Shown here piece after piece: positions 1-36,230 of a DNA stretch of 36,230 nt (position 1 is the first letter of the stretch; each line of letters starts with the position of its first letter). Source of the DNA: an uncultured Synergistales bacterium (GTDB lineage Bacteria; Synergistota; Synergistia; Synergistales; Aminobacteriaceae). The stretch covers positions 1-36,230 of the forward strand of contig CAJOMU010000024.1 in NCBI GenBank assembly GCA_905235735.1, given 5' to 3'. The notes under the pieces are model-generated. The model saw only the letters and a program-made list of their open reading frames with translations. It ran no database searches and had not been told where the DNA came from. Position numbers and translations under genes: made by a program.

Positions 1-84
1 GCCTTTGGAGAGGGTGTAAGACGTATTCAGCTTTTGAGGTTGGAGCGCAGTCCTCGTAGAATTAGGAAGCTGCCACTTCAATAA
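1..84 (+). pseudogene. C-terminal end of a TnpB-like transposon protein (partial, enters from left edge)
   Basis: An open frame from base 1 runs 27 codons to TAA at 82-84 and reads AFGEGVRRIQLLRLERSPRR then IRKLPLQ. It ends inside a hairpin followed by GTAGTTCAC, the arrangement seen where tnpB ends in the right end of IS200/IS605-type elements. The rest of the gene lies outside the window, so it may be intact or a remnant. The call rests on the end structure more than on the short peptide, which alone has no decisive motif. Confidence 0.45.
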
Positions 85-100
85 GTGGCGGTAGTTCACG
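70..100 (+). mobile_element. Putative right end of an IS200/IS605-family element
   Basis: A 9-bp stem (70-78 with 83-91, one G-T pair, core GCCACTT/AAGTGGC) closes a four-base CAAT loop and is followed by GTAGTTCAC. Subterminal hairpins followed by a short TTCAC-like end are typical of IS200/IS605 right ends, which lack inverted repeats. In TnpB-carrying elements this region also forms the 3' part of the guide (omega) RNA. If so, the bases just after 99 would be the guide. The left end is outside the window. Confidence 0.5.
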
Positions 101-129
101 TATAAAACAAATATAAAGAAAAAGAATAA

Positions 130-170
130 GAAAAAATCCCCTTATGAATTAAATCACGAGGGGGAAAAAA
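130..170 (-). terminator. Terminator of the symporter gene
   Basis: TCCCC at 137-141 pairs with GGGGA at 161-165. On the minus strand the hairpin is followed by a run of T (complement of 131-136), just beyond the stop of the minus-strand symporter. An A-run/T-run on the other side (166-175) means it may also work on the plus strand. Confidence 0.6.
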
Positions 171-191
171 TTTTTACCGAAAAAAGAATGC

Positions 192-1418
192 CTAATCTAA
201 AAGATTATCTAAGTCTGCGTGTTCAATCTTGTGTTTTTCGGCATAACCCGTAAGAATAAGAGTTAATGCACCATCACTCGTAACGTTGCACGCAGTCCCG
301 AATGAATCCTGAAGTGCAAATATCGTGAGTATTAACGCAGTACCTGAAGCATCGAACCCTAGCACACCGGTAACCAATCCCAATGAGGCCATGACAGTCC
401 CGCCAGGTACACCAGGTGCTCCAATCGCGAATACTCCCAGCAATGCGCAGAACAAAAGCATACTTCCGATTGAAGGATAGACCCCGTAAAGTATCTTTGA
501 GACAGCCATGACGAAGAACGTTTCAGTCATTACACTTCCGCAAAGGTGAATGTTAGCGAACAATGGAATTCCGAAGTTCACGATGTCATCTCTCAATGGA
601 GGTTCACTCTTCCTCGCGCATTCAAGAGCGACACTCAATGTTGCCGCACTCGACATTGTTCCGATTGCAGTCATGTATGCAGGGCCGTAATTCCCGATTA
701 TGTAAAATGGATTCTTTCCCGAATACAGGCCAGCGATGAAGTATAGCAATGCCATCCAGATATAATGACCGACAATGACGATTAAGATTATCGCGATGAA
801 AACGGGAAATTGCTTCGTGATTGAACCTTCATATGCGAGAGAGCAGAACGTAGTCCCGATTAGAATGGGCAGAACAGGAATAAGGAATTTCGTTACGATG
901 CTCAAAACTATTTTCTGAAACTCCTCAAGAATATTGATGATGTACTTGCTTCTGTTCCATGCCGCCGCTAATCCTACAGTGATTGAGAGGAACAATGCAG
1001 ACATGACGGGCATAATCTGAGGAATTGCGAGTGCAAAGACAAGAGGAGGAAGTGATTTGAGATCTTCGACATCAGATACGATATTCAGGAACGGGAGAAT
1101 CGAATAGCCCGCAAATGTTGCAGCCAATGCCGCACCTATTGATGATACATATGCGAGTATCAATGCGAGTATTAACATTCTTGATGCGTGTGCTCCCAGT
1201 CTTGTGATTGACGGAGCAATAAAGCCTATGATGATTAACGGAACGCAGAAGTTGATGAACTGACCCGATATGAATCGCACCGTAACGATGATATTCAGGA
1301 GTGCAGTACAAATCATAGTGCCCTCGATTGCAGACAGGCCAAGACCAACAAGAATGCCGAGCACTAACGCAACTATGAGCTTGAACGGAAGAGACGCAGT
1401 GAAAGAGTTGTTGCTCAT
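192..1418 (-). CDS. Dicarboxylate/amino acid:cation symporter (DAACS family)
   Basis: This 408-residue protein is almost entirely hydrophobic with about eight membrane segments and two re-entrant hairpins, as in the GltPh/SstT/DctA family. It shows the serine-rich hairpin motif GTMSSAATLSVAL and, near the C-terminus, the substrate/cation site pattern LQDSFGTACNVTSDGA (family form D-x3-T-x2-N-V-x2-D). It should couple inward Na+ or H+ flow to uptake of an acidic amino acid or dicarboxylate across the inner membrane; which one cannot be read from sequence. The start has GGAGG about 10 bases upstream. It lies downstream of the secreted flavin reductase gene on the same strand but behind that gene's terminator, so co-function is possible and co-transcription is partial at most. 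Confidence 0.9.
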   Translation of the reverse strand: MSNNSFTASLPFKLIVALVLGILVGLGLSAIEGTMICTALLNIIVTVRFISGQFINFCVPLIIIGFIAPSITRLGAHASRMLILALILAYVSSIGAALAATFAGYSILPFLNIVSDVEDLKSLPPLVFALAIPQIMPVMSALFLSITVGLAAAWNRSKYIINILEEFQKIVLSIVTKFLIPVLPILIGTTFCSLAYEGSITKQFPVFIAIILIVIVGHYIWMALLYFIAGLYSGKNPFYIIGNYGPAYMTAIGTMSSAATLSVALECARKSEPPLRDDIVNFGIPLFANIHLCGSVMTETFFVMAVSKILYGVYPSIGSMLLFCALLGVFAIGAPGVPGGTVMASLGLVTGVLGFDASGTALILTIFALQDSFGTACNVTSDGALTLILTGYAEKHKIEHADLDNLLD

Positions 1419-1470
1419 GAAAACATAACCTCCATGTGAAAAATTTTTCTGTAATTATAATCTCAACGAT

Positions 1471-1506
1471 AAAAAAATAACGGCCAGGTTTTTTTATTCC
1501 CAGCCG
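1471..1506 (-). terminator. Terminator of the flavin reductase gene
   Basis: CGGCCAGG (1481-1488) pairs with CCCAGCCG (1499-1506) with two G-U pairs. On the minus strand it is followed by TTATTTTTTT. It sits 20 bases after the stop of the reductase gene. Confidence 0.7.
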
Positions 1507-1525
1507 CCATTAATGATTCATTCAA

Positions 1526-4327
1526 TCATTGATTGTCAGCATTAAGTGAACTTGCCGCAATTCTTCCAGACACGAAGATTTCCGTGATTGCATTTCCGCC
1601 TAAACGGTTTCCTCCGTGAATTCCTCCTGTAACCTCACCAGCGGCATAAAGTCCCGGAATGATTCTGCCTTTGGGAGTGAGTACATGCCTTCCCAAATCG
1701 ACAACCAAACCTCCCATTGTGTGGTGAGTGCTCGGAGCAAGAAGTCGAATAGTCATGACCGTATTATCGAGGTCATAAGTGCTGACATCATAATTTCCTG
1801 CTGAATCTTTCTTAACATTTCCGACTGTCCTTGATGCTATAGCCTTTCCAACATCTGGGAATTTCCCGCCAGTCATTACTGCATTGTCATAATCCCTGAT
1901 TGTCTGTTCGACAATTTTCGGATCAGCTTTAACGCCGAGTTCCTTGAAAAGTTCAGGAAGCTCTGAAATTTTTCGTCTGTAATATCTGCCAGGATAATCG
2001 CCTGTTTCTGGTAACTGAGTAGGTGCAGGCATCTTCTGTTCAGCATTGTAGAACTCTAAGAATGCTCCTTTGCTTCCTTTGTACTCCATTCCGTTTTTGA
2101 ATTCAGCGAGTGAAAGTACATCACGTTCAGAACCTTCATCAACGAATCGATGTCCTGTGTTCGGGCTAATCCAGCAAGCATAGTTTCCGCCTCCAAAGGC
2201 CAAGTTTCCATTATCGACCCATGAGATTGGCATTAACTGTGTGAAGCCCATTCCAGTTGATGCTGCTCCGATAGTCTCTGCCATTTTCACGCCATCACCC
2301 TGAAGAGATGAACGGTTAGTTGTCTTCGTTGCCGTTGAGATGTATTCAGGAGACCAGTAAACATTTTCACCGACGACTTTCACGAGGTTAGCAGCATAAC
2401 CGCCTGTTGAAAGTATTACGCCTTTTGCAGCAAGTGCAGTAATTTCTGTGCCGTCATAACGTTTCGCTTTTACACCTACAACTCTTCCGTCTTCCTTGAT
2501 GAGTTCAGTTACAGTTGTACGAAGCATGATTTGATTCTTCGGGTTAGCCTTCAGGAATGCGTTTACAGGTGCAACAAAGAATGTTCCCCAACGTCCCGGA
2601 TAATTCTCCTTCACACCGTCTCCGTCAGTATCAACTTCAGCTCCAACGAACTCATTCTCACGATACCAGAGTGCACCGATTAGAGTGGGCTGTGTATCCT
2701 CATGGAAAGTTGAACCCATACCTTCAAGCCATTCTTTGAGGCCCTGTGCATTTTCGATGAACTGTTTAACGAGATTCACATCACCGTATATCCATGTCTT
2801 GCCGTCCGCACTCTGTCTTAACCCTCCGTAGTATGTCTGGAAGATATGAAGGTTGAGAGTTGAGAACAATGCGAGCTGATTTTCTGGAATTCCTGAATCA
2901 AGTTTAGGCTGTGCCCACGCAAGATAGGCTTTGATTTCTTCCTTCAGTGCTTTCAATACAGGAAGATATTCAGGGTGAACACCATGCTTTGAGAGTTCAG
3001 CGGCATCACCTGCAACGTATTCATTAGTCTCGTAATATTTCGCATCAAACGGTTCTTCGTTCCAATTCAGAATCATCTTCAGCTCGTTAATGCATCCCTG
3101 TACACTTTTGACCTTCGGATATTCCTGACCATTGAACGCATATATGCCTGTCTCTGCATCAGGATTTTTTGGATCCCACACGAGATAAGGCATGACGCTT
3201 TGATACTGACCTCCTGATACTAATGTGTTGCCGCCGACTTCTGCATTCTTCTCGATGAGGAGAACTGTGTTTCCGTACTGAGCTGCCTGAGCTGCTGCCG
3301 CTACACCTGCACCGCCTGCTCCAACGATAACGACATCGAAATTCACTTTAATGGGAGCTTCGGGTTTATGTTCGACCTTTGCGTCCATGAACGCATTAAT
3401 GTTAGTGCAGTCTGCTAATGCCGCCGCAGAATTCACAGCGTTACGAAGTGCACGTGTTGAGAATGTTGCTCCGCTCACTGCATCTACACCTGAGCCGTTC
3501 GCCTGAATCATTTCGGGAATCATTATGTTGAAGGCAATATCTCCTACATGTGCGGTCTCAGTGTGAGAGTCTACGTTAATTGATTCGATTTTCTCTGCGC
3601 TGAACTTCACGGTTACTTTCACATGACCGTTATATCCCATAGCCTCAGCTGTATATTCTCCGGGCTTGAATGAGACAGGAGCATTATTATCTTTCTGCTG
3701 ACCTTTTGCTTTAGATAGTGCATCTTCGACAGCCTTAACGATTCCGTCTCTAGTCATTGTTGCACCACTTACGGCATCGATTTTAGCTTCAGACTTTCCG
3801 ATTAACTGACCTGCATAATTTTCAAATTGAGGAACACCGAATGGAACTTCTTCAGGCCCCTCAATCTCAACAGCCGTAATTTTATTCTCATCGACTGTAA
3901 CCTTCACAGTGATATTGATATTTTCACTGTAACCTTTGCCTTTACCCTCATACGTTCCGGGCTTGAATGAAGTTACTGAATCATTTTTTTTTTCGCGAGC
4001 CTTCGAGAGGGCTTCTTCGACAGCTTTAACAACACCGTCTCTGGTCATTGTTGCACCACTTGCGGCATCAATCTTGGCCTCCGACTTTCCGATTAACTGG
4101 CCTGCGTAATTCTCGAACTGAGGCATTCCGAACGGAACTTCTTCAGGGCCTTCAATCTCGACCTTCGTAATCTTGTCCTCATCGACCGTAACCTTCACTT
4201 TGACTTTCTGGTTCTCACTGTAACCTTTACCTTCACCCTCGTAAGTGCCAGGAGTGAAAGTAGCGGCGAAGGAAGACGCGGATAAAACCAAACATAACAA
4301 TACAGCGATACAAATACGTTTACTCAT
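1526..4327 (-). CDS. Secreted flavin reductase: three FMN-binding domains plus FAD-dependent fumarate reductase-like domain
   Basis: This 933-residue exported protein has a signal peptide at 1-21, ending near SSFAA. Three FMN_bind domains follow at about 24-110, 121-206 and 219-305, each with an SGAT flavinylation motif (Thr93, Thr190, Thr288), the site where ApbE-type transferases attach FMN. The first two domains are near-copies. The FAD domain starts at 330 (VVIVGAGGAG) and ends with NRLGGNAITEIFVSGR. Arg735 (GSERD), His868/869 (STHHTMGG) and Arg908 match the fumarate reductase active site. The position equivalent to the fumarate-binding His reads QLMP (Met699), so another unsaturated carboxylate, as in urocanate reductase-like enzymes, is more likely than fumarate. 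No CxxCH haem motif is present, so electrons probably pass through the FMN chain. The start has AAAGGGGA seven bases upstream. Confidence 0.9.
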   Translation of the reverse strand: MSKRICIAVLLCLVLSASSFAATFTPGTYEGEGKGYSENQKVKVKVTVDEDKITKVEIEGPEEVPFGMPQFENYAGQLIGKSEAKIDAASGATMTRDGVVKAVEEALSKAREKKNDSVTSFKPGTYEGKGKGYSENINITVKVTVDENKITAVEIEGPEEVPFGVPQFENYAGQLIGKSEAKIDAVSGATMTRDGIVKAVEDALSKAKGQQKDNNAPVSFKPGEYTAEAMGYNGHVKVTVKFSAEKIESINVDSHTETAHVGDIAFNIMIPEMIQANGSGVDAVSGATFSTRALRNAVNSAAALADCTNINAFMDAKVEHKPEAPIKVNFDVVIVGAGGAGVAAAAQAAQYGNTVLLIEKNAEVGGNTLVSGGQYQSVMPYLVWDPKNPDAETGIYAFNGQEYPKVKSVQGCINELKMILNWNEEPFDAKYYETNEYVAGDAAELSKHGVHPEYLPVLKALKEEIKAYLAWAQPKLDSGIPENQLALFSTLNLHIFQTYYGGLRQSADGKTWIYGDVNLVKQFIENAQGLKEWLEGMGSTFHEDTQPTLIGALWYRENEFVGAEVDTDGDGVKENYPGRWGTFFVAPVNAFLKANPKNQIMLRTTVTELIKEDGRVVGVKAKRYDGTEITALAAKGVILSTGGYAANLVKVVGENVYWSPEYISTATKTTNRSSLQGDGVKMAETIGAASTGMGFTQLMPISWVDNGNLAFGGGNYACWISPNTGHRFVDEGSERDVLSLAEFKNGMEYKGSKGAFLEFYNAEQKMPAPTQLPETGDYPGRYYRRKISELPELFKELGVKADPKIVEQTIRDYDNAVMTGGKFPDVGKAIASRTVGNVKKDSAGNYDVSTYDLDNTVMTIRLLAPSTHHTMGGLVVDLGRHVLTPKGRIIPGLYAAGEVTGGIHGGNRLGGNAITEIFVSGRIAASSLNADNQ
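3704..4249 (-). repeat. Tandem duplication encoding FMN-binding domains 1 and 2
   Basis: Bases 3995-4249 (residues about 27-111) and 3704-3958 (residues about 124-208) encode nearly the same peptide, 97 codons apart. Shared segments include PEEVPFG, PQFENYAGQLIGKSEAKIDA and SGATMTRDG. The third FMN-binding domain is clearly more diverged, which points to a recent internal duplication of the first domain. Confidence 0.85.
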
Positions 4328-4409
4328 ATGAATATCCCCTTTGCAAATAGAAATTTGGAATGAGAATATATTACCAGAAAACGAAATTTTTCATACTAAT
4401 TAATTAATC

Positions 4410-4438
4410 TTGATAAAGTTTGTTGCATATGTTATTCT
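4410..4438 (+). promoter_or_regulatory. Probable sigma-70-type promoter for nifSU
   Basis: TTGATA at 4410-4415 and TATTCT at 4433-4438 are separated by exactly 17 bases and lie 74 bases before the nifS start. The opposite strand of this 184-base gap must hold the reductase promoter, where I see only weak candidates. Confidence 0.55.
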
Positions 4439-4511
4439 TTGCGCGATTCAAGATTGGTCAGAAGAGGTCAGAGAGGGAGCATAGAAAACAAAGGAGGAAT
4501 AAAGATAGATT

Positions 4512-5702
4512 ATGTTTGTGTACATGGATCACACGGCAACAACACCAGTAAGCCCCGAAGTATTGAATGCAATGATTCCGTATTTCAGTGATGTATTCGG
4601 AAATCCTTCGAGCGTTTACTCATTCTCAAGGAAGAGCAGAGGTGCAATCGAGAAAGCTCGCAAACAAGTTGCAGATGCACTTAATGCTGATACATCAGAG
4701 ATATTCTTCACGGGTTCAGGAACAGAAGCGGACAACTGGGCATTGAAGGGTACACTCGAAAAAGGAAAGATAGCAGGAAAGAATCATATCATCACTACCA
4801 GCATTGAACATCATGCAATACTTCACACTTGCGAATATCTGAAGAAGGTTGAAGGTGCAGACATAACATATCTTCCAGTGAACTCTGAAGGAATGGTCAG
4901 CGTTGATGACGTGAGGAATGCAATCACGGATAAAACCGCAATCGTGTCGGTGATGTTCGCAAATAACGAAGTAGGAACGATACAGCCCATAAAGGAAATT
5001 GGTGCGTTATGCCGTGAGAGAAAAATTCCATTTCATACTGATGCAGTTCAGGGAGCAGCACATTTAGACATTGACGTTAAGGCAATGAACATTGATATGC
5101 TCTCAATGTCAGCACACAAAATGTACGGGCCTAAAGGCGTAGGAGCATTATATCTTCGTAAGGGAATGAGACCTGAGAATTTCATTCACGGAGGAGCACA
5201 GGAAAAAGGCAGAAGAGCAAGTACAGAAAATCTTGCGGGCATTGTAGGTTTCGGTGAGGCATTCGAGATTCTCAAAGGCAGATTGAATGAAGATAAAGCA
5301 ATAAATTCATCGAGACGCGACAGACTGATAGCAGGAATACTTGAAAGAATTCCTCATGCAAAACTTAACGGCGCAACTGGTGATAATCGTCTTCCGAACA
5401 ATATCAACTTCAGCTTCATAGGCGTTGAAGGCGAGACATTATTACTCGACCTTGATGCAAAAGGTATATCGGCATCAACAGGCAGTGCATGTTCATCCGA
5501 AAGTTTAGACCCTTCACACGTACTCTTAGCACTTGGCCTTAAACATGAAATGGCTCACGGTTCACTGAGATTCACGATTGGAAGACTTACGACAGATGAG
5601 CATATAGACTATCTGCTTGAAGTACTGCCTGAAATAGTAGCGAGACGAAGAGCAATGTCGCCTTTATGGGAAGATTATCTTAAATCGATTGGAGAGAAAT
5701 AG
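4512..5702 (+). CDS. nifS: Cysteine desulfurase (NifS/IscS class)
   Basis: This PLP enzyme takes sulfur from cysteine, giving alanine and a persulfide for Fe-S cluster assembly. The 396 residues are full length for the family. Visible features are the N-terminal MDHTATTPV, the cofactor-region pair His100/His101 (SIEHHAIL), the PLP lysine Lys203 in MSAHKMYGPKG, and the catalytic loop SASTGSACSSE with Cys327. The short loop around that Cys fits the group I NifS/IscS type. The start is set by conservation; AAAGGAGG lies 14 bases upstream, longer than usual. The gene ends just before nifU, whose ribosome site lies in its last codons, so the two are a translationally linked pair. No Rrf2/IscR regulator gene is adjacent. 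Confidence 0.95.
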   Translation: MFVYMDHTATTPVSPEVLNAMIPYFSDVFGNPSSVYSFSRKSRGAIEKARKQVADALNADTSEIFFTGSGTEADNWALKGTLEKGKIAGKNHIITTSIEHHAILHTCEYLKKVEGADITYLPVNSEGMVSVDDVRNAITDKTAIVSVMFANNEVGTIQPIKEIGALCRERKIPFHTDAVQGAAHLDIDVKAMNIDMLSMSAHKMYGPKGVGALYLRKGMRPENFIHGGAQEKGRRASTENLAGIVGFGEAFEILKGRLNEDKAINSSRRDRLIAGILERIPHAKLNGATGDNRLPNNINFSFIGVEGETLLLDLDAKGISASTGSACSSESLDPSHVLLALGLKHEMAHGSLRFTIGRLTTDEHIDYLLEVLPEIVARRRAMSPLWEDYLKSIGEK

Positions 5703-5706
5703 AATT

Positions 5707-6123
5707 ATGGCATTAGATTACAGTCAGAAAGTTATGGATCACTTCATCAATCCTCGTAACGTAGGCGAAATTGAAAACGCTGACGGAGTTGGTGAAGCAG
5801 GAAACCCTAAATGCGGGGACATCATGAAAATCTATCTGAAGGTTAATCCTGATACGAAAATTATTGATGATGTTAAATTCAAAACATTCGGATGTGCAAG
5901 TGCAATTGCATCATCAAGTATGGCAACGGAAATGATAAAGGGACGCACGATTGAAGATGCATGGAACTTAACGAATAACGCAGTTGCAGAAGCCCTTGAC
6001 GGATTGCCTCCGATAAAGATGCATTGTTCAGTTCTTGCGGAGGAAGCAATTCACACGGCACTGAATGATTATCGCGAGAAACATGGAATGCCGGTTATCC
6101 CAATGGAACATCACGAAGATTAA
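5707..6123 (+). CDS. nifU: Fe-S cluster assembly scaffold, IscU/NifU N-terminal type
   Basis: This 138-residue scaffold receives sulfur from NifS and builds transient Fe-S clusters. The three ligand cysteines are Cys36 (NPKCGD), Cys63 (FGCASAIASSS) and Cys107 (MHCSVLAEEA), with the conserved Asp38 next to the first. It is a single IscU-like domain without the ferredoxin and Nfu domains of full NifU. I chose ATG 5707 over an in-frame TTG at 5689, because GGAGAG at 5691-5696 is well placed for 5707 and MALDYSQKV is the typical N-terminus. A terminator hairpin follows. Confidence 0.93.
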   Translation: MALDYSQKVMDHFINPRNVGEIENADGVGEAGNPKCGDIMKIYLKVNPDTKIIDDVKFKTFGCASAIASSSMATEMIKGRTIEDAWNLTNNAVAEALDGLPPIKMHCSVLAEEAIHTALNDYREKHGMPVIPMEHHED

Positions 6124-6140
6124 AATAGGTAATATTAACA

Positions 6141-6176
6141 GCTCCTTCTATCTTTCATGACGGAGGGAGTTTTTTT
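6141..6176 (+). terminator. Terminator after nifU
   Basis: GCTCCTTC-type left arm (6141-6149) pairs imperfectly with CGGAGGGAGT (6161-6170), followed by TTTTTT at 6171-6176. It lies 18 bases after the nifU stop. Confidence 0.65.
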
Positions 6177-6292
6177 GTACGCTATTGCTAAAACTACTCT
6201 GTAGAAAATCAAACGTAAAAGATAAAATATAACTCATCAACCAAATTTTCACTTGTACAAAAAATTTTATACTTTCAGGAGGATTTTCTTTC

Positions 6293-7300
6293 ATGAAAAA
6301 ATTTTCTGTCGCGTTCACTCTTCTGTTCGTCATGCTCTTTGCTGGCACATCATTTGCTGCTGAAACCGTCAAAGCGTATACGACAATGGAAGAACCGTTA
6401 GCCAAAGCGTTATTCGATGAGTTCGAGAAGGACACAGGCATAAAAGTTGAATGGGTACGTCTCTCAGGAGGAGAAGCAATCGCCAGACTTGAAGCCGAAA
6501 AAGCTAACCCACAGGCATCAATATGGGTAGGCGGTGTAGGAACTCAGCACATCGAAGCAAAGTTACGCGGATTGTCCACACCTTACCGTTCAAGAGTTGC
6601 GAATAGTATCCCACCAAAATACAGAGACCCCGAAAATTACTGGACAGGTCTTTATGTTGGGCCTATAGCCTTCTGCATGAACACAGAAAGAGCTGCTGAA
6701 CTTGGCCTCGATATGCCGAAGAGCTGGGCAGATTTGCTCAAACCCGAATACGCAAAGAAGGTTCGTGTTGCACATCCAAGCACATCAGGTACAGCATACA
6801 ACATGATAACGACGGTAATACGTATCTACGGAGGCGACGAGGATAAAGCGTTTGCATACTTCAAGGAACTCGCTAAATCCGTTGAACAGTTCACACGTTC
6901 AGGTTCTGCACCTGGAAAGTCATGTGCACTTGGAGAGATACCAGTTGCGATTGGATATTTGCATGACCAGATTAAACTTCAAAGGGAAGGCGCAAAGATT
7001 CAGATTGCAATTCCCGAAGACGGAACAGGTTTTGAAACTGCATCAATGTCGATTCTCAAAGGCGGCCCAGACCCATTAAACGCGAAGAAGTTATATGACT
7101 GGGTACTTGGCCAGAAAGCTATGGATATTATCGCGAGCTGGTACGTTATCCCTCTCTCAGATAAAGCTACACCGACAAATACAGGCTTTTCTCTCTCGAA
7201 TATGAACCTCGTCAATCAGGATGATCAATGGGACGCGGCGAACAAAGAGAGATTACTTGAACGTTGGAACAGGGAAATCTCGACAGCACCAGAGAAATAG
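6293..7300 (+). CDS. ABC transporter periplasmic solute-binding protein (Fe(III)/AfuA-like family)
   Basis: The 335-residue precursor has a clear signal peptide (MKKFSVAF to TSFAA, cleavage near 23). It follows the SBP_bac fold used for ferric ion, phosphonate, sugar phosphate and polyamine uptake: AYTTMEEPLAKALFDEFEKD, then SIWVGGVGTQHIEAK, and WTGLYVGPIAFCMN. The paired Tyr-Tyr ligand of classical ferric-binding proteins is not obvious at the expected place (around GYLHDQIK), so iron is not assured. AGGAGG lies 10 bases before the ATG. The permease and ATPase genes follow after a hairpin. The substrate is unknown. Confidence 0.85.
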   Translation: MKKFSVAFTLLFVMLFAGTSFAAETVKAYTTMEEPLAKALFDEFEKDTGIKVEWVRLSGGEAIARLEAEKANPQASIWVGGVGTQHIEAKLRGLSTPYRSRVANSIPPKYRDPENYWTGLYVGPIAFCMNTERAAELGLDMPKSWADLLKPEYAKKVRVAHPSTSGTAYNMITTVIRIYGGDEDKAFAYFKELAKSVEQFTRSGSAPGKSCALGEIPVAIGYLHDQIKLQREGAKIQIAIPEDGTGFETASMSILKGGPDPLNAKKLYDWVLGQKAMDIIASWYVIPLSDKATPTNTGFSLSNMNLVNQDDQWDAANKERLLERWNREISTAPEK

Positions 7301-7314
7301 TAAGTGTGAAATAG

Positions 7315-7354
7315 AGCCTCTCGCTTGAATTTTTTTCGGGAGGCTTTGTTTTTT
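7315..7354 (+). terminator. Hairpin/partial terminator between binding protein and permease genes
   Basis: AGCCTCTCG (7315-7323) pairs with CGGGAGGCT (7337-7345) with one G-U pair, followed by TTTGTTTTTTG. The next gene's ribosome site begins right after it. It probably lets only part of transcription go on into the membrane genes. Confidence 0.7.
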
Positions 7355-7371
7355 GCAAAGGAGGTATGAAC

Positions 7372-9576
7372 TTGAATAAACGCATAATTAACTTTCTGCT
7401 CATGATGTTATTCATCGTTCTCGTCGGAGGATGGATATATACAAGCGTCCGAGATGAGTTCATGAAACAGTCAGGAGCATCACAGCGCAGGACAGTTGAG
7501 ACAGTAACGGCAGGTTATCCGGCTGAACCTGAAGACATTGACGGCTGGCTTAAACGTCTTGCTGAAGAAGCTAATGTGTATCGTGTTGCATTCATCGATG
7601 AAATTCCAATGCCAGGCGAAAAACTATCGAAAACTCCTAAAGGTGATTCAGAACTCTCAAAGCTAATCGAAAGTTCCGCAAGTGATTCTGAATTCTCAAA
7701 GGGATTCGATAATGCCGCATACGAAGAAATTTATCGGAGTTCGCACAACTGGACTGTAGGAGCAAATGAGGAACAGGCATTATTCTTCGCACCAGCAATC
7801 AACTCAAGGACACATGATATTGACGGAGCATTAATCTTCTCATTCAGCACCGAAAGCGAACAGGGATTTATGCGCATGATGAATACGTTATTTGTCGCGG
7901 CATTCATACTGTTTGCTGTCGTGATATGGCAGCTGATGTTGAGCAGAGACCCGATTGTAGGATTTGCACTCGCGGCATTGTTCCTGATGACTTTAACGTT
8001 CGTAGCGTATCCATTGTTCGAGGCATTGAGGTTATCATTCCTTGAGAACGGGAAATTCTCTCTCTCAATCTGGAAGACGATTCTCAATTCTGAAGGCTAC
8101 ATGTCAGCTCTATGGGGAAGTCTGAAGTTAGGGTGCTGGACAGCAACATTCTCAACGATTGTAGGATTCCTATTTGCGTTCGTTGTATCGAGGACAAATG
8201 CACCATGCAAGAAGCTCATCTCAACAATGGGAGTTCTGCCGGTAATATCTCCTCCGTTCTCATTGACGCTATCAATCATATTGCTCTTCGGGAATAACGG
8301 ACTGTTTACGCGCTGGCTTCGTGTCATTGGATTGGACTTTTCAATTTACGGACTTCCCGGTCTCGTTATCGTTCAGACAATGGGAATGTTTCCGATTGCG
8401 TTTTTGACATTAAGCGGAGTTTTGCAGGCAATCGATTCGACATATGAGGAGGCATCATTGAATCTTTCGGCTGGAAGGTTCAAAACGTTCTCATCAATCA
8501 CATTCCCTCTTGCAATACCCGGACTGTTAAGCGCATGGCTCTTAGTCTTCACTACATCACTTGCTGACTTCGCGAATCCTTTGCTTCTTGCCGGAGACTT
8601 ACGCGTACTCTCACTCGAAAGCTACATCGAGGTTACCGGCATGAACAGGCTCGGACATGGTGCGGCACTCTCGATATTACTTCTGCTTCCGACATTAACG
8701 GCATTCCTTGCACAAAGATTCTGGGTAGCGAAGCGTTCATATGTAACTGTAACGGGCAAACCTTCAGGACGCATAACCGAACTCACAACTCCGATTGTAA
8801 GACGAATTCTTGTTACTATAATCTTCATTATCGTTTTCTTCCTTATCATGTTATACGGCACTATCTTCGCAGGATGTTTCGTTAAGAACTGGGGAATTGA
8901 TTACACGTTCAGCCTTGAGAATATCACTGAGGCAATTACCCGTTCAACTGATGCATTGTTCGACACGGTAACACTTGCGGCAATAGCAACTCCTATCGCT
9001 GGAATTACGGCAATGATTGCGGCATTGCTGATTGTACGAAGAAAATTTCACGGCAAGAGATTACTTGAGATGTTATTGATGACACCGTTCGCATTGCCCG
9101 GCACATTATTGGGTATCAGCTACATACTTGCATTCAATCACGCACCGATAATTCTTGTTGGTACTGCGGCAATCATCATCATAAACTATGTGATTCGTGA
9201 ACTCCCTGTAGGCATTGAAGGAGGCATAGCATCATTGAGACAGATAGACCCTTCGATTGAAGAGGCAGCTACGGATTTGGGAGCAGATCAGGCTACAGTA
9301 TTCAGAACGATTGTTCTTCCGTTAGTGAGGCCTGCATTCCTTTCGAGTCTGTCATATACGTTCGTTCGTTCTATGACTGCTGTCAGTGCGGTAATATTCC
9401 TCATCTCTGCAAAGTGGTATCACATCACGGTATTAATCTATAACTTCTCGGAGAATTTACGCTTTGGACTTGCGAGCGTCTTATCGACAGTTTTAATCAT
9501 AATAGTGTTCGGAGCATTCGGAATAATGAGATTGATTGTTCGTGAGAATGCGAACCTGATGAAGAATGTAACATGA
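7372..9576 (+). CDS. ABC transporter permease, fused two-domain type with an N-terminal extracytoplasmic domain
   Basis: This is an inner-membrane channel of a ferric/AfuA-type importer with both permease halves in one chain. Counting from ATG 7366, a first membrane helix (8-27) is followed by about 140 polar residues (28-170) outside the membrane, a second helix (171-191), then the double permease. The cytoplasmic EAA loops that dock on the ATPase are at about 361-383 (EEASLNLSAG) and 632-655 (EEAATDLGADQA). The extra outer domain is not part of standard FbpB-like permeases. I prefer TTG 7372 as start: AAAGGAGG ends at 7364, touching ATG 7366 but giving seven bases to the TTG. Confidence 0.87.
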   Translation: MNKRIINFLLMMLFIVLVGGWIYTSVRDEFMKQSGASQRRTVETVTAGYPAEPEDIDGWLKRLAEEANVYRVAFIDEIPMPGEKLSKTPKGDSELSKLIESSASDSEFSKGFDNAAYEEIYRSSHNWTVGANEEQALFFAPAINSRTHDIDGALIFSFSTESEQGFMRMMNTLFVAAFILFAVVIWQLMLSRDPIVGFALAALFLMTLTFVAYPLFEALRLSFLENGKFSLSIWKTILNSEGYMSALWGSLKLGCWTATFSTIVGFLFAFVVSRTNAPCKKLISTMGVLPVISPPFSLTLSIILLFGNNGLFTRWLRVIGLDFSIYGLPGLVIVQTMGMFPIAFLTLSGVLQAIDSTYEEASLNLSAGRFKTFSSITFPLAIPGLLSAWLLVFTTSLADFANPLLLAGDLRVLSLESYIEVTGMNRLGHGAALSILLLLPTLTAFLAQRFWVAKRSYVTVTGKPSGRITELTTPIVRRILVTIIFIIVFFLIMLYGTIFAGCFVKNWGIDYTFSLENITEAITRSTDALFDTVTLAAIATPIAGITAMIAALLIVRRKFHGKRLLEMLLMTPFALPGTLLGISYILAFNHAPIILVGTAAIIIINYVIRELPVGIEGGIASLRQIDPSIEEAATDLGADQATVFRTIVLPLVRPAFLSSLSYTFVRSMTAVSAVIFLISAKWYHITVLIYNFSENLRFGLASVLSTVLIIIVFGAFGIMRLIVRENANLMKNVT

Positions 9577-9595
9577 GAAAGGAGAGAATTTAAAA

Positions 9596-10705
9596 TTGGC
9601 GACAAATAAATCAAAGTCAGTAACGTTTGACAAAATCACAAAGATATTCAGAGACCCTCAGTCAGGGCAGGATGTAACAGCGGTAGGCGGAGTGTCATTC
9701 AGGATTGAACCCGGAGAACTCGTAACACTTCTTGGGCCTTCAGGGTGTGGAAAGTCCACGATACTTAGAATGCTTTCGGGATTTGAACAACCAACATCCG
9801 GACATATCATGATAGGCGACACAGACGTAACAAATATGCCTCCGAATAAACGCGATACGGCAATGGTCTTCCAGAGTTACGGATTATTCCCTCACATGAA
9901 TGTCTCTGAGAATGTAGCATATGGTCTGAAGCTCAGAAAGATTCCGCAGAAGGAGATTGACGAGAAGGTTGCGAAATTTCTCGATATGGTTGGACTCGGA
10001 CAGATGGCCAAGCGTCCGCCTTCGAGGTTGTCGGGAGGTCAGCAGCAGAGGGTAGCGCTTGCACGAAGTCTCATTGTTGAACCGTCAGTATTGCTTCTCG
10101 ATGAGCCGTTATCGAATCTTGATGCATTACTGCGAGAACAAATGAGAGTTGAGATTCGGAGACTTCAGAAATCACTCGGAATAACATCAATGTATGTTAC
10201 GCATGATAGAGTTGAAGCAATGAGCCTTTCAGACCGAATCATAGTGATGAAGAGCGGACACATAATACAAATAGGAACTCCGAGCGACATCTACAGAGAT
10301 CCTGTTGATACTTTCGTGTCTGGTTTCGTGGGAAAGGTTGCGTTCTTCCCGTGTGAGGTGAAAGGAATTGATTCATCAGGCTGTGCTGTCTCCGTGAAGG
10401 GTCAGAATTTCACAGCACCGAGATATTCCGATAAGCTGAAAGTTGGAGATAAAGCTCTCGTTATGGCACGTCCTGAATCATTATCGATTGGTGAGGCTGG
10501 AGCAGGTGTTGAAGACGGAATCGTTACGGCGAATATTTATCTTGGCAACAGTGTAGAGACGTGGGTTAAGACTGACTTGGGGAATGTACTTGTTCAGATA
10601 GATAACCCTGATGTGAAAAAGATATGGGCTGAAGGTGAGAAGGTTTCACTTTCATTTGATGCGTCATTAACGAAGGTACTAGTTGATGATTTAGAGCAGG
10701 CATAA
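9596..10705 (+). CDS. ABC transporter ATP-binding protein (FbpC/PotA type)
   Basis: The 369-residue ATPase powers the importer encoded just upstream. The nucleotide-binding domain shows Walker A LGPSGCGKST (47-55), the Q-loop FQSYGLFPH, the signature LSGGQQQRVALARSL (145-159), Walker B VLLLDEP and the switch His203 in THDRVEA, where most relatives have THDQ. A C-terminal TOBE-like region (about 240-369) is present, as usual for this branch. The start is TTG, with AAAGGAG 10 bases upstream; no better in-frame start exists. It ends the operon and is followed by a strong terminator. Confidence 0.93.
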   Translation: MATNKSKSVTFDKITKIFRDPQSGQDVTAVGGVSFRIEPGELVTLLGPSGCGKSTILRMLSGFEQPTSGHIMIGDTDVTNMPPNKRDTAMVFQSYGLFPHMNVSENVAYGLKLRKIPQKEIDEKVAKFLDMVGLGQMAKRPPSRLSGGQQQRVALARSLIVEPSVLLLDEPLSNLDALLREQMRVEIRRLQKSLGITSMYVTHDRVEAMSLSDRIIVMKSGHIIQIGTPSDIYRDPVDTFVSGFVGKVAFFPCEVKGIDSSGCAVSVKGQNFTAPRYSDKLKVGDKALVMARPESLSIGEAGAGVEDGIVTANIYLGNSVETWVKTDLGNVLVQIDNPDVKKIWAEGEKVSLSFDASLTKVLVDDLEQA

Positions 10706-10717
10706 TGACTTGAATTC

Positions 10718-10752
10718 ATGCCGGGTTTGAAGTGTATCAGCCCGGCATTTTT
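10718..10752 (+). terminator. Terminator of the ABC operon, probably bidirectional
   Basis: A perfect 8-bp stem ATGCCGGG (10718-10725) with CCCGGCAT (10741-10748) is followed by TTTT. It separates convergent genes, so it may also end the minus-strand fucosyltransferase transcript. Confidence 0.8.
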
Positions 10753-10755
10753 GAT

Positions 10756-11727
10756 TCATTCGTACATGTCTTCAGATAACTCTATGAATTCAACTGTTCC
10801 GTAACTCCCTGCATAATATTTCCTCAATATTTCTTCATCGTTATCTCTAAGAAGTGGGCGAATTAATTTTCTGTCTCTGTTCTCATTGAATGAATATGCT
10901 TGATTCCCTAGTGAACCTTGTCCTGCAATCTGAATATCACATATGCTACATAAGAACATATCTTCATAGACACTGCTCGTCCTGTCAGCTAATACGTAAC
11001 TGCATCTGATATACGGAACGACATCGGACATAACGAAATCGTAACCGTTGGAGAAAACGTAAACCACAGAATTTTCATCAACTGTTTTGTTAAGAACGTA
11101 TTCATAGTATCTTGATGTCAGAACCTTATGACCATACGCGAACGTTTTCACACTCATATCTCCGCGTCTAACATGAAGACCTATGACTTTACGGCCATGT
11201 TTCTTGTCCTGTCTGATTGATGCTTCTATATTTGAGGCTTCAGTGCCAAGAATATCATGCAGACCTGACCAGTTTAGGCATCGTGCAAGTTCTTCAAACT
11301 CGTTTTCTGTTCGTATTAGGTCATCGAGTGTGTACAAATAACTGTACAGAGGAGGCTGTAATTCTTCATATCGTCCCTTGAACTTTTGTTCGATGTTATT
11401 CAAGTGAGTTCCGTAAAGCAAACGATATCTCTTCCGCTGAATCGTAGAGGCCGTTTCAAAATTTAAGCCTGGAAAGCATTTAAATATCAAGAAATCTCTT
11501 GCCTCTTTACCAAGACCATCAATAGGGTTATTATCGTACCAGCTTATGTCATATTTCACTTTGAATCCCCTTACTGCGAACCATTGACCTTTTAGGTATC
11601 TGAATATCTGAGAACAGAATCCTCCGTCAATCCACATGATAACGCACGGGTCTTTCTCGAAGTGCCTTGTTATAAGCCCAACTTTACCTAGCACAATTTT
11701 CACCAGTTGTTTTATCTTTCTAAGCAT
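10756..11727 (-). CDS. GT11-family (alpha-1,2-fucosyltransferase-like) glycosyltransferase
   Basis: This 323-residue cytoplasmic enzyme probably moves fucose from GDP-fucose to a sugar of LPS or another surface glycan. Evidence is the family motif GLHVRRGDMS, with H185-V-R-R-G-D forming the GDP-fucose site, the N-terminal GGFCSQIFRYLKG (family form GGLGNQ-x-F-x-Y), and later segments VYVFSNGYDF, SVYEDMFLCSICD and IAGQGSLGNQAYSF that match the Fuc-T fold order. I start it at ATG 11727, because CAGGAG lies seven bases upstream; an upstream in-frame GTG at 11775 has no ribosome site. It is a single gene between a terminator and a 7-bp repeat tract. The linkage and acceptor are unknown. Confidence 0.82.
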   Translation of the reverse strand: MLRKIKQLVKIVLGKVGLITRHFEKDPCVIMWIDGGFCSQIFRYLKGQWFAVRGFKVKYDISWYDNNPIDGLGKEARDFLIFKCFPGLNFETASTIQRKRYRLLYGTHLNNIEQKFKGRYEELQPPLYSYLYTLDDLIRTENEFEELARCLNWSGLHDILGTEASNIEASIRQDKKHGRKVIGLHVRRGDMSVKTFAYGHKVLTSRYYEYVLNKTVDENSVVYVFSNGYDFVMSDVVPYIRCSYVLADRTSSVYEDMFLCSICDIQIAGQGSLGNQAYSFNENRDRKLIRPLLRDNDEEILRKYYAGSYGTVEFIELSEDMYE

Positions 11728-11827
11728 GACAAAACTCCTGGAGAACAAATGTGTGTTTAAGTTTTTGAGATTCACGGAAAGAGAACGCAGACGAAAGAAA
11801 TTTTGAAAGATTACATAGGCATAATTC

Positions 11828-11953
11828 TACCTGATACCTGATACCTGATACCTGATACCTGATACCTGATACCTGATACCTGATACCTGATACCTGATAC
11901 CTGATACCTGATACCTGATACCTGATGATACCTGATACCTGATACCTGATACC
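11828..11953. repeat. Heptanucleotide tandem repeat (TACCTGA)n, about 17.6 copies
   Basis: The 7-bp unit TACCTGA (GGTATCA-type on the other strand) repeats without error from 11828 to 11925. A three-base GAT insertion at about 11927-11929 follows, then more than three further units to 11953. The tract is non-coding: the fucosyltransferase frame read upstream meets a stop at 11827-11829, and 7 is not a multiple of 3. It begins 101 bases upstream of the fucosyltransferase start and ends about 160 bases before lptA, so it could alter promoter spacing for either gene by slippage. Confidence 0.95.
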
Positions 11954-12025
11954 ATTATGATGCGAAGAATCATTTTGTCAAGCTCCTTTTCATTGATTTA
12001 TTGTTTTTTTTTTTTATTATACAAC

Positions 12026-12055
12026 TTACGGAGCATATTATGTTATTTGTATACT
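12026..12055 (+). promoter_or_regulatory. Possible promoter for the lptA-lptB-fumC-rlmD run
   Basis: TTACGG at 12026-12031 and TATACT at 12050-12055 are 18 bases apart, about 56 bases before the lptA start. A 12-base T run (12004-12015) lies just upstream. The -35 match is modest. Confidence 0.35.
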
Positions 12056-12110
12056 GTGATATATTTATTTATATTCTCACATGAAAACGAAAGGAGACCT
12101 AGATTTTTCA

Positions 12111-13046
12111 ATGACGAAAAAATTTCTTGCCTCTCTTATTCTCATCTTAATATGCATTCATTCACATGCAGCTCATGCACTCGATGAAAGACTTCCTGAT
12201 AAAGCTACCCTCTCAGCTAACAGAATGAGATTCGATGCTCAAACTGGAGACTTCCTCGCTGAAGGTGATGTACGAATCACTGCTGGAGACCTCAACGTTA
12301 ATGCTCCTTTAGGAACCGGAAACATTGACCGAAGAGAAGTAAACTTTGAACGCGGAATAACAGCTAAAGGTAAATGGATGGGCGATAAAGTAGACATTAA
12401 AGCAGGAAGATTGTTACTATCATTCGCAGATATACCAAGCTGTAGATTTCAGAACGGCGTTAAAGGCGGAATAGGTACTATGTATCTTGATGCTGACAGA
12501 CTAACATTAACGGGTATCGGAGGATTCACCACACCATCAGGCAATGACAGGCAGACTAAATTCTGGCTTGTGAACGCAAAAAATCTCGAAGATCGCTCTC
12601 AAGGAATCACATTCGGAGCAGGTTCTGTTGAAGGAAGTCTCAGAGGAGGAGAACTTCATGACATGACAGCGAAAAAAGGTGTGTGGATTAAAGGCAGACC
12701 AAAAACTAATGAAGCTCCCGTTAGCCTCAGAGGAGACAGCGCATTATATTCTGTTGCACGAGGAAGCGTAGTAGTCAGTGGCCATGTAGTTGCAGTTCAG
12801 GGAGGACGAACATTGAAATCTGATTCGATAGTGTATTTTCCAGAACAAAATCGCGTTGAGGCACTCGGAGGATTAACACGTAAAACTAACGGTGAAGCAA
12901 CAACTGAGCGTGCAGAGATTACGATAGACTTATCGCGCGAGAGAAAATCAACACCTACAGTGAAGAGCGATTCAGATTCAACATCGCAGACTGAACAGCC
13001 TAAACCTAAAGCAAAATCAAGAACCAGGAGAACACGCAGCAAATGA
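12111..13046 (+). CDS. lptA: LptA/OstA-like periplasmic LPS transport protein with two OstA regions and a basic tail
   Basis: LptA forms the periplasmic bridge that carries LPS to the outer membrane. The 311-residue precursor has a signal peptide ([20 protein letters not shown], cleavage near AHA). A first OstA-like stretch ([20 protein letters not shown] then GDVRI) and a second one ([20 protein letters not shown]) follow, the latter ending in NRVEALGG. This is longer than the usual LptA of about 180 residues. The C-terminus is a Ser/Thr/Lys/Arg/Pro-rich tail. I use ATG 12111, which gives a proper signal peptide; AAGGAG is 14 bases upstream. ATG 12081 would add ten charged residues before it. 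The stop overlaps the lptB start (ATGA). No lptC gene is seen here. Confidence 0.85.
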
Positions 13047-13775
13047 AAGGACTATCTGCATCTGAAATACGCAAAAGTTATAGCGGCAGACTAGTTGTCG
13101 GAGGAGTAAGCATTAACGTTAATGAAGGTGAAGTTGTCGGTCTTCTTGGCCCTAATGGAGCAGGTAAAACTACATCATTCTATATGATTGTGGGATTGAT
13201 TAAGCCCGATTCAGGTAAAGTTGAAATTGATGACCATGAAATAACTTCTTTGCCTGTTTATGAACGTGCAAGAGCAGGCATAGGTTATCTTCCGCAAGAA
13301 GCATCTGTATTCCGAAATCTTACGGTAAGAGAGAATATTAGTATGGGAGGAAACAGGCAGAAAGAAATTTGCAGATAAACTCACTGATGAATTACTTGAA
13401 CAGTTCAAAATTACACATATCGCTGATACTAAAGGTTATGCACTCTCAGGCGGTGAACGAAGACGCGTTGAGATTGCACGTGCACTCACCATGAAGCCGA
13501 AATTTATACTTCTTGATGAACCTTTCAGCGGAATAGATCCGATTGCAGTTGCGGACATTCAGACGATGATTCATGAACTCAAAGCTCAGGGCTATGGTAT
13601 TCTCATAACAGACCACAATGTACGCGAGACGTTAAGCATAACGGACAGGACATATTTGATTCATGACGGTAAAATCTTTCTTGCCGGTTCACCTGCTGAA
13701 GTTGCGGAAAATGAACTTGCACGTAAATTCTATCTCGGTGAACATTTTGAATGGGAAGGGGCGCATCAGAAATAG
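13043..13775 (+). pseudogene. lptB: LPS export ABC transporter ATP-binding protein, frameshifted as given
   Basis: The N-terminal part (13043-13378) has Walker [13 protein letters not shown] and Q-loop [10 protein letters not shown]. The C-terminal part, one frame over and open to 13775, has [15 protein letters not shown], Walker [14 protein letters not shown] and the switch [10 protein letters not shown]. Together they match LptB along its length. Dropping one G from the run at 13345-13347 joins ENISM directly to [20 protein letters not shown]. The second part has no start codon or ribosome site of its own, so two separate genes are unlikely. LptB is normally essential in LPS-bearing cells, so a sequencing or assembly error is the first explanation; a true mutation or +1 recoding remains possible. 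The end overlaps the fumC start. Confidence 0.88.
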
Positions 13776-15148
13776 AATACAGAATTGAACATGATACTAT
13801 GGGTGAAGTGAGAGTACCCGCAAATGTGTACTGGGGAGCACAGACAGAACGAAGCCGTCAGAACTTCAGAATAGGTGTAGGAATTGAAACTATGCCTCGT
13901 GAAATCATTCGTGCCTTTGCATATCTCAAGAAGGCATGTGCAATCGCCAATAACATTTTGCTCCCTGAACGTATGACTAATGAGAAGAAGAATATCATAG
14001 TTCAAGTTGCAGATGAAATTCTTGCGGGTGAACTCGATGATAATTTTCCGTTAGTCGTATGGCAGACAGGATCAGGAACGCAATCTAATATGAATGTGAA
14101 CGAGGTCATAGCCAATCGAGGAAATGAAATCGCAGGTAAGAAATTATTGCACCCGAATGATGACGTTAATATGTCTCAGAGTTCAAATGATACTTTCCCC
14201 ACTGCTATGTACATGGCCGCAGTCTTATCGGTTGAGAATGAATTGATACCTGCAATGAGAAAACTGATTGAGACGTTCAGAAGGCTTGAATATGAGAATG
14301 AAGACATCATAAAGACAGGCAGGACTCATTTGCAGGACGCAGCACCGTTACGATTTTCGCAGGAGATTTCAGGCTGGCGTTCAAGTCTTGAGGCTGATGA
14401 AACAATGCTGACTGAATCGTCAAAGGCCATGTATGCACTTGCAATCGGAGGTACAGCTGTAGGTACAGGATTAAATGCACCGTCAGATTTTGATTCTGAA
14501 GTTACGAAGGCATTAATGAATCTCACCGGCAAAAAGTTTATTCCGGCCAAGAATAAGTTTCATGCACTGACATCAAAGAGTGAAATAGTCTATGCTCATG
14601 GTGCAGTGAAAGCATTAGCCGCAGACATGATGAAGATTGCGAACGATATACGCTGGCTTGCGTCAGGCCCTAGATGTGGATTAGGCGAGATTATGATTCC
14701 AGAGAATGAACCGGGAAGTTCAATCATGCCAGGAAAGGTAAATCCGACACAATGCGAACAGGTTACAATGGTAGCAGTTCAGGTGATGAGTAATGATGTT
14801 GCTGTTGGAATGTCTGCGAGTCAGGGAAATTTTGAACTGAATGTATTCATGCCCGTATGTGCATATAACTTCCTTCAGTCAGTTCGTCTTCTCTCTGAAT
14901 CAATTACATCATTTGAGGCTAATTGTGTCTCAGGAATCAAAGCCAATCGTGAGAAGATGAATGATAATCTCAATCGTTCACTTATGCTAGTAACTGCATT
15001 GAATCCTATTATAGGCTATGAGAACTCCGCAAAGGTAGCGAAACTTGCACACAGTAAGAATATATCTCTGAAGGAAGCATGTTCTGAGCTTGGACTTCTT
15101 ACACCTGAAAAATTCGAGGAGGCTGTTGATCCTGAAAAAATGGTCTGA
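13751..15148 (+). CDS. fumC: Fumarate hydratase, class II
   Basis: This oxygen-stable, iron-free enzyme interconverts fumarate and malate. At 465 residues it is full length. The N-terminal [20 protein letters not shown] is the classic fumarase start. [14 protein letters not shown], the TGRTHLQDA region and the superfamily signature [15 protein letters not shown] follow. These favour fumarase over the related aspartate ammonia-lyase. ATG 13751 overlaps the last 25 bases of lptB and adds about eight residues before the conserved EYRIEHD; no other normal start codon is available before that motif. It is an unusual neighbour for lpt genes and suggests a mixed housekeeping transcript. Confidence 0.93.
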
Positions 15149-16487
15149 CAGTGAACGTGTAACTCTTGAAGTCTCTGCATTGTCGAGCGACGGAACTGGA
15201 ATATCACGAACTGACAGAGGAGTTGTATTTGTTCAGGGAGCATTGCCCGGCGAAATCGTGAATGCGAAAATCGTATCACGCAAGAAGGATTTCATGATAG
15301 CAGATACGATTTCAGTTGAGCGTCCTTCAGCAGGAAGAGTGAATCCCAAGTGCAAATATTACGGCAGGTGCGGAGGGTGTCAGCTCCAGCATGCAAGCTA
15401 TAATGAACAATTGAAACTCAAAGCTGAACTAGTTCGTGATGCAATGATTCGTATCGGAGGATTTGAACGTGATAGATTCGATGAGCTTGTTTGTGAACCT
15501 TCACCGTTATCATGGGGTTATCGAAACAAGGCAGCGTTTCCAGTTCAGGACATCAACGGAAGAATCATGACGGGCTTTTATCGTGCAGGAACTCACAGAC
15601 TGGAATTGATTCGGAACTGTCCGGTCAACGCTGAGAGAATCAATCTCATGTACACAAAGATTCTTGATTCATTAGGCAAGCTGAACATCACTGGCTATGA
15701 TGAACGCAATCACACAGGCAAACTAAGACATATCATTGCTCGTACAGGTATGAATACAGGCGATACTCTTCTGTCATTTGTGGTGAACGGAAAACTTTCT
15801 GCTAAAAATATAAAGGCTTTCGTGTCTATGGGTAATGCCTCACGTCCGACAACTATAACTCTCAATCACAATTCCAAGCCCGGCAACGTGATATTAGGAA
15901 CGTACACTGAGAGCCTTATGGGTTCTGGATTAATCACGGAGCGACTCGGAAATTTCACTTTGTCATTCGATACTGCATCATTCTTCCAGATTAATACAGG
16001 TCAGGCAGAGAAATTATTTGCGTATGCGTCATCACAGATTGAAGGTGCAAATAATGTTCTCGAACTCTACAGCGGAACAGGATCACTCACATGTTACCTG
16101 GCCAAGTCAGCGAAATATGTTACGAGTGTTGAAGATTTTCGCGGTGCTGTTCACATGGCGATTAGAAATCTTAAAGCGAACGGATTCGATAATGTTCGTG
16201 CACTCTGCGGACGTTCAGAGGAAGTTATTGCTGACCTTAAAGACAAGTATGACTGTGTAGTATTAGATCCTCCTCGTGATGGGTGCGACAGAACTGTTAT
16301 TGAAGCGATTCATGATTTCGGTGTGAAGAGAATAGTATACGTTTCATGTAACCCTGCAACGTTAGCGAGGGACTGTAAGATATTAGCGTCTCATGGATAT
16401 AATCTCATGAGTATTCGTGCATTCGATATGTTCCCTCAGACTGCACATGTTGAGACCGTTGCATTACTGCATACACACTTACATTGA
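15126..16487 (+). CDS. rlmD: 23S rRNA (uracil-C5)-methyltransferase, RlmD/RumA family
   Basis: It uses S-adenosylmethionine to methylate C5 of a uracil in 23S rRNA. An N-terminal TRAM-like RNA-binding domain (VTLEVSALSSDGTGISRTDR) is followed by the Fe-S cysteine cluster CKYYGRCGGCQLQH, a central fold, the SAM site LELYSGTGSLTCYLA, the DPPRDGC segment and the catalytic SCNPATLARD. Assignment to RlmD rather than RlmCD or another paralogue is by overall pattern. The start is uncertain: the frame is open from TTG 15090; AGGAGG at 15117-15122 favours TTG 15126 (three bases away) or CTG 15132. In every case it overlaps the fumC 3' end. Confidence 0.87.
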   Translation: MILKKWSDSERVTLEVSALSSDGTGISRTDRGVVFVQGALPGEIVNAKIVSRKKDFMIADTISVERPSAGRVNPKCKYYGRCGGCQLQHASYNEQLKLKAELVRDAMIRIGGFERDRFDELVCEPSPLSWGYRNKAAFPVQDINGRIMTGFYRAGTHRLELIRNCPVNAERINLMYTKILDSLGKLNITGYDERNHTGKLRHIIARTGMNTGDTLLSFVVNGKLSAKNIKAFVSMGNASRPTTITLNHNSKPGNVILGTYTESLMGSGLITERLGNFTLSFDTASFFQINTGQAEKLFAYASSQIEGANNVLELYSGTGSLTCYLAKSAKYVTSVEDFRGAVHMAIRNLKANGFDNVRALCGRSEEVIADLKDKYDCVVLDPPRDGCDRTVIEAIHDFGVKRIVYVSCNPATLARDCKILASHGYNLMSIRAFDMFPQTAHVETVALLHTHLH

Positions 16488-16490
16488 GTT

Positions 16491-16519
16491 TTGCAGCTAC
16501 AGGTGCAATATAATATAAT
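16491..16519 (+). promoter_or_regulatory. Strong promoter for iolC
   Basis: TTGCAG (16491-16496) and a perfect TATAAT (16514-16519) are 17 bases apart. They begin three bases after the rlmD stop and about 64 bases before the iolC start. This marks the beginning of the inositol island. Confidence 0.7.
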
Positions 16520-16582
16520 GCATCATTATCCAATTTAACAAATTTGAACTCATAATATTTTCAATTAGGAGGAGAAGACGCT

Positions 16583-17617
16583 TTGAGATATTTAAGTGTT
16601 GATGATGCGCGTGAGTTTGACATTATTTTTCTGGGACGCATTGCTATTGATTTCAATCCCGCTTACTCTGAAGCTGTCAAAGAGGAATTCAAACCTCTCA
16701 AAAAAGTACATTACTTCGAGAAGTTTGTGGGAGGTTCACCGGCAAATACAGCATGTGGAGTTACGAAACACGGAATGAAGGCAGGATTTTTCGCGACAGT
16801 ATCCGATGATCAGTTCGGGGATTACGTGATTGATTACTTCAATGAACGTGGAATTGATACATCTCACATCACGAGGGCAAAGCATGGAGAAAAAATCGGT
16901 CTCACATTCACGGAACTTCTTTCATCAAAAGAAAGCAGCATCTTGATGTATCGAAACATGGCCGCAGATTTGCAGTTGAGCGTTGAAGACATTGATGAAG
17001 ATTACATCAGAAGAGGAAAAGCTCTCTTGATTTCCGGCACATCACTGGCGGAAAGTCCATCGAGAGAAGCTGCGTTGAAGGCTGCAATGCTCGCGAAGAA
17101 GAATGACACCCGAATAATTTTCGACATTGATTATCGTGCGTACAACTGGAAGAATGATGATGAAATTTCAATATATTATTCAACTGTGGCGAAGTATGCG
17201 GATATAATTCTTGGTTCACGAGAAGAATTCGATTTAACCGAAAAATTAATCAAGCCCGGAATGACTGACATTGAAAGCTCGGAGTACTGGTTTAAACAGG
17301 GAGCTAAAATCGTCGTAATCAAACACGGTATGCAAGGCTCAACAGCATACACTGCTGACGGACAGAAATTTTCGATTAAACCTTTCCCCGTGAAAGCACG
17401 CAAAGGTTTCGGAGGCGGAGACGGTTACAGTTCTGCATTCCTGTTCGGAGTATTTCAGGGCTGGAATATGCATGACTGTCTTGAATTCGGATCAGCGGAA
17501 GCATCAATGATGGTGAAGAGCAATAATTGTTCTGATGATTTGCCGAACACAGAAGAAGTCCGCGAGTTCATTCGCAAGGAAAAGGAAGAATTCGGTGAAA
17601 TGGTAGCAAGAGCATAA
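16583..17617 (+). CDS. iolC: 5-dehydro-2-deoxygluconokinase (PfkB family)
   Basis: IolC phosphorylates 5-dehydro-2-deoxy-D-gluconate in inositol breakdown. The 344 residues follow Bacillus-type IolC closely: FDIIFLGRIAIDFNP, FVGGSPANTACGVTKHGMKA, LTFTELLSSKESSILMYRNM, ISGTSLAESPSREAALKAAM and IVVIKHGMQGS. The catalytic loop reads GFGGGDGYSSAF with base Asp280; most relatives have GAGD, so the anion-hole Ala is Gly here. The start is TTG, with AGGAGGAG upstream in good register. The gene stands apart from the main iol run, with iolA facing it, and ends at a shared terminator. Confidence 0.92.
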   Translation: MRYLSVDDAREFDIIFLGRIAIDFNPAYSEAVKEEFKPLKKVHYFEKFVGGSPANTACGVTKHGMKAGFFATVSDDQFGDYVIDYFNERGIDTSHITRAKHGEKIGLTFTELLSSKESSILMYRNMAADLQLSVEDIDEDYIRRGKALLISGTSLAESPSREAALKAAMLAKKNDTRIIFDIDYRAYNWKNDDEISIYYSTVAKYADIILGSREEFDLTEKLIKPGMTDIESSEYWFKQGAKIVVIKHGMQGSTAYTADGQKFSIKPFPVKARKGFGGGDGYSSAFLFGVFQGWNMHDCLEFGSAEASMMVKSNNCSDDLPNTEEVREFIRKEKEEFGEMVARA

Positions 17618-17627
17618 AGATACAAAA

Positions 17628-17672
17628 AAGAGCTGTGAGACCCTGCCTATGAGTTTTCACAGCTCTTATTGC
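17628..17672. terminator. Bidirectional terminator between iolC and iolA
   Basis: AAGAGCTGTGAGA (17628-17640) pairs with the complementary arm TTTTCACAGCTCTT (17654-17667), flanked by A-rich DNA on the left and ATTGCTTTT on the right. It serves convergent genes. Confidence 0.75.
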
Positions 17673-17685
17673 TTTTATTTGTCGA

Positions 17686-19203
17686 TTAATCTCTTTCTAC
17701 TGTTCCTTCCCATGTATCCATAGGTTTCTTTGCGCTCTTCTCATCGTACCAGTGAGTTGTTACTGTCTTTGCTCTCGTGTAGAACCTCACGCCGTCAAGC
17801 CCAAGTACATGCTGATCTCCGAAGAATGAATCCTTGTTGCCTGAGAATGGGAAGTATGCTGACGGTACAGGTATTCCTACATTGATTCCAACCATACCGC
17901 CGTCTGTTCTCATTGCAAATTCACGAGCATAATATCCGTTCTGTGTGAAGATTGATGAACCGTTCGCGAATGGGTTAGCGTTCATGATTGCAATTCCCTC
18001 TTCAAAATCTTTCACTCTCTTGATTGCCGTAACAGGCCCAAATATTTCGCAATCTCCTACGCTCATTCCTGGTTTCACTTTGTCGAGAATCGTAGGCCCA
18101 ACGAAATATCCTCCCTCATAGCCTGGCACTTTGTAGTTTCTTCCGTCAAGAACAAGTTCTGCTCCTTCGTCTATTCCCTTTTGAATCCAATCGCATACTT
18201 TCTTCTGATGTGAGGCTGATACAACGGGGCCGAGCTGAGTATCTTCATGATAAGCACAGCCAACTTTCAGAGCCATAGCTTTCTTTTTGAGCAGTGCAAC
18301 GAATTTATCCGCAATACTTTCCTGAACAACAATTACAGGAAGAGCCATGCATCGCATACCAGCGCAGCCATATGTTGAATTGATTATCGCACTCGTAGCA
18401 CTCTCTAAATCTGCATCTTCAAGAAGGAGTGCATGATTTTTCGCCTCGCACTGAGCCTGTACTCGTTTTCCATGTGCTGCTGCAACCGAATAAATCTCTT
18501 TGCCTACTCCTGTTGTACCTACGAATGTTACTGCCTTCACTCTCGGATCTGTTAGGAGGATATCAGCTTCTTTTCGGCTGCATGTAACGAGATTCACAAC
18601 GCCTTTCGGGAAACCGCCTTCTTCATAGAACAGTTCCATGATTCTCATTGCCGTTAATGGTGTCTGACTGCTCGCCTTCAGAACGACAGTATCACCGCAT
18701 GCAATTGCAAGAGGAACCATCCAGCCCCAAGGGATCATTGCGGGGAAATTCATCGGGACTATTCCTGCAACAACTCCAAGAGGGAAACGATATGATGCCG
18801 TATCGAAACCTGTTGTAACCTGCATAGCAGCCTTCCCCTGTATCGTGTAAGGGATTGCGCACGCAAGCTCTGTAGGTTCAATTGCTTTCCTTACGTCGCC
18901 TCTTGCCTCATTGAGATTCTTTCCGAGTTCCTTTGCACATAACACAGCAAGTTCTTCTTCGTGAGCCACGAGAACATCTCGCCATTTGAACATGTATTGC
19001 ACTCTTTTACTGATTGAGAGTGTTGACCACGTTTTGAATGCTTCTGATGCTGATGCTATTGCCTTTTCAACTTCGTCCTGTGTACAGCATGGAACTTCTG
19101 CAATAGCTTCCCCCGTGCTTGAGTCCGTAATCGTAAGATACTTCTCCGTCTTTGAAGTGAACCATTCACCATTGATGCAATAACCTTTTCTAGCAACTGG
19201 CAT
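17686..19203 (-). CDS. iolA: CoA-acylating (methyl)malonate-semialdehyde dehydrogenase
   Basis: This NAD-dependent enzyme turns malonate semialdehyde, the last inositol product, into acetyl-CoA and CO2; it can also act on methylmalonate semialdehyde (mmsA). Of 505 residues, the conserved parts are FPLGVVAGIVPMNFPAMIPW, the cofactor stretch TVVLKASSQTPLTA, the glycine motif FVGTTGVGKEIY and the catalytic Cys285 in GCAGMRCMAL. The usual Glu of ordinary aldehyde dehydrogenases is absent in the EAKNHALLLEDAD region, as is normal for the CoA-acylating group. GGAAGGGAAA lies before ATG 19203. It is transcribed against iolC and divergently from the transporter. Confidence 0.92.
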   Translation of the reverse strand: MPVARKGYCINGEWFTSKTEKYLTITDSSTGEAIAEVPCCTQDEVEKAIASASEAFKTWSTLSISKRVQYMFKWRDVLVAHEEELAVLCAKELGKNLNEARGDVRKAIEPTELACAIPYTIQGKAAMQVTTGFDTASYRFPLGVVAGIVPMNFPAMIPWGWMVPLAIACGDTVVLKASSQTPLTAMRIMELFYEEGGFPKGVVNLVTCSRKEADILLTDPRVKAVTFVGTTGVGKEIYSVAAAHGKRVQAQCEAKNHALLLEDADLESATSAIINSTYGCAGMRCMALPVIVVQESIADKFVALLKKKAMALKVGCAYHEDTQLGPVVSASHQKKVCDWIQKGIDEGAELVLDGRNYKVPGYEGGYFVGPTILDKVKPGMSVGDCEIFGPVTAIKRVKDFEEGIAIMNANPFANGSSIFTQNGYYAREFAMRTDGGMVGINVGIPVPSAYFPFSGNKDSFFGDQHVLGLDGVRFYTRAKTVTTHWYDEKSAKKPMDTWEGTVERD

Positions 19204-19533
19204 AATAAAAATTTCCCTTCCTTTCAGGATTATGATTTAAGAAAAAATTGTAAAAATTCTGAGTGATGATAGCAATTATAAATGCGTGATGAGTTTTATT
19301 CAAATACAAAAAATTTTTGAATATATCAATCCATAACTTACTGAATAAAGGTTTACATCGAGAATATTTTATTGAATTGACTATTATTATTAATTTTGGT
19401 AACATTCGGTTATCCAGTATAAGAATTCTATCTATGGCCATAGTTCGGAATACACATAAATTTCTTCGTGTGTTTGCAGTTGTATTATGCTGTAAATGCA
19501 AAAAATATTAACCGTAAAGGAGCGAAATTCTTA
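19204..19533. promoter_or_regulatory. Divergent control region between iolA and the sugar/inositol ABC operon
   Basis: The 330 bases hold no credible gene. They are strongly A+T-rich and must contain both promoters. A perfect 12-bp palindrome CTATGGCCATAG sits at 19432-19443, about 90 bases before the binding-protein start, and is a candidate operator. TATTAT/TATGCT-like -10 elements occur near 19485-19495, without a clear -35. Confidence 0.45.
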
Positions 19534-20499
19534 ATGAAGACTAAGAAACTTTTGGCAGCAGTTTTATCCGTTGTTATGGTGCTTTCACTGGCTGTATGTG
19601 CATCGGCTAAGGATTATAACATTTCAGTCATTCTGAAGACAACAGCGTCGGAATATTGGGGCTATGTTGTTGCTGGTGCTCGTGCATACGGAAAAGATCA
19701 TCCGAATGTACACGTTCAGGTCAAGGGTGCTACATCTGAGACTGCATATGATGAACAGCAGAACATGATCGAGACCGACATGAACAACTCTGACATTGAC
19801 GGTTATGTTATAGCTCCTCTTCAGGCAGACATGGTTGCGAACATGATTTCAGGTCAGAAGAAGCCAATCGTTGCCGTTGATACTGCGATTGAAGCTCCCG
19901 AAGTACTTTCATTTGTAGGAACAGGCAACGAGAGCGCAGGTAAACTTGGCGGAGCAGAGGCGGCTAAACTTGCGAAACAACGCGGATGGGAAAAGATTTA
20001 CTGCATTGAAATCGCAGGAGTTCAGGGAGATTCAACGAATGAAGCACGCATGAGAGGATATGCGGCAGGCGTTGAGTCAGAAGGAGGAACATTCCTGTTC
20101 AACGAGATTCAGTATGCAAATGCTGAGGCAAATCAGGCAGTTGCTTGCATGGAAGCTATCATGCAGAATCACCCGGAAGGTATTGCAATCATCTGCGCAA
20201 ACAATGATGATATGGCTATGGCAGCAGCTCGTGCAGCAGCAGGCAATGAAGCCTACAAGAACACTGTATTTCTTGGCTTTGACGGAATTCAGTCAGCGTG
20301 CAATTCAATTCTTGCAGGCGAGGAAACAATGTCAGTCTGTCAGGAAGGCTATACAATGGGATATAACGCTGTTGATGCAGTTGTACGTGCTCTTCAGGGC
20401 GAGAAACTTCAACCGTTCATTGATGCAGGTGCAAGCGTTGTATCTCCCGCAACAGCACAGGCTCGATTAGATCAGCTGAAGCGTTATCTCAACGACTAA
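19534..20499 (+). CDS. Periplasmic sugar (probably inositol) ABC transporter binding protein
   Basis: A 321-residue member of the ribose/galactose-type periplasmic binding family (Peripla_BP_4). The signal peptide MKTKKLLAAVLSVVMVLSLA ends near ASA. The mature part begins with YNISVILKTTASEYWGYVVA and shows ADMVANMISGQKKPIVAVDT, IICANNDDMAMAAARA and GFDGIQS, typical ligand and hinge regions. ATG 19534 has AAAGGAG upstream and yields the signal peptide; the frame is open further up without a ribosome site. Position in the iol island makes inositol the best guess, but ribose-like sugars are possible. Confidence 0.85.
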   Translation: MKTKKLLAAVLSVVMVLSLAVCASAKDYNISVILKTTASEYWGYVVAGARAYGKDHPNVHVQVKGATSETAYDEQQNMIETDMNNSDIDGYVIAPLQADMVANMISGQKKPIVAVDTAIEAPEVLSFVGTGNESAGKLGGAEAAKLAKQRGWEKIYCIEIAGVQGDSTNEARMRGYAAGVESEGGTFLFNEIQYANAEANQAVACMEAIMQNHPEGIAIICANNDDMAMAAARAAAGNEAYKNTVFLGFDGIQSACNSILAGEETMSVCQEGYTMGYNAVDAVVRALQGEKLQPFIDAGASVVSPATAQARLDQLKRYLND

Positions 20500-20532
20500 G
20501 GGCAAGTATTATCGACAAAATCGAATAAGTTC

Positions 20533-20577
20533 AGGACGGATCCATTTATCTTGTATACCTCTCATGGGATCCGTTCT
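20533..20577 (+). terminator. Hairpin between binding-protein and ATPase genes
   Basis: AGGACGGATCC (20533-20543) and GGATCCGTTCT (20567-20577) form an 11-bp stem with one G-U pair and a 23-base loop. Only a weak T run follows, so it is more likely an RNA-stabilising or partial-termination hairpin than a full terminator. Confidence 0.6.
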
Positions 20578-20624
20578 GTTATATATAGCAGCATAAATTC
20601 ATACATAATCGGAGGTAAGTGGAA

Positions 20625-22127
20625 TTGTCAGAGTATGTAGTGGAACTTAAAAATGCGACTAAACGCTTTCCGGGTGTTGTGGCTCTGAATCATATGCAGC
20701 TTGCCGTAAAACCCGGAGAAATTCTTGGCCTGATTGGAGAAAATGGAGCAGGCAAATCAACGCTCATAAAAGTATTAACCGGTGTCTATCAGCCTGACGA
20801 GGGAGAAATCTACGTAAACGGAGAGAGAAAAGTTTTTCACAATCCCAATGAATCAGCCGCAGCAGGAATAGCTTGTGTGTATCAGGAATTGAATATCGAA
20901 AAACTCCTGAGCGTTACGGATAATATTTTCATCAACAAATGGATTCATAAAGGCATGCTTCTTGATTATCCAGCAATGCACAAGAAGGCTAAGGAAGTTA
21001 TGCTTTCACTCGGCCAGGATATTGACCCAACGAAGGCAGCAGGAACATTCGGAATGGGCATTCAGCAGATGATTGAAATCGCAAAGGCAGTCCTGATTGA
21101 CGCAAAGATGATCATCATGGACGAGCCGACTTCATCACTGGGAGAAAAAGAAGTTGAACAGCTCATGAAGACCTGTAGAGAATTAAAGGCAAGAGGCATA
21201 GGAATTGTCTTTGTCTCGCATAAACTTGAGGAACTCTTCGAATTATGCGACCGCGTTACAGTCATCCGAGACGGAGAATATATTGACACTAGACCTATAG
21301 GCCAATGGACGAATGACTCACTGATAACGGCAATGGTCGGTAGAACTCTTGAGAATCAATTCCCCAAAGAATTCGGCGTAAAAGGTGATTGCTTCCTTAA
21401 AGTTGAAGGCTTAACAGTCGGCGGTGTCCTGAATAACGTCAGCTTTGAGGCATACAGCGGTCAAATCTTGGGCTTATCAGGGCTTGTAGGTGCAGGACGA
21501 ACTGAAACTGTCAGAGCAATTTTCGGGGCAGACCCATTAGACGGAGGAAAAATTTTCGTCAAGGGCAAAGAAGTGAAATTTAAAACTCCCAAGCAGGCAA
21601 TTGATGCAGGGATTGCACTTCTGACTGAAGACCGAAAAGGTTCAGGACTTGTGTTAGCACAAACTATCAGAACTAATCTTATTCTCTCAAGTTTCAAGCA
21701 GCATTCAACGGGAATGTTCCTAGACGAGGAGAAAATTGAGAAGAGCGGACAGGCTCACATTGAGACCCTCAGAATTAAGACACCTTCAATTTATGAGATT
21801 GTCGGACAGCTTTCCGGCGGTAATCAGCAGAAAGTAGTTATCGGAAAATGGCTCAATGCAGAGGCCGAAATTTACATTTTTGATGAACCTACAAGAGGAA
21901 TAGACGTAGGTGCAAAAGTTGAAGTCTATAACGTTATGAATGATCTCGTGAAGAATGGCAAGTGCGTAATTATGATTTCTTCAGAGATGCCGGAAATCTT
22001 GGGCATGAGCGACCGTGTGATAGTAATGCGCGGTGGGTCAGTCATGGCTGAGGTTGACAGGAACAGCAGGCACTTTAATCAGGAAGACTTAATGAAAGCT
22101 GCATGGGGAGGAAGTTTAGATGAATAA
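20625..22127 (+). CDS. Sugar ABC transporter ATP-binding protein, RbsA/MglA type (two ATPase domains)
   Basis: The 500-residue double ATPase energises the importer. The first half has Walker A GLIGENGAGKSTLIK, Q-loop VYQELNIEKLL, IIMDEPTSSLGEKE and switch VSHKLEEL. The second half has the degenerate Walker A GLSGLVGAGRTETVRAIFG usual for this family, then LSGGNQQKVVIGKWL and IYIFDEPTRGIDVGAK. TTG 20625 is the preferred start because GGAGG (20611-20615) is nine bases away; the in-frame GTG at 20619 is only three bases from it. The stop overlaps the permease start by eight bases. Confidence 0.93.
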   Translation: MSEYVVELKNATKRFPGVVALNHMQLAVKPGEILGLIGENGAGKSTLIKVLTGVYQPDEGEIYVNGERKVFHNPNESAAAGIACVYQELNIEKLLSVTDNIFINKWIHKGMLLDYPAMHKKAKEVMLSLGQDIDPTKAAGTFGMGIQQMIEIAKAVLIDAKMIIMDEPTSSLGEKEVEQLMKTCRELKARGIGIVFVSHKLEELFELCDRVTVIRDGEYIDTRPIGQWTNDSLITAMVGRTLENQFPKEFGVKGDCFLKVEGLTVGGVLNNVSFEAYSGQILGLSGLVGAGRTETVRAIFGADPLDGGKIFVKGKEVKFKTPKQAIDAGIALLTEDRKGSGLVLAQTIRTNLILSSFKQHSTGMFLDEEKIEKSGQAHIETLRIKTPSIYEIVGQLSGGNQQKVVIGKWLNAEAEIYIFDEPTRGIDVGAKVEVYNVMNDLVKNGKCVIMISSEMPEILGMSDRVIVMRGGSVMAEVDRNSRHFNQEDLMKAAWGGSLDE

Positions 22128-23115
22128 GAAAATAGGCGGCGGTGTACAGCTTGGTACGGTACTTGCACTCGTGATTATGTGTGCGTTTCTTGCGTTTGCA
22201 AATCGCAATTTCTACAGTCCTGGTAACATCATGGGTATCTTGAAGCAAACGGCGTTCAATGCGTTTCTTGCAACTGGAATGCTGCTTTGCCTCATCACTG
22301 CGGGTATTGATTTAAGCGTCGGTGCTAATGCAATATTCTGCGCGTGTCTAATGGGTTCACTGAAGGAAGCAGGAATTACAAACGGAATTATTCTTATGAT
22401 TGTTGCGGTTCTTGCCGGTGCATTAATGGGATTCATCAATGGAACGTTACTGACGCGTCTTCATCTTCCGCATCCTTTCGTTTCAACTTTGGGAATGAAA
22501 AACGTCTTGTGGGGTGCGGCACTCGTTGTAACAGGAAACAAGATGATAAATAAATTCCCTGAGACAGTTCAGTTTCTGGGCCGTCAGACAATCGGAACAT
22601 TCGGAGGAGGTTTCCCTGTAAGTTTCCTAGTGATAATCATTCTGTATATCATAATGCATATCTTCCTGAGCCGTACTGCTTTGGGACGTTCGATTTATTG
22701 CGCTGGCGGTAATATAGAGGCGGCGAGACTTTCAGGTATCAACACAGCTAATGTCCTTACATTCTGTTACACGATGTCGGGAATCATGGCGGCACTCGGA
22801 GGTATTCTATCAGTTGGACGTTCTGGAATATGCAACGGCTCAATGGCAACACAGCCATATGATACTGATGCTATAGCGGCATGCATAATCGGAGGAGCAT
22901 CATTCACAGGAGGCAAGGGAACAATGATAGGTACAATGATAGGTGCGTTGATCATTGCGGTGCTCAGAAACGGCTTCACACTGTTATCGATTGACTCATC
23001 AGTACAGAATATCGTGCTTGGTCTCGTTATAATCCTTGCTGTATTCATGGACGTTGTTCGTGCAAGCATGGAAGCTAAACGCAGGAGACTTGCTGCTGCG
23101 GCCAAGATGCATTAA
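22120..23115 (+). CDS. Sugar ABC transporter permease, RbsC type
   Basis: This 331-residue inner-membrane protein has 8-10 predicted hydrophobic segments. Family landmarks are GMLLCLITAGIDLSVGANAI, FINGTLLTRLHLPHPFVSTL, the ATPase-docking region SRTALGRSIYCAGGNIEAAR LSG, and IGGASFTGGKGTMIGTMIGA. It follows the ATPase gene with an eight-base overlap and is probably translationally coupled. A hairpin follows before the dehydrogenase gene. The substrate follows the binding protein, probably inositol. Confidence 0.93.
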   Translation: MNKKIGGGVQLGTVLALVIMCAFLAFANRNFYSPGNIMGILKQTAFNAFLATGMLLCLITAGIDLSVGANAIFCACLMGSLKEAGITNGIILMIVAVLAGALMGFINGTLLTRLHLPHPFVSTLGMKNVLWGAALVVTGNKMINKFPETVQFLGRQTIGTFGGGFPVSFLVIIILYIIMHIFLSRTALGRSIYCAGGNIEAARLSGINTANVLTFCYTMSGIMAALGGILSVGRSGICNGSMATQPYDTDAIAACIIGGASFTGGKGTMIGTMIGALIIAVLRNGFTLLSIDSSVQNIVLGLVIILAVFMDVVRASMEAKRRRLAAAAKMH

Positions 23116-23145
23116 TTGATTTTTCTTGAGAAGAGAAACTATTTG

Positions 23146-23172
23146 AGGCTGTCTCTGTTTCTGGGACAGCTT
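23146..23172 (+). terminator. Hairpin between transporter and iolG-like gene
   Basis: AGGCTGTCTC (23146-23155) pairs with GGGACAGCTT (23163-23172) with two G-U pairs and a seven-base loop. The following T-rich stretch is broken (TTCATTTCT), so termination would be partial; the next ribosome site follows directly. Confidence 0.55.
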
Positions 23173-23197
23173 CATTTCTAAAGGAGGAATTTATTCT

Positions 23198-24211
23198 GTG
23201 AAAAAACTTCAAATAGGAATAGCTGGTTTAGGTCGTCTTGGGAAGGTTCATGCTAAGAATATAGCCAGCAAAATCTCAAATGCTGAACTTGTTGCCGCAT
23301 GTTCAATTGTGCCTGAAGAACTCGAATTCGCAAAAACTGAACTCGGAGTGAATAACACATACTCTGATTTCAGTGAAATGCTGAAGAATGATGATATTGA
23401 TGCTGTATGTATCGTTACAACTTCAACTGAACATTGCCGTCAGATTGAGGCCGCTCTCGATGCAGGAAAGCATGTGTTCTCTGAAAAGCCTCTCGGAACA
23501 GATGTAGCTCAGTGCAAACGTGCAGAAGCCGCAGTAGAACGACACCCTGAATTGAAATTCATGCTTGGATTCATGAGACGTTACGACAAATCATATGCCT
23601 ATGCCAAAAAACTGGTAGATGAAGGTAAAATCGGAACTCCTTATCTCGTGAAAGCTACAGGAATTGATCCAGAGTCAGCAGTGCAGGGAGCGATACGTTT
23701 TGCGAAGACATCAGGAGGAATATTCCTCGACATGGCCATTCATGATATTGATTTATGCCGCTGGTTTCTTAACAGTGAGGCGATTGAAGTTTACGCAATG
23801 GGTTCAACCTTCAAGCATAAAGAATTCAAAGACGCAGGTGATGATGAAACAGGCGTTGCAGTCTACAAGTTTGCAAATGGCGCAATGGGAATGATTCATG
23901 TTGGACGCACTGCACCTTATGGCTATCATGTTGAGACTGAAGTTGTAGGTACTGAAGGCACAATCAGAATCTCAGCAGTCCCAGAGAAAAATCTCGCAAC
24001 TGTCTACGGAACAAACGGCGTATGCACGGAATGTGTCGGGTCTTTCCCTGAACGTTTTGCTGAAGCATATCTCGCCGAAATGGAAGAGTTCGTTGATTGT
24101 GTCATCCATGACAAGAAGCCCGGCGTTAATGTCTATGACGGAACGAAATCTACTGCCATAGGTTACGCTACTACGGAAGCATGGAAGACAGGAAAGATAA
24201 TAAGGATTTAG
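23198..24211 (+). CDS. iolG: Gfo/Idh/MocA-family oxidoreductase, probable inositol 2-dehydrogenase (first copy)
   Basis: The 337-residue NAD(P)-dependent dehydrogenase starts with the Rossmann motif GIAGLGRLGKVHAKNI. It carries the family EKPLG signature (FSEKPLG), the catalytic-region stretch FLDMAIHDIDLCRWFL (Lys of EKP, Asp and His of HDID), and FMRRYDKSYAYAKKLVDEGK. It should oxidise myo-inositol to 2-keto-myo-inositol or act on an isomer such as scyllo-inositol. The start is GTG, with AAAGGAGG 10 bases upstream. A second, related gene closes the operon (28121), so the two may divide isomers or directions. Confidence 0.85.
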   Translation: MKKLQIGIAGLGRLGKVHAKNIASKISNAELVAACSIVPEELEFAKTELGVNNTYSDFSEMLKNDDIDAVCIVTTSTEHCRQIEAALDAGKHVFSEKPLGTDVAQCKRAEAAVERHPELKFMLGFMRRYDKSYAYAKKLVDEGKIGTPYLVKATGIDPESAVQGAIRFAKTSGGIFLDMAIHDIDLCRWFLNSEAIEVYAMGSTFKHKEFKDAGDDETGVAVYKFANGAMGMIHVGRTAPYGYHVETEVVGTEGTIRISAVPEKNLATVYGTNGVCTECVGSFPERFAEAYLAEMEEFVDCVIHDKKPGVNVYDGTKSTAIGYATTEAWKTGKIIRI

Positions 24212-24215
24212 TGTT

Positions 24216-24461
24216 ATGTTATTTGATTCTGATAAACGATTCAGTATCGTATGGACACTCGCAGGAGGTTACTTACTGTATCTTGGGGATGATCTGCTCA
24301 CACTCTGGTATCGTGGTGAGACTGATTACCCGTTGATTGCGATTCTGACAGGTATATTATTTGTCGGAACAGGAGGAGTGCTGTTGTTCATGGCATGGAA
24401 GAAATGGCACAATCAGAAAGAACAGGAAGAACAAAAAGAACAAAAGGAGAATGAGAATTAA
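24216..24461 (+). CDS. Small two-helix membrane protein within the iol operon, function unknown
   Basis: The 81-residue protein has two hydrophobic stretches (about 10-25, IVWTLAGGYLLYLGD, and 38-60, LIAILTGILFVGTGGVLLFM). A highly charged tail of KEQ/EEQ/KEN repeats comes from short direct repeats in the DNA (about 24418-24455). It follows the dehydrogenase stop by four bases, and its stop shares one base with the iolE start, so it is expressed with the pathway. AGGA lies about 10 bases before the ATG. I do not recognise the family. Confidence 0.7.
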   Translation: MLFDSDKRFSIVWTLAGGYLLYLGDDLLTLWYRGETDYPLIAILTGILFVGTGGVLLFMAWKKWHNQKEQEEQKEQKENEN

Positions 24462-25360
24462 TGTTTGATTCTAACAAGGTGTATCTCGGAATTGCACCCA
24501 TAGGCTGGTGTAATGATGATATGCCTGAACTTGGTTCGGAAAATACATTCCGTCAAATCATAAGCGAAATGGCTCTTGCTGGTTTCACTGGCTGTGAGAT
24601 AGGCAATAAATATCCCTCAGACCCAGTTGAACTTAAACGTGAGTTAGACCTTCGGGGAATGAGAATAGCATCAAGGTGGTTTTCATCGTTCATTCTCACT
24701 CAGCCGATAGAAAAAGTTGAAGCTGATTTCACGAGAGAACTTGAATTTTTGGCGGCAGTAGGAGCAAATCGAATTAACGTTTCGGAACAAAGTTATTCGA
24801 TTCAAGGGAAGGTTGATGTTCCTGTGCTTGGAGATAAAAAGCACATCATGAATGATTCAGAATGGGAAAGATTTTGTGACGGTCTGAATCGTCTGGGGAA
24901 AATCGCTGCATCAAAAGGCTTCAAGCTCTGCTATCATCATCATATGGGTACAGTTGTTCAGACAGCCGCAGAGACAGATAGAATGCTGGCTAACACGAAT
25001 AAAGATTACGTTCATCTTTGCTATGATACAGGACATTTCACTTTTGCAGGGGAAGACCCTTTGACCGTTCTGAAGAAATACGTATCGAGAGTCGGCCATG
25101 TTCATCTAAAGGACATGAGAGCAGATGTAGTTTCACGTGTGAAACCTGAAGGCTGGAGTTTCCTTAAAGCAGTTCGTGAAGGGGCATTCACTGTTCCTGG
25201 TGACGGATGTGTTGATTTCGATCCAATCTTCAAATTGCTTAGTGATGCACATTATGAGGGCTGGCTTCTTGTTGAGGCAGAACAAGACCCCGCAAAGGCA
25301 AATCCTCTTGAATATGCAATCAAAGCACGCAAATATATTCGTGAGCATACGAAACTTTAA
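24461..25360 (+). CDS. iolE: Inosose dehydratase
   Basis: IolE removes water from 2-keto-myo-inositol to give 3D-(3,5/4)-trihydroxycyclohexane-1,2-dione. The 299 residues form a sugar-isomerase-like TIM barrel with the typical start LGIAPIGWCNDDMPELG. Metal-site candidates are in CEIGNKYP, LCYHHHMGT, HLCYDTGHFTFAG and GHVHLKDMR, and VPGDGCVDFDPIF matches the family. The start overlaps the stop of the small membrane protein (TAATG), with AAAGGAG upstream. Confidence 0.93.
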   Translation: MFDSNKVYLGIAPIGWCNDDMPELGSENTFRQIISEMALAGFTGCEIGNKYPSDPVELKRELDLRGMRIASRWFSSFILTQPIEKVEADFTRELEFLAAVGANRINVSEQSYSIQGKVDVPVLGDKKHIMNDSEWERFCDGLNRLGKIAASKGFKLCYHHHMGTVVQTAAETDRMLANTNKDYVHLCYDTGHFTFAGEDPLTVLKKYVSRVGHVHLKDMRADVVSRVKPEGWSFLKAVREGAFTVPGDGCVDFDPIFKLLSDAHYEGWLLVEAEQDPAKANPLEYAIKARKYIREHTKL

Positions 25361-25371
25361 GGAGAATTATC

Positions 25372-26172
25372 ATGTACATTCAGAAACAAGTTGTTCGGGG
25401 ATATAATGCCTATCTGACCATGAATGAGAATGACTGCGCAACTAATATGGATATTGGGCTTTTAGTTCTTGAAGAAGGAGACGAATATACTTTTTGTGAA
25501 TCTGAGAAGGAACTGGCTCTTGATTTATTAATCGGAGATGTTAGTTTCTCATATAACGGTGAAACTCATTCAGCTTCACGCCCTGACACTTTCCATTATG
25601 CGGCATATTGTCTTCATGTCTGCAAAGGAACGAATGTAAGCGTGAAGGCACTCAATCACGCGGAGCTTTATGTTCAGAAGACGGATAACGAACGCACATT
25701 CCCTGCGAGGCTTTATGCTCCTGATGACATAATGGTACAACATGCAGGTTCAAACGGTGAACTTATGGGATGTATGCAACGCGAGATTCAGACGTTCTTC
25801 GATTATGAATCAGCACCTTACAGCAACATGGTACTCGGAGAAGTTCTGAACTATCCGGGAAAATGGTCGAGCTATCCGCCGCATCATCACCCACAGCCTG
25901 AAGTATATTTCTATCGTTTCGATTATCCTCAGGGATTTGGTGCGGGCTTCGCTAACGGACAAATCTACAAGACCGGACATAACGGCTGTCTTGTGATAAA
26001 TCATTCATTCCATTCACAGGGAGCAGCTCCCGGATATGCAATGTGCTACATGTGGGGAATCAGGCATCTTCCTGGAAATGCATGGAGAAAAACACGAATC
26101 GATGACCCAGAACATTCATGGCTTTGGAAGGAAGATGCGAACGATCATATATTCAAACCAAAGGAGGGTTAA
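25372..26172 (+). CDS. iolB: 5-deoxy-glucuronate isomerase
   Basis: IolB isomerises 5-deoxy-D-glucuronate to 5-dehydro-2-deoxy-D-gluconate, the IolC substrate. The 266-residue double-cupin protein has the metal-binding set YPPHHHPQPEVYFYRF (His171-173, Glu177) and NHSFHSQGAAPGYAMCYMWG further on. AAGGAG lies eight bases before the ATG and 11 bases separate it from iolE. The overall length fits the family. Confidence 0.93.
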   Translation: MYIQKQVVRGYNAYLTMNENDCATNMDIGLLVLEEGDEYTFCESEKELALDLLIGDVSFSYNGETHSASRPDTFHYAAYCLHVCKGTNVSVKALNHAELYVQKTDNERTFPARLYAPDDIMVQHAGSNGELMGCMQREIQTFFDYESAPYSNMVLGEVLNYPGKWSSYPPHHHPQPEVYFYRFDYPQGFGAGFANGQIYKTGHNGCLVINHSFHSQGAAPGYAMCYMWGIRHLPGNAWRKTRIDDPEHSWLWKEDANDHIFKPKEG

Positions 26173-26175
26173 TTT

Positions 26176-28104
26176 ATGGAGACAATAAAATTAAGCATGG
26201 CTCAGGCTCTGGTTAGATTCCTTGAGAATCAATACGTTGCTTATGATGACATTGAACAGCCTTTCGTCAGAGGAATATTCATGCTTCCGGGACACGGAAA
26301 CGTCGTAGGGCTTGGTCAGGCATTGCTTCAGGAGGCACATCGTCTTGAAGTCTATCAGGGTAAGAACGAACAGGGGCAGGCACACGTTGCAGTAGCGTTT
26401 GCAAAACACATGAAACGCAAGCAGATAATGGCTGTAACTTCTTCAGTTGGGCCGGGAGCAGCAAACATGATAACTGCCGCAGCAACAGCAACAGCAAATA
26501 ATATTCCAGTTCTGATTATGCCCGGAGATGTCTACGCTTGCAGACAGCCAGACCCAGTTTTACAGCAGATTGAACAGCCCAATGACCTTTCTATCTCCAC
26601 GAATGACGCTTATCGTGCCGTTTGCCGTTACTGGGATCGCATAGTCCGTCCTGAACAGCTCATGAGTGCGATGATGAGTGCATTCAGAGTTCTCACTGAT
26701 CCGGCAGACACAGGAGCAGTATGCATAGCATTGCCGCAGGACGTTGAAGGTGAGGCATATGATTATCCTGTTTCATTCTTCGCAAAAAGAGTGTGGAGGA
26801 TTGAACGCAGACCAGCAACGGATATAGCAATAGAGCAGGCGGTCAAGGCAATACGTGCAAGCAAGAAGCCGATGTTGATATGCGGAGGCGGAGTTCGTTA
26901 CTCTGAAGCTCATGAAGCATTCAGGAAGTTTGCGGAGAAATATCAAATTCCATTTGGTGAAACTCAGGCAGGAAAGAGCGCATTATCATGGGAACATTCA
27001 TTGAACTTGGGAGGTCTGGGAGTTACAGGTTGTTCTGCGGCAAATGACATTGCACGTGAAGCTGATTTGATTATCGGTGTCGGCACAAGATACACTGACT
27101 TCACGACATCATCAAAGTGGCTCTTCAAAGACAATGCACAGTTCGTGAATATCAATGTCTCAGAGTTTCAATCATTCAAGCTCAATGCCATTCCCGTTAT
27201 TGCTGATGCAAGAGACGCTCTCGAAAAACTTTCCGCAGCACTCGAAGGATACAAGACCAGCTACAACGGAGAAATAGAAGCAGCAATCGAGAAATGGAAT
27301 AGGGAATATAACAGACTGGCCGCAATAAAATTCGGAGATGATTACGTCCCAGAGGTCAATGATGCAAACGCAGTGTCAGCTTTCAAATATGCTAAGGACG
27401 TTAATTCATGTCTTCCTCAAACTACAGTTCTTGCCGCAGTGAATAAACTCATTGAACCTGATGACAGCGTTATAGGTGCGTCCGGCTCATTGCCAGGAGA
27501 CATGCAAAGAATGTGGCGCGCTAAATGTCCTGATACATACAACATGGAATACGGATATTCATGCATGGGCTATGAAGTATCGGGAGCTTTGGGTGTCAAA
27601 TTTGCTGTCGGAGATGAACACGAGGTCTATGCAATGGTTGGAGACGGCGCTTTCATCATGCTTCATTCCGAACTGCTTACGGCTGTACAGGAACACAAAA
27701 AGATTAACATCGTGTTGTTCGATAATGCTTCATTCGGTTGCATAAATAATCTTCAGACTGCGCAGGGCAATGCGTCTTTGTGCACTGAACTTCGATTCAG
27801 AAATCCAGAAACAGGAAAACATGACGGAGCTTTCATTTCGGTTGACTTCGCAGGAATAGCACGAGCATACGGAGCAAAAGCATACACCATACGGACGCTT
27901 GATGAACTCGAAAAGGCAATTGCTGAGGCCAAGACATTGAAGAATATCCCTGTGCTGTTCGACATAAAAGTTATGCCCAAATCAATGACCGAAGGCTATG
28001 GTGCATGGTGGCGTGTAGGTTCAGTTGAAGTCGGAGGAACTGAAGCAAATCGTGCGGCATGGGAAAATCATTTGAAGCATGAACGTGATGCAAGAAAATA
28101 TTAG
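26176..28104 (+). CDS. iolD: 3D-(3,5/4)-trihydroxycyclohexane-1,2-dione hydrolase (ThDP-dependent)
   Basis: IolD opens the inositol-derived ring by hydrolysis to 5-deoxy-glucuronate. The 642-residue enzyme is of the acetolactate-synthase fold. Key sites are the ThDP-activating Glu65 in GKNEQGQAHVA, SSVGPGAANMITAAATATAN, the central cofactor-like domain (ADLIIGVGTRYTDF), and the ThDP/Mg motif GDG at 489-491 ending in LFDN (VGDGAFIML). Length and order fit IolD and exceed acetolactate synthase. AAAGGAGG lies before the start, three bases after iolB. Confidence 0.94.
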   Translation: METIKLSMAQALVRFLENQYVAYDDIEQPFVRGIFMLPGHGNVVGLGQALLQEAHRLEVYQGKNEQGQAHVAVAFAKHMKRKQIMAVTSSVGPGAANMITAAATATANNIPVLIMPGDVYACRQPDPVLQQIEQPNDLSISTNDAYRAVCRYWDRIVRPEQLMSAMMSAFRVLTDPADTGAVCIALPQDVEGEAYDYPVSFFAKRVWRIERRPATDIAIEQAVKAIRASKKPMLICGGGVRYSEAHEAFRKFAEKYQIPFGETQAGKSALSWEHSLNLGGLGVTGCSAANDIAREADLIIGVGTRYTDFTTSSKWLFKDNAQFVNINVSEFQSFKLNAIPVIADARDALEKLSAALEGYKTSYNGEIEAAIEKWNREYNRLAAIKFGDDYVPEVNDANAVSAFKYAKDVNSCLPQTTVLAAVNKLIEPDDSVIGASGSLPGDMQRMWRAKCPDTYNMEYGYSCMGYEVSGALGVKFAVGDEHEVYAMVGDGAFIMLHSELLTAVQEHKKINIVLFDNASFGCINNLQTAQGNASLCTELRFRNPETGKHDGAFISVDFAGIARAYGAKAYTIRTLDELEKAIAEAKTLKNIPVLFDIKVMPKSMTEGYGAWWRVGSVEVGGTEANRAAWENHLKHERDARKY

Positions 28105-28120
28105 TTAAGGAGATAAATTT

Positions 28121-29140
28121 ATGAGCATCGACAAAAAACTTAGAATCGGAATAATTGGTGCAGGACGTATAGGCAAACTGCATGCTAATAACTTGGCCTA
28201 CAGAGTGCCAGGTGCGGAACTTGCGGCGATTTCAGATGTCTATGAACCTGCCGCAAAAGAACTGTCGGAGAAACTTGGTGTGCCATTCTACACTGATGAT
28301 TATCACAAAGTCCTGAATGATCCTTCAATTGATGCAGTGTTCATTTGTTCATCAACTGATACGCATTCACCAATTTCGATTGAGGCAGCAAAAGCAGGCA
28401 AACATATTTTCTGCGAGAAGCCAATAGATCATGATTTGGACAAAATCCGCAAAGTCCTCGAAGAAGTTAAAAAGGCTGGAGTGAAATATCAGGTTGGATT
28501 CAACAGACGCTTCGATAAAAACTTCAAGCATGTTCACGATGTCGTTCAATCAGGCGGTATCGGTGATGTCCATATCGTAAAGGTTACGAGCCGCGACCCT
28601 GAAGCTCCACCTTTGAGCTACGTGAAAGTTTCCGGCGGAATTTTCGTTGATATGACGATTCATGATTTCGATATGGTTCGTTATCTCTCAGGTTCAGAAG
28701 TTGAAGAGGTAAGTGCATTCGGTGCTTGTCTCGTTAATCCTGAAATAGGTCAGGCTGGAGACGTTGACACATGCATAATCACTCTCAAATTCGCAAACGG
28801 TGCACTCGGTGTTATCGATAACAGCAGGCAGGCAGTCTACGGATATGATCAGCGCATTGAAGTATTCGGTTCAAAGGGATGCATTACAGCAGACAATGAG
28901 ACACCGAACAATACGACTCTCTACACGAAGGAAGCCGTAACGAAAGAAAAACCGCTTTGGTTCTTCCTTGAGAGATACAACGATGCTTTCAATGCTGAAG
29001 AATGTGCGTTTGTTGATTCGTGTCTGAATGACAAGGACACCGTAGTGGGAGCTTTCGACGGATTACAGCCCGTTCTTATCGCGATTGCCGCAAAGGAATC
29101 ATGCGAGAAGGGCGGAGTTCCAGTGAAAGTAATGAAGTAA
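28121..29140 (+). CDS. iolG: Inositol 2-dehydrogenase (Gfo/Idh/MocA family, second copy)
   Basis: The 339 residues start with the NAD-binding GIIGAGRIGKLHANNLAYRV. They carry FCEKPIDHD (catalytic Lys), QVGFNRRFDKNFKHV, and FVDMTIHDFDMVRYLSGSEV with the catalytic Asp/His pair. The pattern with RIGK and GFNRRFD is closer to classical Bacillus-type IolG than the first copy at 23198. It would oxidise myo-inositol to the inosose used by IolE. AAGGAG precedes the ATG. It ends the operon and is followed by a good terminator. Confidence 0.9.
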   Translation: MSIDKKLRIGIIGAGRIGKLHANNLAYRVPGAELAAISDVYEPAAKELSEKLGVPFYTDDYHKVLNDPSIDAVFICSSTDTHSPISIEAAKAGKHIFCEKPIDHDLDKIRKVLEEVKKAGVKYQVGFNRRFDKNFKHVHDVVQSGGIGDVHIVKVTSRDPEAPPLSYVKVSGGIFVDMTIHDFDMVRYLSGSEVEEVSAFGACLVNPEIGQAGDVDTCIITLKFANGALGVIDNSRQAVYGYDQRIEVFGSKGCITADNETPNNTTLYTKEAVTKEKPLWFFLERYNDAFNAEECAFVDSCLNDKDTVVGAFDGLQPVLIAIAAKESCEKGGVPVKVMK

Positions 29141-29159
29141 CAGCAGGAAATCATATGAG

Positions 29160-29188
29160 AAGGCGACTTTATACAAGTTGCCTTTTTT
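29160..29188 (+). terminator. Terminator of the iol operon
   Basis: AAGGCGACTT (29160-29169) pairs with AAGTTGCCTT (29175-29184) with one G-U pair, followed by a six-base T run (29183-29188). It starts 20 bases after the last iol stop. Confidence 0.85.
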
Positions 29189-29198
29189 ATTTGCAATC

Positions 29199-29777
29199 AT
29201 GAACAATCAAAAATTAATCTACTCAGCACGCATTGAATATTCACCTGAAAATCTAAGACGCTTGAACAATATCATCAATAACACTTTCAGACTCAGGATA
29301 AAACTAATTTACTTGGGGATGTGTATTTCACTCTTCATTGCAGGAGCTGCTGTCGGTCTGAATAATTCGACTGGCATCATGCTTATCTGTGCTGGATGTT
29401 TTCTCCTGCCTTCAATTAGAACTGTCGATAACAGCCGCGTCAATGAAGCAATAAGGAAGCTCAACGGAAATATCGTGAAAGTGAATTATGCCTTTCATGA
29501 TGATGTGTTCATTTGTTCCAATGATAAAGAACGCAACACGTTTTCTTATTCATCAATCATACGTCTCGTTGAAGAACGCGAATATCTTTACATGTTCCCT
29601 AATAAATATCAGGCATACATGATAAAGCTCTCTTCGATAGAGCCGTCAAATGAGAATGAGTTCAAAGCATTTATATCATCAAAAACTAATCTTGAATGGA
29701 CACAGAGAATTTCATTGCTGACACTAAACCTGAAGAAACTTAAATTTAATCGCAGAAATACAAAAAAGGTTCTCTGA
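29199..29777 (+). CDS. YcxB-like membrane protein, function unknown
   Basis: The 192-residue protein has a polar N-terminus, two adjacent membrane segments (about 37-53, IYLGMCISLFIAGAAVG, and 58-70), and a soluble C-terminal half of alternating polar/hydrophobic strands. That half ends its core in SIIRLVEEREYLYMFPNKYQ, the pattern of YcxB-like C-terminal domains. No role is established. ATG 29199 is chosen over upstream TTG 29178, which lies inside the terminator. No ribosome site is visible and only ten bases separate the start from the T run, so expression is probably low, leaderless or read-through dependent. The stop lies inside the next hairpin. Confidence 0.6.
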   Translation: MNNQKLIYSARIEYSPENLRRLNNIINNTFRLRIKLIYLGMCISLFIAGAAVGLNNSTGIMLICAGCFLLPSIRTVDNSRVNEAIRKLNGNIVKVNYAFHDDVFICSNDKERNTFSYSSIIRLVEEREYLYMFPNKYQAYMIKLSSIEPSNENEFKAFISSKTNLEWTQRISLLTLNLKKLKFNRRNTKKVL

Positions 29778-29793
29778 GAGGGAGAGAACCTTT
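29765..29793. terminator. Bidirectional terminator between the YcxB-like gene and the TRAP operon
   Basis: An 11-bp perfect stem, AAAGGTTCTCT (29765-29775) with AGAGAACCTTT (29783-29793), is flanked by an A-run on the left. It serves as a T-run terminator for the minus-strand dctM gene. Confidence 0.8.
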
Positions 29794-29813
29794 CAAATCA
29801 AAATTCTAAATTT

Positions 29814-31091
29814 CTAATGGAAAAGCAAATTCGGAATGAACAATGCAACCTGCGGAAGGAAAATGAATATCAGCAGGCATATCACTACAGCCGTTAAGTA
29901 TGGCATAAGATATGGCATTACATCTTTCATCTTGGCCTTCGCAATTCCCATAGTTATGAAAAGAACACCGCCAACAGGAGGAGTTACTCCAGCATATACG
30001 AGAGTGATTACCATGATTAACGCAAACTGAATGCTGTTAATCCCGTAAGAAGCCGCAACAGGCATAAGAATGGGTGCAACTATAATCGTAGCTGAAAGTG
30101 TCTCAATGAACATTCCAACGAACAGCAGGAAGAACACAAGCAGAATCATGATGACATATTTACTGCTTGTTATGCTCACTAGGAAACTTACAACCATTGA
30201 AGGGAATCTCTCGAACGCAACAAGCCAGCTAAATATTGATGCTCCTGCGACGATTAACAGGCACATTCCGTTCATTGATGCGGCACGAAGAAGAACTCCG
30301 GGAAGAGCTTTAAGCGTCAACTTCCTGTAGCAGAACATGCTGACAATAAGCGCATATATACACGCAACAGCACCTGACTCCGTAGGCGTGAAGAAACCGG
30401 AAACGATTCCGCCGATGATAATTATGGGCATGATGATAGCGAGAATTCCATTTTTAAGCGCAATCATTCTTTCCTTCCAGTTGTATCGCCTTCCGCTCTT
30501 TATGCCTAAGCTCTTTGCATACCAGTACGTTACGACAGCAGTACCTACAGCGATGATGATTCCGGGAATGATTCCTGCCATGAAACACTCACCGATTGAT
30601 AGATTCGTCAGTGAGCAATAAATTATCATGGTCATACTCGGAGGAATGATAGGGCCAAGTGAACCCGCTGTTGCCTGAATAACAGAGGCAAGTCCTGAAG
30701 GGTATCCGTCTTTCAGCATTGAAGGAATGAGCATTGAACCTACAGCCGCAGTGTCAGCAGCAGCAGAACCTGAAACTCCTGCAAAGAGTGCTGATGTTCC
30801 AATATCAACCATGCCTATGCCTCCCGTGATGTGCCCAAGAAATGCCTTCGCAATCTCAATTAATCTCTCTGAAATTCCTCCTGCCTCCATGAGTTCACCT
30901 GAGAGCATGAAGAACGGAATTGCCATTAGTGAGAACGAGTTGACTCCGCTGAAAAGTTTCTGTGCAACAAGCATGGGAGAGATTGAACCGTCAATCAGAA
31001 TCGCGAGAATTGAACCGCAGCCAAGTGAAAACGCAATAGGTACTCCCATGAAAAGGAAGATTAAGAACAGTACAAACGATATTGTAAGCAT
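29814..31091 (-). CDS. dctM: TRAP transporter large permease (DctM), system 1
   Basis: The 425-residue, about 12-helix protein is the ion-driven channel of a tripartite TRAP importer for organic acids. DctM landmarks are FLFMGVPIAFSLGCGSILAI, SVNSF/SLMAIPFFMLSGELMEAGG, the GVSGSAAADTAAVGSMLIPS loop, GSLGPIIPPSMTMIIYC, GFFTPTESGAVACIYALIVS and GVTPPVGGVLFITMGIAK. It follows the small permease by three bases and ends at a terminator. The solute is not readable from the sequence. Confidence 0.94.
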   Translation of the reverse strand: MLTISFVLFLIFLFMGVPIAFSLGCGSILAILIDGSISPMLVAQKLFSGVNSFSLMAIPFFMLSGELMEAGGISERLIEIAKAFLGHITGGIGMVDIGTSALFAGVSGSAAADTAAVGSMLIPSMLKDGYPSGLASVIQATAGSLGPIIPPSMTMIIYCSLTNLSIGECFMAGIIPGIIIAVGTAVVTYWYAKSLGIKSGRRYNWKERMIALKNGILAIIMPIIIIGGIVSGFFTPTESGAVACIYALIVSMFCYRKLTLKALPGVLLRAASMNGMCLLIVAGASIFSWLVAFERFPSMVVSFLVSITSSKYVIMILLVFFLLFVGMFIETLSATIIVAPILMPVAASYGINSIQFALIMVITLVYAGVTPPVGGVLFITMGIAKAKMKDVMPYLMPYLTAVVICLLIFIFLPQVALFIPNLLFH

Positions 31092-31094
31092 AAA

Positions 31095-31586
31095 TTAATT
31101 CACTCCTTCCTGAGTATCCCTATCGTTTTTGTGTTCGAGCCAGTAACATATTTCCTCAAGCATCATAAGGCATCCTCCGATTGGAATTGCCGCACATACA
31201 ACAGCCATAGGCCAGTGCATTATGGGAGATGATTCCGTAAGTTCAGTCTGACAAACGAGAATTCCGAAATATGTCATCAGTATCAGGAAGAGCATTGATA
31301 CAGCACTGACCATAGTAAACATGATTTTCCAGCTTTTACCCTTCCGTGAATCAAGCAGGAGGTCAAAGCATACATTCCTTCCGTCGCGTATCGTTACTGC
31401 CCCTCCGATATAGACCAGCCAGACGAATGCAAATCGTGAGAGTTCATCTGCCCATCGGATTGAAAGTTTCATGACGAAACGCGAGAACACTTGTGCTGAT
31501 ACAACGATTACTACGATTGAGAATAAAATTACAACTGCAACGTCTGTTATTTTCCGTATCTTGTTTATTATTGGGTGATCATGCAT
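31095..31586 (-). CDS. dctQ: TRAP transporter small permease (DctQ), system 1
   Basis: The 163-residue protein has four membrane segments, as in DctQ, with the conserved SIRWADELSRFAFVWLVYIG and the loop GGAVTIRDGRNVCFDLLLD. It partners the large permease. ATG 31586 is preferred: GGAG lies about 10 bases upstream. The frame is open to 31628, but that start lies inside the terminator hairpin of the preceding binding-protein gene. A strongly basic and acidic tail (EHKNDRDTQEGVN) ends the protein. Confidence 0.88.
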   Translation of the reverse strand: MHDHPIINKIRKITDVAVVILFSIVVIVVSAQVFSRFVMKLSIRWADELSRFAFVWLVYIGGAVTIRDGRNVCFDLLLDSRKGKSWKIMFTMVSAVSMLFLILMTYFGILVCQTELTESSPIMHWPMAVVCAAIPIGGCLMMLEEICYWLEHKNDRDTQEGVN

Positions 31587-31606
31587 GTAAATCGCACTCC
31601 AATCTT

Positions 31607-31643
31607 GAAAAAAACAAACTCCCCTCAATTCATCAAGGGGAGT
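31607..31643 (-). terminator. Terminator between dctP and dctQ of system 1
   Basis: A perfect 8-bp stem, ACTCCCCT (31618-31625) with AGGGGAGT (31636-31643), is followed on the minus strand by TTTGTTTTTTTC. It lies 13 bases after the dctP stop. Read-through or a hidden promoter must supply dctQM. Confidence 0.85.
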
Positions 31644-31655
31644 GTTATGTCTGAA

Positions 31656-32711
31656 TTATTCGTAAGCGTTGATTTTGTTCACGAGTTCCTGAAGCCCATT
31701 CTTCTCAATGTAATTCTTTCTGTATTCTTCAGTTGCCGCGATGAATGGAGCTGTATCGAAAGGAGTTATCTTGCAGCCCTGACGTTCAAGTTCAGCATAC
31801 ATTGCAGGATAAAGATTCGTCGTATATGCAATGTGAACTTCCCTTGCAAGTTTCGCTGATCTGTCGATAACTTCCTTCTGCTTCGGGGTCAGCTTGTCGT
31901 AAACTCTCTTGCTCATGACGTAATCCGTGAATGTGAAAACGTGCTGTGTCTGAACGTAATTTTTCGCAACTTCATAGAATTTCTGAAGAGTTACGTATTC
32001 AGCATGGCCTTCAAGTCCGTCAGCTACACCTGTCTGTACAGCAGTGTATGCTTCACCCGCAGGAATGACTGTAGGAGTTGCACCTATAGCTTCAAATGCC
32101 GCGATTGTGTGAGGAGCTTCAGGTGTTCTCATGATGAAGTTCTTGAAATCCGCAACGCTCTTAATGTTCATGTTCTTCACGAGGGAATTTCTGAAATTCA
32201 GAGGCATAATTGAGAGAAGATGCATACGACTGTTACTGAGCATGTTGTTAATGTACGCCGCAATTTCATCATCTCTTGCACATTTGAGGGCCTGTTCTCT
32301 GCTCTTAATCACGAAGGGCATATCAAGTATACCTGCACCGGGATTGTAATTTGCGAGGAGAGCTGTATCTGAATTCGCGATGTCTAACGTTCCCTGCTGT
32401 ATTGCCTGAAGTGCATCTGACTGACCGAACAATGAACCGTTGCCGTAAACTTCAACCCTCATTGCTCCGCCTGAAAGAGTTTCAACCGCTTCCTTGAATG
32501 CAAGTGCGTAAAGATAATTTGAATCCGTCTCAGAGCAATGTGTTGACATAGTGAGTCTGATTTTCTCGACACCTTCAACAGGATTGCTCAAGTCCATTGT
32601 AGCTTTTGCTTTGTCGAATTCTGCCTTCTGATTCCATTCAGCACCCGAACTAAGTGTTGCAAAACTCATTGCGATACAAACAGCGATAATAAAACATAAA
32701 ACTTTTTTCAT
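31656..32711 (-). CDS. dctP: TRAP transporter periplasmic solute-binding protein (DctP), system 1
   Basis: The 351-residue precursor has a signal peptide (MKKVLCFIIAVCIAMSFA, cleavage near SSGA). The fold pattern is typical: FGQSDALQAIQQGTLDIANS, NFIMRTPEAPHTIAAFEAIG with the ligand-contact Arg (IMRTPE), then AYTAVQTGVADGLEGH. The Arg normally pairs with a substrate carboxylate, so an organic acid is expected. ATG 32711 has CAGGAGGGA 10 bases upstream; the longer in-frame start at 32759 has no ribosome site and would spoil the signal peptide. Confidence 0.92.
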   Translation of the reverse strand: MKKVLCFIIAVCIAMSFATLSSGAEWNQKAEFDKAKATMDLSNPVEGVEKIRLTMSTHCSETDSNYLYALAFKEAVETLSGGAMRVEVYGNGSLFGQSDALQAIQQGTLDIANSDTALLANYNPGAGILDMPFVIKSREQALKCARDDEIAAYINNMLSNSRMHLLSIMPLNFRNSLVKNMNIKSVADFKNFIMRTPEAPHTIAAFEAIGATPTVIPAGEAYTAVQTGVADGLEGHAEYVTLQKFYEVAKNYVQTQHVFTFTDYVMSKRVYDKLTPKQKEVIDRSAKLAREVHIAYTTNLYPAMYAELERQGCKITPFDTAPFIAATEEYRKNYIEKNGLQELVNKINAYE

Positions 32712-32763
32712 TGAAAAAGTTCCCTCCTGAAATATAAAATTTTTTTGAGAATGAAACATTTCA

Positions 32764-32794
32764 ATTATACATGAATTAATGAATTAATGTTCAA
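32764..32794 (-). promoter_or_regulatory. Possible promoter for dctP of system 1
   Basis: On the minus strand TTGAAC (32794-32789) and a perfect TATAAT (32769-32764) are 19 bases apart, about 52 bases before the start. The spacing is long, so the match is moderate. It lies between dctM of system 2 and dctP of system 1, where no terminator is evident. Confidence 0.45.
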
Positions 32795-32828
32795 AGCCGC
32801 GAAATTTTGAATCATGACACTTCAACTC

Positions 32829-34118
32829 TTAGAATAACGCCGGGAATAACGCTTTTGGAATCGCAAGCCATAAATCCGGGAATATCATCAGAAGAAGAAG
32901 CACTACCAATGACGAGATGAAATACGGCAGTGTTCCCTTGAAACCTTCCTCTATTGTCGTTCCGCTTATTGATGACGCAAGCAGCAGGCACAAACCGTAA
33001 GGTGGAGTTACGAGACCAAGTGCAAGAGTTACGATTATGATTAGACCGAGTATTATCGGACTAATACCAAGTGCCACAGCTGACGGAAGTATAATCGGCA
33101 CAAAGAGTATCATCGCAGGTACAGCGTCCATGAACGTACCTACGAACAGGAAGAATAATACCGTAACAAAAAGGAATATTCCTCGTCCGCCTGGAAGTGA
33201 AAGAAAGAATTTCTGCGCCATTACATTAAGCTGATAGTAGCTCAGAAGTTCTCCCAATGCATTGGCCGTCGCAAGTGCAAACAGTGAGAGTGATGCCATT
33301 TTCATTGTGTCAATCAGAATGTGAGGAAGTCTGCTTATCTTGATTGAATGATAGAAGAATATTCCAACAAGAAGAGCATATATACATGCAAACGCCGCTG
33401 ACTCTGTCGGAGTGAAGAGACCTGATACTATGCCTCCGATGAGAATTATGGGTGTCATTAAGGCAGGCATTGATATTAACGTATGCTTCATTGCTGTGGC
33501 AAATGGAACTTTCTCACTCTGAGGGAAATTCTTCGAGTTCGCATACATCTTGATGACTATCATCTGTGCAATCCCCAATAGAATGCCCGGTACAATTCCA
33601 GACATGAAAAGTGCACCTGTCGAACAGTTAGCGATTCCCGAATACACGACCATAGTTATGCTCGGTGGTATGATTGACCCTAACGTTGATGATGCCGCAG
33701 TAACTCCGACTGATGTACCCTTATCGTATCCCTGTTTCTCCATCGCAGGAATGAAAATTTTTCCCACGCCTGAAGTGTCAGCCTGTGATGAACCAGATAT
33801 ACCGGCAAATACCATTGAGACGAGAACATTCGCATATGCAAGTCCGCCTTTCTTGTGCCCAACCAGATCGCATATGCATTCAATCAGTTTCTCGGTTATG
33901 CCTCCCTCATTCATCAGGTTAGCCGCAAGTATGAATAACGGAACTGCAAGCAGAGTAAAACTGTTGAGACCGTTGAACATCTTCGTGAAGACTACTGTGT
34001 TCGGGATTGCAGGCATACAAGCGATACCCGTGAAGGATATTATGCCCAGAGCAAACGCAATAGGAACACCAATAGCTATGAATCCAACAAACATTATGAT
34101 AAGTATCGCACCAAGCAT
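32829..34118 (-). CDS. dctM: TRAP transporter large permease (DctM), system 2
   Basis: The 429-residue membrane protein follows the same plan as the system 1 permease but is clearly diverged: GVPIAFALGIISFTGIACMP, FTLLAVPLFILAANLMNEGG, AGISGSSQADTSGVGKIFIP, GSIIPPSITMVVYSGIANCS, GLFTPTESAAFACIYALLVG and GLVTPPYGLCLLLASSISG. Its start codon shares one base with the dctQ stop (TGATG), showing coupling. Its differences suggest a different organic acid from system 1. Confidence 0.94.
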   Translation of the reverse strand: MLGAILIIMFVGFIAIGVPIAFALGIISFTGIACMPAIPNTVVFTKMFNGLNSFTLLAVPLFILAANLMNEGGITEKLIECICDLVGHKKGGLAYANVLVSMVFAGISGSSQADTSGVGKIFIPAMEKQGYDKGTSVGVTAASSTLGSIIPPSITMVVYSGIANCSTGALFMSGIVPGILLGIAQMIVIKMYANSKNFPQSEKVPFATAMKHTLISMPALMTPIILIGGIVSGLFTPTESAAFACIYALLVGIFFYHSIKISRLPHILIDTMKMASLSLFALATANALGELLSYYQLNVMAQKFFLSLPGGRGIFLFVTVLFFLFVGTFMDAVPAMILFVPIILPSAVALGISPIILGLIIIVTLALGLVTPPYGLCLLLASSISGTTIEEGFKGTLPYFISSLVVLLLLMIFPDLWLAIPKALFPALF

Positions 34119-34603
34119 CAGGAATTTCCTCCTTTAATCAGCTTCTTAATCTGTTCAATCGTTCCGTAAATCAAATATATACTCGCAGTTGCTCCGCATA
34201 TCGGAATACATAACCACGTTGGGCCGCGTTTCATTGCGGGAATGTTTATCCACCTGAAATTCCAGAACTGTTTTGCGGCAGTGTAACCGTAGAATATCAT
34301 TAAGACACAGAACGTTAAAACGATGAGATTAATCACAATCTGAAGCATTATTTTCGTTCGTTCACTTTTAAGCGAGTCCATCATTGATGTGAATGCAAAG
34401 TGAGCGTTTGAATGCACCATTGCAGCAGCACCCATGAAGACAGCCCATATGAATGAATACATGCTTACATCTTCAGTCCACATAGCGGCAACTCCCATGT
34501 AACGGCATATAATCTGATATACGACCGTTACGAGGAAAATCAGAAGGAACAAACCTCCGATTGCAATTTGAATCTTCTGAAGACCATCAATTATTTTCTT
34601 CAT
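34118..34603 (-). CDS. dctQ: TRAP transporter small permease (DctQ), system 2
   Basis: The 161-residue, four-helix protein has the DctQ hallmarks VVYQIICRYMGVAAMWTEDV and WAVFMGAAAMVHSNAHFAFT. It joins the large permease encoded next. AGGAGGTG lies just before ATG 34603. It follows the terminator behind dctP of system 2, so its expression depends on read-through or on an unseen promoter. Confidence 0.9.
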   Translation of the reverse strand: MKKIIDGLQKIQIAIGGLFLLIFLVTVVYQIICRYMGVAAMWTEDVSMYSFIWAVFMGAAAMVHSNAHFAFTSMMDSLKSERTKIMLQIVINLIVLTFCVLMIFYGYTAAKQFWNFRWINIPAMKRGPTWLCIPICGATASIYLIYGTIEQIKKLIKGGNS

Positions 34604-34624
34604 GAAACTTTCACCTCCTGATAA

Positions 34625-34658
34625 TAAAAAAGGCGGCCATGTGATTTAACCGCCCTTA
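34625..34658 (-). terminator. Terminator between dctP and dctQ of system 2
   Basis: GGCGG (34632-34636) pairs with CCGCC (34650-34654) within a longer imperfect stem (AAGG/CCTT with a bulge). On the minus strand it is followed by TTTTTT. It lies just after the dctP stop. Confidence 0.7.
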
Positions 34659-34668
34659 TATTCTTTTC

Positions 34669-35679
34669 TTATTCTGCCGCTGAACGAACCATATCAAGCT
34701 GTTCCTGCATGTTGTTTCTCTTCGCAAAATCATCCTGAATTGGTCTCGCAATTGCCCTGAATGCATCAATGTCAATGTCAGCAAATTCCGTTATGACTGC
34801 ACCGCCGTCAATGGCCTTCTGTTTTGATTCTCCGAACATCCTGTAGGTTATCGCTCTCTCTTCAGCAGTGCTTGCCTGAGCAGCTTTGTTGATCCATTCT
34901 TTTTGTTCTTCAGTCAGACGGTCATATCTGTCTCCGTTCATGAGGAATAATCTCGTTGTGAAGTCGTGATGAGTCTCTGAGATATATTTTCCGTTCGGGG
35001 TCTTGTGATGTTCCTTCAGGGTTATGTTCGTGTAGTCGTTCTCTGCTCCGTCAACTACTCCCTGCTGTAATGCCTGATAGAGTTCACCCCATGCTACAGT
35101 CGTTGGAATTGCACCGCATCCTTTGAAGAATGCCTGCTGAACCTGCGATGATTGTGTACGAATGCTCAAGCCTTTTAGATCTGCGGGAGATTTAACGGGT
35201 TTCTTTGCGTAAACATCACGGACTGATGATGACCAGTAACCCATAACTCTGAACTGATTGTACGTCTTCTCAAGGACTATCTTCTTCATGGCCTCACCGA
35301 AATCACCGTCAAGGCATTTCTCCCAGTGTTGGAAGCTGTTGAAGAGATATTCAAGCGAGAAAATATCAATCTCAGGTACACCGATTGCTGTCATGAATCC
35401 TGGTGATGATACTACTATGTCTGCTGCTCCCATCGTAAGTTTTTCGATGAGTTCGGATTCATTCTCGCCTAACGTACCCTTGTGAACTGTTACCTGAATC
35501 TTTCCGCCGGAAATTTCTTCGGCAACTTCTTTGAACTTATCGAGTCCATGACTGTAGGGATTAGCGAGGTCTGTAGCATTTGATGCGATGATGAGGGTTA
35601 ATTCTGGTGCGGCAAATGACACAGAAGCGAAAACTGCAAGAACTGCAGAAAGAGTAAAAGCAAAAAGAATTTTCTTCAT
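34669..35679 (-). CDS. dctP: TRAP transporter periplasmic solute-binding protein (DctP), system 2
   Basis: The 336-residue precursor has a signal peptide (MKKILFAFTLSAVLAVFASV, cleavage near SFAA). Family signs are LIIASNATDLANPYSHGLDK, PADLKGLSIRTQSSQVQQAF with the ligand Arg in SIRTQ, then AWGELYQALQQGVVDGAEND. It resembles C4-dicarboxylate/sugar-acid binding proteins. AAAGGAAG lies before ATG 35679. It begins the six-gene TRAP run. Confidence 0.93.
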   Translation of the reverse strand: MKKILFAFTLSAVLAVFASVSFAAPELTLIIASNATDLANPYSHGLDKFKEVAEEISGGKIQVTVHKGTLGENESELIEKLTMGAADIVVSSPGFMTAIGVPEIDIFSLEYLFNSFQHWEKCLDGDFGEAMKKIVLEKTYNQFRVMGYWSSSVRDVYAKKPVKSPADLKGLSIRTQSSQVQQAFFKGCGAIPTTVAWGELYQALQQGVVDGAENDYTNITLKEHHKTPNGKYISETHHDFTTRLFLMNGDRYDRLTEEQKEWINKAAQASTAEERAITYRMFGESKQKAIDGGAVITEFADIDIDAFRAIARPIQDDFAKRNNMQEQLDMVRSAAE

Positions 35680-35721
35680 GAGAGTATTCTTCCTTTCAAA
35701 TAAATTTTTATGGATTTTAAG

Positions 35722-35750
35722 ATTTTAATGATTTTGTGTAATGCTGTCAA
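35722..35750 (-). promoter_or_regulatory. Strong promoter for dctP of system 2
   Basis: On the minus strand a perfect TTGACA (35750-35745) and TAAAAT (35727-35722) are 17 bases apart, about 43 bases before the start. This is the best sigma-70-type promoter in the window. The remaining gap to 35853 should hold the opposite promoter, for which I see no clear match. Confidence 0.75.
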
Positions 35751-35853
35751 AAAAACTAAGTCGCAAAAATTTCTGATTCGCAAAAGCAAAAGTTACACGT
35801 AAAATAAAACTACCCAAAAATTAAAATAAATTTCGGAAGGGAGACTTTACTCA

Positions 35854-36230
35854 ATGGATTACGCCATAGGTGTCATTCTTCTTTTAACATTCTTCGCACT
35901 CGCATGGTACTGCATAAAAGGTTTTAATCTGATGATAGGCTTCTTAGTCATCACGATTCTGTGGACAGTTCTGCCTTTGTTCGGAACTCTCTTTGTCTCT
36001 AAGGAATTTCTTGCTGCTAACCCCGTCTTAATGTTCGGTGAAGGCACTGGAAGAACGCTTGTTCAGATACTCAACGGAATATATCAGTCAGCTCCCGAAG
36101 GCTGGCGGACAACATTGGTAAATGTCTGCTGGGGTGCATGGTTCGGACGCGTCTTAATGGATACAGGAATAGCATCAACGCTTATCCGTAAGACAGTAGA
36201 GCTTGGAGGAGATAAACCCGCAGTAACGAT
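35854..36230 (+). CDS. Start of a multi-spanning membrane transporter (partial, cut by right edge)
   Basis: ATG 35854 opens a frame that runs to the window end (125 codons) with GGGAG about 10 bases upstream. It reads MDYAIGVILLLTFFALAWYC, then KGFNLMIGFLVITILW, LVNVCWGAWFGRVLMD and ASTLIRKTVELGGDKPAV. Two or three membrane helices are visible. The GxxxGRxLxDTGxAxxLxxKxxxxxG pattern resembles GntP-type and related ion-transporter-superfamily permeases for organic acids, but the fragment is too short to be sure. It is divergent from the TRAP run. Confidence 0.6.
   Translation, partial: MDYAIGVILLLTFFALAWYCIKGFNLMIGFLVITILWTVLPLFGTLFVSKEFLAANPVLMFGEGTGRTLVQILNGIYQSAPEGWRTTLVNVCWGAWFGRVLMDTGIASTLIRKTVELGGDKPAVT

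Follow-up and report, generated by a model that had tools for sequence, protein, structure and literature searches.

A heptanucleotide repeat tract lies between a fucosyltransferase-like gene (glycosyltransferase family 11, GT11) and lptA in the window, the whole stretch of 36,230 nucleotides from an uncultured Synergistales bacterium that was analysed here. The question is whether this tract acts as a phase-variation switch and, if so, which gene it would control and by what means. Slippage switches are best known from a few host-adapted pathogens. Our literature search found no account of such switches in Synergistetes, although this does not prove that none exists. The original prediction held that the fucosyltransferase is phase variable through slippage, with the tract acting by promoter distance. 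The first part is retained here on the basis of open frames, an SD with an ATG, and sister loci; the promoter-distance mode is not. We consider it likely that a standard phase-variation cassette has its hypermutable part in this tract and would switch GT11 by frame-dependent translational coupling.

The repeat tract and its reading frame

Tandem Repeats Finder reports the consensus TACCTGA at 11828-11953 with period 7, 17.6 copies, 95% matches and a score of 225, by far the top-scoring array of the window (the runner-up scores 98). This agrees with the predicted unit number of about 17.6, and the letters show the one GAT insertion (approximately 11924-11929), a single addition of 3 bases that is frame-neutral. 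No three-unit match to the tract was found elsewhere in the 2.1-Mb genome. The distances originally given from the tract to GT11 and to lptA are about right, since the respective start codons are at 11727 (minus strand) and 12081 (plus strand). The features of the locus are as follows.

12016-12021, minus strand: P1, upstream -10 element TATAAT of the leader ORF (from sequence; putative promoter)
11983-11990, minus strand: ribosome-binding site of the leader ORF, AAAAGGAG (from sequence; SD-like also at sister cassettes)
11976-11981, minus strand: -35 element TTGACA of the nested promoter P2, between SD and ATG (promoter-motif match)
11971-11973, minus strand: start codon ATG of the leader ORF, MILRIIMVSGIRYQV... 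(from sequence and ATG placement at sister cassettes)
11954-11959, minus strand: -10 element CATAAT of P2, abutting the tract start (promoter-motif match and tRNA-operon promoters)
11828-11953, minus strand: tandem tract, sense unit TATCAGG (TACCTGA on the plus strand; Tandem Repeats Finder and sequence)
11827-11973, minus strand: leader ORF as assembled, 48 codons, with TAG directly 3' of the tract, predicted OFF (frame reading)
11735-11739, minus strand: ribosome-binding site AGGAG of GT11 itself (from sequence)
11720-11722, minus strand: alternative-frame leader stop TAG overlapping the GT11 start, ATGCTTAG, predicted ON (frames and sister loci)
10756-11727, minus strand: GT11 (fucosyltransferase-like) gene, 323 aa, with HVRRGD motif, the proposed controlled gene (Pfam PF01531)

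The GT11 gene scores 30.3 bits with PF01531 against a gathering score of 23.9 as cut-off, and HVRRGD represents the HxRRxD motif of the family. A search of the genome contigs found no relatives of the gene, and a sequence search gave no useful solved structure for it.

The tract had been described as non-coding. This is contradicted by the minus-strand ORF MILRIIMVSGIRYQV..., which runs from the ATG at 11973 through the entire tract. On this strand the tract is without stops in all three frames; the plus strand does have stops. A 7-base, non-triplet unit thus appears to lie in a translated region behind an SD and the ATG at 11973.

The best promoter-like site of the region is P2, TTGACA-N16-CATAAT, with 11 of 12 matches and a 16-nt spacer. 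The TATAAT of P1 is found 34 nt upstream of it. As the tract is 3' of both promoter-like elements, its length leaves the -35/-10 spacing unaltered. This is of direct relevance to the idea that unit number tunes GT11 or lptA through promoter distance, as in hmw1A/hmw2A. There, too, heptamers stand about 100 bp in front of a surface gene (PMC2651432), which speaks for the idea. However, the tract here is coding and 3' of both elements, and the conserved block upstream of lptA belongs to lptA itself. We therefore regard promoter-distance tuning as very unlikely.

A conserved cassette across the genus

Using the two-unit query TATCAGGTATCAGG, we searched 43 genomes of the genus and obtained matches in seven species. 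The element TTGACA-N16-(CATAAT or TAAAAT)-GG precedes the tract at all seven matched loci with upstream sequence. A query with the promoter only, and no repeat, showed that this element also stands before different repeats; one such copy, the second in the genome of the window, is followed by (CAAGT)n. A sequence-only model of the cassette (45 positions, built from 11 copies) gave well over 100 matches in the genus. Approximately 90 of these were read, and the tract could be parsed in 74.

Before these 74 tracts the order is TATAAT, AAAGGAGC, TTGACA, ATG and CATAAT. Of the 74 cassettes, 68 have a TATAAT (at most one mismatch) 15-44 nt ahead of TTGACA, 52 with an extended TGn; an SD-like ribosome-binding site is present in 64, and an ATG 7-15 nt past the start of TTGACA in 60. 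At most parsed loci the tract starts 0-1 nt 3' of the -10 element, which is not the arrangement of nadA/porA-type promoter spacing. The model itself includes TTGACA and its matches are therefore biased towards this element, but among 27 loci picked by the tract alone (TATCAGG twice or GACAC four times) 25 also have an exact TTGACA 22-40 nt upstream. At one exception, L298, TTGACA is altered whereas a strong AGGAGG and the ATG are kept. This suggests that the translation start is what is essential in the cassette.

Unit length is 5 at 41 loci, 7 at 29 and 8 at 4, and in no parsed tract a multiple of 3. All 24 distinct units are stop-free on the sense strand, against 16 of 24 on the opposite strand; shuffling gives a mean of 19.8 stop-free units (P=0.003 for the sense strand).

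The model also matches three tRNA-operon promoters in this genome, in which TTGACA-N16/17-TATAAT is therefore a regular type of housekeeping promoter. An order-wide scan of 151 genomes gave matches in 23, of which 22 belong to the genus. The lone match outside it shows no repeat, and the cassette was rejected as a feature of other genera in the scan. A heptamer element shared across phyla was likewise rejected: among the matches listed, the TATCAGG loci that were read carry the cassette only at the locus of this genus. TATCAGG arrays as such do occur, cassette-free, in many unrelated phyla among the matches listed (Bacteroidota, Gemmatimonadota, Betaproteobacteria and others; L098-L216). Near-identical slippage switches before dozens of surface-carbohydrate genes in one genus of Synergistales would apparently constitute an undescribed family.

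Past the tract, TTGTC is found at 17 of 65 loci where 2.2 are expected. At many loci (among them L304, L328 and L260) a conserved T-rich YTATTGTC or TATGCTC is seen in the first 25 nt or so 3' of the tract, and its codon frame is not kept. Pairing of the ribosome-binding site RNA with the post-tract YTATTGTC was considered and dropped, as it showed no excess over controls.

Genes and frames behind the tract

Sufficient downstream sequence for assessing the gene frame was available at 65 loci. The gene frame is open back into the tract at 43 of these, and the remaining 22 have their own downstream start codon. At L269, L274, L279, L291, L342 and L347 the first 150-300 nt past the tract contain no start codon (ATG, GTG or TTG) in frame, and the proteins could therefore hardly be started except upstream of the tract. 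As assembled, about one third of the open-frame loci are in frame (15 of 43, counted from the listing), which fits a random phase. P2 as the sole promoter is unlikely: fusion-type genes would then be without any start codon.

These frames are also informative about a second explanation, in which P2 drives the gene from a transcription start within the repeats. Unit number would then alter how long or how stable the untranslated leader is, and output would be graded, not on/off. P2 is near-consensus, conserved and similar to tRNA-operon promoters, 22 of 65 loci have a separate downstream start codon, and at several loci a strong intrinsic terminator stands between tract and gene, all of which would suit such a leader. 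Yet 43 of 65 loci require translation through the tract, and an untranslated leader needs neither 24 of 24 stop-free units nor the absence of lengths divisible by 3. We consider leader tuning unlikely.

The downstream targets appear to be mostly surface-glycan enzymes. Pfam assignments for the 65 genes include Acyl_transf_3 (11), methyltransferases including FkbM (4), polysaccharide pyruvyl transferase (4), several glycosyltransferase families, Stealth (2) and DUF4422 (2). Nine cassettes were found in this genome: the window locus on contig C24, C5:90612, C23:22464, C5:154328, C8:47015, C16:23671, C20:3111, C17:22964 and C8:56796. Behind them we identified three class I-like methyltransferases, one FkbM methyltransferase, a GT61 and the GT11. 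In another genome (G016:C25, locus L056) the FkbM-type gene behind the tract is apparently broken by an internal frame change.

Coupling frames at leader-type loci

At 11 of 21 leader-type loci one of the frames leaving the tract stops at the start codon of the gene (-6 to +8 nt). Dinucleotide shuffles of the leader give 3.1 of 21, for a P of about 3e-6 that is optimistic because the -6 to +8 range was set after viewing the data and L052, L053 and L056 are related. Locus L337 of this genome has the same coupled arrangement (stop at +112, ATG at +108) and was left out of the count as the automatic choice of start differed. No coupled frame is present at leader-type loci L257, L259, L266, L305 and L325. 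At several leader-type loci an intrinsic-terminator-like hairpin lies between tract and gene, and only the coupled frame would be translated across it.

In the window the leader would stop at -99 (as assembled), -83 or +8, counted from the GT11 ATG, depending on which of the three frames leaves the tract, and the last position is reached by +1 or -2 units. One phase thus places the leader stop no more than about 10 nt from where GT11 starts. The chance of a coupled frame at this locus alone is about 25%. As assembled the locus is predicted to be OFF, and a change of +1 or -2 units would turn it ON; read from the sequence, copy-number states thus predict different expression states of GT11. A fusion of leader and GT11 was also considered and is excluded: no frame of the window joins the two because TAG at 11827-11829 lies in the GT11 frame.

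In genome G052 the GT11 orthologue (70% identity) has the same cassette upstream and is fused in frame through two units. Since the window locus is leader-type, both forms interconvert in evolution. The same comparison could be read as decay, with the tract a neutral microsatellite left from a former switch and the locus unresponsive, as TAG blocks fusion and the start of GT11 is independent. That the G052 gene is fused to its tract while no frame of the window fuses is in line with this. A long, near-perfect tract of 17.6 units is nevertheless unlike decay, and the coupled frame fits the pattern of other leader-type loci. Decay is in our view quite improbable, and a coupled switch remains the preferred reading.

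Copy number differs between species, with 17.6 units at the GT11 locus of the window against approximately 2 in G052, and 3.3, 3.3 and 8.3 units at an FkbM locus across species. The contig ends at the tract in 9 of 80 fetched cassettes, as is expected of long or heterogeneous repeats. Two contigs of G045 (the ends of C1 and C95; L054 and L040) end in the same heptamer tract and probably represent one locus broken by the assembler. At L346, another cassette of the window's genome (G000:C17:22964-22999), a (GAACCAC)n tract before an FkbM-type methyltransferase contains a run of 12 N, perhaps an assembly gap.

lptA and neighbouring genes

lptA starts at ATG 12081 on the plus strand and is divergent from GT11. 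Similarity of its upstream region to other species begins at 12043, past the cassette. The same block is found in G012, where the neighbour of lptA in place of GT11 is a gene that we take, from its translation, to be ahcY-like. GT11 and its cassette are, on this comparison, a lineage-specific neighbour of lptA. Because lptA has its own conserved upstream block from 12043 and the opposite orientation, it is probably not under control of the tract, and the proposed tuning of LPS export finds no support.

Further along the plus strand, lptB (the LPS-export ATPase, expected to be essential; 13043-13775) is split by a frame-breaking deletion at approximately 13340 in comparison with the intact gene of G041, which is either a real mutation or an assembly error. 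At 19468-29140 (plus strand) a sugar ABC transporter is followed by iolB-/iolG-like, TPP enzyme and TIM-barrel genes, an apparent cluster for inositol use.

Proposed mechanism

Phase variation of the fucosyltransferase by slippage is well supported. Sister loci read through the tract or couple the gene start to the tract frame. The following scheme builds on the observed cassette, frames, genus-wide pattern and coupling enrichment. RNA polymerase would start at P1 (12016-12021, minus strand), and ribosomes, initiating at the ATG at 11973, would translate across the repeats. Slippage in living cells would add or remove 7-base units, each of which moves the exit frame by 1. Two of the frames would terminate the leader early, 99 or 83 bases short of the GT11 start. 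The remaining frame would extend it to 8 bases beyond the A of the GT11 ATG, and the ribosome would then finish on the GT11 start site. In this coupled frame the ribosome would keep the leader RNA covered, and GT11 would be made by translational coupling; at most sister loci the leader would be the N-terminus of the gene itself. We infer that uncoupled GT11 is off and not just reduced, and likewise how large the effect would be; GT11 has a separate ribosome-binding site and ATG, and may therefore be expressed whatever the phase.

The coupling scheme assigns no role to P2. Tentatively, the cassette could be a purpose-built slippage module, in which P2, a second promoter of housekeeping strength, is retained between the ribosome-binding site and the repeats because its DNA opening falls on the first repeat units and raises the slippage rate or ties slippage to growth; we see this as possible rather than probable. 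If true, the genus would be reusing a transcription-driven mutator element with interchangeable repeats, and this would explain the conserved TTGACA-N16-CATAAT and its distance of 0-1 nt to the tract although the P2 RNA has no start codon. A conserved promoter exactly at the repeat in any case poses a testable question.

Summarizing, an uncultured genus of Synergistales, one member of which comes from a red-deer sample, appears to bear a standardised switch in up to a dozen or more copies per genome. The cassette provides a searchable signature for the complete set of switchable genes. The switch suggests that phages or the host exert strong pressure on the surface of these bacteria. Frame-controlled translational coupling would be an added route by which slippage acts on an intact downstream gene.

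Relation to known systems

The closest parallel is found in the coding-repeat contingency loci of H. influenzae, with tetranucleotides in LPS genes, a pentanucleotide in hsdM, and coding pentamer and heptamer switches (PMC2651432). In both cases non-triplet repeats lie in ORFs of surface-modifying or modification genes, and a change of units shifts the frame. Differences are that one promoter-SD-ATG cassette is reused here with 24 interchangeable units, that a second, nested promoter abuts the tract, and that about one third of the loci would act on a separate downstream gene.

In hmw1A/hmw2A the tracts (approximately 13-38 heptamers) are part of the promoter region, about 100 bp ahead of the gene, and adjust the transcript level (PMC2651432). 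Unit length and distance to a surface gene are alike; the window tract, unlike the non-coding hmw tracts, appears to be translated and is 3' of the promoters. In NadA-type phase variation of Neisseria (PMC2791445) the repeat changes the spacing of promoter/operator elements. There too the tract adjoins a promoter, whereas in the window it comes after the -10 element.

Finally, a stop no more than 10 nt from the next start is accepted as indicating translational coupling (PMC3711429). The window shares with overlapping genes an upstream ORF whose stop lies within 10 nt of the downstream start. What differs is that this ORF is a short leader bearing the repeat; its frame, and hence its coupling, could switch.
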